A stretch of 50,852 nucleotides of DNA from Thermoplasmatota archaeon (GTDB taxonomy: Archaea; Thermoplasmatota; E2; DHVEG-1), in the NCBI GenBank assembly GCA_025457885.1, contig JALOTN010000003.1, positions 1 through 50,852 of the forward strand. The letters run 5' to 3'. A model generated the notes under the pieces. That model worked only from the letters and a program-made list of their open reading frames with translations, ran no database searches and had not been told where the DNA came from. The position numbers and the translations under genes are program-made. The first letter of the stretch is position 1, and the number at the start of each line of letters is the position of its first letter. Positions 1 through 50,852 of this stretch are shown here, piece by piece.

Positions 1-216
1 AAAACCGCTGATCTTATCATGATTGATCTGAAAAAACCTCATCTCACCCCTCTGCATGACCCGGTGTCTCATCTGGTCTACGCGGTCCGAGGAACCGATG
101 TCTGTACCACTATCGTAAATGGGGCTCCCCTCATGCTGGACCGGGAGTTCCTCACCATCGATGTCGAAGAGATCCTGGAACACTCAGGGAAGATCGCTTT
201 GGAGTTAACTAGTTAA
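1..216 (+). CDS. mtaD: 5-methylthioadenosine/S-adenosylhomocysteine deaminase, C-terminal fragment (5' cut by window edge)
   Basis: The reading frame is open from the first base (K-T-A-D-L-I-M-I-D-L), so this is the last 71 residues of a longer gene that starts outside the window. The segment reads ADLIMIDL, then HLTPLHDPVSHLVYA, then a VCTTIVNGAPLM turn. This is the usual end of the TrzA/MtaD/SsnA amidohydrolase family, where the chain leaves the metal-dependent barrel and completes the small beta-sandwich domain. Family members deaminate MTA, SAH or 5'-deoxyadenosine in nucleoside salvage. The metal ligands lie in the missing part, so substrate cannot be judged. The ATG at 19 is internal. 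A permease gene follows after 24 bases in the same direction. Confidence 0.8.
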   Translation, partial: KTADLIMIDLKKPHLTPLHDPVSHLVYAVRGTDVCTTIVNGAPLMLDREFLTIDVEEILEHSGKIALELTS

Positions 217-240
217 ATCCCGCGTAATTTCTGGTGCTCC

Positions 241-1500
241 ATGCTGAATCTCATCGGTGTCATCCTCGCATTTATCATCATCCTTCTTCTCATCAGAAAG
301 AAGGTCAGTTTCGGTTTATCCTTAATACTTGGTTCGCTCATCGTTGGTGTGTTTTCCCTTCAGATCATCACTCCCTTGGATATTCCAAAAGCGATGATTG
401 AGGCGACAGTCTATTCATTTGAAACACAACAGATTGTCACCGAAACCATAGAACTTGCTCTTTTGATGACGTTGATTTTTGTTCTAGCAAAAACCATGCA
501 GGAGACTGGGGCGATTACCAAGCTTATCGATAGTCTGCGAACCATCTTCTCCAAAGGTGGAACCCTTGGGGTCATCCCAGCAGTTTATGGTTTAATGCCT
601 GTCCCCGGGGGTGCGTTGTTTTCCGCTCCGCTCATCGATAAAGAAGGGGATAAATACAACCTGAAAAAAGAACAAAAAAATTTCTTAAACATCTGGTTCC
701 GTCATATCTGGTTTCCCATCTACCCTATCTCATCTGCGATGATTCTTATCTGCAGTATGAAATTCTCAGGACTCCCCATCCAGCTGCTCATGCTAGCTAA
801 CATCCCCTCCTTCCTCGGAGTGCTTCTGATTGGGTTTTTCTTCCTTCGGCGATACACGAAAAACACCCCTCAGACAACCCCCGTCACAACACGAGAGTAT
901 CACGGGTTGATCTATCTGCTCCCACCGGTTGTACCACTCATGTTCTATCCGTTGAAGTACATCGGCCTCACCGAGACAGAATGCTTTCTCATCGGTGTCA
1001 CCATCAGTCTTATCCTCCTTTATTTTTTACTACACAAACCTACGACGTATCTAGGAATCCTGAAGAAATCATTGACCTGGAATCTTGCGCTGGCTATCTT
1101 TGGAATCATGATTCTTCGGGAGATGATCAGTCTCTCCCAGATTCATGTTTTGATTACCGACGCTATGCAGCATCTTGCATTCCCCGCACTACTCATCATC
1201 ATCCTCATCCCGTTACTCCTGGGGACACTCACAGGATATAATCTAGGAGCTGTGGCTCTCTCGTATCCGTTGGTCGAATCCTTCTTCCCCTTCACAGGGG
1301 TTCAACTTCTCGGCCTGACCAGCCTTATCTTCATGAGCTCCCTCATCGGATATCTCATCTCCCCCATTCATCTCTGCAACGTCCTGAGCAGTGAATATCT
1401 CAAGACAGATACGACACGAACCTATCGAATGTTCCTACCCGCAGCAGCCGTTCTCCTCTTTCTCCAGACGGTTTTTATCCTCCTCATCTTCCCTGCATAA
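241..1500 (+). CDS. DUF401 family membrane permease
   Basis: A 419-residue integral membrane protein with about ten hydrophobic segments spread over its whole length. The segment GLMPVPGGALFSAPLID at residues 117-133 is the most characteristic stretch of the DUF401 family (distant relatives of GntP/anion permeases), followed by the aromatic stretch NIWFRHIWFPIYP near 150-162. Family members are uncharacterised transporters, and the substrate is unknown. The start at 241 is 24 bases after the deaminase stop. No strong ribosome site is seen, but the ATG precedes the first membrane segment directly. Co-direction with a nucleoside deaminase could mean a shared salvage role, which is only inference. 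Confidence 0.75.
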   Translation: MLNLIGVILAFIIILLLIRKKVSFGLSLILGSLIVGVFSLQIITPLDIPKAMIEATVYSFETQQIVTETIELALLMTLIFVLAKTMQETGAITKLIDSLRTIFSKGGTLGVIPAVYGLMPVPGGALFSAPLIDKEGDKYNLKKEQKNFLNIWFRHIWFPIYPISSAMILICSMKFSGLPIQLLMLANIPSFLGVLLIGFFFLRRYTKNTPQTTPVTTREYHGLIYLLPPVVPLMFYPLKYIGLTETECFLIGVTISLILLYFLLHKPTTYLGILKKSLTWNLALAIFGIMILREMISLSQIHVLITDAMQHLAFPALLIIILIPLLLGTLTGYNLGAVALSYPLVESFFPFTGVQLLGLTSLIFMSSLIGYLISPIHLCNVLSSEYLKTDTTRTYRMFLPAAAVLLFLQTVFILLIFPA

Positions 1501-1553
1501 GCCAACAGCATCAACGATAAGTCTTATAAAAAGTCAGGGTCTACCACCCTTGT

Positions 1554-3146
1554 ATGAATCAGGGAATGCTTTTTGATCATCTGAAGAACCCACGTTTCTA
1601 TGGACCTCAGGTGAACTCCGTCCAACTGTTGCAAACCCACATCTCTTATGTGGCTCTTACGGGGAGCTATGCGTACAAGGTAAAAAAACCGGTGAACTTT
1701 GGGTTCCTGGATTTTTCCACCCTGGATAAACGGAAATACTACTGCCAAGAGGAGCTGCGACTCAACAAACGACTCTGCCCTGAGATGTACTTGGATGTCC
1801 TGCCAATAACCCAGAAAGATAACACGCTGGTACTCAATGGCGATGGAACCATTGTTGAGTATGTTCTAAAGATGAAGGAATTCCCCCAGGAGTGCATCAT
1901 GACCCAACTGCTCCAACAGGGGAAAATATCTGAAGAGACGATTGACCATCTTATTTCCATATTGATTGACTTTTATCAACAACAGGAACCAAACCAAGAC
2001 ATTACGAAATACGGTGAACTTCAATCCATCAAACAGAACATTGATGAAAACTTTAATCAAACCAAACCGATGATCGACATCACGGTCCTAAAAGAGACGT
2101 TCTTCTACATCAAAGAGGAAGTCGGCAAATTTTTCGAACGGAAAAAAGACGTTTTCGGACGACGAATGAAACAAGGGAAGATACATGACTGTCATGGAGA
2201 CCTCCATTCTGGGAACATCGTGGTTGATGGCACCTCCATACACATTTTCGACTGCATCGAGTTCAATGACCGGTTCCGGTTCTGCGATGTCGCCTCAGAC
2301 ATCGGATTCCTTGCTATGGATCTTGATTTCCTCAACCACCCTTACCTCTCCAGTTACCTTATTGAACGATACGTGGAAAAAAGTAAGGATACTGATGTGT
2401 TCCTGCTGTTGAATTTCTACAAATCCTATCGAGCGTTCGTCCGAGGGAAAGTCCATGGGTTCCAGCTGAACGACCCTCACATCGACCCGGAATTAAAGAA
2501 ACGCCTATTAACCACTGCACAGACATATTTCGAGTTATCGAAGTACTACACCAGGTTATTCTCCCTTGACCTTCACAGAGATGCGCCAATCATCTTCCTT
2601 GTCGCTGGATTATCTGGTACTGGGAAATCCACGGTCGCCCGTAAAATCGCGGTTGATTACCATGCTGCTCTCATCAACACTGACGTCGTCCGAAAAGAGA
2701 CCGCAGGAATCGACCGATTCGAACAACACCATGACCAGTTCAATACCGGTCTCTATGACCCCAAACGAGTCGATAAAACCTATGAACAGGTGATGCAGCG
2801 TGCATCACGTTCCCTAAAAAATAAGGAATCTGTCGTACTAGATGCGACATTCCAGAAGAAAAAATACCGAGAGATGGTGTCTCATCTTGCATCAAAACAT
2901 CAAGCGAAGCTGGTCATCATCCAGTGCATCTGTCCTGATGCCATCGTCAAAAAACGATTAGATGAACGAATTAGGAAAAAATCCGTCTCTGACGGCCGCT
3001 GGGAAATCTACCAGCTTCAAAAAACCACGTTTGAACCATTCAGCGCACCAGAAACACCCCTTACTATCGACACATCTGAGGAATCCTACGAGTATCGGAT
3101 TGAATTCTACCAACAGCTGCTTTCCCATGTCTCTGAGGTGACCTAA
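1554..3146 (+). CDS. Bifunctional aminoglycoside-phosphotransferase-like kinase / P-loop ATPase fusion
   Basis: 530 residues in two parts. The N-terminal part (about 1-335) is a protein-kinase-like APH domain with the catalytic loop CHGDLHSGNIV (HGDLH at 214-218) and a following metal-binding IFDCIEFND. The C-terminal part (about 345-525) is a P-loop kinase of the gluconate/zeta-toxin-like type with Walker A GLSGTGKST at 352-360. This two-domain architecture (COG2187 plus COG0645) is widespread in bacteria and some archaea, and its substrate is not established. Homology to aminoglycoside kinases does not mean drug resistance. The stop codon abuts the ATG of dph2 with no gap, so the two are probably translated from one message. 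Confidence 0.8.
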   Translation: MNQGMLFDHLKNPRFYGPQVNSVQLLQTHISYVALTGSYAYKVKKPVNFGFLDFSTLDKRKYYCQEELRLNKRLCPEMYLDVLPITQKDNTLVLNGDGTIVEYVLKMKEFPQECIMTQLLQQGKISEETIDHLISILIDFYQQQEPNQDITKYGELQSIKQNIDENFNQTKPMIDITVLKETFFYIKEEVGKFFERKKDVFGRRMKQGKIHDCHGDLHSGNIVVDGTSIHIFDCIEFNDRFRFCDVASDIGFLAMDLDFLNHPYLSSYLIERYVEKSKDTDVFLLLNFYKSYRAFVRGKVHGFQLNDPHIDPELKKRLLTTAQTYFELSKYYTRLFSLDLHRDAPIIFLVAGLSGTGKSTVARKIAVDYHAALINTDVVRKETAGIDRFEQHHDQFNTGLYDPKRVDKTYEQVMQRASRSLKNKESVVLDATFQKKKYREMVSHLASKHQAKLVIIQCICPDAIVKKRLDERIRKKSVSDGRWEIYQLQKTTFEPFSAPETPLTIDTSEESYEYRIEFYQQLLSHVSEVT

Positions 3147-4166
3147 ATGGAACTCGCAGGTTATACCATCGATGTTGAATCCGCAGTCCAACTCATCAAC
3201 GAAAAACACTACAGAACCCTTGCAGTACAAATACCTGAGGGATTAAAACGCCATGTCTTTCCCTTAGTCGATTTCTTAAAGAAGGAAACTCATGCTGCTG
3301 TCCTGGTGTCCGCTGACCCTTGCTTTGGCGCCTGTGACGTGGTCAACTACGAGTTGAAAAACCTGGATGTCGACTGCGTCATCCACATCGGACATACCGC
3401 GATAGCGGATGTGGAAAACTTCTGGATCCCCACCATCTTCCTGAATGCACAATCCACTCTGGATGTCTCCAAAGTTGTTGAAAAAGCACTTCCTTCCTTG
3501 GTCGGGAAAAAAATCGGTCTAGTCACCACCGCTCAGCACCTCCATACCTTAGAGACTGTTCAAACCATCCTCCAACAACATGGTTTTGAAGCATTCCTCG
3601 CAGCGGGAGATGAACGAATCAGTGCTAAAGGACAAATTCTTGGCTGTAATTTCTCCAGTGGGGCCAACCTCAGCGACCAGGTCGATTGTTTCTTATTCAT
3701 TGGCAGTGGAACCTTTCACCCTGTAGGACTCTCGATGAGCACAAAAAAAACCGTTATCGCCGCGGACCCTTATACAAACACCGTGAAAAAACAAGAAATT
3801 GAGGATATGAAAAACAATCTGTTACGACAACGATATGGAGCAATCCTCTCCTGTCGTAATGCACGACGCTTCGGGATTTTACTTGGATTAAAACGTGGTC
3901 AACAACGCCTCACACAAGCCTCTGAAATCGAACAGATGCTTCATGATGCGGGAAGGCTTTGCTTATTCATCACCCAGGATCAATTTTCACCAAGTGCCTT
4001 ACAAGGATTCGACCTTGATTGTTATGTATCCACCGCATGCCCGCGGTTAGCCATTGATGATTATCTGCAGTATAAAAAACCAATTATCACCCCGATTGAA
4101 CTAGAGATTGCTTTAGGGAGACGAGAATGGGAGACGTACGTATTTGATGAGATCCTTCAAGAATGA
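3147..4166 (+). CDS. dph2: Diphthamide biosynthesis radical enzyme Dph2 (archaeal Dph1/Dph2)
   Basis: 339 residues, the normal length for archaeal Dph2. The protein transfers the 3-amino-3-carboxypropyl group of S-adenosylmethionine to a histidine of elongation factor 2, the first step of diphthamide synthesis, using a non-classical radical-SAM [4Fe-4S] cluster. The three cluster cysteines expected from one per domain are visible: C59 in DPCFGACD, C167 in ILGCNFS and C298 in STACPRLAIDD. The gene begins directly after the stop of the kinase fusion and is followed by radB after 45 bases. Confidence 0.93.
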   Translation: MELAGYTIDVESAVQLINEKHYRTLAVQIPEGLKRHVFPLVDFLKKETHAAVLVSADPCFGACDVVNYELKNLDVDCVIHIGHTAIADVENFWIPTIFLNAQSTLDVSKVVEKALPSLVGKKIGLVTTAQHLHTLETVQTILQQHGFEAFLAAGDERISAKGQILGCNFSSGANLSDQVDCFLFIGSGTFHPVGLSMSTKKTVIAADPYTNTVKKQEIEDMKNNLLRQRYGAILSCRNARRFGILLGLKRGQQRLTQASEIEQMLHDAGRLCLFITQDQFSPSALQGFDLDCYVSTACPRLAIDDYLQYKKPIITPIELEIALGRREWETYVFDEILQE

Positions 4167-4211
4167 TGAACAAAAGAAAACAGGGTATACTCTATCCTAT
4201 TGGTGTGTACC

Positions 4212-4865
4212 ATGACCCTGTTACCTCTTGGATGTCAACCACTTGATGAGCTGCTTGGCGGTGGTCTGGAGAGCGGCATCATCACCCGAATCTACGGAGA
4301 AGCAGGATCTGGAAAAACAAATTTTTGTCTGCAGACAGCACGGCAATGTGTCCGCTCGAAAAAAAAGGTAGCCTATATCGACACCGAGGCCGTCTCCCTG
4401 GAGAGGATACGCCAGATCTGCCAGGACGGCGAGTATAAAAACATCTTACGGGACATCCTGTTCTTCACTCCAACGTCATTTGCCTCACAAGAACAGATGA
4501 TCTGCGACGCAATCGCACAAAAAGGGATCGGTCTTATTGTGGTTGACACCATCACCATGTTCTATCGATTGAACCTTGAGGCAGATCGAGAAGGAGCGAT
4601 CCGATCGTTTACCCGACAACTCACGAACCTTCAACTCGCAGCCCGTGAAAAGGACATCAGTGTGATTCTCACAGAACAGGTTTACACAAATAAAAAAGGA
4701 GAAGTGAAGCCTTTCACGAACCGTGATGCTGAGCATATGACCAAGACGATATTACGATTCGACCGGAAAGGAATCGGGCAACGTGAGGCAATCATTATCA
4801 AACATCGGTCCCAGCCTGAGGGAAAAAAAGCAAGCTTTCGAATCACTGCCACTGGTTTAGAATAA
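4212..4865 (+). CDS. radB: DNA repair and recombination protein RadB
   Basis: A RecA/Rad51-like ATPase core without the N-terminal DNA-binding domain of RadA, which marks it as RadB. Walker A is GEAGSGKTN and Walker B is the hydrophobic GLIVVDTIT. The frame is open upstream to TTG 4200, but the ATG at 4212 gives the expected family start (MTLLPLGCQPLDELLGGG) and was preferred, leaving 217 residues. RadB is a euryarchaeal recombination mediator that binds DNA and RadA. A T-rich region follows the stop, so transcription may end before the GINS gene. Confidence 0.9.
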   Translation: MTLLPLGCQPLDELLGGGLESGIITRIYGEAGSGKTNFCLQTARQCVRSKKKVAYIDTEAVSLERIRQICQDGEYKNILRDILFFTPTSFASQEQMICDAIAQKGIGLIVVDTITMFYRLNLEADREGAIRSFTRQLTNLQLAAREKDISVILTEQVYTNKKGEVKPFTNRDAEHMTKTILRFDRKGIGQREAIIIKHRSQPEGKKASFRITATGLE

Positions 4866-4978
4866 CACTGTTAACGAGGGAACAGCGACTCATTTTTTTT
4901 ATCATTTTTATGATTTCTCATTTTCTGTTTAAAATCTTAGGAAATCAGAGATGAGACTAAAACTATTTAACATCCGTC

Positions 4979-5593
4979 ATGATGCAACGACCATATATGG
5001 ACGAGCGTAAGGAAATCAACTATAAAACCCTCCGTCGGATTCAACAAGATGAGCAAACATCAGCACTTCTGACAAAGATTCATTCGACTTTCTACAAAGA
5101 CCTTGCATCTTTTCAAAAAACCCTGGAAGGCAACATTGAACAAGAGAAAAATCCCTTAAAACTCAAACTATTCAACGATGAGGCTCAAAATATAAAGAAA
5201 ATCGCAAACAGCATCTATGAGCTTCGTGAGAAAAAAATCGTCCAGGCGGCGCTTGCCACTGCGCGTGGTGCTACACCAGAGCTAAACAATTTCCTTGAAA
5301 TTGAAAAGAAACTCTATCGCTCCCTTGTCGAACAAATCAATCTTTCCAGAAACGAAATCTTTGAGAAACCCTCAGAACAAATGCCCGAGACGCCTTCTGT
5401 AGCAGTATCAGAGCCATCTCCTGTGAATGATGTCTCAAATACCCACTCAGTTGTCCGTGTCTTAGAAGATACCCCTGCCTTCGTCGGAACCGATGGAAAA
5501 ACCTATTTGTTACGCAAAGAAGATGTGCTTTCCATGCCACGTGAAATGACCGAAACACTCCTGAAAAAAAAGGTCGTGGCACAGGTCAGATAA
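4979..5593 (+). CDS. gins51: DNA replication factor GINS, archaeal Gins51/Gins15 type
   Basis: 204 residues. The N-terminal two thirds is a charged, helical A-domain, followed by a Pro/Ser/Val-rich linker (about 133-155). The end is a small B-domain with PAFVGTDGKTYLLRKEDVL, the signature end of archaeal Gins51. The A-then-B order distinguishes Gins51 from Gins23. GINS bridges MCM helicase and GAN/RecJ in the archaeal replisome. The start at 4979 follows a short AT-rich promoter-like stretch (aaaactatttaac, about 4958). ATG 4997 is a possible alternative. The gene stands just before the eL42 cluster but is separated from it by a new TATA element. Confidence 0.82.
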   Translation: MMQRPYMDERKEINYKTLRRIQQDEQTSALLTKIHSTFYKDLASFQKTLEGNIEQEKNPLKLKLFNDEAQNIKKIANSIYELREKKIVQAALATARGATPELNNFLEIEKKLYRSLVEQINLSRNEIFEKPSEQMPETPSVAVSEPSPVNDVSNTHSVVRVLEDTPAFVGTDGKTYLLRKEDVLSMPREMTETLLKKKVVAQVR

Positions 5594-5604
5594 GGCACCC
5601 TACA

Positions 5605-5615
5605 TTTTTATATAC
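5605..5615 (+). promoter_or_regulatory. TATA box for the eL42-eS27-aIF2a-nop10-PAC2 cluster
   Basis: The sequence tttttatatac is a good archaeal TATA element in the 59-base gap after gins51. A start point about 25 bases further on would give a leader of 10-20 bases before the eL42 ATG at 5653. Inferred from sequence only. Confidence 0.5.
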
Positions 5616-5652
5616 CTTTCTTACTTACGGTTACAATCGAACTGTGATATCT

Positions 5653-5934
5653 ATGAAGATACCAAGGAAAATCAAACGATACTGTCCTTTCTGTAAAAAA
5701 CATACACTTCATGAAGTTGACAAGATGAAAAAACGGAAGGCAAGCGAGTTGAAACGAGGACAACGACGATTCAGACGAGCCACCAGTGGATATGGAGGAT
5801 TTCCTCGACCAAAACCAGAAGGACGAGAGAAAACCAGTCGGCGGGTCGCCACACGATTTACCTGCACCGTCTGCAAGAAGATGCATCAACCACCCAGCAT
5901 CCGATCAAAGAAATTTGAAATAGAAGGTGAGTAA
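5653..5934 (+). CDS. rpl44e: Large ribosomal subunit protein eL42 (L44e)
   Basis: 93 residues, strongly basic, with two zinc-ribbon cysteine pairs: YCPFCKK near residue 10 and FTCTVCKKMH near residue 76. This is archaeal/eukaryotic eL42, which sits near the ribosomal E site. The frame extends to a GTG at 5644, but the ATG at 5653 gives the conserved start MKIPRKIKRYCPFC and is chosen. It is first in the conserved archaeal order eL42-eS27-aIF2alpha-Nop10-PAC2. Its 3' end contains the ribosome site for eS27. Confidence 0.96.
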   Translation: MKIPRKIKRYCPFCKKHTLHEVDKMKKRKASELKRGQRRFRRATSGYGGFPRPKPEGREKTSRRVATRFTCTVCKKMHQPPSIRSKKFEIEGE

Positions 5935-5938
5935 TCTT

Positions 5939-6115
5939 ATGAATCAACCAAAAAGCAGGTTTATAAAAGTACGATGTAATGATTGTGAAAACGAACAAGT
6001 TCTGTTCGATAAAGCCAGTACCACCGTACTGTGTCATATCTGTGGCAGTAAACTTGCCACCCCAAGTGGTGGGAAAGCAAAAATAAAAGGAACTATTTTA
6101 GAAACCATTGAATAA
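5939..6115 (+). CDS. rps27e: Small ribosomal subunit protein eS27 (S27e)
   Basis: 58 residues with a C4 zinc ribbon, CNDC at 13-16 and CHIC at 32-35, and the family stretch GGKAKIKG near the end. A GTG start at 5927 is also open, but that GTG overlaps gaaggtgag, which is itself a well-placed Shine-Dalgarno sequence about 8 bases before the ATG at 5939. The ATG is therefore chosen. The gene lies 4 bases after eL42 and 11 bases before aIF2alpha, consistent with one operon. Confidence 0.95.
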   Translation: MNQPKSRFIKVRCNDCENEQVLFDKASTTVLCHICGSKLATPSGGKAKIKGTILETIE

Positions 6116-6126
6116 GGTTTTTCTCC

Positions 6127-6915
6127 ATGATGAAAAAGGAGTACCCTGAAGAAGGAGAACTCGTCATCGGTACGATAACAAAAGTCCAAGGTTTTGGCGC
6201 GTTTGTCGCTCTTGATGAATATCCAAACAAGGAAGGGTTCATCCATATTTCCGAGATAGCGACCGGATGGGTCAAGCGGATTCGTAATTTTGTTAGAGAG
6301 AAACAAAAGGTTGTTTGCAAGGTCGTCCATGTCGATGAAGCAAAAAAACACATTGATCTTTCCTTAAAGAAAGTCAATGACCATCAACGTCGGGAGAAAA
6401 TACAGGATTGGAAGAACGCGCAGAAATCCACAAAACTTTTTGAGATGGTCGCCCAGGAACTGGGGAGGTCTGTCGAACAGTGCTACAATGAATTCGGCGA
6501 TGCTCTCGTGAAGAAATATGGTACGATGTATGCAGCGTTCGAAGAATGCGCCTATGATGCAAACACCCTGAAAAACGATGGGTTTACTGGCGACTGGTTA
6601 AAGAAGTTTGAGGAAGTATCCAAAGGAAGTATCACGGTTCCTTTTGTTGAAATCAAAGGGATGCTTTGCCTTACGTCATATCTTCCTGACGGGATTACCT
6701 ATATCAAGGAGGCTCTCAAGGTCGCCGAAAAAAGTGAGTTTGACGATGTCACCATTGATATTAAATACATTGGTGCACCTCGCTACATGATCAAAGTCAA
6801 GGCTCCGGATTATAAGATTGCAGAATCACAGATGAAGAAAGCTGTAGAGCGCGCAGAAGCATACATGAAAAAAACAAAAGGTGAATGCGAGTTTCAACGT
6901 GAAGTCGAAGAATGA
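6127..6915 (+). CDS. eif2a: Translation initiation factor aIF2 subunit alpha
   Basis: 262 residues, the usual length. The N-terminal S1/OB domain (about 10-82) includes GTITKVQGFGAFVAL and EGFIHISEIA. A helical middle domain follows, and the C-terminal alpha/beta domain (about 170-255) contains a typical VTIDIKYIGAPRYMIKV segment. The alpha subunit joins the gamma-beta core of aIF2 to deliver initiator tRNA to the small ribosomal subunit. The stop shares its final A with the ATG of nop10 (TGATG), which indicates translational coupling. M1 and M2 are adjacent, so the exact start is uncertain by one codon. Confidence 0.96.
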   Translation: MMKKEYPEEGELVIGTITKVQGFGAFVALDEYPNKEGFIHISEIATGWVKRIRNFVREKQKVVCKVVHVDEAKKHIDLSLKKVNDHQRREKIQDWKNAQKSTKLFEMVAQELGRSVEQCYNEFGDALVKKYGTMYAAFEECAYDANTLKNDGFTGDWLKKFEEVSKGSITVPFVEIKGMLCLTSYLPDGITYIKEALKVAEKSEFDDVTIDIKYIGAPRYMIKVKAPDYKIAESQMKKAVERAEAYMKKTKGECEFQREVEE

Positions 6916-7088
6916 TGTCTGAGATACTTATTTGTCCTAATTGTCACCAGTACACCATTCATCCGATATGTCATCAATGTAAAGGAAAAACAGTTTCCAA
7001 TAAACCTGCCCGATTCTCCCCACAGGATCATTATGGGAAGTACCGCAGGGAGTTGAAAAAAATAAAACGGGATGAACTGAGACAATGA
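6915..7088 (+). CDS. nop10: H/ACA ribonucleoprotein subunit Nop10
   Basis: 57 residues, short but clear: MSEILICPNCHQYTIHPIC, with zinc-binding C7, C10, C19 and C22, then PARFSPQDHYGKYRRELK, the hallmark of Nop10. The protein stabilises the Cbf5 pseudouridine synthase in H/ACA guide RNPs. The start overlaps the aIF2alpha stop by one base, and the stop overlaps the next ATG in an ATGA. This position between aIF2alpha and a PAC2 protein is conserved in many archaea and supports the call. Confidence 0.95.
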   Translation: MSEILICPNCHQYTIHPICHQCKGKTVSNKPARFSPQDHYGKYRRELKKIKRDELRQ

Positions 7089-7849
7089 ACCTCGTAGAAA
7101 TTAAGTATGTGGAGAAAAAACCGAAACTGAAGAACCCGATTTTTATTGAAGGATTGCCAGGGATTGGCAATGTCGGGAAACTTGCTGTGGAACATCTGAT
7201 TGATTCCATGAAGGCGAAGAAATTCGCTGAGTTGTACAGCAAGGATTTTCCGCCACAAGTATTCATTAATCCTGATGGGACCATCAAACTCGTCAATAAC
7301 GAGTTTTTCTATTGGAAGGCAAAGAAACGAGGACAGCAGGACATTGTTTTTTTGACTGGTGATTACCAAGGTCTTTCCTCCCAGGGACAGTACGAGCTTG
7401 CAGAATCCATTCTTGATATCGTTCAGGATTTAGGTGTGAAACAGATGTTCACCCTTGGTGGGTATGGTCTTGGTCGTGAGATTAAAGAACCAAAAGTCTT
7501 GTTCGCGACTACGGATGTGCGTCTCGTCAAATCCATGAAGAAGTATGGAGCGATATTTAAGAAAAACGAGCCCGGTGGTGGGATTATTGGTGCCAGTGGG
7601 CTGTTGCTTGGTTTAGGGAAACTCCGTGGTTTGGAAGGCACCTGTTTCATGGGAGAGACACCAGGGTATCTTGTCGACCCGAAGAGTGCCAAAGCAGTAC
7701 TCAAGGTCCTTACTAAGGCGGTGAAGGTGGATATCGACCTCTCAAGACTTGAGGAGAAAGCCAAGGAAATCGAGTATATCGCTCAACAGCTGAATGAAAT
7801 GGAGACGATGGTCAAAGAAAAACCTGATGACATTCGATATATCGGGTAG
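7085..7849 (+). CDS. PAC2 family protein (proteasome assembly chaperone family)
   Basis: 254 residues. It begins with PIFIEGLPGIGNVGKLAVEHL (residues about 19-39) and continues with a FLTGDYQGLSSQGQYELAE block and LGGYGLGREIKEP, all typical of the archaeal PAC2 family. The C-terminus is a charged helix. In eukaryotes PAC2 proteins help proteasome assembly; the archaeal homologues have no settled function. The start overlaps the Nop10 stop by four bases. The last gene of the cluster, it is followed by pyrimidine tracts that probably end transcription. Confidence 0.88.
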   Translation: MNLVEIKYVEKKPKLKNPIFIEGLPGIGNVGKLAVEHLIDSMKAKKFAELYSKDFPPQVFINPDGTIKLVNNEFFYWKAKKRGQQDIVFLTGDYQGLSSQGQYELAESILDIVQDLGVKQMFTLGGYGLGREIKEPKVLFATTDVRLVKSMKKYGAIFKKNEPGGGIIGASGLLLGLGKLRGLEGTCFMGETPGYLVDPKSAKAVLKVLTKAVKVDIDLSRLEEKAKEIEYIAQQLNEMETMVKEKPDDIRYIG

Positions 7850-7855
7850 TACTTT

Positions 7856-7889
7856 ACTTTTTTTCTTTTTCTCTTCTAGGAGTTTTTTT
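7856..7889 (+). terminator. T-tract terminator after the translation cluster
   Basis: Several runs of 5-7 T within 35 bases (tttttttcttttt, then ttttttt) follow directly after the PAC2 stop. Archaeal transcription commonly ends at such U-tracts without a hairpin. A minus-strand gene ends at 7918, so the tracts lie between converging genes. Confidence 0.5.
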
Positions 7890-7917
7890 GAAAATGAAGT
7901 GGAAGGAAGAGAATGTT

Positions 7918-8856
7918 TTATTTGATTCCCAGGAGGAAAAACAGCAGGAGTGTTCCTGTCTTGGTTGAAGACGTTTCTTTAACGTTTGCTGCGGATAATG
8001 TGATGGTGATGGTTACTTTTCCAAATCCGAGTACAAGGATTCCTGCGTGTAAGGTGATTTCTCCGATAGGCGGGAGTTCTGTTATAGTAAGATTAAATTG
8101 CTTTCCGATGAGGACAAATCCACCAGAAATAGTTACATTCACAATCACATCCCATGCGGTGTAATTCCCGATGTTTTTAACCGTAAATGATAGCCCGAAG
8201 CCGCCTTTCAGAGTAATTTGTAGAAACGTCTCATAAAGACCATAGGTCTTGAAACATCCATCGGCATCAGTAAATTCACTCCAGTTTTGACCATCGTTAA
8301 TGGAGAGGTACACTGTTCCATTCGGATAGATGTTTGTTCCATTGCCCGAGATCCAATAGTAATTGTCTGTGACGTTCGCGGTGTAAACAACGATATAATA
8401 CGTCTGACCTGGTGTAACCCAGATGTCGGGGAAATTAAATTCCATCCATGCGAGTTGTTCCTCTGCAGGGGTTCCATTGACGATGGGAAACGCACTTGGT
8501 TCCATCGAGACAATTGAGAGGTCTTCTTGTGTCAAGTTATCGCGTATTGCTAAGACGCAGGGTTCTGAGGTTGATGCGTTTCTTGCCATTAAAAAGAACG
8601 CTCGTGTTAATACCTCTCTCTGAGGGATAAAGGATTGAGCTATTGAGAGATTTGCATAAAACTGAAATATGTTTGTTCTTCCTAAGGGTAATGATCCGTC
8701 ATAATCAGTCATTGATTGATCAAGTTCATCAATGTATGGTGATTCAATACCATTTCTTTGAGTGCTGTTTTGGTTTTTTTCTCTTGCTGCGATAGCAGTG
8801 GTTAGTCCACTAAGGACCATGATGCTTACAATGAAAAATGATACCAATTTTTTCAT
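7918..8856 (-). CDS. Secreted protein of unknown function with Gly-rich C-terminal domain
   Basis: 312 residues from the ATG at 8856, which has gggagagg 8 bases upstream; the frame is open to a TTG at 8874. The N-terminus MKKLVSFFIVSIMVLSG is a signal peptide. The middle (about 40-215) has Asn-glycosylation sequons and a beta-rich pattern with WVTPGQTYYIVVYT and a YYWISGNGTN segment, resembling accessory beta-sandwich domains found beside secreted enzymes. The last 95 residues (LKGGFGLSFTVKNIG ... VLGFGKVTIT ... LLLFFLLGIK) form a domain that recurs in the proteins at 22352-23605 and 23760-25484. No catalytic motif was recognised. Confidence 0.75.
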   Translation of the reverse strand: MKKLVSFFIVSIMVLSGLTTAIAAREKNQNSTQRNGIESPYIDELDQSMTDYDGSLPLGRTNIFQFYANLSIAQSFIPQREVLTRAFFLMARNASTSEPCVLAIRDNLTQEDLSIVSMEPSAFPIVNGTPAEEQLAWMEFNFPDIWVTPGQTYYIVVYTANVTDNYYWISGNGTNIYPNGTVYLSINDGQNWSEFTDADGCFKTYGLYETFLQITLKGGFGLSFTVKNIGNYTAWDVIVNVTISGGFVLIGKQFNLTITELPPIGEITLHAGILVLGFGKVTITITLSAANVKETSSTKTGTLLLFFLLGIK

Positions 8857-8968
8857 ATTCTTCGCCTCTCCCAAATATATGTTAAAGAAATATTATATCG
8901 ATTCAGTATTTATACCCTTTTATCACATAAATAAGAATAGGTAAAAAAATTATTCAAGGAAGATAACT

Positions 8969-9622
8969 TTATTCTAAGTCATGTAAAGGCCTTACTTTTT
9001 TTTCAAATTGTTTTAAATCAAAAATGACATCCTGGCCTTTTGTATTTTTCGTTCGATCAAGATAAAATGAACTGATACCAAGTTTCTGCGGAGCATAATA
9101 ATCAAACTCTTTATGATCGCCTACATGGATAAGCTCTTCTGGGGATATCTCCATTTTTTTACAAATCATCGCATAGAAATCCGATACTTTTTTGACGGTA
9201 TGGAAATCCGATGTCGAGGAAAAAACCCTCCCGAAATATTGATGTAATTTCGCCTGTGTGAGTTGAACGTTTATGAATTCTTTTTTCGCGTTCGAACTGA
9301 TAATGAGCGTATAGTGTTTTGATAATCGTTTTAAAACCGCAGGAACCTCAGGGAAGACTTCAACATATGTTCTATAGTCCAGGAGCATTTTTTTCCAGTC
9401 TTTCTTTAGATGGAACCGTTCGAACCAGTACCCTGGGTCGTACCATTCGATACGATTCTCTCCAATTCTTTCATATTCCTTAAAAAGAATTTTTTTCGCA
9501 TCTTCTATCTCCAGGTGATGTTGCGTAGCATAGAGCGTTGGTACACCTTCAAGCCAGAACGCATCTGCGAATGTGGGTTTCACAATAGTGCCATCAAAAT
9601 CAAAGGAGATGATTTTTATCAT
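8969..9622 (-). CDS. HAD superfamily hydrolase
   Basis: 217 residues starting MIKIISFDFDGTIVKP. Motif I is DFDGT with D8 and D10, motif II is the S/T turn LIISSNAKKE near residue 110, and motifs III/IV include K at about 140-146 and HVGDHKEFDYYAPQKLG near 167. A helical cap follows motif I, so it is subclass I (phosphoglycolate phosphatase or haloacid dehalogenase-like). Such enzymes remove phosphate from small metabolites, and the substrate cannot be read from sequence. It lies alone, about 95 bases from the secreted protein gene and 70 from the TspO-like gene, all on the minus strand. Confidence 0.85.
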   Translation of the reverse strand: MIKIISFDFDGTIVKPTFADAFWLEGVPTLYATQHHLEIEDAKKILFKEYERIGENRIEWYDPGYWFERFHLKKDWKKMLLDYRTYVEVFPEVPAVLKRLSKHYTLIISSNAKKEFINVQLTQAKLHQYFGRVFSSTSDFHTVKKVSDFYAMICKKMEISPEELIHVGDHKEFDYYAPQKLGISSFYLDRTKNTKGQDVIFDLKQFEKKVRPLHDLE

Positions 9623-9692
9623 GAGGCTCGATGCTACATGTTCTTATGTATTAAAAAATATCCTCTAAGCGCAATATGGTGTTTCGCTGTTC

Positions 9693-10517
9693 TTAGGTTT
9701 TCGATACCGGGAGTTGTTTTTTTCTCCGTAGTTGTTGATAGCCGATGATAGCAATGATACCAGCGAAGATTAAGACAAGGGAGACACTCACAGCAGTTGC
9801 GATGTTCATATCCGTAATCGTGTTCGGCTGGGCTGTTCGTTTCAACCAGATTCCAAAGAATGCCCAAAGGACCACAAGACTATAGGCGATGTCCTTTCGT
9901 AACGCAAGCATGAGGTAGGTAAGCAGGGTTCCAATCGCGATGATGAGGATCGTCCAGGTCATCTGGTCGATGCCAAATCCATCCCATTGGATTGACACAA
10001 GATACGCGGTCACGTTAGCAATCGTCGCAACACTTATCCAACCGAGATACACACTGAACGGGACATGCACACAGAGTTTTTCTTTCATCGGAACATTCGC
10101 TTTTCCAATCCTCAAACGTAGATAAATCGCAAGCAGACAGCAGAGTAGCAGGATCATCACAAGCAGGGACAGACCAACGTATTCGTAATGCCACAGGAAG
10201 ATCCAGGCGCTGTTCGCAACGCCACTTAAGATATACAGCAAGGTGATCTGGGATACGAATGGCATCGGTGTTTCTTCTTTTCGGAAGAGGTCCCGTGCTT
10301 GATAGAGCGCAAAGACAACCCAGAGGATATAAATGATACTCCAAATGGAGAATATCAGACCGGCTGGGACGAAAAAGTTTGGGAGGGCATCAGAGAGTTC
10401 TTGGGTCGTCTTCCCGTTGAGCGGGAGGATAACGGCAAGACCATTTACGATGATGGTCAGAAGTGTTACAAGGATGTTTCCTATCTGAAGGATTTTCTTT
10501 TTTCCTCGCGGGGTCAT
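9693..10517 (-). CDS. TspO/MBR-related tryptophan-rich membrane protein
   Basis: 274 residues, mostly hydrophobic, with seven or eight membrane segments. The block FFVPAGLIFSIWSIIYILWVVF (about 47-68), followed by ANSAWIFLWHYE and YLGWISVATIANVTAYLV, matches the TspO/MBR pattern of a Pro-containing helix followed by W-rich helices. Canonical TspO is about 160 residues with five helices, so this belongs to the longer variant, extended at the C-terminus. The role (tetrapyrrole or lipid binding, stress response) is not certain for this subgroup. Confidence 0.75.
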   Translation of the reverse strand: MTPRGKKKILQIGNILVTLLTIIVNGLAVILPLNGKTTQELSDALPNFFVPAGLIFSIWSIIYILWVVFALYQARDLFRKEETPMPFVSQITLLYILSGVANSAWIFLWHYEYVGLSLLVMILLLCCLLAIYLRLRIGKANVPMKEKLCVHVPFSVYLGWISVATIANVTAYLVSIQWDGFGIDQMTWTILIIAIGTLLTYLMLALRKDIAYSLVVLWAFFGIWLKRTAQPNTITDMNIATAVSVSLVLIFAGIIAIIGYQQLRRKKQLPVSKT

Positions 10518-10593
10518 ACACGATACCTCTCATAAAAGAATCAATTGTGTGAAGATAAGCTTTACGAGCGATTAAAAAAAAATCAAGAATGAT

Positions 10594-11064
10594 TTACCGT
10601 GGGCAGGCAGCCATCCCATGTTTTTCCAGATACTGTTGATGATACTCCTCTGCCGGATAAAATGTGGTGGCTTGAGTGATCTCAGTGACAATCTTTTTTT
10701 TGTGTTTCCCTGATTGTTCAAGGTCGTTTTTTGATTGTTCCGCGATACTCTTCTGTTCTGCGGTATGATAGAAAATTGCGGATCGGTATTGTGTCCCAAC
10801 ATCGGGTCCTTGTCTGTTCTTTGTTGTCGGGTCGTGAATGTCCCAAAATACCTTCAGAAGCTGTTCGTAGGTTATTTTCTGTGGATCGTAAGTGATTTCG
10901 ACAGCCTCTGCATGTCCGGTTTTATCGGTGCAGACATCTTCATAGGTAGGGTTCTTCAGCATACCCCCCGTATATCCTACCGTCGTCGAAACAACACCAC
11001 TGAGGTGTCTAAACGTTTCTTCGACATGCCAAAAACATCCAGCAGCAAAGGTCGCTTTCTCCAT
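10594..11064 (-). CDS. msrA: Peptide-methionine (S)-S-oxide reductase MsrA
   Basis: 156 residues from ATG 11064 (a GTG at 11073 is also open). The N-terminal active-site motif [11 protein letters not shown] carries the catalytic C10. It is followed by [22 protein letters not shown] and QYRSAIFYH, all diagnostic of MsrA. The enzyme reduces methionine-S-sulfoxide in damaged proteins. The C-terminus has one extra cysteine (GMAACPR), a plausible resolving residue. Its presence in an apparently anaerobic archaeon suggests occasional oxidant exposure. No thioredoxin gene is adjacent. Confidence 0.95.
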
Positions 11065-11222
11065 AGTAATCACTTATCTGGAACCATCAGGTTTCGTTGG
11101 CTATTAATAGTTTTTCATCTCATAAAAAGGAGGTATTATTATTATTCGAGAATCAAAAAAGTCTGACTCCTAAAATGACGTTAAAAAAATTTAGATGTTC
11201 CCATATCTTTGTTGATGTTTCT

Positions 11223-12056
11223 CTAAAATTTCGTAACTGATTGTTGTGGGAAGAATTTCTCCTGCTGGAATCTCTTGGTCCGTTGTTTGATAACTTCGGT
11301 GAGGGTATCGGCGATGCCCTCAATGCTTTCATCGATTTCCTTAAGCGAATAGCGTTTCGTCGCGTATCCTTCCTTGTATGACTCCTCATCTCTCATCAAG
11401 TCGATCACCAACTGTTCCGGGTCAAGATTATGGTGTTCTCCATCGATCCCGATATACAAACGAGCGTCTCGTATGGAGATGTCCACATTCTTTGAACCGT
11501 TGAAGGTTTCCAGTTCGCAAAACACACCCCGTTTCCGTAATGACTCATAGAGTTTTAACGCATGTGGTGAGGCGCGTTTTTCCCGTTGATGGTGCATGCA
11601 GAGGCATTTCCCAAAATTCGTCATGGAGTAATCGTATTCTGCTTTTGGGAGTTTCACATTACAGACCTCACAAAAATAATCCTGTGGATTGAGGACGTCT
11701 CGTTTCAGATCGCGTTCGAGTTTGGCAAGTTTCACCAGTCTGTTGTCCTGCTCCATCTTATCCCAGATGATCTGCAGGACCTCTCGGAGTGAAAGCTCAT
11801 CGATACTAATTTTGTATTTTATCGCAAGCAGTTTAACAAGTTCCTCGAGAAGATCCGCGGGATATTTCCCTTGATATTTCTCCACAAAATTATAGACGAT
11901 GTCATAGGCTTTGTTATCATTTATCTTATCTAACAACTGCATTAAATGGAAGTTATAACACTCATTGCAGACAACCTTGCCATCTGGTAGCTTCCGATAC
12001 GATGTCCAGAGTCTTTTACTGCATCGCTCGCAGTTGAACATTTTGTCCCATCCCAT
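11223..12056 (-). CDS. Zinc-ribbon protein with DUF559-like PD-(D/E)XK nuclease-type C-terminal domain
   Basis: 277 residues that I do not match to a named family. The N-terminus is a zinc ribbon (C9-x2-C12 and C30-x2-C33). A helical segment (about 38-120) follows. A second zinc site, FCEVC at 128-132 with CLCMHH at 151-156, resembles an HNH/zinc-finger knuckle. The region about 165-240 follows the DUF559/very-short-patch-repair-like pattern: VDISIRDARLYIGIDGEHH, then DLMRDEESYKEGYATKRYS. D192 and D205-x-E207-H208 could be the metal site, but the usual E of the IEVDG motif is replaced by G, so activity is uncertain. It is divergent from the microprotein pair at 12266. Confidence 0.6.
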   Translation of the reverse strand: MGWDKMFNCERCSKRLWTSYRKLPDGKVVCNECYNFHLMQLLDKINDNKAYDIVYNFVEKYQGKYPADLLEELVKLLAIKYKISIDELSLREVLQIIWDKMEQDNRLVKLAKLERDLKRDVLNPQDYFCEVCNVKLPKAEYDYSMTNFGKCLCMHHQREKRASPHALKLYESLRKRGVFCELETFNGSKNVDISIRDARLYIGIDGEHHNLDPEQLVIDLMRDEESYKEGYATKRYSLKEIDESIEGIADTLTEVIKQRTKRFQQEKFFPQQSVTKF

Positions 12057-12217
12057 AGGAATCCAATACCAAATATCCTGTCTTTATTTAAATGTTTTTT
12101 CAATTTTACTCGTTCCGTGTGTTTTTTGTTGATAAATGTTCAGGAATTTGTTGTTATTAAATTATTTAATATCAGCAAGCCTTTGACCTTGGTATCCTCG
12201 ATGATTCAACCAATAAA

Positions 12218-12229
12218 GAAATATATAGG
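12218..12229 (+). promoter_or_regulatory. TATA box for the tandem microprotein genes
   Basis: The sequence gaaatatatagg lies about 40 bases before the GTG at 12266 in the 209-base gap between divergent genes. With a start point about 25 bases downstream, the leader would be some 15-20 bases. Confidence 0.5.
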
Positions 12230-12265
12230 ACAATGCTATTTCTGTACCGCTAGCAGGGATTTCCC

Positions 12266-12448
12266 GTGAACGAAGACGATAAAAAAGCATTTCTTGACGA
12301 CTTCAAAAAAGGAGACATAGAGAAGAAATTAGACATGTGGTACTACGCTGTCGACCAGGAGGCAATCTGGGAAGAAGTCCTTGCAGAAATGTCTATGATC
12401 GCCCAAGTGACAAATCCACAGAAGGGAAAAGCTGTCGACGAGGAATAA
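12266..12448 (+). CDS. Small acidic protein, first of a tandem paralogous pair
   Basis: 60 residues, starting with GTG and rich in Asp, Glu and Lys. The GTG start is supported by alignment with the next gene, whose ATG aligns exactly with it. Over the first 46 residues the two proteins share 24 identical positions, including MNE, FKKGD, LD-x-W, YA, WE and AE. No membrane segment, zinc site or known domain is visible. The conserved D-x-W and Q-x-x-W positions suggest a helical, possibly protein-binding module. I do not recognise the family. Confidence 0.75.
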   Translation: MNEDDKKAFLDDFKKGDIEKKLDMWYYAVDQEAIWEEVLAEMSMIAQVTNPQKGKAVDEE

Positions 12449-12459
12449 GGGTTTTTTAT

Positions 12460-12663
12460 ATGAATGAAGAAGACAAAAAAGAACTCATGGAAGAATTCAA
12501 GAAAGGCGATGGAGCTAAACGTCTCGATCTGTGGGATTATGCCTTAGCGCAACAAGTGCTCTGGGAGAACATCATCGCAGAGCTGCAACGGATAGCCCAC
12601 GAACAAGGCGTCGACAAAGAGCTTGACAAACGAATGGAAGAAGATATGAAGGGAATGGAATAA
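12460..12663 (+). CDS. Small acidic protein, second of a tandem paralogous pair
   Basis: 67 residues from the ATG at 12460, 11 bases after the first copy's stop. It keeps the same N-terminal module (MNEEDKKELMEEFKKGD, then LDLWDYA and WENIIAEL) and then diverges into a longer charged helix rich in Glu, Asp and Lys. The frame is open further upstream across the first copy, but only the ATG at 12460 aligns with the paralogue. Predicted to be all-helical and cytoplasmic. Function unknown. Confidence 0.78.
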   Translation: MNEEDKKELMEEFKKGDGAKRLDLWDYALAQQVLWENIIAELQRIAHEQGVDKELDKRMEEDMKGME

Positions 12664-12677
12664 GGCGTTTCCTTTTT

Positions 12678-13505
12678 TCACTTCACAAGATTTGCACTTA
12701 TATCCCATAATTTTCTTGCAGCAACCATATCATAGGTTTCTGGCTTGGTTTTTTTTACGGTGTTTTTTTCAAAATATTCACCAGTGATTGTTTCGATCTC
12801 TGGTGCACTAGCCAAATAAATTAGTGTGTGAGCGGCAACCGATGGCGCTTTTCCGAGCAGTTGAAACATTTTCGCAGAAAACCAACCAGCGTCCCTCCCA
12901 AGGTTCGTCCGACTCATTCCAGGATTCAAACAATTAACGGTCACCCCTGTCCCTTTTAGTTTCTCCGCTAAAAGCCTTGTCCAAAGGATTATAGCCAGTT
13001 TTGAATGAGCATATACTTTCATCCCAGAAAAACCTGTATTGAACTGCAGGTCCTCGAAATGAATTGTTCCAGAGTGTAAACCTGAGGTAAGATTCACGAT
13101 TCGAGCAGGAGCGCTTTTTTTCAGGGTTTCTAGGAGTAGATTGGTGAGGAGGAAGGGAGCAAGGTAATTGACTGCAAACATGTTTTCGATACCGTCTTTT
13201 GAGATTCGTCGATGGTAATCCACCACCCCTGCGTTGTTCATTAAAACCTGTAATGTATCATGTTTTTGGAGAAACTCCTCGCTGCATTTTCTGATTGACT
13301 CAAACGAAGCGAGATCGCAAAATAACACCTCGATGTTCGGGTTCCTTGTTTCGTGGATGAGTGTTTGTCGAATTTTCTCCCCTCGTTCTTTATCCCTGGT
13401 GGTAAACACCACGGTTGCCCCAAGTGATGCGATACCTTTAGCGGTTTCTTTCCCAATCCCTGATGTTGCCCCGGTGATTAACACCGTTTTTCCGTCCATG
13501 CTCAT
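12678..13505 (-). CDS. Short-chain dehydrogenase/reductase, retinol-dehydrogenase-like
   Basis: 275 residues with the classical SDR layout: cofactor site TGATSGIG at 11-18, NNAG at 90-93, catalytic S141 in VNLTSG, and Y165-x3-K169 in VYAHSK. The stretch VVFTTRDKERGEKIR after the second strand, with R37 and K39, favours NADP(H). Overall it resembles the retinol dehydrogenase/WWOX-like branch, and the natural substrate is unknown. It is divergent from the aminotransferase at 13613 across a 107-base gap. Confidence 0.88.
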   Translation of the reverse strand: MSMDGKTVLITGATSGIGKETAKGIASLGATVVFTTRDKERGEKIRQTLIHETRNPNIEVLFCDLASFESIRKCSEEFLQKHDTLQVLMNNAGVVDYHRRISKDGIENMFAVNYLAPFLLTNLLLETLKKSAPARIVNLTSGLHSGTIHFEDLQFNTGFSGMKVYAHSKLAIILWTRLLAEKLKGTGVTVNCLNPGMSRTNLGRDAGWFSAKMFQLLGKAPSVAAHTLIYLASAPEIETITGEYFEKNTVKKTKPETYDMVAARKLWDISANLVK

Positions 13506-13612
13506 ACTCGAATCTCTCCATGGTTTGAAAAATTTCGATGTTGTATCACCACTCTGCTTTAAAAGGATTTCAAAAGGAAAGATTAAAGAAAGATCTTCTC
13601 CTTTTGTAGATT

Positions 13613-14884
13613 ATGAACGTTCCTCTGAAGAAAAAACATCGTCTCTCACGTCTCATCGATGAGAGCCTCCAAGGTTTATCCCCAATACAGACGATTATGA
13701 AAATGGCGGAAGATGAAGCAATCCGAAAAATGGGTTTGAATCCAACACAGGTCATCTCGTTTGGTGGCGGTTGGTGTAATCATTCCGCTCCTGAGGAATT
13801 ACGAATCACCTATCGGACAATCCTTAACGATGTTTCTTTATTTCATCAAAGTGGTCGATACAGTCCGATTATCGGGGACTCCGCCTGTCGAGAACAGCTC
13901 TGTCGCTTTGAGGAGACAATCTATGGTCTGAAACCTTTGAGTCGGAATAATATTCTTCTGGGGCATTCCTCTACCCAGCTGTTCCATGACGTCCTCCGAA
14001 CGATCTGTGACCCAGGGGAACCCGTGGGGTTTCTCGACCCGACCTATGCGAATTATATTAATGCCGTCAAATGCGCACTACCAACTTCTCCGATTTGGTT
14101 CATCCCTGCGTTAGATCCTCAGACATGGACGTACCTACAGACTCCAGATGTTTCCTTAGAGATCCTCAAACAGTATTGTGACAAGGGACTCCGGGTGTTC
14201 GTTATCCCCGTGCCTGATAATCCCACAAGTCAGATTCCCTCTGACGAATTCTTATCCAGCGCCTTAGATATCATCACCGATGTGAATGGTTACCTTATCA
14301 TAGATTTCGCGTACAAAGCTCTCTGGTTTCGGGAAATGCCAGAATGTTATACGTGGTCTCCTCAGGAGTATTCCCATTTGATTACCTTGCATTCACACTC
14401 CAAATGGCTCTCCAGCCTCGGACGTCGTTTTGGATGGGTCGAAGCCGATAATGCTGTAATCAATGGTTTAGAAAAAATAAACGAATCCATGCTGCTCTCC
14501 CCTGATACTCTGCATAGTATGGCCACGGTGAGGTTCTTAGAACACACCCTTTCTGATGGCTCATTACAACAGTATATCGATGATACACGACACCTCTATG
14601 AAAGAACCGCTGCGGTGATGATATCAACCATTGACTCTGAGCTTGGTTGGAAACGGCTCTCCCCTGATGGTGGGCTTTATACTTGTTGTCCCACCCCTAA
14701 TCATCAGCAGCCACGAAGATTCATCGAACGATTGTTAAGGGAAACAGGCGTGCTGCTAATACCTGGGACTGGTTTTGGTCCCAGTATGGACTACGGAGTA
14801 CGTCTGTCCTATGGACCTCTCTGTTATGACCATCAGAAGATTTTCGAAGGGATTGAGCGAATAGCCCATTATCTCTCCAAATAG
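13613..14884 (+). CDS. PLP-dependent class I/II aminotransferase
   Basis: 423 residues of fold-type I. The Schiff-base lysine is K264 in THSHSKWLSSLGRRFGWV. Upstream are the NPTSQIP motif (substrate/PLP-binding Asn) and the cofactor Asp in YLIIDFAYKALW, with the tyrosine two residues on. An N-terminal region with SFGGGWCNHSAPEELR and YSPIIGDSACREQL resembles the aspartate/aromatic aminotransferase superfamily. The amino donor and product are not predictable. A C45-type hydrolase and a second, unrelated-looking aminotransferase follow in the same direction. Confidence 0.85.
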   Translation: MNVPLKKKHRLSRLIDESLQGLSPIQTIMKMAEDEAIRKMGLNPTQVISFGGGWCNHSAPEELRITYRTILNDVSLFHQSGRYSPIIGDSACREQLCRFEETIYGLKPLSRNNILLGHSSTQLFHDVLRTICDPGEPVGFLDPTYANYINAVKCALPTSPIWFIPALDPQTWTYLQTPDVSLEILKQYCDKGLRVFVIPVPDNPTSQIPSDEFLSSALDIITDVNGYLIIDFAYKALWFREMPECYTWSPQEYSHLITLHSHSKWLSSLGRRFGWVEADNAVINGLEKINESMLLSPDTLHSMATVRFLEHTLSDGSLQQYIDDTRHLYERTAAVMISTIDSELGWKRLSPDGGLYTCCPTPNHQQPRRFIERLLRETGVLLIPGTGFGPSMDYGVRLSYGPLCYDHQKIFEGIERIAHYLSK

Positions 14885-14971
14885 CCCTGAGTTCATTGAT
14901 TGCAGATGATACCCCTGCAACCAGTATTTTTATAAAGAGATACACAGATGCTGTATATGGAGGAATCCAGT

Positions 14972-16309
14972 ATGAAAAAACTCTTCATTATTTGGTTGAG
15001 TCTTAGTTGCCTATTCTCTCTTATGCAGGTAACTGTCATTTCCAACCCACAAAAAACACTCACACCGTCTCAAGTGTCATTGTTAGATGGGGGTTGGGTT
15101 GAAGAAAAAGACAATATTACGATTCTGCACGTGAGTGGATCGCATTATGAGATGGGTTACCAACATGGATACTTATTGCAGGAAAAAGTCCAACAGAATA
15201 TCCGTGCATTCTTAGGTTACGCGGAACAATATCTTCCACGGAGTGAACTCCTTGGATATTGGGATGTCTCCAAAAACTATGTCCCCCCTGTGTACATCGA
15301 AGAAATCCAGGGAATCGCGGATGGGGCTAACATCTCTTTTGATGATATCGTCACAGCGATCATGGCGATTGAGTACGCTGATCATGGATGTTACGGAATT
15401 GCTGCCTGGGGGCTTGCTACTGTCGATGGACAGATGTATCATGCCAGGAGTTTTGATTTACCCTCCACCATACAGGATTCTGTGACCGGGAGATACGCAC
15501 ATGAGAACACCATCCTTGTCGTTAGAAACCCCGATGAAGGCGTCGCTTCAATTTCCCCTGCAATCGCTGGGTCGTTCCATACGGGCGGAGGGATGAATGC
15601 AAATGGAGTCTGCCTTGGGATTCAGATCTGCTGGAGTAAGGATCAGACCTTTGAGGGGAATCCGTATCATTTCCGTGTCCAGGAAGTCTTAGATTCTGCG
15701 ACCACGGCACAGGATGCTATCGAGATCCTTAACACGAATCGGACCCATGGATTCAACTTTATTGTCTCTCAAGCGGACCCTGCCATAGGGTACGCCCTTG
15801 AGCAGACTGCAAACCTGACCTATGTAGGCTCCCATGATAACTATTCTGTTGAGAGTCATAAACCATTCTGGGCTATTGGGCATGTCATAAGACGAACAAA
15901 TGTGTTTCTTGAGCCGGAGATTGCAGCCACCCAACGCAAACCATACAATCCTTCGGGGTTGATTGCTTTCTTCAAACTGCTACTCATGCAAAAAACCAAC
16001 CCATATTTTGCAGTATTCCAGCTCTATCAATCCGTGAGTAAAGAGATTTTTATTACCTGGGGGAATTTATCGCTGAACACAACCCTGGAGGTGCTACGCG
16101 ATGGATATCTCGCTGAGGATTTTCCCCTCTTGCGATTGATTGAGCGGCTTGGAAAAGGAACTGGGATGGCAGAGGCATGGAATCAATGGGTCGCTTGTCC
16201 ATCCAATGGAGATTTTGTCTTTAGTTTCGCGGACCATGACCAGATGGCATTTCGAAATCCGACGCATTTTGTCAATTTCTATGACCTGCTGAGCCAGACC
16301 CCGCCATAA
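14972..16309 (+). CDS. Secreted C45-family Ntn hydrolase (acyl-transferase/acid-ceramidase-like)
   Basis: 445 residues from the ATG at 14972, chosen because GGAGG sits 8 bases upstream and the signal peptide MKKLFIIWLSLSCLFSLMQ then starts at residue 1. Two ATGs upstream (14948, 14957) are open. The putative nucleophile is C140 in DHGCYGIAAWGLAT, followed by DGQMYHARSFDLP, the arrangement of C45/penicillin-V-acylase-like enzymes that self-cleave before the Cys. A GGGMNANGVCLGIQICW block follows. The family includes N-acyltransferases and amide hydrolases acting on acyl-amino compounds. It lies between two aminotransferase genes, which suggests amino-acid-derived amides, an inference. Confidence 0.8.
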   Translation: MKKLFIIWLSLSCLFSLMQVTVISNPQKTLTPSQVSLLDGGWVEEKDNITILHVSGSHYEMGYQHGYLLQEKVQQNIRAFLGYAEQYLPRSELLGYWDVSKNYVPPVYIEEIQGIADGANISFDDIVTAIMAIEYADHGCYGIAAWGLATVDGQMYHARSFDLPSTIQDSVTGRYAHENTILVVRNPDEGVASISPAIAGSFHTGGGMNANGVCLGIQICWSKDQTFEGNPYHFRVQEVLDSATTAQDAIEILNTNRTHGFNFIVSQADPAIGYALEQTANLTYVGSHDNYSVESHKPFWAIGHVIRRTNVFLEPEIAATQRKPYNPSGLIAFFKLLLMQKTNPYFAVFQLYQSVSKEIFITWGNLSLNTTLEVLRDGYLAEDFPLLRLIERLGKGTGMAEAWNQWVACPSNGDFVFSFADHDQMAFRNPTHFVNFYDLLSQTPP

Positions 16310-16312
16310 TAT

Positions 16313-16342
16313 ATTTTTTTTCTTTTTTTTCTCTTATTTTTC
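16313..16342 (+). terminator. T-tract terminator after the C45 hydrolase gene
   Basis: Three T runs of 4 to 8 or 9 bases (ttttttttcttttttttt, then tttt) immediately follow the stop at 16309. The region is short, so the next aminotransferase probably has its own promoter or depends on read-through. Confidence 0.45.
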
Positions 16343-16355
16343 CATACTGTAATAT

Positions 16356-17486
16356 ATGTCTTCTCTGATGTTTTCTCTAATGCAGGCACCCCGGATTGAG
16401 TTATTCGATTGGTTACTACAAAAAGCTCCTCAGGCCACCCATAATCTTGCTTTTAGTAATATCTATGGATTGACGATGCAGGAATACAAGGCGCTCTCTG
16501 GGTTTCAACTTCCTGATGATTTTGAGTTAGGTTCCAATACCCAATATGGGGCTGATGTGTTAAAAAAGACTCTTCAGACACTCTATGATTGTGAGATGAG
16601 TAATATTGTGACAACCACGGGGGCAACCGAGGCGAATTTTCTTGTTTTTTCAGTCTTGCTAGGACAGGGGGATGAATTTCTTATTGAACAACCAGGGTAT
16701 CAACCGTTGTGGTTGACCCCGGAGATGCTTGGGGCGAGAAAGATCGATCTCCCCCGTAGATTTGAAGACGTCTTTAAAGTTGATGTCGAGAAGTTATCGG
16801 CTCTTCTTACCCGGAAAACAAAATTGGTGGTGTTAACGAATCTTCATAATCCTAGTGGTAAGATGATGGATGAAAAAACGCTTTCATCGATAGCGAACAT
16901 CGCATTGGAGTTTGGTGCTTATGTGCTTGTTGATGAAATCTTTCTTCATGGATCGGCTCAATTTCTAAAATCGTCATTTGGGATTCCAAATGTGATTGTG
17001 ACGGGGAGTGCGACGAAGATCTATGGATTGGGGGGACTTCATACCGGGTGGATTATCGCACCTCAGGAGATTGCTTCACTCTGTCAGAGGTTGAAGGCGC
17101 ATACTACAGGAGCATCTGCTCATACCTCAGAGGTCCTGACCGCACATGTTCTTCAAGCAGCTCATCCTATGTTGATAAAACGGTTCCAGGAACGAGCAAA
17201 ACCGAACCTGGACTATCTCAAGAAATGGATGAATGCTCATACAGAGTTCTTCGACTGGGTTCCCCCGGATGGAGGCATCATATGTTTCCCACGATATCAT
17301 ATGAAGGTATCCTCTTTAGATTTATGTACAACGTTGTTCAAGATGCAAAAGATTCTTATTAATCCTGGATCCTTCTTCAATCAAGATGGTTTTGTCCGAA
17401 TGTCCTTTGGTTGTGAGTTGCCTCTGTTGCAGGATGCCTTAGATGCGTTAGAAAAGGGATTGCAGCATCTACAGTTCAATCGTTAA
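16356..17486 (+). CDS. PLP-dependent class I/II aminotransferase
   Basis: 376 residues of fold-type I. Motifs in order: TTTGATEANFLVF (phosphate site, about 87-99), NLHNPSGKMMD, VLVDEIFLHG (PLP-binding Asp), and GSATKIYGLGGLHTGWI with the Schiff-base K221. The overall length and motifs match MalY/aspartate-aminotransferase-like enzymes of secondary amino-acid metabolism. It differs clearly from the enzyme at 13613, so the pair is not a recent duplication. Its 3' end overlaps the converging gene by four bases. Other in-frame ATGs at 16368 and 16380 leave the start uncertain. Confidence 0.85.
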   Translation: MSSLMFSLMQAPRIELFDWLLQKAPQATHNLAFSNIYGLTMQEYKALSGFQLPDDFELGSNTQYGADVLKKTLQTLYDCEMSNIVTTTGATEANFLVFSVLLGQGDEFLIEQPGYQPLWLTPEMLGARKIDLPRRFEDVFKVDVEKLSALLTRKTKLVVLTNLHNPSGKMMDEKTLSSIANIALEFGAYVLVDEIFLHGSAQFLKSSFGIPNVIVTGSATKIYGLGGLHTGWIIAPQEIASLCQRLKAHTTGASAHTSEVLTAHVLQAAHPMLIKRFQERAKPNLDYLKKWMNAHTEFFDWVPPDGGIICFPRYHMKVSSLDLCTTLFKMQKILINPGSFFNQDGFVRMSFGCELPLLQDALDALEKGLQHLQFNR

Positions 17487-17986
17487 TTTTTTATTTTCCG
17501 TATGAGAATAAATGCACTGAGGAGGGCACCGAGCGCTATGAGAAGTTCGAAACCAGGTGTGGAAGAGGTATTCCCGTCGTCATTGGTGTTTTGCTGGGTG
17601 ATGGTAAGCTGAGAGGTTTTTGAACCACCTTGGATGCAGGATGCCGTGACCTGGAGGGTATCACCCACGGTCGCATTTACAGTGTAACTATAGGTAAAGC
17701 TGTTAGGATCCGGTTGTTCTGTGTAGAATGTTGTATTATAGGTAACATTGTTTTTCTTGATTTCAACCTTTGAGATGTAATGGGTTGATGGGTTGGCGAC
17801 CTGGTGAGTGATGGTGATTCGAAGTTCTTGTGTCTGAAGGTTATAGGAGACGGTGAGCGTGGATGGTGAATGCGCTATGGTGTTTTCCGTCATGGTGTAA
17901 ATGGCTGTTATAATAATGAGAAGGATTGCTAGGTTCCGTAATATGACTCTCTGCATTGAGTTGTCTCTTTTTTGTTTGGACTTCAT
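17483..17986 (-). CDS. Secreted/anchored beta-sandwich protein with PGF-type C-terminal anchor
   Basis: 167 residues from ATG 17986; GTG 17995 is also open. An N-terminal hydrophobic signal segment (about 16-34) is followed by about 85 residues with a beta-sandwich pattern (LTVSYNLQTQELRITITHQV, then NPSTHYISKVEIKKNN). This resembles SoxYZ/desulfoferrodoxin-like domains. A Thr/Asn/Ser-rich linker then leads to TPGFELLIALGALLSAFIL and a basic tail, the tripartite layout (PGF motif, membrane helix, Arg/Lys) of archaeosortase-processed proteins. No metal ligands beyond one or two His and a single Cys are seen. A small membrane protein gene lies just upstream on the same strand. Confidence 0.65.
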   Translation of the reverse strand: MKSKQKRDNSMQRVILRNLAILLIIITAIYTMTENTIAHSPSTLTVSYNLQTQELRITITHQVANPSTHYISKVEIKKNNVTYNTTFYTEQPDPNSFTYSYTVNATVGDTLQVTASCIQGGSKTSQLTITQQNTNDDGNTSSTPGFELLIALGALLSAFILIRKIKN

Positions 17987-18026
17987 GATGCTCACTCTTT
18001 TTTTCCAGTACTATTTGTATATATTT

Positions 18027-18245
18027 TTATATATATGAAAATATGCCTAAGATAAGATGAACGCTGCCCAGAACAATCGAAAGATACGCAAGACGGAAAT
18101 GCCATTGCACAGAAATCTTCGTTTTTCCCTTCTTCCGCAAAAAGGCAATCAACGCAGTCAAAAAAAACAGGAGAAAAACCACAATCCCCAGATACACAAT
18201 CAAGGGAAGACCACCAATCAAATAATAACTAATTTCCTGAAACAT
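18027..18245 (-). CDS. Small membrane protein, two transmembrane helices
   Basis: 72 residues: a first membrane helix (about 12-36), a basic loop RKKGKTKIS, and a second helix (about 50-70) containing WHFRLAYLSIVLGSVHLILG. The two histidines, 13 residues apart on the second helix, could ligate heme, but that is speculation. A ggtga ribosome site stands close to the ATG. It lies 41 bases upstream of the PGF-anchored protein gene on the same strand, so the two may be co-transcribed. It is divergent from the ribonucleotide reductase gene. Confidence 0.55.
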   Translation of the reverse strand: MFQEISYYLIGGLPLIVYLGIVVFLLFFLTALIAFLRKKGKTKISVQWHFRLAYLSIVLGSVHLILGIFSYI

Positions 18246-18319
18246 ACACTCACCCGAAGATTACAAGAGATATCACACTCATTATATAATATCCTCTCTC
18301 AAACACCCCTCAGAGTGTC

Positions 18320-18331
18320 TATATATTTTTA
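18320..18331 (+). promoter_or_regulatory. TATA box for the ribonucleotide reductase gene
   Basis: The sequence tatatattttta is centred about 30 bases before the ATG at 18355, so the message is probably leaderless. No cobalamin riboswitch-like structure was seen between this and the upstream divergent gene. Confidence 0.5.
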
Positions 18332-18354
18332 TAACAAAACAGCGATTAGAACTT

Positions 18355-20430
18355 ATGACGATAACCCAGGTTCGAAAACGAACAGGTGAACTCGTTGATT
18401 TTGATGCTGAAAAAATCACCCAAGCTATCCAGAAGGCCATGCTTTACCTCGAGGTAAAAAACAGAAAAAAAGCCGAATTTCTCAGCAGAAAAACAATCGA
18501 AGCTCTTACCATCGAACAAAGGAATTTCCATCAAGGAATCCCCTCCGTCGAACAAATACAGGACGCCGTAGAGGAAATCCTTGAAAAACGAGACAAACGC
18601 ATCTACAAAGCCTATTCACTCTACCGACGCTCTCGGGGGATAGCCCGTGAACTCAAACAATACTTCAAAATCCATGATGATCTCAAACTAGGTATTAACG
18701 CTCTCAAAGTCCTCGAAGAACGCTACCTGCTCAAAGATGAAGACGGCAAAATCATCGAAACCCCAACCCAGATGTTCAGACGAGTCGCTATAGCTATTGC
18801 AGCACAAGATACAAACTATGGGAAAGATCCATTGAAAACCCAGGACGCTTTTTACAATGCCATGCGAAAACTTGAATTCCTCCCCAACTCACCAACCCTG
18901 ATGAACGCAGGCACCAAACTTGGACAACTCTCCGCCTGTTTCGTCCTGCCCATCGAAGACAGCCTTGAAGGGATCTTCACCACCTTAAAACACATGGCAC
19001 TCATCCAACAGTCCGGGGGTGGGACTGGATTTAGCTTCAGTCACTTACGTGAAAAAGGAGCGATTGTCAAAAGCACCAAAGGCGTCGCCAGCGGCCCCAT
19101 CTCATTTATGCGCATCTTTGACAGCACCACTGATGTAATCAAACAAGGAGGGAAACGTCGGGGAGCAAACATCGGAATCCTCCTCTGCAACCATCCAGAT
19201 ATTGTGGATTTTGTCACTGCAAAATCAGGCAAGAAACTCTCAAACTTCAATATCTCCGTCGCCGTAACCGATGCATTCATACGAAAAGCACAGAAGAATC
19301 AACAACTCCAATTACGCAGCCCAAAAACAGGGAAAATCATCCAAAAAATAAACGCAGCAGATTTATTTGAACTCATCGTACGATACGCCTGGGAGACAGG
19401 GGATCCTGGATTGTTATTCATCGATGAAATCAACCGCAAACACCCTCTCAAAGCCATGGCTGACATTGAAGCAACCAACCCCTGTGGCGAGGTCCCCTTA
19501 CTCCCATATGAATCCTGCAACCTGGGCAGCATCAATCTCGTAAAAATGATTACCAACGGGCAGATCAATTGGAAAAAACTCCGAACAACCACCCGCCTCG
19601 CAATCCATTTTCTCGATAACGTCATCGATGCGAACAACTATCCGCTCAAAGAAACAGAAAACATCACCAAAGCCAACCGAAAAATAGGTCTTGGTGTGAT
19701 GGGATTCGCAGATCTCTTATTCACCCTGAAAATCCCCTACAACAGCAAAGAAGCCCTCAGACTAGGAGAAAAAATCATCAAATTCATTGCACATGAAGCA
19801 CAACAAAAATCAATGGAACTTGGAAAAGAACGAGGGCCATTTAAAAATTTCAACCAGAGTACCTGGCAAAACAAATACCCTTCAATGCGTAACGCGACCT
19901 GTATCACCATAGCACCCACCGGCACTATTAGCATCATCGCTGGATGCTCCTCCGGCATCGAGCCTGTGTTTGCGCTCGCATTCCTGCGTCGCGTCATGGA
20001 AGGAAAACAATTACCTGAGATCAACGACATCTTCAAAAAAGAATTACTCCGACGCGACCTCTATTCGGAGGAGTTAGTCCAAGAAATCTCCAAAACAGGT
20101 ACAATCAACAAACGACATTTACCCAAAGACTTGAAACAAATCTTTGTCACCTCCCTTGATATCTCACCACAATTCCATGTCAAGATGCAAGCAACCTTCC
20201 AACGCTATGCGGACAATGCGGTTTCCAAAACCGTCAACCTCCCAAAGAACGCGACACAAAACGACGTCAAAGAAATCTACCTGCTTGCATGGAAACTGAA
20301 ATGCAAAGGAATCACTGTCTACCGTTATGGCAGCAAACCAGAACAAGTCCTCTATCTAGGAACAGGAAAACCAATCGTAGTATCCTCAGACTATGACGGT
20401 GGATGTCCCACTGGACATTGTCCCCATTAA
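18355..20430 (+). CDS. Adenosylcobalamin-dependent (class II) ribonucleoside-diphosphate reductase
   Basis: 691 residues. An N-terminal ATP-cone (about 1-95, VRKRTGELVDFDAEKI) precedes the ten-stranded barrel. C195 in LGQLSACFVLP is the substrate-reducing cysteine. N375, the radical C377 and E379 lie in NPCGEVPLLPYESCNLGS. TIAPTGTISIIAGCSSGIEP forms the phosphate site. The C-terminal YDGGCPTGHCPH carries the redox-shuttle pair C684/C689. No beta subunit is present nearby, as expected for class II, which uses coenzyme B12 and needs no oxygen. It is short because the C-terminal zinc-domain extension of many class II enzymes is reduced. Confidence 0.93.
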   Translation: MTITQVRKRTGELVDFDAEKITQAIQKAMLYLEVKNRKKAEFLSRKTIEALTIEQRNFHQGIPSVEQIQDAVEEILEKRDKRIYKAYSLYRRSRGIARELKQYFKIHDDLKLGINALKVLEERYLLKDEDGKIIETPTQMFRRVAIAIAAQDTNYGKDPLKTQDAFYNAMRKLEFLPNSPTLMNAGTKLGQLSACFVLPIEDSLEGIFTTLKHMALIQQSGGGTGFSFSHLREKGAIVKSTKGVASGPISFMRIFDSTTDVIKQGGKRRGANIGILLCNHPDIVDFVTAKSGKKLSNFNISVAVTDAFIRKAQKNQQLQLRSPKTGKIIQKINAADLFELIVRYAWETGDPGLLFIDEINRKHPLKAMADIEATNPCGEVPLLPYESCNLGSINLVKMITNGQINWKKLRTTTRLAIHFLDNVIDANNYPLKETENITKANRKIGLGVMGFADLLFTLKIPYNSKEALRLGEKIIKFIAHEAQQKSMELGKERGPFKNFNQSTWQNKYPSMRNATCITIAPTGTISIIAGCSSGIEPVFALAFLRRVMEGKQLPEINDIFKKELLRRDLYSEELVQEISKTGTINKRHLPKDLKQIFVTSLDISPQFHVKMQATFQRYADNAVSKTVNLPKNATQNDVKEIYLLAWKLKCKGITVYRYGSKPEQVLYLGTGKPIVVSSDYDGGCPTGHCPH

Positions 20431-20566
20431 ACCACACAGAAAACAAATATTTAAGTATCGCAATGAGATAAGATTGTCTACCCAACGGATGAAAATAGAT
20501 GCACCACTGACTCAATTCGTGTATTTTTTTTTATTTGTCGGGCAATGATGGTGAAAAGGAGAGACT

Positions 20567-21016
20567 ATGTCGAACATTAAAGAAGGAGATACTGTACGAG
20601 TGTTATGTGAAGCAAAACTTGAAACTGGTGAACTGTGTTACAATAATGACGCGAACAACCCCCTTGAGATTGTTATAGGTGAAGGAAAATTCTTCACATC
20701 TGTTGAGAACGCCTTACAGAATATGATGGAAGGGGAAACAAAAGTGTTCACCCTTGAACCAGACGATGCGTTTGGCCCCCATCTTGATGATCTTATTATC
20801 AAGGTCCCAAAAACCGTCTTCAACACCGAGGTGACCTTAGAGATAGGCTCTCGTATCAAAATTGACACCCCAACCGGGAAATCATTCATCGGGACTATTG
20901 TGACCATGGATGATATGACCATCACGCTTGATATGAATCATCTCCTGGCCGGAAAACGATTAATTGTGAAAATAACAGTACTTTCTGTTCAGCCAGGAAC
21001 AATTCCATCTCAATAA
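20567..21016 (+). CDS. FKBP-type peptidyl-prolyl cis-trans isomerase (SlyD-like)
   Basis: 149 residues. EGDTVRVLCEAKLETGEL begins the FKBP fold, then LEIVIGEGKFFTSVENALQNMMEGETK and VFTLEPDDAFGPHLDDLI follow, the pattern of archaeal short-type/SlyD FKBPs with an inserted flap domain (about 75-125). The end IVKITVLSVQPG completes the sheet. It acts as a prolyl isomerase and folding chaperone in the cytoplasm. aaaggagag provides a ribosome site 7 bases before the ATG. It is transcribed after a T-run (20524-20533) that may end the reductase message. Confidence 0.88.
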   Translation: MSNIKEGDTVRVLCEAKLETGELCYNNDANNPLEIVIGEGKFFTSVENALQNMMEGETKVFTLEPDDAFGPHLDDLIIKVPKTVFNTEVTLEIGSRIKIDTPTGKSFIGTIVTMDDMTITLDMNHLLAGKRLIVKITVLSVQPGTIPSQ

Positions 21017-21127
21017 TTTTCTTGAATCTTCTTTTTCATCTTTGGATATTCTTATCATCCTCTTTTTATACCCTTGATAAAGGTTTAAATATTTCTTCTG
21101 ATTAGCCTGGAAGAAGGTTTGATAGCT

Positions 21128-22258
21128 ATGACGGCAAACAAGAAAGCAGATTTAGCAGGTCCGGGTATTAGCACCTATAAAGAAGTTGAGAAAGTCCTTC
21201 CAAAAAACTACAAATCGTTGCTAACACCTAAGGAGACGCAGAAAGCGATTTTCACCGCAAAAAACTACATTGAAGAACACTTGGGGAAAGAACTGAATCT
21301 CATGATGGTGACCGTTCCCCTGATTGTCGATAAAGAAAGTGGTGTAAATGATTACCTTGACAGAGACGGCTCTCGAACACCTGTGGAGTTTCCCTGCGGT
21401 TTGGGGATTTCACCTCGAATGCAGGCACAAGTTGTCCAAGCTGCAACGAAATGGAAACGCATGGCTCTCAAAGAATTTGACATGAAAGTCGGTGAAGGTC
21501 TCAACACCGATATGCGTGCCGTCCGCAAAGATTATTTCCTTGACCATGACCACAGCTCCTATGTGGATCAATGGGACTGGGAGAAAGTGATCACCAAAGA
21601 CCAACGCACAATTGCCTATCTTAAAGACGCCGTCAATAAAATCTGGAAGGTCATTAAAGGGGCAGAGACCCTCATTCTTGATGAATTTCCCCAGCTTGAA
21701 TCAAAGACCATCCCTAACCTTCCCAACAAACTCGAATTCTTCCATGCAGAGGAAATCCTGGATATGTTCCCTGATCTGCCTCGGAAACAGCGGGAAACCG
21801 CAATCCTGCAGGACCACCCTGCGATTTTCATCATCGGGATAGGATCTGTTTTAGAGGATGGGTATCCCCATGAGATGCGTGCCGCTGATTACGATGACTG
21901 GATCACTGACACCTCAAAGGAAACCGGGAAACCAACTCATGGATTAAACGGGGATATCCTTGTCTGGAATCCTGTTACACAACGACGGCATGAGCTGTCC
22001 TCCATGGGAATCCGAGTCACTCCTGAGACACTCAAGAAACAATTGGAATTCTCTGGACAGACCGATTTCCTCCAACTCCCCTACCATCAAGCGATCCTGA
22101 ACAACAAGATCCCCTTGAGTATCGGTGGTGGTATCGGACAATCCCGGACATATATGTATCTTTTGAAGAAGGCACACCTTGGTGAGGTTAGTGTCACCGT
22201 CTGGCCAAAGGAACTCAAAGAGATCTGTACAAAGAAAAATATTCATGTCCTAGAATAA
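21128..22258 (+). CDS. asnA: Aspartate-ammonia ligase (asparagine synthetase A)
   Basis: 376 residues from the ATG at 21128 (a TTG at 21119 is open). The fold is that of a class II aminoacyl-tRNA synthetase without an anticodon domain. AKNYIEEHLGKELNLMMVTVP and VEFPCGLG lie near the start, DQWDWEKVI in the middle, and the motif-3-like IPLSIGGGIGQSRTYMYLL at the end. AsnA makes asparagine from aspartate, ammonia and ATP through an aspartyl-adenylate. It is a single gene with its own AT-rich upstream region (aggtttaaatattt near 21080). Confidence 0.9.
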   Translation: MTANKKADLAGPGISTYKEVEKVLPKNYKSLLTPKETQKAIFTAKNYIEEHLGKELNLMMVTVPLIVDKESGVNDYLDRDGSRTPVEFPCGLGISPRMQAQVVQAATKWKRMALKEFDMKVGEGLNTDMRAVRKDYFLDHDHSSYVDQWDWEKVITKDQRTIAYLKDAVNKIWKVIKGAETLILDEFPQLESKTIPNLPNKLEFFHAEEILDMFPDLPRKQRETAILQDHPAIFIIGIGSVLEDGYPHEMRAADYDDWITDTSKETGKPTHGLNGDILVWNPVTQRRHELSSMGIRVTPETLKKQLEFSGQTDFLQLPYHQAILNNKIPLSIGGGIGQSRTYMYLLKKAHLGEVSVTVWPKELKEICTKKNIHVLE

Positions 22259-22265
22259 ACAAGGA

Positions 22266-22285
22266 TTTTTTTTTTTTTTTTTTTT
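22266..22285 (+). terminator. Oligo-T terminator after asnA
   Basis: An uninterrupted run of twenty T starts 8 bases after the asnA stop. This is the strongest archaeal U-tract terminator in the window. On the opposite strand the converging gene ends at 22352. Confidence 0.75.
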
Positions 22286-22351
22286 AGTATCAAATCAAAA
22301 AATATATTACAATACTTCTTCATTAAAAAAAAGAAAAAGAGGAGGGGTGGA

Positions 22352-23605
22352 TTATTTTACCCCAAGGACGAAGAAGAGGAAGATAAAACCTGACTTCGTC
22401 GTTTCGACACCATTCACTACTACGGAGATGTTTGTCTTCCCAAATCCGAACACGGGGAGCTTCTTGGTTGCTGTCCCATCTGCTGGGATCTGAAGGATTG
22501 TCCCCTCAAGCGATTTGTCCTTTATGGAGAATCCACCAAATAACGTGATGCTCCATTCAACGTCTGTAACCGGTGCAGACCCAATATTTTTTATAGTGAT
22601 GGAGACACCCATACCGCCTTTCACGGTGACCTCTAAGGGGTATTCGATGGTGAAGGTAGCTGATTTTTCTGTCTCGATGTTCCCCGCAAGGTCTGTTGAG
22701 TAGAATGCGACGGTGTGCTCACCGTTTCCATTTACGACAAATGGTGCGGTATATAATGTATAGGTTCCATCGTCGATTTTGTACATCGTAGAGTTTACAC
22801 CAGAGCCGCTGTCGGTTGCGGTCAGGGTGACGGTTACATCAGTTGTGTAGACGTCCCCGCTTTGTTCTCCCTCAAGGGTCGCGGTGGTGACCGGTGGGGT
22901 CACATCTCCTGCACTCCCAGTGACTTGGAAATCATCAATCTCGAGGTACCAGGAATCAACGGAGACCATGTGAATCCCAATGTAGATGGCTTGACCTGAG
23001 TAGCTGGAAATATCATAGGTATATTCGGTCCATTCCAATGGTGGGATAACATAGGGGTCTGGGGAGATCATGGTGAAACTCGCTGGGTCTGTGTCGGTTG
23101 TGGAAACACTAACCGTGAAACGCTCAAGGTTATATTGGTCACTAAAGGAGCGTGCCCAGAAGATAACCGAGTCGAAGGTACCCGCAAGTTGGGGAGTGAT
23201 AAGCCAGTCATCGTTGGTGTATCCTGCGTTGTCATCATTAAATCCAGCGCAATATTTTTCTCCTGTATGGGGTTGCATCGCTGCGTCAGTTGAGGGGGGT
23301 GTAGTTGTGTCTGGGTTGAAGATAATAAATGCGTACGGTTCGTATTGGTGAGGCCATGTGTACGCGGAATGCCCGAATGTTGGGTCTCCGTTTACATCAA
23401 TACAGGTCCATGGTGGGAACTCAATGAGCCAATCCTCATATGATTCAAAGCCGTCTTCAAAGATGATATCTCTTGATTGGGTCGATTGATTTGTTTTAGA
23501 GATGCTTTGAGGTGTTGTTTTTGTATCCATCGCTGTGACAGGGAAAATCAATGCCAGGGCGATGAGGGTGACTATAGCTGCCTTTAACATATTTTTTCTT
23601 ATCAT
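22352..23605 (-). CDS. Secreted choice-of-anchor-J/MAM-like protein with Gly-rich C-terminal domain
   Basis: 417 residues. A signal peptide (1-25, AAIVTLIALALIFPVTA) is followed by a beta-sandwich (about 47-232) beginning FEDGFESYEDWLI and containing NDDWLITPQL and YIGIHMVSVDSWYLEIDDF, the pattern of choice-of-anchor J domains. Next is an Ig-like module (about 236-322: VTTATLEGEQSGDVYTTDV, with YSTDLAGNIE) of the type in chitobiase-like and OmpL47 repeats. The last 90 residues (VKGGMGVSITIKNIG to FFVLGVK) are the shared domain. Probably an adhesive or surface-attached protein. A ggagg site precedes the ATG by 11 bases. Confidence 0.78.
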   Translation of the reverse strand: MIRKNMLKAAIVTLIALALIFPVTAMDTKTTPQSISKTNQSTQSRDIIFEDGFESYEDWLIEFPPWTCIDVNGDPTFGHSAYTWPHQYEPYAFIIFNPDTTTPPSTDAAMQPHTGEKYCAGFNDDNAGYTNDDWLITPQLAGTFDSVIFWARSFSDQYNLERFTVSVSTTDTDPASFTMISPDPYVIPPLEWTEYTYDISSYSGQAIYIGIHMVSVDSWYLEIDDFQVTGSAGDVTPPVTTATLEGEQSGDVYTTDVTVTLTATDSGSGVNSTMYKIDDGTYTLYTAPFVVNGNGEHTVAFYSTDLAGNIETEKSATFTIEYPLEVTVKGGMGVSITIKNIGSAPVTDVEWSITLFGGFSIKDKSLEGTILQIPADGTATKKLPVFGFGKTNISVVVNGVETTKSGFIFLFFVLGVK

Positions 23606-23759
23606 TTCTTTCTTTGCCTCCTCTAAAAATTAGAAGTGATTTTTTTAATTGACAATATACTATATATTTCTTTCGGTGAAAACCTTGGAAAAAACAAATG
23701 CTTTTTCCGCCCCATTTATTAAAGAATCATGATATTTTTATATCGTTCGCCTCTTGATT

Positions 23760-25484
23760 TTACAGATATAGGTTTCGAAGACCTGGATAGTCAGGTGCAT
23801 AACAAAGTACCTTAAACACATGACTTAGAAACGGAGATGGTAGGTTATTGTGATAGATCCAGACCGTTTTTTTCTCCACCGTCACCTCAAAGAAAATCCC
23901 ATGATCGCCATCACAGATGAGGGTATTTCCATTTGGGAGGCGCTGTGTACTGGAGAGGTACCCAGCAAAAAAATCATAGGGGTTCTCAGCGGTGTATGTC
24001 CAAACCGGTTCATCCGGGCCATAAGACGCATTAGGCTCCAGATAATATGACCCGTTCTCGTCAACCGGAAGGAGTAGTTCTTCGACTGTCGAGTACTGTC
24101 CTTGGGGTCGACCTTCACCATTATTAAATACAAGCAGATGTCCCGCCCCCGGGTATCCCTCTGATATCCATTGTGCATCATGCTGCCCAAAGAATCGCTG
24201 ATCTGTTACATCCCCTGCCTCATAGGTCTTTGGGTTGCCATACCGGTAGAGAAGATCTCCTCCTTTTCCACTCCGTCCACCCGTATGTCCTGCAGCTTGC
24301 GGTGTTGTTGTACTATGGTCGATAATCCAGATTTCATTCTGATGACGAGCACTAAGGACAATTTGGTCAAATTGTTTGTTATACTCAATTGAATTGATAT
24401 GGTTCCAATCTGCTCGTATCTTATTGGCATCTTCGATACCATAGTTAATGTCGAGTAACTCCGGATGTTCCTTGACTACGCCATAATTTTCTTTCGTTGG
24501 ATCAAAATCTTGAATGAGATGATCCCAGATGTGCCATTCCCAGACGATCGTTCCTTCCGTTGATCCAGTTGGTTCGACTTCAATGACATGATCTGGCCAT
24601 AACTCACCTAGTGGCAGTGAACTTGGATCCCGACCTGCCGCGATTGCTTCTGCAGCAGATTTAAACTCCCAGCCGACCAGTAAAATATTCCCATTGGGGA
24701 GAACTTCGAAACTATGATGTAGACAATGCATCGTTGTGGAATAATTATACTGCCACAGACGGGTACCATTCCAGTCAAAGAGCTCGACTCCCCCGGTCAC
24801 ACCTCCCGAGATGAACACCGGATTATCATAGAGAAGAACAGTCCTGAGCAGATTCCCATTCTCCAAGAGGCTCAATCCAAGCCCTTGGATAAATTGACTC
24901 TCCCATGAATGAGCAATGTTTCCTTGTTTATCCATCAAGTATGTCATTGTAGAGTACTCTGGGGAGAACAAGGTGTACCCATTGAATGCTTCATCCATGA
25001 AAAAAATATTCATAATTTTTGTAAAAAAACCAATCACCTTGGTGGTTACCTGAACTTTTTTTTCGATATTTTCTGGAGTCGTTACACAGATGGTTAACTC
25101 TGGATATGGTCTAAGGATACCAAGGCTGATACCAAACACTTGGATTGGAATTTCGATGGATTCATTTATCCTTAGAGAGGGAACGATGTCCATATTGGTT
25201 TTTACACGGATGAAGAAACTCTTCGAGACGTTCAGCTCTATGTGAATGTTCGCTAGGTCAACACTGCCTGTGTTTCGCAAGGTGAACGTTACCCCAAGTC
25301 CACCCTTCACTGTATCAATAGAAAGATTGGTGACATTCCCTACAAGACATATGGATTTTTCTCTCTGGCTCCTCTGTTGAGCCTCCAGGGAAGTACTGAC
25401 CTGTGTGAAGGTTAGAGGAGTAAGTGAACTATACAATAAGGCAATGATGAAAAAACAGATGGTTTTCCTACCTGAAGCCTTCAT
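23760..25484 (-). CDS. Secreted arylsulfotransferase (ASST)-like protein
   Basis: 574 residues. The signal peptide (about 8-28) is followed at 57-152 by a copy of the Gly-rich domain that sits at the C-terminus of two other window proteins (VKGGLGVTFTLRNTGS). Residues 165-560 form an ASST-type six-bladed propeller: FNGYTLFSP, HSFEVLPNGNILLVGWEF, IEVEPTGSTEGTIVWEWHIWDHL, ADWNHINSIEYN, LSARHQNEIWIIDH, FGQHDAQWI and STQRLPNGNTLICDGDHGIFFEV. Conserved histidines in these blades (H257, H362, H381, H435) match the family active site. Bacterial ASST moves sulfate between phenols; archaeal members are uncharacterised. Confidence 0.8.
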   Translation of the reverse strand: MKASGRKTICFFIIALLYSSLTPLTFTQVSTSLEAQQRSQREKSICLVGNVTNLSIDTVKGGLGVTFTLRNTGSVDLANIHIELNVSKSFFIRVKTNMDIVPSLRINESIEIPIQVFGISLGILRPYPELTICVTTPENIEKKVQVTTKVIGFFTKIMNIFFMDEAFNGYTLFSPEYSTMTYLMDKQGNIAHSWESQFIQGLGLSLLENGNLLRTVLLYDNPVFISGGVTGGVELFDWNGTRLWQYNYSTTMHCLHHSFEVLPNGNILLVGWEFKSAAEAIAAGRDPSSLPLGELWPDHVIEVEPTGSTEGTIVWEWHIWDHLIQDFDPTKENYGVVKEHPELLDINYGIEDANKIRADWNHINSIEYNKQFDQIVLSARHQNEIWIIDHSTTTPQAAGHTGGRSGKGGDLLYRYGNPKTYEAGDVTDQRFFGQHDAQWISEGYPGAGHLLVFNNGEGRPQGQYSTVEELLLPVDENGSYYLEPNASYGPDEPVWTYTAENPYDFFAGYLSSTQRLPNGNTLICDGDHGIFFEVTVEKKTVWIYHNNLPSPFLSHVFKVLCYAPDYPGLRNLYL

Positions 25485-25547
25485 TACATTATTATAAAGT
25501 TATATATTATATAAACTTATTTTTTCCTAAAAATAAGATTGAAGGGG

Positions 25548-25709
25548 TTATTTCTCTTTTTTTTCCTGTTTTTTCTCCCCTTCAACACCGTCTTTTACTC
25601 CTTTTCCAAAGGCTTTGACGGCGCCCCATCCTTTCTTTACGCCTTTTCCAATGACTTCCCCGGTTTTTTCAGCTGCCTCTTCAACTGATCCTTTTTTTTC
25701 ATCTGCCAT
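25548..25709 (-). CDS. 53-residue Lys/Glu/Gly-rich protein downstream of mvhD
   Basis: A short gene: MADEKKGSVEEAAEKTGEV, then IGKGVKKGWGAVKAFGKGVK, ending in a Glu/Lys tail. ggtga lies 8 bases before the ATG. The protein is a single amphipathic helix with glycines at regular spacing (GKGVKKG, GKGVKDG), similar to small helical stress or membrane-surface proteins. It starts 27 bases after the mvhD stop in the same direction, so it is probably the last gene of the hydrogenase operon. I do not recognise a family. The coding call rests on start, ribosome site and codon pattern. Confidence 0.65.
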   Translation of the reverse strand: MADEKKGSVEEAAEKTGEVIGKGVKKGWGAVKAFGKGVKDGVEGEKKQEKKEK

Positions 25710-25736
25710 ATTTTTTCTCACCTTTGATTTCTCATT

Positions 25737-26159
25737 TTATTTCTCATTAACCACCAAGGGGTTCGGTCCGAGTTTCCTAATCTCTGCAACGAACTCGGTG
25801 ACAATCGTTGCGAACTTCTGTCCTTCTGACGCAGAGACATACTCGAATCGTACCCGTCGTGGGTCAATCCCAAGTTCCTCTAATAATTTCTTAAGTAATT
25901 TAATCCTTCGGTTCGTCTTATAATTCCCTGACTGGTAATGGCAATCTCCTGGGTGGCATCCTGCGATAAGGACGCCATCAACTCCTTTTCGCAACGCCTC
26001 TAATACGAATGCTGGGTCGACTCTCCCTGAACACATGACCCGGATTGATTTAAGGTTGGAGGGATATTTCATTCGACTGGTGCCCGCAAGATCTGCCCCT
26101 GCATAGCTGCACCAATTACAGAGGAATCCCAGGATGTTTGGTTCAAATTCTTCTGACAT
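25737..26159 (-). CDS. mvhD: F420-non-reducing hydrogenase iron-sulfur subunit D
   Basis: 140 residues, the usual MvhD/FlpD length. Cysteines that bind the [2Fe-2S] cluster lie in GFLCNWCSYAGADLAG (C14, C17), VMCSGRVDP and GCHPGDCHYQSGNY. MvhD is the electron-transfer link between the Mvh hydrogenase and heterodisulfide reductase HdrA in electron-bifurcating complexes. No hdr gene is in this window, so the partner must be encoded elsewhere or be different. It is fourth in the operon, after the maturation protease. Confidence 0.93.
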   Translation of the reverse strand: MSEEFEPNILGFLCNWCSYAGADLAGTSRMKYPSNLKSIRVMCSGRVDPAFVLEALRKGVDGVLIAGCHPGDCHYQSGNYKTNRRIKLLKKLLEELGIDPRRVRFEYVSASEGQKFATIVTEFVAEIRKLGPNPLVVNEK

Positions 26160-26175
26160 TGTTTTTTTTTCTCCT

Positions 26176-26637
26176 CTAGGTGTTTTTCAACTCCTCCAGC
26201 ACGAGGTTGACTGCTTTTGGCACTGCAGAGGCAACCGTACTGCTCAGGTGTTCCCCAAACTCATAGGTATTGTCCACTGTGATACCGATTAAGATGATTG
26301 ATGACGGTAGCTGTGGTTCTTTGAGCTGCTCAGCCAATTGTAATGCCTCCGATAATGAAACATCATGGGGGTTACAGGAATGAACCGTTGGCAAATCAGT
26401 TAGCATGAAACGTTTGACTTCCCCCGGATGGCTTCCCATTTGTTTCACCGCATCTATTAATATGACTTTTTCATAGCCGCGGATGAGATCAAGCAGGTTC
26501 ATCCCCCCAGTCATCGCGGTCTCCAAAGTAACTTTTGGGTTCGTGAGACGCTCTCGGAGAGCTTCGAGGACATGAAGCCCGACGCCATCATCCTGCAGGA
26601 TGGGGTTGCCGACTCCAAGGACGATTGTTTTTGTCAT
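26176..26637 (-). CDS. Hydrogenase maturation protease
   Basis: 153 residues with the start VLGVGNPILQDDGVGLHVLEAL, which contains the first nickel-sensing acidic residue, then a MNLLDLIRGYEKVILIDAV segment with the second and a CNPHDVSLSEALQLA segment with the His ligand. These are the HycI/HyaD/HoxW features. The enzyme cuts the C-terminal peptide from the NiFe large subunit after nickel insertion. Being directly downstream of mvhA (6 bases), it is presumably dedicated to that subunit. Confidence 0.92.
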   Translation of the reverse strand: MTKTIVLGVGNPILQDDGVGLHVLEALRERLTNPKVTLETAMTGGMNLLDLIRGYEKVILIDAVKQMGSHPGEVKRFMLTDLPTVHSCNPHDVSLSEALQLAEQLKEPQLPSSIILIGITVDNTYEFGEHLSSTVASAVPKAVNLVLEELKNT

Positions 26638-26643
26638 AGTCTC

Positions 26644-28101
26644 CTAAGGCTGTGAGAATGTTTTATACAGTTTTCTTCGATGGTCGTAAATATTCACCGT
26701 CATCGGAAGACCCCCTGGAAGAGTATGGGTCGCGCATCCAAAACAGGGATCATATGCACGAAACGCCATCTCCACCTTGTTCAGCAGTCCCTCTGTGACG
26801 TGTCCTTTGTGGATGACCCCTTTTGCTGCATCCCGCACAGACATAGTGATTGCTCCAGCGTTGTTCGTTGTTGCGACAATCATATTTGCTTTCTCTATCA
26901 ATCCTTTCTTATCGACATGATAATGATGAATCAGGGTACCTCGTGCTGCCTCCACAACCCCGATTCCTTCCCCGGGGGTTCCCACAGGATTCCGGATATG
27001 AGTCGAGGTGATGTCTGCATCATCGATGAGTTCTTTGGCTCGCTCGGTCGCGTACAGCAGTTCTATGAGACGAGCCCAATGGAACGCGAGAGTGGAGTTC
27101 ACTGGTTTTCCCCCTAACGTATCCATCATACGTTTGTATTCCTTCTCCGCTTGGGGGGTCGCCATCCCATCAGCCGCGTTCAATCGGCCAAGGGGACCGA
27201 CACGATAAATGCCGCTGGTCTTCCCATCGGTCAGACCGTTCCATCCGACGGATTTCAGGTAGGGGTATTTCATGTAGCTCCATTCCTCAACTAACTCTGC
27301 AATGTGTTTTGTATAGTCCTTCACGTCGAATTTCTCCAATTCCTGTGCCTCTTGGTCCGTGACACGAATCAGTCCGTCGTAGAAATTCACTTTGTTGTAT
27401 TTGTCGACTAAACCCATGTTGTAGGTCTTCAAGGTATAGGCATCTGATTGGATCAAGTCCACATAGGTTTTGTTTTTCAAGACGATATCCTCAAACAGGT
27501 TCAGGGTGAATTTTGCAAACGTATGACAGGATGCGACCATGTTTTTGATTTCAACGACTTCTTCTTTTGAAAGGCCTTTGGACACACCACCCGGAAGTCC
27601 ACAGACCGGATGGGTCGCTTTCCCACCAAGGATCGCAGTGATCTTCTGCCCGTACGCCCGATGTTTAATGACGTCCTTTGCCACATCAAGCCCGGCTTTT
27701 TCAATAACCCCCAGGATGTTCCGTTTGGCCGCTGGTGCCTCTGGTCCAACGACGAAATCAGGACCACCAAGGAAATAGAAATGAAGAATATGATCATAGA
27801 TGATATACCCAGTGTACAAGAGCTCTCGGAGTTTCTTTGCTGCTGCAGGTGGGTCGACATGGAAAGCTGCATCTAATGCTTTGGTGGCTGCGAAATGATG
27901 GGCGACGGGGCAGACACCACAGATACGGGAGGTGATCTGAGGCATATCCTCTGCACGGCGTCCTTCTGCGAATTTCTCAAATCCTCGCAGTTCTGGGATT
28001 TGCAGGTACGCGTTTTCGACGTCGCCGTGGTCATTGAGGAAGATGTTGATCTTCCCATGGCCTTCTAACCGCGTGATCGGATCGATGGTGATGGTTTTCA
28101 T
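26644..28101 (-). CDS. mvhA: F420-non-reducing NiFe hydrogenase large subunit
   Basis: 485 residues. The L1 nickel-binding motif is RICGVCPVAHH with C61 and C64, and the L2 motif is DPCFGCATH with C453, C456 and H459. The last 26 residues after H459 are the expected removable C-terminal peptide, matching the protease gene downstream. The N-terminal TRLEGHGKI and the order of motifs place it in group 3 (Mvh-type, cytoplasmic). Its ATG overlaps the mvhG stop by four bases. Confidence 0.96.
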   Translation of the reverse strand: MKTITIDPITRLEGHGKINIFLNDHGDVENAYLQIPELRGFEKFAEGRRAEDMPQITSRICGVCPVAHHFAATKALDAAFHVDPPAAAKKLRELLYTGYIIYDHILHFYFLGGPDFVVGPEAPAAKRNILGVIEKAGLDVAKDVIKHRAYGQKITAILGGKATHPVCGLPGGVSKGLSKEEVVEIKNMVASCHTFAKFTLNLFEDIVLKNKTYVDLIQSDAYTLKTYNMGLVDKYNKVNFYDGLIRVTDQEAQELEKFDVKDYTKHIAELVEEWSYMKYPYLKSVGWNGLTDGKTSGIYRVGPLGRLNAADGMATPQAEKEYKRMMDTLGGKPVNSTLAFHWARLIELLYATERAKELIDDADITSTHIRNPVGTPGEGIGVVEAARGTLIHHYHVDKKGLIEKANMIVATTNNAGAITMSVRDAAKGVIHKGHVTEGLLNKVEMAFRAYDPCFGCATHTLPGGLPMTVNIYDHRRKLYKTFSQP

Positions 28102-29096
28102 TTCATCACCCTCCGTTTCAGCAAGGAATCCGCCAGGGTGTATTTGTAGAAAGTACCGACCACATCAGGGATCTTTTCAATAAGAGCGTCCACCTCTTTG
28201 TCACTCATGCTTTGTTCCGTCTCAACACCTAAGATGGAGGCAAGAGCGGAAATCATGCTTGCGCCCTGATCAAGGGCATTGGGGAGGATCCCTTGGCAAC
28301 CGGTGCAGGGCATGTTGCCTTCCATGCATCGTCCATGACATCCAGCGCGGGTCGCTGGACCCATGCAGATGACGCCTTGCTCAAGGAAACATTTATCCTC
28401 TATTTTTTCTAGCTCATAGATGCGTTTAACAGTCTGAATCTTTTTATCAGAGAGTTTAAAGCGACATTCATCGCAGACGGCTTTCAAGGGTGCCAGCACC
28501 GATCCTTTCGAGGGTAGTTTTCCTTCGACGATTGCATTGAACGCATCCAGGATTAACCAGGGTGGCGGAGGGCAGCCTGGGATGAAATAATCAACATCAA
28601 CCACCAGATGAAGTGGTTTAACGGTATCATAAAACTCAGGGAGGGTCAAGTCCCCTTCCTTTACCTTCGTCATAGGTTTTGGGACAAGTTTCTTTGGGTT
28701 TTCAGTCGAGGGATTCTCATGATATACTGTTTTGAAGACTTCTTCCCGATTCGCCATGTTGGCAAGTCCAGGAACTCCCCCACTCATGGCACAAGCACCA
28801 AAGGAGATCAGGACTTTGGATTTCTTTCGGAGAAGCTTTGCAAGATGCTCCTGCTCTGAGTTCCGGATACCACCATTGAAAAAACAGACATCGATACTGC
28901 TGTCCTGCATTGCCTCGATATCCTTGTATTTCGTGTCAACCGCGACCGGCCAGAACACGATGTCAGCAGCAGCAGTCAGATCGAGGATTTTCTCGTCAAT
29001 ATCAAGCATCCCAATCTCACAACCACCACAGCTGGCAGCCCAATACAGAGCGATTTGCAGTTTCTTACCTGATTCTTTCTTCTTATCTGTCGACAT
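28098..29096 (-). CDS. mvhG: F420-non-reducing NiFe hydrogenase small subunit
   Basis: 332 residues from the ATG at 29096, preferred because ggag lies 6 bases upstream; the frame is open to a TTG at 29108. The N-terminal WAASCGGCEIGMLDI has the proximal-cluster pair C23/C26, FGACAMSGGVPG and FIPGCPPPPWLI follow, and the C-terminal half has CDECRFKLSD, CMGPATRAGCHGRCMEGNMPCTGC for further [4Fe-4S] clusters. No twin-arginine signal is present, so the enzyme is cytoplasmic. It begins the operon. Confidence 0.95.
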   Translation of the reverse strand: MSTDKKKESGKKLQIALYWAASCGGCEIGMLDIDEKILDLTAAADIVFWPVAVDTKYKDIEAMQDSSIDVCFFNGGIRNSEQEHLAKLLRKKSKVLISFGACAMSGGVPGLANMANREEVFKTVYHENPSTENPKKLVPKPMTKVKEGDLTLPEFYDTVKPLHLVVDVDYFIPGCPPPPWLILDAFNAIVEGKLPSKGSVLAPLKAVCDECRFKLSDKKIQTVKRIYELEKIEDKCFLEQGVICMGPATRAGCHGRCMEGNMPCTGCQGILPNALDQGASMISALASILGVETEQSMSDKEVDALIEKIPDVVGTFYKYTLADSLLKRRVMK

Positions 29097-29213
29097 GCTC
29101 ATCTCCAAGATAAATCTGATTTCAGACCGATTTTTTCTTATGAACCCTCAGGGTGTTGTCGAAGAGCTCCCCCACAAGAGAGACACCTGGTGTGTTGATG
29201 TAAATACTGAAGA

Positions 29214-29223
29214 GATATATGTG
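29214..29223 (-). promoter_or_regulatory. Candidate TATA box for the hydrogenase operon
   Basis: On the minus strand this reads cacatatatc, about 120 bases upstream of the mvhG ATG, which would give a leader of roughly 90-95 bases. It lies in the 200-base gap between divergent genes. Position and AT content are the only support. Confidence 0.3.
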
Positions 29224-29296
29224 TTTAACTGTACAAAAATGTCATTGAAAGAAGAGAACCTTTTTACCTCTCTGATGGTTTCTCCCTTGGTTACTT

Positions 29297-30331
29297 ATGA
29301 AACAAGCAATCGTCTATCACGAGGACTATAACAAATACGACCTGGGCGTTGACCATCCCCTCATAGGAGATAAACCAAAAAAAATAATGGCTTACCTGAA
29401 AGACAAAAGTTTATTGTCTGAGTTTCAGGTATTCACCCCAAAAAAGGCTACGGAGACGGATCTCCTCAAAGTGCATACAACCCCCTATGTGGAGCATATT
29501 AAGAAACTCAGTGAGACCGGCGGGTGGCTCTCCGAGGATACCCCTGCTCCGAAAGGTATCTTTGAGATTGCGAGTCTTGCTGCTGGTGGAAGCATCTGTG
29601 CAGGGGAGAAACTTTTCGAAGGATTCCAAATCGCTGTCAATCCCCTTGGTGGTTTTCATCATGCCAGCAAAGGACATTCCTCAGGCTTTTGCTTTTTCAA
29701 CGACATTGCGATCGCCATCGAATTCCTCCGAGAACATCATCATTTGAAACGATTCATGATCATCGATGTAGATGTCCACCATGGCAACGGTACCCAAGAT
29801 ATCTATATTGATGACCATAGTGTGCTCAACCTCTCATTCCATCAAGACGGTCGTACACTCTACCCAGGGACTGGCGGTGTCGAGACCCTTGGTCGGGAAG
29901 ACGCCGCTGGATACACCATTAATCTACCATTCCCTCCAGGCACGGGAGGCGAGAGCTATCTGAAGGCGTTTAAAGAAATCGTCCCCCCGGTCACTCGACA
30001 ATTCAAACCAGACATTATTGTATATCAATCTGGAGTTGATACCCATCATGTCGATCCCCTTGCTGATTTAAATCTCACCTACCAGACGTATTACCATCTC
30101 GCCAAACAAGTCGCAGACCTCTCCAGGAATACCTGCGATAAACTCCTCGTCCTTTTGGGGGGCGGTTATAATAGTGTGGCCTGTATCAAATCATATTATA
30201 ATGTCATCTGCGGTCTACTCGGGAAACAAGACTACCTGGAAGAAGGGGATATACCAGATACAGACCCTGAAGCAGTTAGACACGTTATTTCCCAGCTGAA
30301 AACATCGCTTAGTGAGTATTGGACATTGTAA
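29297..30331 (+). CDS. Histone-deacetylase-family (AcuC/HdaH-like) deacetylase
   Basis: 344 residues. The zinc/charge-relay core is intact: GGFHHASKGHSSGFCFFNDIAIA, MIIDVDVHHGNGTQDIY, and VYQSGVDTHHVDPLADLNLT, followed by VLLGGGYNS. Members deacetylate acetyl-lysine in proteins or small acetylated amines. Bacterial AcuC reactivates acetyl-CoA synthetase. The gene stands directly upstream of PFOR and the acetate-CoA ligase/GNAT fusion, on the same strand, which makes acetyl-lysine control of that node a reasonable inference. Its promoter is weak by sequence. Confidence 0.9.
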   Translation: MKQAIVYHEDYNKYDLGVDHPLIGDKPKKIMAYLKDKSLLSEFQVFTPKKATETDLLKVHTTPYVEHIKKLSETGGWLSEDTPAPKGIFEIASLAAGGSICAGEKLFEGFQIAVNPLGGFHHASKGHSSGFCFFNDIAIAIEFLREHHHLKRFMIIDVDVHHGNGTQDIYIDDHSVLNLSFHQDGRTLYPGTGGVETLGREDAAGYTINLPFPPGTGGESYLKAFKEIVPPVTRQFKPDIIVYQSGVDTHHVDPLADLNLTYQTYYHLAKQVADLSRNTCDKLLVLLGGGYNSVACIKSYYNVICGLLGKQDYLEEGDIPDTDPEAVRHVISQLKTSLSEYWTL

Positions 30332-30346
30332 CATTTCTCCTGATAA

Positions 30347-33994
<3,648 letters not shown>

Positions 33995-33998
33995 TATT

Positions 33999-34036
33999 AA
34001 AAAGGGCATTTTTCCCTTTTTTTCTTTCCTTTTTTT
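33999..34036 (+). terminator. Hairpin plus T-tract terminator after PFOR
   Basis: AAAAAGGG at 33999-34006 pairs with CCCTTTTT at 34014-34021 across a 7-base loop. T-runs then continue to 34036. It separates PFOR from the ligase gene, which has its own TATA element. Confidence 0.65.
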
Positions 34037-34067
34037 CGTTATAAATCCTCCTTTTAGAGGACGATAG

Positions 34068-34078
34068 CTATATATAAT
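34068..34078 (+). promoter_or_regulatory. TATA box for the acetate-CoA ligase gene
   Basis: The sequence ctatatataat stands 57 bases before the ATG at 34135. The predicted leader begins near 34098 and may include part of a small GGGC/GCCC hairpin (34093-34106). Confidence 0.5.
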
Positions 34079-34134
34079 TGTCTCAGGTTTCGGGGCTACG
34101 GTGCCCTACAAAGATTTATATGGAGGGAAGATCA

Positions 34135-36927
34135 ATGAATGGTGCAAAACTAGATAAAATTTTCAAACCAAAAAGTATCGCAGTTATCGGTGCAAGTGAT
34201 TCCATTGGCACTGCAGGATATCGAATTTTCCGTAACCTGATCGGGTCTGGATATGAAGGCGTTGTGTTCCCGGTGAACACCAAACGAGAAAGCGTCCAAG
34301 GGGTACAAGCCTATCCATCCATCAATGATGTTCCAAAGGTTGTGGATCTTGCTATTGTTGTGACACCCGCAAGTGTCGTCTGTGACATCGTCGAACAATG
34401 TGGCATCCGAGGTATCAAGGGTATTCTCATTATCTCCGCTGGGTTCAAAGAAATCGGACCTGAGGGAGTCGCCCGGGAACAACGATTACTCGAACTGAAG
34501 AAGAAATATGAGCTTAGTATCGTCGGTCCCAACTGCGTCGGATTCATCATGCCCTACTTGAACCTGAACTCCACTTTCGCTGGCTCGATGCCTGCGAAAG
34601 GCTCTATCGCGCTCCTCTCCCAAAGTGGTGCGGTCTGTGGTGCTATCCTTGATTGGGCAGCAGCCGCCAACGTCGGGTTCAGCGCGTTCGTCTCCGTCGG
34701 CTCTATGCTGGATGTCGATTTCGGTGACCTCATCGATTATTTCGGGATGGACATCCACACCAGAAGCATCGTTCTCTATATCGAGTCTATTACAGAGGCA
34801 CGTAAGTTCATGAGTGCGACCAAGGCCTTTGCACGAGCAAAACCTATCATCGTCATTAAATCCGGACGGTTCAAAGAAGGAGCAAAAGCAGCCTCCTCTC
34901 ATACGGGTGCCTTAGCTGGAGAGGACACCATTTATGAAGCCGCATTCCGACGATCCGGTGTCGTCAGAGTCATGGATATCATGGATTTATTCAACTGCTC
35001 CTCGATTCTTGCCAAACAACCCCGCCCCATGGGACCGAACATCGCGATTGTGACCAACGCAGGAGGCCCTGGTGTTCTCGCTACTGACTCCATCATTGAG
35101 AAAGGGGGCAAACTAGCCACCTTATCCCCGGAGACCATTGAGAAACTCAATAAAGTCTTACCAACCCATTGGAGCCATGCCAACCCCGTGGATATCATCG
35201 GGGATGGTGATGAAGACCGCTATCAGAAAGCAATCGAAATCTGTCTGGAGGACAAAAACATCGATGGTCTGTTGATCTTGTGTGTCCCCCAGGTCATGGC
35301 GGACCCTAAGAAGCTCGCAGACCGGCTCATTGATATCGCTCGTAAATCAACAAAACCGATTCTCACCTCCCTTATTGGAGAAGCAACCGTGGCTCATGCC
35401 AGGGAGATCCTCAACAGTAACAATATCCCAACCTATGCGTCACCAGATGAGGCGGTCGAATCCTACATGTATCTGTATCATTATGAGCGACACCTTGCTC
35501 AACTCTACGATACCCCTGTGGAACTTAATATTCAGACCCCAGCGCATACTGATATCATTAAAAGAATCCTTTCAGTCGCCGCGGAAGAAAAAAGAACCTT
35601 ACTTAATGAAAGCGAAGCAAAAACATTCCTTGAACTCTACGGGATAAAAACAACCACTCCTATCATCGCTGAAAACGAGGAAAAAGCAGTCAAAGCCGCA
35701 GAGAAGCTAGGTTATCCGATTGTCATGAAAATTCTCTCACCACAGATTAACCATAAAAGCGATGTGGGCGGCGTAGTCCTAGACCTGCGCTGCGGAGATG
35801 ATGTGAAAACAACGTTCCGTGAGATGACCAAACGAGCCAAAGAAAAAGTCCCAAACGCGAACATCCTGGGTGTCACGATTCAGAAACAAGTGAAAAGCTA
35901 TGGATACGAACTCATCCTTGGGTCAAAAAAAGACCCGGTGTTCGGCTCTGTCATACTGTTTGGATTAGGAGGAATCTACACTGAACTCTTCAAAGACCGC
36001 GCGATTGGATTCCCACCCCTTAACCAGACGTTAGCGCAACGAATCATCGAAAAAACCAAAGCCTCAGATCTTCTCAAAGGGTTCCGGAACATTCCCCCCG
36101 TGGACATGAAGAAAGTCGAGGAGACCATGATTAAGTTCTCTCAGATGCTCATCGATCACCCGGAGATAAAGGAAGTTGACATTAACCCTTTAATCCCCCA
36201 GGGAAATGATCTAATCGCAGTGGATGCTCGTATCATCCTTGACCCAGAACCAGACAAACACCCCCACCTGATCATCACCCCATATCCAACCAAATACATG
36301 AAGAACATCACCTTAAAAGACGGACAGAAAATCCTCCTGCGTCCCATCAAACCAGAGGATGAGAACATGTGGCTGGAGATGTTTAAGACGTTCTCTGAGG
36401 AAACCGTTCGGTTCCGATTCTTCCGCATCATCAAAGATACACCCCATGAGGTCCGCACTCGCTACTGTAACATCGATTACGACCGGGAGATGGGAATCGT
36501 CGCAGAAATCGAAAAAGACGGTAAAAAACAACTCCTCGGTGTCTCTCGGTTGATACAAGACCCTGCTCGACCTGATGAAGCAGAGTTCGCCATCGTTGTC
36601 TCCGATGAATGCCAACGACAAGGACTCGGCTCTGAGTTCCTTGATTTCCTCATAGAGTTTGCTGAGGATAAGAAACTCTCCAAGATCAACGGTGTTGTAT
36701 TAAAGGATAATTACCCGATGATCGCCTTATGTCGCGAGAAAGGCTTCCGGTTCTCCGAAGGAGACCCCGGGGAGTACAAGGTCGAATACGACCTGCTCCT
36801 CCTTGATGAAGGGCTCTCCGATGGAACCCTGGAGAGCGGCAAGAAGATTAGCGACGCTAATGAGAAAAACGATGGGAAAACAACAAAAAAAAACCCTAAA
36901 AAAACAGTTCATCTAGAAAAACCATAG
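34135..36927 (+). CDS. acd: Bifunctional ADP-forming acetate-CoA ligase / GNAT acetyltransferase
   Basis: 930 residues from ATG 34135, which has ggagg 8 bases upstream (an upstream ORF start at 34078 lies in the TATA box). Residues 1-460 are the CoA-ligase alpha domain (SIAVIGASDSIGTAGYRIF; phospho-His H256 in SSHTGALAGED). About 480-705 are the ATP-grasp beta domain (LGYPIVMKILSPQINHKSDVGG). About 725-890 are a GNAT domain (LLRPIKPEDE, EFAIVVSDECQRQGLGSEFL). A charged tail follows. The ligase makes acetate and ATP from acetyl-CoA, ADP and phosphate. The GNAT domain is of the Pat type that acetylates lysines. Confidence 0.93.
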   Translation: MNGAKLDKIFKPKSIAVIGASDSIGTAGYRIFRNLIGSGYEGVVFPVNTKRESVQGVQAYPSINDVPKVVDLAIVVTPASVVCDIVEQCGIRGIKGILIISAGFKEIGPEGVAREQRLLELKKKYELSIVGPNCVGFIMPYLNLNSTFAGSMPAKGSIALLSQSGAVCGAILDWAAAANVGFSAFVSVGSMLDVDFGDLIDYFGMDIHTRSIVLYIESITEARKFMSATKAFARAKPIIVIKSGRFKEGAKAASSHTGALAGEDTIYEAAFRRSGVVRVMDIMDLFNCSSILAKQPRPMGPNIAIVTNAGGPGVLATDSIIEKGGKLATLSPETIEKLNKVLPTHWSHANPVDIIGDGDEDRYQKAIEICLEDKNIDGLLILCVPQVMADPKKLADRLIDIARKSTKPILTSLIGEATVAHAREILNSNNIPTYASPDEAVESYMYLYHYERHLAQLYDTPVELNIQTPAHTDIIKRILSVAAEEKRTLLNESEAKTFLELYGIKTTTPIIAENEEKAVKAAEKLGYPIVMKILSPQINHKSDVGGVVLDLRCGDDVKTTFREMTKRAKEKVPNANILGVTIQKQVKSYGYELILGSKKDPVFGSVILFGLGGIYTELFKDRAIGFPPLNQTLAQRIIEKTKASDLLKGFRNIPPVDMKKVEETMIKFSQMLIDHPEIKEVDINPLIPQGNDLIAVDARIILDPEPDKHPHLIITPYPTKYMKNITLKDGQKILLRPIKPEDENMWLEMFKTFSEETVRFRFFRIIKDTPHEVRTRYCNIDYDREMGIVAEIEKDGKKQLLGVSRLIQDPARPDEAEFAIVVSDECQRQGLGSEFLDFLIEFAEDKKLSKINGVVLKDNYPMIALCREKGFRFSEGDPGEYKVEYDLLLLDEGLSDGTLESGKKISDANEKNDGKTTKKNPKKTVHLEKP

Positions 36928-36944
36928 AAGAAAAAGAGGGTTAT

Positions 36945-37025
36945 TTATTCCCCGTCGATGATGTTGACCCAGACGATTGGGATATCGTTTGGGACATTCT
37001 TCTTATTTTTTGTTTTTTTCTCCAT
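36945..37025 (-). CDS. 26-residue micro-ORF
   Basis: Starts MEKKTKNKKNVPNDIPIVW and ends VNIIDGE. Its ATG lies 4 bases after the stop of the 39-residue ORF, and gaggtg from the end of that ORF is placed 7 bases before the start. This suggests translational coupling. The basic N-terminus and the hydrophobic IPIVWVNII segment do not match a known family. It is a candidate only. Confidence 0.4.
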   Translation of the reverse strand: MEKKTKNKKNVPNDIPIVWVNIIDGE

Positions 37026-37029
37026 GTTC

Positions 37030-37149
37030 TTACACCTCTTTGAGTCGTAAGGCTAGGACGCGTGCTCGGTTCGCGACAACAAAGGATTTGGCGATAAATT
37101 CAACTTCGCTTGCTTCCTCGGGGCTTGAGACTTGACCAACGATCATCAT
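37030..37149 (-). CDS. 39-residue micro-ORF
   Basis: Reads MMIVGQVSSPEEASEVEFI, then AKSFVVANRARVLALRLKEV. gaggag lies about 9 bases before the ATG. The peptide has an acidic first half and a basic amphipathic helix at the end. It overlaps no other gene and stands in an otherwise gene-free 439-base gap. I do not recognise it. The strong ribosome site and the coupled second ORF support translation. Confidence 0.45.
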   Translation of the reverse strand: MMIVGQVSSPEEASEVEFIAKSFVVANRARVLALRLKEV

Positions 37150-37187
37150 TTTTTATCACTCCTCACTTCCCTATTTGGCGGTTTGCT

Positions 37188-37286
37188 TTAAAGCGTCTTG
37201 TTGTACACGAGATACCCAGGTTCTGTACGGTTCTTACCCGCAGAGGATTTCCTCCTTCGATGTACTGATTTGCTTCTATCTTCCAT
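37188..37286 (-). CDS. Possible 32-residue basic leader ORF
   Basis: Reads MEDRSKSVHRRRKSSAGKN and on to GYLVYNKTL. It lies upstream of the 39-residue ORF on the same strand, about 25 bases after the expected start point from the TATA element at 37332-37342. It has no ribosome site, so its translation is doubtful. It may be non-coding leader. Confidence 0.2.
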   Translation of the reverse strand: MEDRSKSVHRRRKSSAGKNRTEPGYLVYNKTL

Positions 37287-37331
37287 GTGAATTTTTCATT
37301 CAGGGGGAAACCAACATTTATTCATATCAAA

Positions 37332-37342
37332 AAATTTATATC
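37332..37342. promoter_or_regulatory. Shared, bidirectional TATA region
   Basis: The sequence aaatttatatc reads as a TATA box on both strands. In the + direction it sits about 30 bases before the phosphatase ATG at 37367, giving a leaderless message. In the - direction it would start the microORF transcript near 37311. Confidence 0.4.
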
Positions 37343-37366
37343 AACTCATGATATTTATTAGAAGAG

Positions 37367-38470
37367 ATGGACAATAAAACAACAAAACGATATACTCATG
37401 GATACCCACTGGTTCTCCTTATTCTTCTTCTTACCATCGGAGTGAACGGAACTGGGTCTGCTGTTTTTCTTATTAACCCCTATCCTCAACATCCCCAAGA
37501 TGATTCGATAACCATCTGCTGGACAACGAAACAACCGACAAGAGGTAATGAGGTACATTGGGGAGACAACCCAATTCTTGGTAATGTTACGAGAGAACCA
37601 GGTTTCTTTGCAAAAATACGGCATTCTGTCACCATTCATGGATTAGCCGCTGGCCACCACTATTTTTATAGGGTAATTTCTGACTCTTTTGAAAGCCCCG
37701 TCTATTCCTTATGGACAAAGATTCCTACCTCTGGACCAATCCGATTTGTGGTCTATGGAGATACACAAGGAGACTGGGATAACTGGCACATGGTCCAGGA
37801 AGTAGCCCGGGCAATAGAACAAGAAACCCCTCAGTTTGTGCTGAAAACCGGGGACTTTGTTGAGGATGGCTGGAACCTGACCCAGTGGATATCGTATTTT
37901 AATGCATCCCCGTTCCTCCACAACAGCACCATGTATCCTGTGCTTGGGAATCATGAGAAACCGAACTATTTGTATTATTCCTTCTTTATCCTTCCAGGTA
38001 ATGAACATTGGTACTCGTTTCAGAACGGACCTGTGTGTTTCATTGGTTTGAACTCGAATACACCAGATCGATACCGCCTTTCTCAGTATCTTTGGTTGTG
38101 TCATAAGTTACGGACCCATACGTCACCATTCACCATTGTCTTTTTCCATCATCCCTTGTACAGCTCTAGTAATCATGGGAACTCCACCTTCTTACAACAG
38201 ATCTGGGGGCCTGTCTTTGAACGCAATCAAGTGGATCTTGTATTCTCCGGTCATGACCATAACTATGAGCATAGCCTGGTCAACAATGTGACGTATATTG
38301 TGACGGGCGGTGGTGGTTCTTCCCTGTATGACAATGGGCATAGTCCCTGGACGGTGTACTCAGAGAAAACCTATCATTATTGTCTGCTTTCGGCAAATGC
38401 AACACTCTTGACCTTTGAGGCGAAGAAACCAACTGGTGTTGTTTTTGATTCGTTCTCCCTTCCAGACTGA
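37367..38470 (+). CDS. Secreted purple-acid-phosphatase-like metallophosphoesterase
   Basis: 367 residues. After an N-terminal hydrophobic segment (about 13-28, LVLLILLLTIGVNGTG), a fibronectin-type domain (about 33-118: TICWTTKQPTRGNEVHWG, HHYFYRV) precedes the catalytic domain. Metal ligands are in GDTQGDWDNW, LKTGDFVEDG, VLGNHEKPNY, FFHHPLY and SGHDHNYEHS. This is the five-motif order of calcineurin-like purple acid phosphatases. Several Asn-x-Ser/Thr sequons fit an extracellular location. It probably releases phosphate from organic esters outside the cell. Confidence 0.85.
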   Translation: MDNKTTKRYTHGYPLVLLILLLTIGVNGTGSAVFLINPYPQHPQDDSITICWTTKQPTRGNEVHWGDNPILGNVTREPGFFAKIRHSVTIHGLAAGHHYFYRVISDSFESPVYSLWTKIPTSGPIRFVVYGDTQGDWDNWHMVQEVARAIEQETPQFVLKTGDFVEDGWNLTQWISYFNASPFLHNSTMYPVLGNHEKPNYLYYSFFILPGNEHWYSFQNGPVCFIGLNSNTPDRYRLSQYLWLCHKLRTHTSPFTIVFFHHPLYSSSNHGNSTFLQQIWGPVFERNQVDLVFSGHDHNYEHSLVNNVTYIVTGGGGSSLYDNGHSPWTVYSEKTYHYCLLSANATLLTFEAKKPTGVVFDSFSLPD

Positions 38471-38546
38471 ACAGAACCCGTGGTTTCATCCTTTGAAATC
38501 AACTCATGATATCGCTTTATAACCAGGGTTTTGTTTATCGATTCCC

Positions 38547-39425
38547 ATGAACAAGAATATCCTGATTGCGTTCCTTCTGATTCTTGTTTCATTGACCTGG
38601 GCTGGGTCGTTTCTTGTGGTGGAAACTGCGACAAAGGAGATCGATCCTATTGATCTGGGTTTCCTGCGTTTCTTAGTGGCAACCCCTTTGATGTTTTTCT
38701 TGGTGGTGTTACGAAGAAAACCGCTCCTTTTACCAAAAAAAGAGGTTCCTTGGTTGATCGCCCTGGGTCTGACCGGAGTGACCTTGTTGTATTTGTTCCA
38801 GTTCCTTGGGATCCATTACACCAATGCTCCTACTGCTGCGGTTCTCATCAACACCAATGTGATCTTCATAGCGATGTTTTCCGGGGTGTTCCTTCATGAG
38901 GTGTTGTCAGGGAAACGAATCGCAGGCATCATCTTGTCCTTCCTTGGTGTTTTTCTCATTATGCTTTCTGATTTGTCGAAACAAGAAATCACGTTAGATA
39001 ATCTGTTTTTCATTGGTGGGGTCCTCATGCTCTTATCAGCGTTGTGCTGGGCATTGTACTCCATGATTGGAAAACGGTTGCTGAAGACCTATGATGAGTA
39101 TGTGATCACCGCCTATGGGTTTGGGCTGGGAACAGTGTTGTATCTCCCCTTTGTTGTGTTTCATATCGGTCCAGTCGTTTCACAGACCTCGTTGGATGGG
39201 TGGCTTGCGGTGTTGTATCTTGCATTGGCCTGTTCCTTGTTTGGGTACGTCGGATGGAACTATGGGCTCAAACACACTGATGCAAGTAAGGCTGCGGTGT
39301 TCCTCAACTTCATCCCCCTGTTTACGATTCTAATGTCGTTTTTCCTTGGCACGAGCTTCACCTGGCTCTTCCTCCTGGGGGCAGGCTTAATAATCTATGG
39401 TGTATATCTCACCCAAAAAACCTAA
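38547..39425 (+). CDS. EamA/DMT-family transporter
   Basis: 292 residues with ten membrane segments in two EamA halves. The first half begins LLILVSLTWAGSFLVVETA and has IHYTNAPTAAVLINTNVIFIA. The second begins LLSALCWALYSMIGKRLL and has TDASKAAVFLNFIPLFTILMS. The family exports metabolites such as amino acids or drugs; the substrate is unknown. Its last bases overlap an extended frame of the NMD3 gene, but the preferred NMD3 start is 20 bases after this stop. Confidence 0.9.
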   Translation: MNKNILIAFLLILVSLTWAGSFLVVETATKEIDPIDLGFLRFLVATPLMFFLVVLRRKPLLLPKKEVPWLIALGLTGVTLLYLFQFLGIHYTNAPTAAVLINTNVIFIAMFSGVFLHEVLSGKRIAGIILSFLGVFLIMLSDLSKQEITLDNLFFIGGVLMLLSALCWALYSMIGKRLLKTYDEYVITAYGFGLGTVLYLPFVVFHIGPVVSQTSLDGWLAVLYLALACSLFGYVGWNYGLKHTDASKAAVFLNFIPLFTILMSFFLGTSFTWLFLLGAGLIIYGVYLTQKT

Positions 39426-39444
39426 CAAGAATGGAAACAGGAAC

Positions 39445-40473
39445 ATGTTCTGTGTCGAATGCGGGAAGGATACCCCGATCTTCCGAAATGGCGTCTGCCT
39501 TGGTTGCTATCTGAAACATACACAGTTTACTTCCGGACCAAGTATCCTGGATATTACCATCTGCCCGCGATGCAGTTCATATAAACAGAAGAACACCTGG
39601 ATACAGGAAGACTTTGATGACATCCTGAGACGACACATCAAGGATACCTACTCTATTAGCCCAGAACTGCGAAACGTCACCATACAGACTAACTGTAAAG
39701 AACAAGACCGCATCTTACAATGTACTGTTTCTTTCTCCGGAATGATTGAGGATGTCCCCATCACCGAGCAGCATCCTTTAACCGTTCGCATTAGACGGAA
39801 CACCTGTGATGTGTGCTCGCGGGAGTCTGGGGGGTATTATGAGGCGATTCTTCAGATTCGTGCCGAGAAACGGACGTTTACAAACGAGGAACTCAAGACT
39901 CTTCGAACAGCGGTTGAATCCCTCGTCGAGCAGCTACAAAGAAGCGGAAAGCGAGGGTTGTTCATCACAGATTCTGATGAGACACGACAGGGTCTTGATT
40001 TTTTCATCAGTGAAAAAACCACCGCTTTTTCGATAGCAAAAAAAATACAGGAGCAGTTCGGTGGGGAGTTCAAACAATCCGCTTCGGATGCGGGAATGAA
40101 GGACAGTAAACAAGTCTATCGGATGACCTATCTCGTGCGGATCCCAGCGTATCGCAAGGGTGATTTTTTCTCTTTTGATGGGTCGTATTTCATGATTGAT
40201 TCTCTCCATGAGAACAAAGTCCGTGCCCGGGATTTATCCTCCTGGACTGAGAAAGTAGTCGAGGGAAAGGATATCCAACCGTCGAAGATTTTTGGTGGAT
40301 CGGAGCTAATCAGAGAAATGATCCTGGTGAGCCAGTCAAAAAAAGAGACACAGGTGATGGATCCAAAAACATATACCACGGTTGAAGTCCAAAAACCAAA
40401 GTCGATGACGATTACGTCTGAAACAGTAAAAACGGTAAAACTGGATGGTTATCTTTTTTTACTACCCTCATAG
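39445..40473 (+). CDS. nmd3: NMD3-family protein (60S export factor homologue)
   Basis: 342 residues from ATG 39445, preceded closely by acagga; the frame is open to 39397 inside the transporter gene. Zinc ligands are MFCVECGK (C3, C6), CLGC (C18, C21), CPRC (C40, C43) and CDVC in the RRNTCDVCSRESGGYYEA region. The C-terminal part has IPAYRKGDFFSFDGSYFMID, the NMD3 OB-like domain. Archaeal NMD3 probably acts in large-subunit maturation. Its 3' end overlaps the converging acetyltransferase gene by 25 bases. Confidence 0.9.
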   Translation: MFCVECGKDTPIFRNGVCLGCYLKHTQFTSGPSILDITICPRCSSYKQKNTWIQEDFDDILRRHIKDTYSISPELRNVTIQTNCKEQDRILQCTVSFSGMIEDVPITEQHPLTVRIRRNTCDVCSRESGGYYEAILQIRAEKRTFTNEELKTLRTAVESLVEQLQRSGKRGLFITDSDETRQGLDFFISEKTTAFSIAKKIQEQFGGEFKQSASDAGMKDSKQVYRMTYLVRIPAYRKGDFFSFDGSYFMIDSLHENKVRARDLSSWTEKVVEGKDIQPSKIFGGSELIREMILVSQSKKETQVMDPKTYTTVEVQKPKSMTITSETVKTVKLDGYLFLLPS

Positions 40474-41036
40474 CTGGTTTTTTTCTGTTGAACAAATTTT
40501 TCTTTATCAAGGATAAGCATATATTCATCGAGATACTTTTTTTCATATTCAAACCAGTCCGGGAGTGTTGCGATGATATGGAAACCCAACGTCTCATATA
40601 ATCGGCGAGCCGTGGTGTTTTTGGAGATGACATGAAGGTAGATATTCTTCGGATGCCATTTCTTTTCAGATCGTTCGATAAGCTCGGTGAGAAGCAAATA
40701 TCCTAAGCCTTTTCCCCTCCAGTTTTTTGCGATAGCGATCCCCAGGTTGACGTTCCCCTGGTTTCTCCCAAAACCTGGTTTTGCAAAGCAGTCTCCGATG
40801 AGCCGACCGTTTATGAGTGCTTTAAGATAGATTTGGTGTCCTTTTCTGTGCTCTAGCAGTTGTGTCTTGAGCCATTGTTTTTCTTCTTTCAGAGTCACTG
40901 GTTTGTTCACCAGGAGATAGGTTTTTTCCTTGGTCAGGGTGTTGATGAATTCCTGGAATTCTTTGGCATCCTCTCTGCCGTTTAATGGTTCGATTTTGAC
41001 GATGGATCCATCTTTTAATCTCATTTGTGTTCTCAT
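40449..41036 (-). CDS. GNAT-family N-acetyltransferase
   Basis: 195 residues from the ATG at 41036, chosen because ggagagg stands just upstream; the frame is open to 41111. MRLKDGSIVKIEPLNGRED begins the fold, NVNLGIAIAKNWRGKGLGYLLL carries the acetyl-CoA-binding R/Q-x-x-G-x-G/A loop, and STARRLYETLGF-like NTTARRLYETLGFHI marks motif B. Substrate unknown. It is convergent with nmd3. Confidence 0.85.
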   Translation of the reverse strand: MRTQMRLKDGSIVKIEPLNGREDAKEFQEFINTLTKEKTYLLVNKPVTLKEEKQWLKTQLLEHRKGHQIYLKALINGRLIGDCFAKPGFGRNQGNVNLGIAIAKNWRGKGLGYLLLTELIERSEKKWHPKNIYLHVISKNTTARRLYETLGFHIIATLPDWFEYEKKYLDEYMLILDKEKFVQQKKTSYEGSKKR

Positions 41037-41155
41037 TCGTTTCCTCTCCTTTTTTGCTTCGAGACAATCCATTGTAATAATCCAGTGGTTGTTATTAGAA
41101 GTATCTTCCAAGGGGGTACGAATGATTTTATGGGAGTAACACTTCTGGTTTTTTC

Positions 41156-41914
41156 ATGCGTGTTGCTCTGAAGTTCGCGTACAATGGTAGAAACTTCTCC
41201 GGGTACGCCAGACAACCTGGTCAGCGGACGGTCGAACAAGCGCTCCTTGATATCCTGGTTCATCAAGGGTTCTTTGAGGATGCGAAGACTTCTTGTTTTC
41301 GTACAGCAAGTCGGACCGATCGAGGAGTATCAGCACTGGGGAATGTCTGTGCGTTTGACACGATGCTGTCCTCTCGAGAGATTCTTGGGAGACTATCAAA
41401 AAACACCTCGGAATTATTCCTATATGGGGTTCATGAGGTGACCTCTGATTTTTATCCACGTCATGCGAGGCAGCGACAGTATCGGTACTATCTCTTGAAA
41501 CAGCAATTAGATGTCGATATGATGCTTTCCGCGGCAGAGTTGTTCACTGGGGAGCATAACTTTCAGAATTTCGCACGAATCGAGCCGTTAAAAAACCCGG
41601 TTCGTGTCCTTGACAACATCACAGTAACCGAGACAAAAGAGTTTTTCATCCTTGATTTTTATGCGCAGACGTTTCTGTGGAATCAGATTCGCCGTATTGT
41701 TTCAGCGATTCAGAAAGCCGGAGCTGGGACTCTCTCGTTAGAGGAGATCAGACACGCACTTTCTCATCCAGAAAAAAAAGTTGATTATCAAGTCGCAGCT
41801 TCTGAACCATTGTTTCTTACAGACGTCACCTATGATTTTTCGTTTGAGTATATAAAGGATTACAAAAAGAAGCTTCTGCGGTTCGAAAAAACCATTGTTT
41901 CCTTTTTTTGCTGA
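41156..41914 (+). CDS. truA: tRNA pseudouridine synthase A
   Basis: 252 residues. ALKFAYNGRNFSGYARQPGQRTVE starts the fold. The catalytic Asp is D55 in ASRTDRGVSALGN. GEHNFQNFAR and FLWNQIRRIVSAI are later conserved blocks. The enzyme makes pseudouridine at positions 38-40 of tRNA anticodon stems. The start is an ATG and no strong ribosome site is seen. It is divergent from the acetyltransferase gene. Confidence 0.94.
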   Translation: MRVALKFAYNGRNFSGYARQPGQRTVEQALLDILVHQGFFEDAKTSCFRTASRTDRGVSALGNVCAFDTMLSSREILGRLSKNTSELFLYGVHEVTSDFYPRHARQRQYRYYLLKQQLDVDMMLSAAELFTGEHNFQNFARIEPLKNPVRVLDNITVTETKEFFILDFYAQTFLWNQIRRIVSAIQKAGAGTLSLEEIRHALSHPEKKVDYQVAASEPLFLTDVTYDFSFEYIKDYKKKLLRFEKTIVSFFC

Positions 41915-41932
41915 TGATCTCAGTACAGTTGT

Positions 41933-42940
41933 TTACACGGTTACTTCCAATGCTTTGACTTGTTGAGCAGCAAGCACTTCATTCATCTTTAGATATGTCA
42001 GGTCCATGTCTTTTTTCTTCGTCCAGGTGTCCTGTAAGGGAGTCAGCACTGGTGACTTGTTGACCATCCCAACCATCTTATCCGTCTCATTGTTCATCAC
42101 CGCAAGCACAGATTCATACCCCAGTCTGCTAGCAAGCACCCGGTCGAATGCCGAGGGGTCTCCACCGCGTTGCACATGGCCAAGGACACTGACTTTAATG
42201 TCCCAATTGATAACCCGTTCGATGGCTGCTTTGATCTCCGCGGCACCACCTGTTGTTTCCCCTTCTGCTATTACAATGATACTGCTTTTTTTTCCTGCTT
42301 TGTATTGTGCCTCTAATTCTGAGACAAGTTGAGGGATCTGCATGGGGGACTCTGGGATGAGGATATCCTCTGCTCCTCCACCGATACCGGTGTAGAGAGC
42401 AATGTATCCTGAAGTCCGTCCCATGACTTCAATGATGAATAATCGTGAATGTGATGAGGCGGTATCTCGGATTTTATCGATCGCCTCCAATGCAGTGTTG
42501 ACTGCAGTATCAAAACCAATGGTAAAATCAGTACCATAGAGATCATTATCAATCGTCCCAGGTACTCCAATCCCCTGGATCGGGAACTCCTGGATCAATT
42601 GATGCAGACCTCGGAAGGAACCATCGCCACCGATGACGATGATGCTGTCGATGCCGAAGCGTTTGAGGGATTTGAATGCTTTTTCCCGTCCTTCTTTTGT
42701 GAGGAACTCGCTGCTCCGGGCGGTCTGCAGGACGGTGCCTCCGTCCTTGATGATGTTGCTGACAAAGTATCGGTTGACTTGTTCGATGTCCCCTTCGATC
42801 ATCCCTTGGTAGCCACGTTTGATGCCAAACATGGTGTTTCCATGGTAAATCCCGGTGCGTACGACCGCACGGATTGCTGCGTTCATCCCTGGTGCATCCC
42901 CACCACTTGAAAGAACTCCGATGTATTTTCCTTGGCCCAT
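41933..42940 (-). CDS. pfkA: 6-phosphofructokinase, PfkA type (bacterial-like)
   Basis: 335 residues. GVLSSGGDAPGMNAAIRA (SGGDAPG at 12-18) is the ATP site. GGDGS at 104-108 with Gly at the position that is Asp in PPi enzymes supports ATP use. PGTIDND at 127-133 carries the catalytic Asp. VMGRTSGYIAL and GHVQRGGDPSAFDR complete the set. This enzyme class is bacterial. Most archaea use ADP-dependent or PfkB-type kinases, so acquisition from bacteria is likely. The start at 42940 has ggtgat 5 bases upstream. Confidence 0.94.
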   Translation of the reverse strand: MGQGKYIGVLSSGGDAPGMNAAIRAVVRTGIYHGNTMFGIKRGYQGMIEGDIEQVNRYFVSNIIKDGGTVLQTARSSEFLTKEGREKAFKSLKRFGIDSIIVIGGDGSFRGLHQLIQEFPIQGIGVPGTIDNDLYGTDFTIGFDTAVNTALEAIDKIRDTASSHSRLFIIEVMGRTSGYIALYTGIGGGAEDILIPESPMQIPQLVSELEAQYKAGKKSSIIVIAEGETTGGAAEIKAAIERVINWDIKVSVLGHVQRGGDPSAFDRVLASRLGYESVLAVMNNETDKMVGMVNKSPVLTPLQDTWTKKKDMDLTYLKMNEVLAAQQVKALEVTV

Positions 42941-43044
42941 CTTCCATCACCTAGTGCAACACTGAAATCGCTTCTTACTTTTTAAACCATTCCGCAGTAT
43001 AACGATAGTTGTCTTTGAATTCCCTCCTCTGGAAGATAAGACCT

Positions 43045-43056
43045 AAATCTTTATTA
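43045..43056 (+). promoter_or_regulatory. TATA box for tRNA-Leu
   Basis: The sequence aaatctttatta is centred about 30 bases before the first base of the tRNA, the normal distance in archaea. It matches the element before PFOR. Confidence 0.5.
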
Positions 43057-43081
43057 TGATTCAACTGTTCATGTTGTTCGT

Positions 43082-43166
43082 GCAGGGGTAGCCAAGCCTG
43101 GTCTACGGCGACAGACTCAAGATCTGTTCCTGCAGAGGTTCGGGGGTTCAAATCCCTTCCCCTGCA
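43082..43166 (+). tRNA. tRNA-Leu (CAA)
   Basis: The acceptor stem GCAGGGG pairs with CCCCTGC, and the discriminator base is A. The D-arm is GCC-loop-GGC. The anticodon arm is ACAGA-CTCAAGA-TCTGT with anticodon CAA. A long variable arm (about 14 bases with GCAGAGG) identifies a class II tRNA, here leucine. The T-arm is CGGGG-GTTCAAATC-CC. No intron is seen. CCA is not encoded. The last 18 bases are repeated downstream (see the attachment-site-like repeats). Confidence 0.95.
43149..43166 (+). repeat. attL-like repeat: 3' end of tRNA-Leu
   Basis: The sequence caaatcccttcccctgca ends the tRNA-Leu gene. It recurs with one mismatch at 44306-44323, and its last 11 bases recur exactly at 48930-48940. 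3' ends of tRNA genes are common integration sites for archaeal elements. Confidence 0.65.
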
Positions 43167-43243
43167 TATTTTTATAATAATGAAGAATAATATTATTTGA
43201 ACTGGTGTTTACTGGTAGTACCTCTGAAACAAGGACATAGGAG

Positions 43244-43278
43244 CTATCAATATCACTAGATGATTAATTTATTGATAG
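43244..43278. repeat. Perfect 8-bp inverted repeat between tRNA-Leu and the methyltransferase gene
   Basis: CTATCAAT at 43244-43251 pairs with ATTGATAG at 43271-43278 across a 19-base AT-rich loop. It lies 33 bases beyond the 3' end of the minus-strand methyltransferase gene and could act as a terminator or a protein-binding site. Confidence 0.4.
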
Positions 43279-43310
43279 GGAGAATGAATAATGAATTCAA
43301 TGTAATTTTT

Positions 43311-44081
43311 TCAGATTTCTGAAGTAAAATCGGCGATAACTAGCATCTCAAAATCTTCAGTTGTCAGTTCATCGTTTCTCGAAAAAGCACCAAGTTTTGC
43401 ACCATAAATATCAATTTTTTTAAAACCCAGAGACTTTAACAACCAAGTAATTTCAGATGGAACATAAAACCGCTCATTGCATTCTAATTCCTTTTTATTA
43501 CCAGAGTCATCTTCTACTGTTACAATATTATGGTCTCTAAAAGTCATTAAATCAAAAGTATTACTTCTACAAGTAGTATTTCCTTCATCCTTTGTTGTAT
43601 GAAATTTTTCAACTGAATGATATAAGGGAAATAATCCATTAAGTGTTGTAAAAATCAGCTTACCGGATTTCTTTAATGATTTTGCTGCATTTCTTAATAT
43701 CTCAAAATTCATTTCATCTGTTTCCATCAAACAAAATCCTCCTTCACAAAGCATTATTGCCAAATCAAAATCATCTTTGAAAGGTAATTTTCTTGCATCA
43801 TGTTTTTGAAATTCTATTTCCAGATTTTGTGCTTTTGCTTTTTCTTTTGCCTGCTTTAGTTGTGAATCTGATAAATCAATTCCTATGATATGATATCCTC
43901 TTTTTGTTAATTCAATCGAGTGTCTACCTGTTCCACATCCAATATCTATTATTTTTAGTGATTTATCAAAATCAAGTTCCTTTTCAATGAAGTCACATTC
44001 ACCAATTGTCCCCTTTGTATAGCATTCATTATCATAGTTTTTACCATAATTCTCAAAAAGAGATTCATACCATTTTTTCAT
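43311..44081 (-). CDS. Class I SAM-dependent methyltransferase
   Basis: 256 residues. SAM motif I is IIDIGCGTGRHSIEL (IDIGCGTGR at 45-53), followed by the acidic end of strand 2 in YHIIGIDLS and motif IV in FDLAIMLCEGGFCL. It belongs to the Methyltransf_11/25 group; the substrate is unknown. Its base composition (many A/T-ending codons such as AAA, ATT and TTT) differs strongly from the flanking genes. With the tRNA-end repeats on both sides, that suggests acquisition by integration at tRNA-Leu. Confidence 0.85.
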   Translation of the reverse strand: MKKWYESLFENYGKNYDNECYTKGTIGECDFIEKELDFDKSLKIIDIGCGTGRHSIELTKRGYHIIGIDLSDSQLKQAKEKAKAQNLEIEFQKHDARKLPFKDDFDLAIMLCEGGFCLMETDEMNFEILRNAAKSLKKSGKLIFTTLNGLFPLYHSVEKFHTTKDEGNTTCRSNTFDLMTFRDHNIVTVEDDSGNKKELECNERFYVPSEITWLLKSLGFKKIDIYGAKLGAFSRNDELTTEDFEMLVIADFTSEI

Positions 44082-44305
44082 AGTGTTTTCTCCAGATCAG
44101 TCAAATTTTTTTTTATAATCTGAAGGTAGTCAATAAGAAGTTATTTAATAATCATATCGGATGATAAATCGAAGTGATGATAATGTATTATTTGCCGATT
44201 ATGAATTTCAATAATTATAATATGAGCATTACACTCTTAGCACAGACTTTCGACTTGAACACAACACTCCTATAAAATCAATATTTTTACGAGTAAAAAC
44301 GTGCA

Positions 44306-44323
44306 CAAATCCCTTCCCCTACA
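44306..44323 (+). repeat. Second tRNA-Leu 3'-end copy (attachment-site-like)
   Basis: caaatcccttcccctaca matches the last 18 bases of tRNA-Leu with one substitution (G to A). No acceptor 5' half is nearby, so it is not a tRNA gene. It would be the right end of the segment holding the methyltransferase. Confidence 0.6.
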
Positions 44324-44390
44324 CTCATATGGTTCCAACAGGAGAAAAACTATTATTTTGTACAGGATCACATCTTTGTGGTGAAAAAAA

Positions 44391-44402
44391 GAGATTTGAA
44401 CC
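44391..44402 (-). repeat. Reverse T-arm-like 12-mer, copy 1
   Basis: gagatttgaacc is the reverse complement of ggttcaaatctc, close to the tRNA-Leu T-arm (ggttcaaatccc). Both copies are preceded by an A-run (gaaaaaa). An identical 12-mer lies at 48904-48915, so the two flank the secreted-protein pair. Confidence 0.5.
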
Positions 44403-44460
44403 GCACCAAGTGAAACTAATAATAACCTTTTTTACAAGTCACTCTTTCAATGAAAACAAA

Positions 44461-44470
44461 AATATATAAA
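44461..44470 (+). promoter_or_regulatory. TATA box for the large surface protein gene
   Basis: aatatataaa lies 40 bases before ATG 44510. The ribosome site ggagga at 44495-44500 is 9 bases before the ATG. Confidence 0.5.
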
Positions 44471-44509
44471 CAGACAACAGATTGAAATCAAAGCGGAGGA
44501 AAATAATTT

Positions 44510-47281
44510 ATGAAAAACAAACTTATAGTGATAATAATCACCCTTTTGATGATATTAACAATCTTCCAAAATACACCAAATAACTTCATCGGTCAAAGCA
44601 GCATCCCTAACGAAAATAACCTACTTCTCGCTCAGTACACCTTGATCGAACGAAACGCAACCTGGAACAAATACTACAACGCCTCTACCGGAGAATACGC
44701 CCTCGAACTCTACACCGATGAGATCAACTACCAAGACGCAAATCATACCTGGAGCCCTATCGACACCACCATCATCAGGTTAGACCAGACTATAGATGGA
44801 CAATCATACACATATGGGATGAACAGATCACGATACCAAATCTTTTTTTCCGAAACCAGCACCGATACTAACAGACTCTATTCCTTAGTACAAGGTTCAT
44901 ATATTCTCTCGATGACACCAACCGATTCTCTTCACTTCAGCGATGGCACCCCTATCCATAACAGACAGTCAACAACCGCTGTCACAGAAAATAACACAAT
45001 CCTTTATCCTGATCTCTACGGAGATGAAATCCATCTATTACTCTCTTGTCAAACCTCTAGAATAAGATCCCTCTATCTCATCAGCAACACAAGCATACTC
45101 CCACCACCAGACAACGAGAACTGCACCCTTGATATCACAGAAACACTGTACCTGAACACCACGGATCCCCAGACAGAAAACCAAAGTCTAGGGATAACAT
45201 ACGGACCAAATCAAACCCTCTTTAAAAATTACGGAGTCTGGGAGAATCAAACAATCACCACACCTGAAACCATCACCTTCAAAGACCATGAAAATACGAC
45301 CGTTTTCATTATCCCACGCCTCTACGCCTGGGATAACAGTTCTCAAGATTCAACGATCCTCCTCAACAAAACCCTCCACATGACACTCTCTGAGCAGCTT
45401 TGGATCCAAATCCATGTCCCCTACCTTTGGCTATCCAACCCCAACAGGGTATCACCCATCGCTATCGACCCGACCATCACAATCTATGCTGATTCGACAG
45501 ATGGCTATCTCTATAAATCCCATGCGAACTATACGACTGCCTGGGCATCCCCCACCGGAACCGTTCAAGATAGCAGCGACGCTCTCACCATCGGTCAACG
45601 AATCTCTACACCACCCCTCACCTTGTATACCATTGAACGAGGTTTCCTCTTCTTCAACACCTCCACCATCCATGACAACGCCAGTATCACCACCGTCAGT
45701 ATCTCCCTTTATGGGAAGAACAAACAGATCACCTCCCAAGAGTTCAATCTCACCATCCAAAACGGCCAACCCACCAACCCACACTCCCCATTACAAACCA
45801 CCGACTACTACCAGGGAAACTACACCGGAGATGGCGGCTCTATGAACACCTCAAATTTCACCACCACGGGATACAACACCATCACCCTCAACACACAAGG
45901 ACGATCCTGGGTCAACCTCACCGGAACCACAAAACTCTGTCTCCGCAGCAGCAGAGACATCAACCAAAACACTCCAATCAACCCAGGTTCAAACGAATAT
46001 ATACAAACATACACAACTGAGAAAGGAATAGGGTACATACCCAAATGCATCATCACCTACATGTTACCACTCTCTATCACCATTAATTTCGCGGGAAACC
46101 TCAGCGACAAAGGCGGTCCCTACTGGCAGCCACCAGGAGAAAACATAATACTTGATGACGTCTGGAGCGACGGGTACTACACCAACGACAGTCGACAACA
46201 GGAGGACTGGATTTACATTAATCTGTCCGTTCTCCATCCCACCGGGGCAAGCAATCAATACACCGCATCAGATGTCTCCCATGTCTGGCTCCAATGGCTC
46301 AATGACTCTGCATGGATGAACTGGAGCTACGAATTCACACAAGCAGGGAACTACTGGGAATACAACACCAATGGGTCTATCTCAACCCATGAAGGATATG
46401 ATTATTCATTCAACATTGTCGCAAATGACACCGCCAATAACTCATATAATCGATGGTGGAACAAAACCGGTATCGGTGGTATTTATACTCGAAGGTTTGT
46501 GCAACTCGGATGCAATCCAATTAATATCAGTTATACGCCTTTGTATCTTTTTAATTATACCACTGGAACGGGAAATCCTCCAACCTATGGTTTAAACGAT
46601 ATAACGAAGGGTGATCGGCTGCATCATGATCAAGGTGCTGCAACAACTGAAAATGATACGGGATATCTTTCCTATTATGACCAAAATTTAAATGAAATAA
46701 TCCATTTACGATATTGTTCAGGAGCAGTTGGATATTTCTTTGATGATGCTATATCTGTGACTTCTTTTGAATTAAAAAACATATATTATCACATCTGGTC
46801 ATCTAGTTCCGACGGTGACATATCAATATCTTGGTTTAAAACAAGAAGAACTGCAGTTAGTGGTGCTCCAGGAGATGATAATGTAGATTTTGATTATTCT
46901 ACTGATGGTCGCTCAAAAATTCATTGGGATAATGGTTTAGATGACTATTCCAATGATTATTATTTATGTACTGCTTTTAGAAATTCAACCGCTGTAGAAT
47001 ATAATTTTTCTGATAATACTATGTTCGAATTTCTTCTACAAGCACAGATAACAGACCATCCGAGCATAATTTGTAATCGTTCAATAACTTCATTTATCCT
47101 CATCAATATCCCAAATAATTCTACTTTAAATGCCATCGATTCTGACAATGATAGACTCAATGATTGGCAGGAGTTATTTCAGACATATACAAATCCATAT
47201 CTAGCGGACACCGATAATGATGGGATAAATGATGAAAACGAGGTTGAAAACAGCACTGACCCAAATGATTATACCAATTAA
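44510..47281 (+). CDS. Large secreted surface protein with DNRLRE-like and calcium-binding regions
   Basis: 923 residues. The signal segment (about 3-20, LIVIIITLLMILTIF) is followed by an N-terminal region with many Asn-x-Thr/Ser sequons. About 325-515 resembles a DNRLRE-type domain (GTVQDSSDALTIGQR, YTIERGFLFFNTST). Ig-like segments lie at about 540-650. The last 50 residues carry thrombospondin-3-type calcium repeats (DSDNDRLNDW, DTDNDGINDENE). Codon and base composition change near 46480: GC-richer before, AT-rich after. This suggests a mosaic gene. It probably forms or decorates the cell envelope. Confidence 0.7.
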   Translation: MKNKLIVIIITLLMILTIFQNTPNNFIGQSSIPNENNLLLAQYTLIERNATWNKYYNASTGEYALELYTDEINYQDANHTWSPIDTTIIRLDQTIDGQSYTYGMNRSRYQIFFSETSTDTNRLYSLVQGSYILSMTPTDSLHFSDGTPIHNRQSTTAVTENNTILYPDLYGDEIHLLLSCQTSRIRSLYLISNTSILPPPDNENCTLDITETLYLNTTDPQTENQSLGITYGPNQTLFKNYGVWENQTITTPETITFKDHENTTVFIIPRLYAWDNSSQDSTILLNKTLHMTLSEQLWIQIHVPYLWLSNPNRVSPIAIDPTITIYADSTDGYLYKSHANYTTAWASPTGTVQDSSDALTIGQRISTPPLTLYTIERGFLFFNTSTIHDNASITTVSISLYGKNKQITSQEFNLTIQNGQPTNPHSPLQTTDYYQGNYTGDGGSMNTSNFTTTGYNTITLNTQGRSWVNLTGTTKLCLRSSRDINQNTPINPGSNEYIQTYTTEKGIGYIPKCIITYMLPLSITINFAGNLSDKGGPYWQPPGENIILDDVWSDGYYTNDSRQQEDWIYINLSVLHPTGASNQYTASDVSHVWLQWLNDSAWMNWSYEFTQAGNYWEYNTNGSISTHEGYDYSFNIVANDTANNSYNRWWNKTGIGGIYTRRFVQLGCNPINISYTPLYLFNYTTGTGNPPTYGLNDITKGDRLHHDQGAATTENDTGYLSYYDQNLNEIIHLRYCSGAVGYFFDDAISVTSFELKNIYYHIWSSSSDGDISISWFKTRRTAVSGAPGDDNVDFDYSTDGRSKIHWDNGLDDYSNDYYLCTAFRNSTAVEYNFSDNTMFEFLLQAQITDHPSIICNRSITSFILINIPNNSTLNAIDSDNDRLNDWQELFQTYTNPYLADTDNDGINDENEVENSTDPNDYTN

Positions 47282-47394
47282 TGATCTTATCATCATGATG
47301 TGCACACTATATTAAAAAAGGTAAGAAATTTCTCACATATTTTAAATTGTAAACTTAAAAAAAAATTTCTTGTTATAAAAGAAAATAAATATTA

Positions 47395-47407
47395 TTTATA
47401 TAAAATA
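47395..47407 (+). promoter_or_regulatory. TATA box for the PKD-domain protein gene
   Basis: tttatataaaata lies about 60 bases before the chosen ATG at 47461. aaggggac provides a ribosome site 7 bases before that ATG. Confidence 0.4.
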
Positions 47408-47460
47408 AAAATAGGTAAAAGATAAATAGTAGAATAAACATGATTACAAGGGGACGAAAG

Positions 47461-48858
47461 ATGAGAAAAAGACAAATCGATTCATTATTAATAATCACAT
47501 TGTTCTTCCTTCTCACATTAGTACCAATTGAAATCGAAGGATTTCAGATTTTAAAGATACAAAATTCAAATTCATTAAATTCTTTAAGCATCAATAAATA
47601 TATCTCTCCTGAAGAGAAAAAATCGGATACCATTATTTGGGATAATTACGAATATAATAGTACCGGTGCTAAGGCCTGGGCTTCACAGTTAGACGTTATA
47701 TATCCTTTTAATTGCCAAGTTGGTGATGATTTCATGCTAAATGATGATATGCAAGTGACTGGAGTTCATTGGTGGGGTAAGTTCTGGGGCGGATATCCGC
47801 CCTGGCCGAATCCCACTGATTTTAATATCATATTTTATGCCGATGATGGAACAGGGAATATGCCAACCGGGGCAGGAATGTATGACCCGACATCCACTGC
47901 TCTTGCTGTCTATTTCATACCCGATGTCACTGGTGTTCTATGTGGACCTTACGATTATTGGTTCGAATACAATATTACATTACCTGATCCATTCGTTGTC
48001 ACAGCTAATACCAAGTATTGGATTGCAATACAGGCGGTATTTCCTTGGACTCCGCAATGGGGTTGGTCTACTAATGCAGATAATCCTGATCAACTCCATG
48101 TCCCAGTGCAAGGATTTCCTATGATGGGTGAACCTTACTGGACCAACATTGGCAACTTTGGAGATATGGCGTTCCAGCTCTATGGAGAGCCGAACTATGC
48201 TCCCCTTTCTCCCGTGATACATGGTCCATATAATGGAGACGTCAACATCGAATATGATTTCTGGACCGACCCGATCATAGACCCATATGGTGATTCTCTC
48301 TATATCCGATGGGATTGGGATGATGGGAACATCACCGACTGGATTGGCCCGTATTCATCTGGTTCTATTGTGTACGCATCCCATGCGTGGGAGGATCCTG
48401 GTATGTACGATATTCGAGCTCAACTCAAAGGTACTGGTGGAGAGAGCGACTGGTCAGAGCCACATACCATAACCATTGTTCAAAATCAACCGCCATCTAC
48501 TCCAATACTCACTGGTCCTTCACAAGGGAAACGAGGTATTTGTTATAATTACGAAATTGAATCTGTTGACCCTGAAAACGAAAACATCTCCTATTACATT
48601 GACTGGGGCGATGAGACAAATACTGGTTGGATTGGACCATTTCCCTCAGGACAAGAACAAACCCTAAACCACACCTGGAACAAAAAAGGGACATATACGA
48701 TTAAAACAAAAGCACAGGATAGTCATGACCAAGAAAGCGACTGGGGCACCCTCACAGTTACAATGCCCTACGAACCACCACAGTTTCCGTTCATCCAATG
48801 GATATTAGAACGATTCCCCCATGCGTTCCCATTACTAAGATATCTTCTAAATTTTTAA
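47461..48858 (+). CDS. Secreted protein with two PKD-like domains and a C-terminal FP-x-LRYLL motif
   Basis: 465 residues from ATG 47461 (ATG 47440 is also open). The signal peptide is RQIDSLLIITLFFLLTLVPI. Residues about 50-240 form a beta-sandwich with DFNIIFYADDGTG and TKYWIAIQAVFPW, a carbohydrate-binding-like layout. Two PKD-type modules follow (WDWDDGNITDWIGPY ... YASHAWEDPGMYDI; IDWGDETNTGWIGPF ... NHTWNKKGTYTI). The last 26 residues end QWILERFPHAFPLLRYLLN, which looks like a C-terminal sorting or anchoring signal. It lies at the right end of the tRNA-Leu-bounded segment. No catalytic site is recognised. Confidence 0.7.
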   Translation: MRKRQIDSLLIITLFFLLTLVPIEIEGFQILKIQNSNSLNSLSINKYISPEEKKSDTIIWDNYEYNSTGAKAWASQLDVIYPFNCQVGDDFMLNDDMQVTGVHWWGKFWGGYPPWPNPTDFNIIFYADDGTGNMPTGAGMYDPTSTALAVYFIPDVTGVLCGPYDYWFEYNITLPDPFVVTANTKYWIAIQAVFPWTPQWGWSTNADNPDQLHVPVQGFPMMGEPYWTNIGNFGDMAFQLYGEPNYAPLSPVIHGPYNGDVNIEYDFWTDPIIDPYGDSLYIRWDWDDGNITDWIGPYSSGSIVYASHAWEDPGMYDIRAQLKGTGGESDWSEPHTITIVQNQPPSTPILTGPSQGKRGICYNYEIESVDPENENISYYIDWGDETNTGWIGPFPSGQEQTLNHTWNKKGTYTIKTKAQDSHDQESDWGTLTVTMPYEPPQFPFIQWILERFPHAFPLLRYLLNF

Positions 48859-48903
48859 AGGCTGTTTCATTTTTCTATCTTTGTCAATTTTTAGAGAAAA
48901 AAC

Positions 48904-48915
48904 GAGATTTGAACC
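48904..48915 (-). repeat. Reverse T-arm-like 12-mer, copy 2
   Basis: gagatttgaacc, identical to 44391-44402, again after an A-run (gaaaaaac). It stands four bases before the degenerate tRNA-Leu 3' end. Confidence 0.5.
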
Positions 48916-48918
48916 TTA

Positions 48919-48940
48919 GGTTGAAGTCACTTCCCCTGCA
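48919..48940 (+). repeat. Third, degenerate tRNA-Leu 3'-end copy (attR-like)
   Basis: ggttgaagtcacttcccctgca matches the corresponding 22 bases of tRNA-Leu at 19 positions, and both are followed by tat and an AT-rich stretch. The next gene ends at 48947 on the opposite strand, so the repeat coincides with a gene boundary. Confidence 0.55.
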
Positions 48941-48946
48941 TATATT

Positions 48947-49420
48947 TTATCGATTATTTTTTTTCCTTCTTTTATGTCTTACTTGATAAAATCCAAAGCA
49001 ACCTAACATCACAAAATAACTTATCACAAGCATATTGCCATATACTTTTCCGACCAGAAATCCATACCAATTCAACGCAATACATCCAATCTGAAGCAGA
49101 ATGAGATACACAATTAAACCCCTGGGCCAATGATCGGGATGATGAACCGGTTTCTTTTTCGTTAATAAACGATACCAAAGATCATAGAGAAGAAAGACAA
49201 GTATCAGGAAACCAGTTATCAGTCGTCCGCTGTCACCCCCAATGTAAATGTTCAATATCCAAAGTAGCATGAATGGCACTAATTGGAGACTAAAAACTAG
49301 TGCTAATTTTAATTCCTCTTTCTCTCGTTGATAGGAGCGTAATACATACACAACACATAAAAAAGCATAAAAAACAAGTGAAAAAACTACAACAAGATTG
49401 TCGATGAGGATGTTGTTCAC
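48947..49420 (-). CDS. Four-helix membrane protein of unknown function
   Basis: 157 residues with membrane segments near 8-26, 42-60, 65-85 and 100-145 (the last probably two close helices). Basic loops (RSYQREKEELK, LLTKKKPVHHPDHWPRG) and a basic C-terminus (RHKRRKKNNR) suggest cytoplasmic ends. The HHPDHW cluster could bind a metal. No family is recognised. Its 3' end lies 7 bases from the attR-like repeat. Confidence 0.6.
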   Translation of the reverse strand: MNNILIDNLVVVFSLVFYAFLCVVYVLRSYQREKEELKLALVFSLQLVPFMLLWILNIYIGGDSGRLITGFLILVFLLYDLWYRLLTKKKPVHHPDHWPRGLIVYLILLQIGCIALNWYGFLVGKVYGNMLVISYFVMLGCFGFYQVRHKRRKKNNR

Positions 49421-49474
49421 AGAACCACTCCTGAAAAGAAAGTACCTCTTCTTTCTTTAAAAATACCTCGGATA

Positions 49475-49816
49475 TCAACCACACACGGATTTTTTTTCGA
49501 TGAGTTTTATCAGTTTCACCAGTCGTTTTTCGTCAATATCCTCTACTGAGTTGATTTTTATATGCCGCATTGTTTTCCCCGTTCCCTCAAAAAAACCTCT
49601 TTCATCTGCATTCAAACCCGTGATTGCAAAACCAACATGCACACGAGTCTTCATCGCTGCAAGATAAAATTTTCCTCCTGTAAATGTAATGACGCCCCAC
49701 ATCATTTTTTCGTCACAAATTGGTAGAGTTTCATAGAAGATTTCTCGAACTTTTCGTAAAATTTCTTTTTGAGGTGATTTTTGTTTTGAGATATACTCAT
49801 CAACGTGTTTATCCAT
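49475..49816 (-). CDS. DUF1801 (YdhG-like) family protein
   Basis: 113 residues from ATG 49816, preceded by ggag 7 bases upstream; the frame is open to 49837. Features of the family are VDEYISKQKSPQKEILRKVREI at the start, then DEKMMWGVITFTGGKFYLAAM and GTGKTMRHIKINSVEDID near the end. DUF1801 has an alpha/beta fold related to iron-chaperone-like YdhG/frataxin-fold proteins. Function is not established. Confidence 0.8.
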   Translation of the reverse strand: MDKHVDEYISKQKSPQKEILRKVREIFYETLPICDEKMMWGVITFTGGKFYLAAMKTRVHVGFAITGLNADERGFFEGTGKTMRHIKINSVEDIDEKRLVKLIKLIEKKSVCG

Positions 49817-49948
49817 ATCAGAGCTCCACAACGTCAATAATTGAAAATAGTCTTCTGGTTGATAACATCTGTGTTTTCTCTAACAATTTTCGTATGAAGA
49901 GAATTTAAATAGAGCAGGATGTTTTAATTATGCATGGGTAGGAAAAAG

Positions 49949-50422
49949 ATGAAGAAATATTTTCTAACTAACATAGGTTTGGTTGCGGCCATCATTCTGT
50001 TATTCATGAGTACGAGCGTTATTTTGACACCAGCACAGATTCCAACGAATATGAATGTAAATCACCAAATAGTACCAGATAATTCACTCGCGGAAGCTCG
50101 CTGGGCAGCAAACATAACCGGTACAATGTTTCGAGGATGGCTTCAATATTCACTTGAGAAAGGATTTGCTGGGAGAAGAATCACACTCACAGGTACATGG
50201 GGAACAGACGATGACAACTTCACAGGGGATTTTACCTTAAAAAACCTTATTTTTCTTCAGTTCTATGGGACGTATCGAGGCGTGTTTCTTGCTGAGGTTT
50301 CCGGTGGGGATTACACCGGAAGGTTCGTAGGTTTTTTCCGCAATGACTGGGAAGTAGGATATTGGAAAACGATCATCCCTGCCAAGATGCAGATTCAAAT
50401 CGTTCACATTCCTTTCAATTAA
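49949..50422 (+). CDS. Secreted protein of unknown function
   Basis: 157 residues from ATG 49949 (taggaa is 6-7 bases upstream); ATG 49934 is also open and extends the basic N-terminus by five residues. The signal peptide NIGLVAAIILLFMSTSVIL is followed by a 120-residue beta-rich domain with repeating G-x-W/Y and T-G-x-F patterns (GTWGTDDDNFTGDFTL, GGDYTGRFVGFF). No cysteine is present. I do not recognise a family. Confidence 0.6.
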   Translation: MKKYFLTNIGLVAAIILLFMSTSVILTPAQIPTNMNVNHQIVPDNSLAEARWAANITGTMFRGWLQYSLEKGFAGRRITLTGTWGTDDDNFTGDFTLKNLIFLQFYGTYRGVFLAEVSGGDYTGRFVGFFRNDWEVGYWKTIIPAKMQIQIVHIPFN

Positions 50423-50501
50423 CATAAGATTCTTCTTTGTCATTATAAAAGAAGAATTATTTCCAGTGTTTTTCTCAAGGGAGTTAGTTTGCGTATTTGA
50501 T

Positions 50502-50852
50502 TTACTGACCGATATCTTTTGAGAGCATCCGACGGACTTCCTCCGCGCACCCTCGAAGATCCTCGCCTTGTGCTCGTTTCACTTCTGGTTCTAGGACGGG
50601 ACCGGGTCGATCGCAGACCGGGCAATGCTCAAGCAGTTTTACTTGGTCACCAGTCACGATGAAGCTTGGGTGACTTGTCGCGATACCATCAAGAAACGCG
50701 AACCGTCCCCATTCCCCGTACCCAACAGATTGATACTCTTTATCCAGCACCAGTGCTTTATAATACGTGTAGGGGACATGGAGATAATGACCCTCTGGAC
50801 AATGGATCATCCATCCGTTCCCCTCCACCATGCTGTAGACATCAAACACCAA
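50502..50852 (-). CDS. Uncharacterised protein, partial (runs off the window end)
   Basis: 116 residues visible; the frame is open to the last base, so the true start may lie outside. The segment has a zinc-ribbon-like arrangement, HCPEGHYLHVPY near residue 17 and HCPVCDRPGP near residue 76. The C-terminus is charged (KRAQGEDLRGCAEEVRRML). The two CP-x-G/C knuckles suggest one zinc site. Family unknown. Confidence 0.55.
   Translation of the reverse strand: MVFDVYSMVEGNGWMIHCPEGHYLHVPYTYYKALVLDKEYQSVGYGEWGRFAFLDGIATSHPSFIVTGDQVKLLEHCPVCDRPGPVLEPEVKRAQGEDLRGCAEEVRRMLSKDIGQ

Follow-up and report, generated by a model that had tools for sequence, protein, structure and literature searches.

Tycheposons of Prochlorococcus are small cyanobacterial elements, some of them non-autonomous, which are marked by partial tRNA repeats, carry characteristic integrase and cargo modules and are moved by tyrosine recombinases. 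The pdif modules of Acinetobacter plasmids are gene-sized units with short Xer-type (XerC/XerD) flanking sites in alternating orientation, mobilised in trans by the Xer recombinases of the host. In integrons, the core of the attC site follows the motif GTTRRRY. Archaeal integrons and CALINs are described, in part of the account by Ghaly et al. 2022 (PMC9668308), as arrays of small genes that are mostly found without an adjacent integrase; a term search of the main text of that article returned neither 'tRNA' nor 'Thermoplasmat'.

The window analysed here is a 50,852-nt stretch of contig JALOTN010000003.1 from a Thermoplasmatota archaeon. We propose, with a probability of about 78%, that it carries one array of integron-like gene cassettes, headed by tRNA-Leu(CAA) and shuffled via a 22-base core. 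The arrays resemble Tycheposons in being small elements marked by partial tRNA repeats; unlike Tycheposons, they are built of gene-sized cassettes that share one family-wide core at five tRNA-Leu isoacceptors. They are similar to pdif modules as gene-sized units flanked by short sites, with a candidate recombinase that is Xer-like, and differ in that the core derives from a tRNA gene and the sites are direct rather than alternating (68/69 pairs). With the tRNA-targeted elements of archaeal tyrosine integrases, as far as part of the relevant survey describes them (PMC8371274), they have in common the insertion at the 3' end, the whole tRNA and the displaced distal copy of its tail, whereas the units seen here consist of one or a few genes, lack an integrase and form arrays of up to six sites, some of them in stretches without a tRNA. 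No description of such arrays was found among the titles and abstract beginnings of the literature searched.

The tRNA-Leu(CAA) heading the array lies on the plus strand at 43081..43167 according to ARAGORN and at 43082..43166 according to Rfam. The PFK-TruA synteny upstream of it is kept in congeners (79% identity between the genome of the window, G000, and that of G001), and the homology ends at the tRNA 3' end. Core 1 (GGTTCAAATCCCTTCCCCTGCA, 43145..43166, plus strand) comprises the T-arm and the 3' acceptor strand. Cores 1 and 2 were both located by repeat comparison and with a weight matrix built from 106 sites in other loci. Core 2 (44302..44323, plus strand) is decayed and aligns with a one-mismatch core of G001. 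Six nucleotides upstream of it, the 3' arm of the cassette contains the near-palindrome TACGAGTA (44288..44295, plus strand), whose position matches that of TACCGGTA, TACTAGTA or TACATGTA at other sites. Right behind core 2 stands a recurring 79-nt head (44324..44402, plus strand), whose last 12 nt (44391-44402) are the inverted T-arm motif GAGATTTGAACC and which has 77-81% matches at the equivalent post-core place in loci L033, L156 and L183 (twice in L183). Core 3 is held by a class E site (48904..48940, plus strand), in which the inverted T-arm GAGATTTGAACC is joined through TTA to GGTTGAAGTCACTTCCCCTGCA. This class gave 19 hits in 99 stretches, two of them reverse readings of palindromes, and the reversed control gave none.

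The repeats on which the first-pass annotation was founded were all recovered. The last 18 bases of the tRNA recur at 44306-44323 with one mismatch and at 48923-48940 with three, the 22-mer recurs at 48919-48940 with 19/22 matches (three mismatches) and at 44302-44323 with four mismatches, and the 12-mer GAGATTTGAACC is present at both 44391 and 48904. At up to three mismatches, the 18-mer had three hits in the window, including the tRNA itself, against 0.04 expected from 100 shuffles. The weight matrix retrieved the same three sites with 52.4, 35.2 and 24.2 bits; the next-best score in the window was −9.8, and the best among 40 random windows from a Markov model was 11.6. The shuffle expectation and the matrix scores rule out a chance origin of the repeats. 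The idea that the sites belong to a known RNA family was likewise discarded, since in L029, L042 and the window nothing but tRNAs reached the Rfam gathering score. Since both downstream cores of the window are decayed, its array may be immobile now.

The presence of a methyltransferase and two large proteins with hydrophobic N-termini, as annotated earlier, was confirmed. The body of cassette 1 (43167..44301, plus strand) encodes a 256-aa SAM-dependent methyltransferase on the minus strand (43311..44081; Pfam Methyltransf_25, 3.6e-21). The cargo of cassette 2, on the plus strand, consists of a 923-aa protein with a hydrophobic N-terminus (44510..47281) and a 472-aa protein with DUF7901 and PKD domains (47440..48858; Pfam). 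Homologues of the former with 34-36% identity are encoded before a class E site (L188) and beside a tRNA-Leu(CAA) in G002 (L032), and a 69% identical homologue of the latter, in the same genome, starts approximately 54 nt after another core (L166). Directly after core 3 lies a gene for a 157-aa LtrA-like membrane protein (48947..49420, minus strand; Pfam LtrA with an E value of only 0.013, below the cut-off), relatives of which follow a core in L154, L177 and L193. It is succeeded by a gene for a 120-aa DUF5655/DUF1801 protein (49475..49837, minus strand), whose relatives stand after a core in L163 and between cores in L176 and L239, with 73% identity to the L239 copy. Position 48940 is not the outer boundary of the cargo, as the genes at 48947 and 49475 serve as array cargo elsewhere. 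The empty site envisaged by the first-pass annotation, with the 48947 gene directly adjoining tRNA-Leu(CAA), did not turn up; this gene is carried by four of the nine genus genomes. The annotation would have been contradicted by relatives of these genes at places without repeats, and for the most part the opposite was observed: for the methyltransferase and for the 48947, 49475 and 47440 genes, the nearest relatives that were detected adjoin cores. In core-less stretches, weaker relatives of both large proteins do occur (L168, with a homologue of the 923-aa protein, and L170). Across the cassettes, a hydrophobic N-terminus was called by a crude heuristic in 40/93 ORFs versus 93/463 in the background, in support of the suggestion that the cargo is partly exported or surface proteins. 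Pfam and PADLOC searches covered 89/103 cassette ORFs, and the Pfam listing covers the 25 largest of 82 families.

The core was present in all nine congeneric genomes, in 7-38 copies each (up to three mismatches, tRNA genes counted), and the reversed core pattern had no match in the same nine genomes at this threshold. Within the family f1, 38 of 45 genomes contained the core at up to one mismatch; outside f1, the 21-mer reached at most three copies per genome in 80 genomes. The genomes compared are mostly draft metagenome bins. Neighbouring sites within 6 kb were on the same strand in 68/69 pairs (one of which counts a tRNA-Gly as a site), at spacings of 49-5386 bp with a median of 1.09 kb. 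These spacings concentrate around the length of a gene, with three of just 49-51 nt. Arrays contain as many as six sites per stretch and are associated with tRNA-Leu genes of the anticodons CAA, UAA, GAG, CAG and UAG (the UAA gene being intron-bearing, its anticodon read by eye); some lie in stretches without any tRNA. The two tandem integrated segments of the first-pass annotation are instead one array of a family-wide system.

Movement of a cassette was most evident for the methyltransferase unit (43167-44301), which is found in G000, G001 (L041) and G031 (L178), one of the latter two belonging to a different genus from that of the window. Inside the unit, identity was 92-95%, the 100-base flanks were only 30-44% identical, and both ends lay within 2 nt of a core. 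The same gene unit thus has the same ends and different neighbours in three genomes, and a recombinase therefore likely shuffles such units. This is the one cassette with both ends matched across genomes (three pairs); neither a circle nor a strain pair with and without one cassette at one site was seen. In a set of 332 homologous segments, the core is reached at two tRNAs by 55 ends coming from upstream and by none from downstream. In addition, 25 bodies begin at the core in both segment members, and the aligned homology stops there. That homology halts at orthologous tRNA-Leu genes supports a site-specific insertion into the 3' end of the tRNA; the non-autonomous nature of the units, also proposed earlier, was supported too.

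The right half of the array cores tends to follow the heading tRNA-Leu. Core position 13 was G in 6/8 sites of arrays with a G13 tRNA-Leu head versus 3/26 otherwise (p = 0.0014; p = 0.003 with loci permuted), with the tRNA-Gly row (L039) omitted and L183 grouped by core letters instead of anticodon. Grouping by anticodon gave 6/9 versus 4/26 (p = 0.007). Besides the exceptions (2/8 and 3/26), the contrary site L034:11698 fell beyond the distance cuts and was left out, as were the supporting sites L234:7293 and two in L032. For class E sites, after removal of two hits in which a palindrome was read in reverse (L167, L234), the coupling was 6/7 versus 1/10 (p = 0.004); the two tests overlap, with L167, L240 and the window in each. 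Array heads were assigned by hand. Position 11 alone was not significantly coupled to the heading tRNA (p = 0.095). Because the right half is coupled to the heading tRNA, strand exchange likely takes place inside the core.

In agreement with the earlier remark that no integrase is visible, the ORFs of the window matched none of 41 integrase-region queries at 1e-6, and none of the cores in the genome of the window was found to have an integrase next to it. Integrase-like ORFs were detected in 7/74 site-bearing stretches: directly before a core in L185, as a fragment that overlaps a core from the opposite strand by tRNA-Val in L158, before tRNA-Gly and tRNA-Leu(UAA) in L204, and farther from the site in L045, L183, L195 and L200. 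In L171, such an ORF precedes a variant core that lacks one base, outside the site-scan count. A Xer-like protein of approximately 190 aa with a Phage_integrase domain, which in G002 and G012 stops some 41 nt short of a core, is a weak candidate for the recombinase of the arrays. A core lies beside 2 of 19 places with its homologues, and the other 17 had no core in the stretch (up to 1.5 kb each side). No homologue was found in the window's genome, and the congener G003 (84% complete) had no Phage_integrase match at E 0.001. The best model for this family was archaeal XerA (138-141 bits, cut-off 220). A dedicated integrase within the arrays was rejected on account of the 7/74 stretches, the 17/19 core-less places and the location of several integrases by other tRNAs, as integrases adjoin tRNA-Cys, -Val, -Gly, -Arg and -Thr in these genomes. 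A viral source was also dismissed: one IMG/VR contig had a core among phage-like ORFs, as read from the ORF list, with no match to the integrase queries, and no viral relative of the Xer-like candidate was confirmed.

The genes might also be shuffled by general homologous recombination, or by gene conversion, among scattered tRNA fragments, with the core as a passive repeat. Repeats at both unit ends would allow this in principle and no dedicated enzyme was identified, but a repeat of 22 bp is very short for exchange of the RecA type. Moreover, a near-palindrome is fixed 6 nt from the core at 44 of the 53 pattern-matching sites (121 sites examined), and arm-linked and tRNA-linked positions split inside one core; these two features therefore indicate a defined exchange region, and passive recombination appears highly improbable. 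An accretion of integrase-bearing elements, which inserted serially at tRNA-Leu and lost their integrases and most genes to leave gene-sized remnants between tail copies, is less far-fetched and still unlikely. It is favoured by the integrases beside the other tRNA genes, by the decayed cores of the window and by tandem integration, which is known in archaea according to part of the survey cited above (PMC8371274). However, remnants should not recur in two genera and three contexts as one and the same 1.1-kb unit whose ends both match, and the clustering of spacings at gene size with three at 49-51 nt, the arrays in tRNA-less stretches and the 25 segment pairs with bodies starting at cores also argue against decay.

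The least probable explanation, to which we give hardly any weight, is a canonical integron without its integrase (CALIN), with the repeats as attC sites of an integron integrase. The arrays do share with integrons mobile small-gene cassettes in a single orientation (68/69 site pairs, together with the mobility evidence) and one recombination site per unit, and one-strand arrays with integrase-like ORFs in 7/74 stretches recall the archaeal integrons, as partly covered in PMC9668308. When six sites were folded on both strands (82 nt each) against shuffles, the bottom strand of core 2 of the window was fairly stable (z = −1.84; 5/200 shuffles as good), but the other 11 of 12 folds were no more stable than shuffles (z from −0.28 to 1.43) and showed no attC-like imperfect hairpin. 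With GTTCAAA, the core departs from the GTTRRRY motif; it is the tail of tRNA-Leu with isoacceptor variants, drawn from the T-arm and acceptor, and insertion occurs at tRNA-Leu genes, not at attI next to intI. No IntI with an adjacent attI was found beside the arrays, and the site-adjacent recombinase family, which alone among the integrases of these genomes was scored, reached 88.6-89.9 bits with the integron integrase model TIGR02249, far under the cut-off of 265. Direct repeats of the tRNA 3' end with the tRNA left whole are those of tRNA-targeted elements, but no integrase gene was found inside the element in the window, and integrase-like ORFs were seen in only 7/74 stretches.

In the cassette-array reading that we prefer, each cassette, which has at its end a copy of the 22 terminal bases of the tRNA, would probably move as a circle. 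A predicted tyrosine recombinase, supplied in trans by occasional integrase-bearing elements, would insert the circles by strand exchange within the 22-base core. As a complete core would remain after every insertion, the tRNA would stay intact and the array could keep growing. The cargo consists of individual genes or small sets of them, and many of the encoded proteins have a hydrophobic N-terminus, like exported proteins. We consider it somewhat better than an even chance that this constitutes a second, archaea-native gene-capture platform beside integrons, in which tRNA-Leu genes serve as the platform, sites combine a T-arm core with an often palindromic arm, the T-arm is exchanged in double-stranded form, arm classes A-E share one core, and single genes, among them those for surface proteins and methyltransferases, are exchanged family-wide. 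If so, it would be an archaeal gene-cassette system built on tRNA genes, independent of integrons. The core of the tRNA tail with its arm would provide a simple signature searchable in other lineages, and the exchange point and the missing recombinase would become directly testable. Such a system would explain how single genes, many of which encode exported proteins, turn over in one lineage with scarcely an integrase adjacent to the arrays.

The weight matrix, built from 106 sites at other loci with the window left out, retrieved from the window exactly the tail of tRNA-Leu(CAA) (43081-43167), which heads the array, and two copies of that tail (44302-44323 and 48919-48940), at 52.4, 35.2 and 24.2 bits. 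The next match in the window scored -9.8, and the highest in 40 random windows was 11.6. The 18-mer of the tRNA tail was found three times in the window, the tRNA itself counted, versus 0.04 times in shuffled sequences. The tail copies described in the first-pass annotation were real by both measures, and the 12-mers that it placed at 44391 and 48904 were present. Its observation of segments bounded by tRNA-Leu tails is confirmed, and was understated.

The repeated core (the last 22 bases of tRNA-Leu, comprising the T-arm and the 3' acceptor strand) was surveyed in 81 stretches, namely the window and 80 fetched ones; seven had no site. At up to four mismatches, there were 149 sites, tRNA genes counted. 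Neighbouring sites up to 6 kb apart lay on the same strand in 68 of 69 pairs, one pair including a tRNA-Gly that fell within the mismatch limit (L039), and their spacing ranged from 49 to 5386 bp, with a median of 1.09 kb; the core-to-core length was only about 50 nt in three units. Some arrays were headed by tRNA-Leu genes (CAA, intron-bearing UAA, GAG, CAG and UAG), while others had no tRNA in the stretch, e.g., L042 with six sites. In the window's own genome, a 118-nt tRNA gene matched by Rfam (L029:12439-12556), an intron-bearing tRNA-Leu by sequence, directly follows tRNA-Gly(TCC) and heads an array of four more sites. Judged by eye, the bases upstream of the core at L045:817-838 resemble a decayed 3' half of tRNA-Leu(CAA), and some array heads may therefore be dead tRNA genes.

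The window's genome bin comprises 2.07 Mb, and the window is its contig 46. At up to three mismatches, the core was present in all nine genomes of its genus, in 7-38 copies each (tRNA genes counted), and the pattern read backwards gave no copies in any of them. The core site is family-wide, occurring at up to one mismatch in 38 of 45 family genomes. Across 80 genomes of the class, a 21-mer at up to one mismatch had 2-26 copies in the genus, 0-15 in the remaining family genomes and at most three outside the family. The records with exact database matches to an arm-plus-core pattern, the arm being the bases before the core, were assigned by title to Thermoplasmata, Thermoplasmatales or Euryarchaeota archaea, and the isolate names of two refer to sediment (LacPavin SED3 and AlinenSediments).

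Mobility was indicated by the window's methyltransferase unit (43167-44301), which was also found in G001, a genome of the same genus, and in G031, from another genus (loci L041 and L178). The three pairs were 94, 92 and 95% identical inside the unit, the 100 bases on each side were unrelated (30-44% identity after alignment), and the homology stopped within 2 nt of the core at both ends. The unit follows tRNA-Leu(CAA) in the window and other core copies in G001 and G031. The G001 contig with tRNA-Leu(CAA) (L031) lacks the unit, even though its sequence upstream of that tRNA matches the corresponding window region at 79% identity. Comparison of the loci by blastn (minimum length 150 bp, minimum identity 70%) gave 332 homologous segments; 55 of their ends met the core at two tRNA genes from upstream and none from downstream, which indicates that the sequence following a tRNA-Leu is not inherited together with that tRNA. 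In 25 cases, the homologous body started at the core in both members; six of these paired a tRNA with an array site, and three were the methyltransferase pairs.

Since the sites were selected by the core, part of its conservation follows from this selection. Of 121 non-tRNA sites, 53 fitted a permissive pattern for an 8-base near-palindrome upstream of the core (most often TACCGGTA or AACCGGTA, in addition TACTAGTA and TACATGTA), and in 44 of these it stood exactly 6 nt from the core. The remaining 68 included the same arm with a different first base and sites bearing other arms, and a T-rich run was frequent just 3' of the core. Window core 2 (44302-44323) belongs to class D, classes A to D being assigned by eye. 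Core 3 (48919-48940) belongs to class E, an inverted repeat of the T-arm, GAGATTTGAACT-TGA-AGTTGAAATCTC-TTCCCCTGCA, which had 19 matches in 99 stretches (two being reverse readings), the reversed pattern having none. Folding six sites as single-stranded DNA on both strands gave 11 of 12 structures no more stable than shuffles, the exception being the bottom strand of core 2 (z -1.84). A further repeat in the vicinity of the arrays, ACTGGTAAATTCGTGTTCCCTTCCCGACGGGAGCA, was matched nine times in the 99 stretches at up to seven mismatches (L145:7769, L148:4918, L148:5484, L162:1623, L182:7162, L189:2631, L199:8521, L199:9681 and L200:9164; reversed control, 0). It looks like arm plus core minus the T-loop bases.

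Letters within the core pointed to where strands may be exchanged. T11 and G13 were read in the cores of 20 tRNA-Leu genes (GAG, CAG and UAG), and CAA and UAA cores mostly had C11 and T13, the CAG gene of L183 being an exception. G13 was found in six of eight sites under G13-tRNA heads versus 3 of 26 under T13-tRNA heads (Fisher 0.0014; 0.003 with loci permuted; some rows left out), and for class E in 6/7 versus 1/10. The first core base seems, by eye, to go with the cassette arm, and in 16 of 17 class E sites base 5 was not the C of the tRNA. The simplest reading places the exchange at about positions 5 to 13, within the T-loop and the 3' strand of the T-stem; the right half of the target would then be retained at the far end.

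The intervals between neighbouring sites held 103 ORFs of 70 aa or longer, 70 of them on the strand of the site. Of the 93 with at least 100 aa, 40 had a hydrophobic N-terminus by a crude measure, versus 93 of 463 in the background set (p 8e-6). Domain matches in 89 scanned ORFs included NosD (13) and beta-helix models (12), the two counts not being mutually exclusive; methyltransferases, flavodoxins, one immunity-like protein and others occurred in one to a few ORFs each. Stretches without a core (L168 and L170) also contained weaker relatives of the two large window proteins. Homologues of window gene 48947 follow a core in G004, G008 and G025 (L154, L193 and L177), and those of gene 49475 follow a core in G003 (L163) or lie between cores in G024 and G027 (L176 and L239); the window array thus probably continues past 48940, where the weight matrix detected no further core in the window. 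On the IMG/VR contig IMGVR_UViG_3300031587_000020, a core (L259:6755-6776) lies just behind ORFs of phage-like appearance.

The reported absence of a visible integrase was borne out, as no window ORF matched integrase queries. The window's genome had three Phage_integrase matches; of two checked for nearby tRNA tails, one was beside tRNA-Val and one beside none. One integrase of this genome (contig C56; L168:8120-9523) is broken by a single TAA stop. Integrase-like ORFs occurred in 7 of 74 site-bearing stretches, among them a fragment overlapping a core on the opposite strand (L158) and an ORF before tRNA-Gly and tRNA-Leu(UAA) (L204). A Xer-like protein of about 190 aa, 88% identical between G002 and G012, ends about 41 nt upstream of a core, which in G012 has one base deleted. 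Its best model was archaeal XerA, below the cut-off (141 of 220 bits), and among solved structures it matched the XerC-like and XerA chains 4a8e and 5hxy. At 17 of 19 places, its homologues had no core in the fetched stretch, and the protein is a candidate recombinase only. On the same contig as this candidate, a second integrase (L185:2794-3891) is split over two ORFs and ends about 45 nt before tRNA-Cys.

Archaeal integrons with attC sites and IntI have been reported (PMC9668308). The term 'cassette' was absent from the searched text of a review of archaeal tyrosine recombinases (PMC8371274), and literature searches, assessed from titles and openings of abstracts, yielded no description of such arrays. 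With a putative recombinase, which would be supplied in trans, and a putative moving form, the arrays are most probably a cassette system resembling integrons and based on tRNA-Leu tails.
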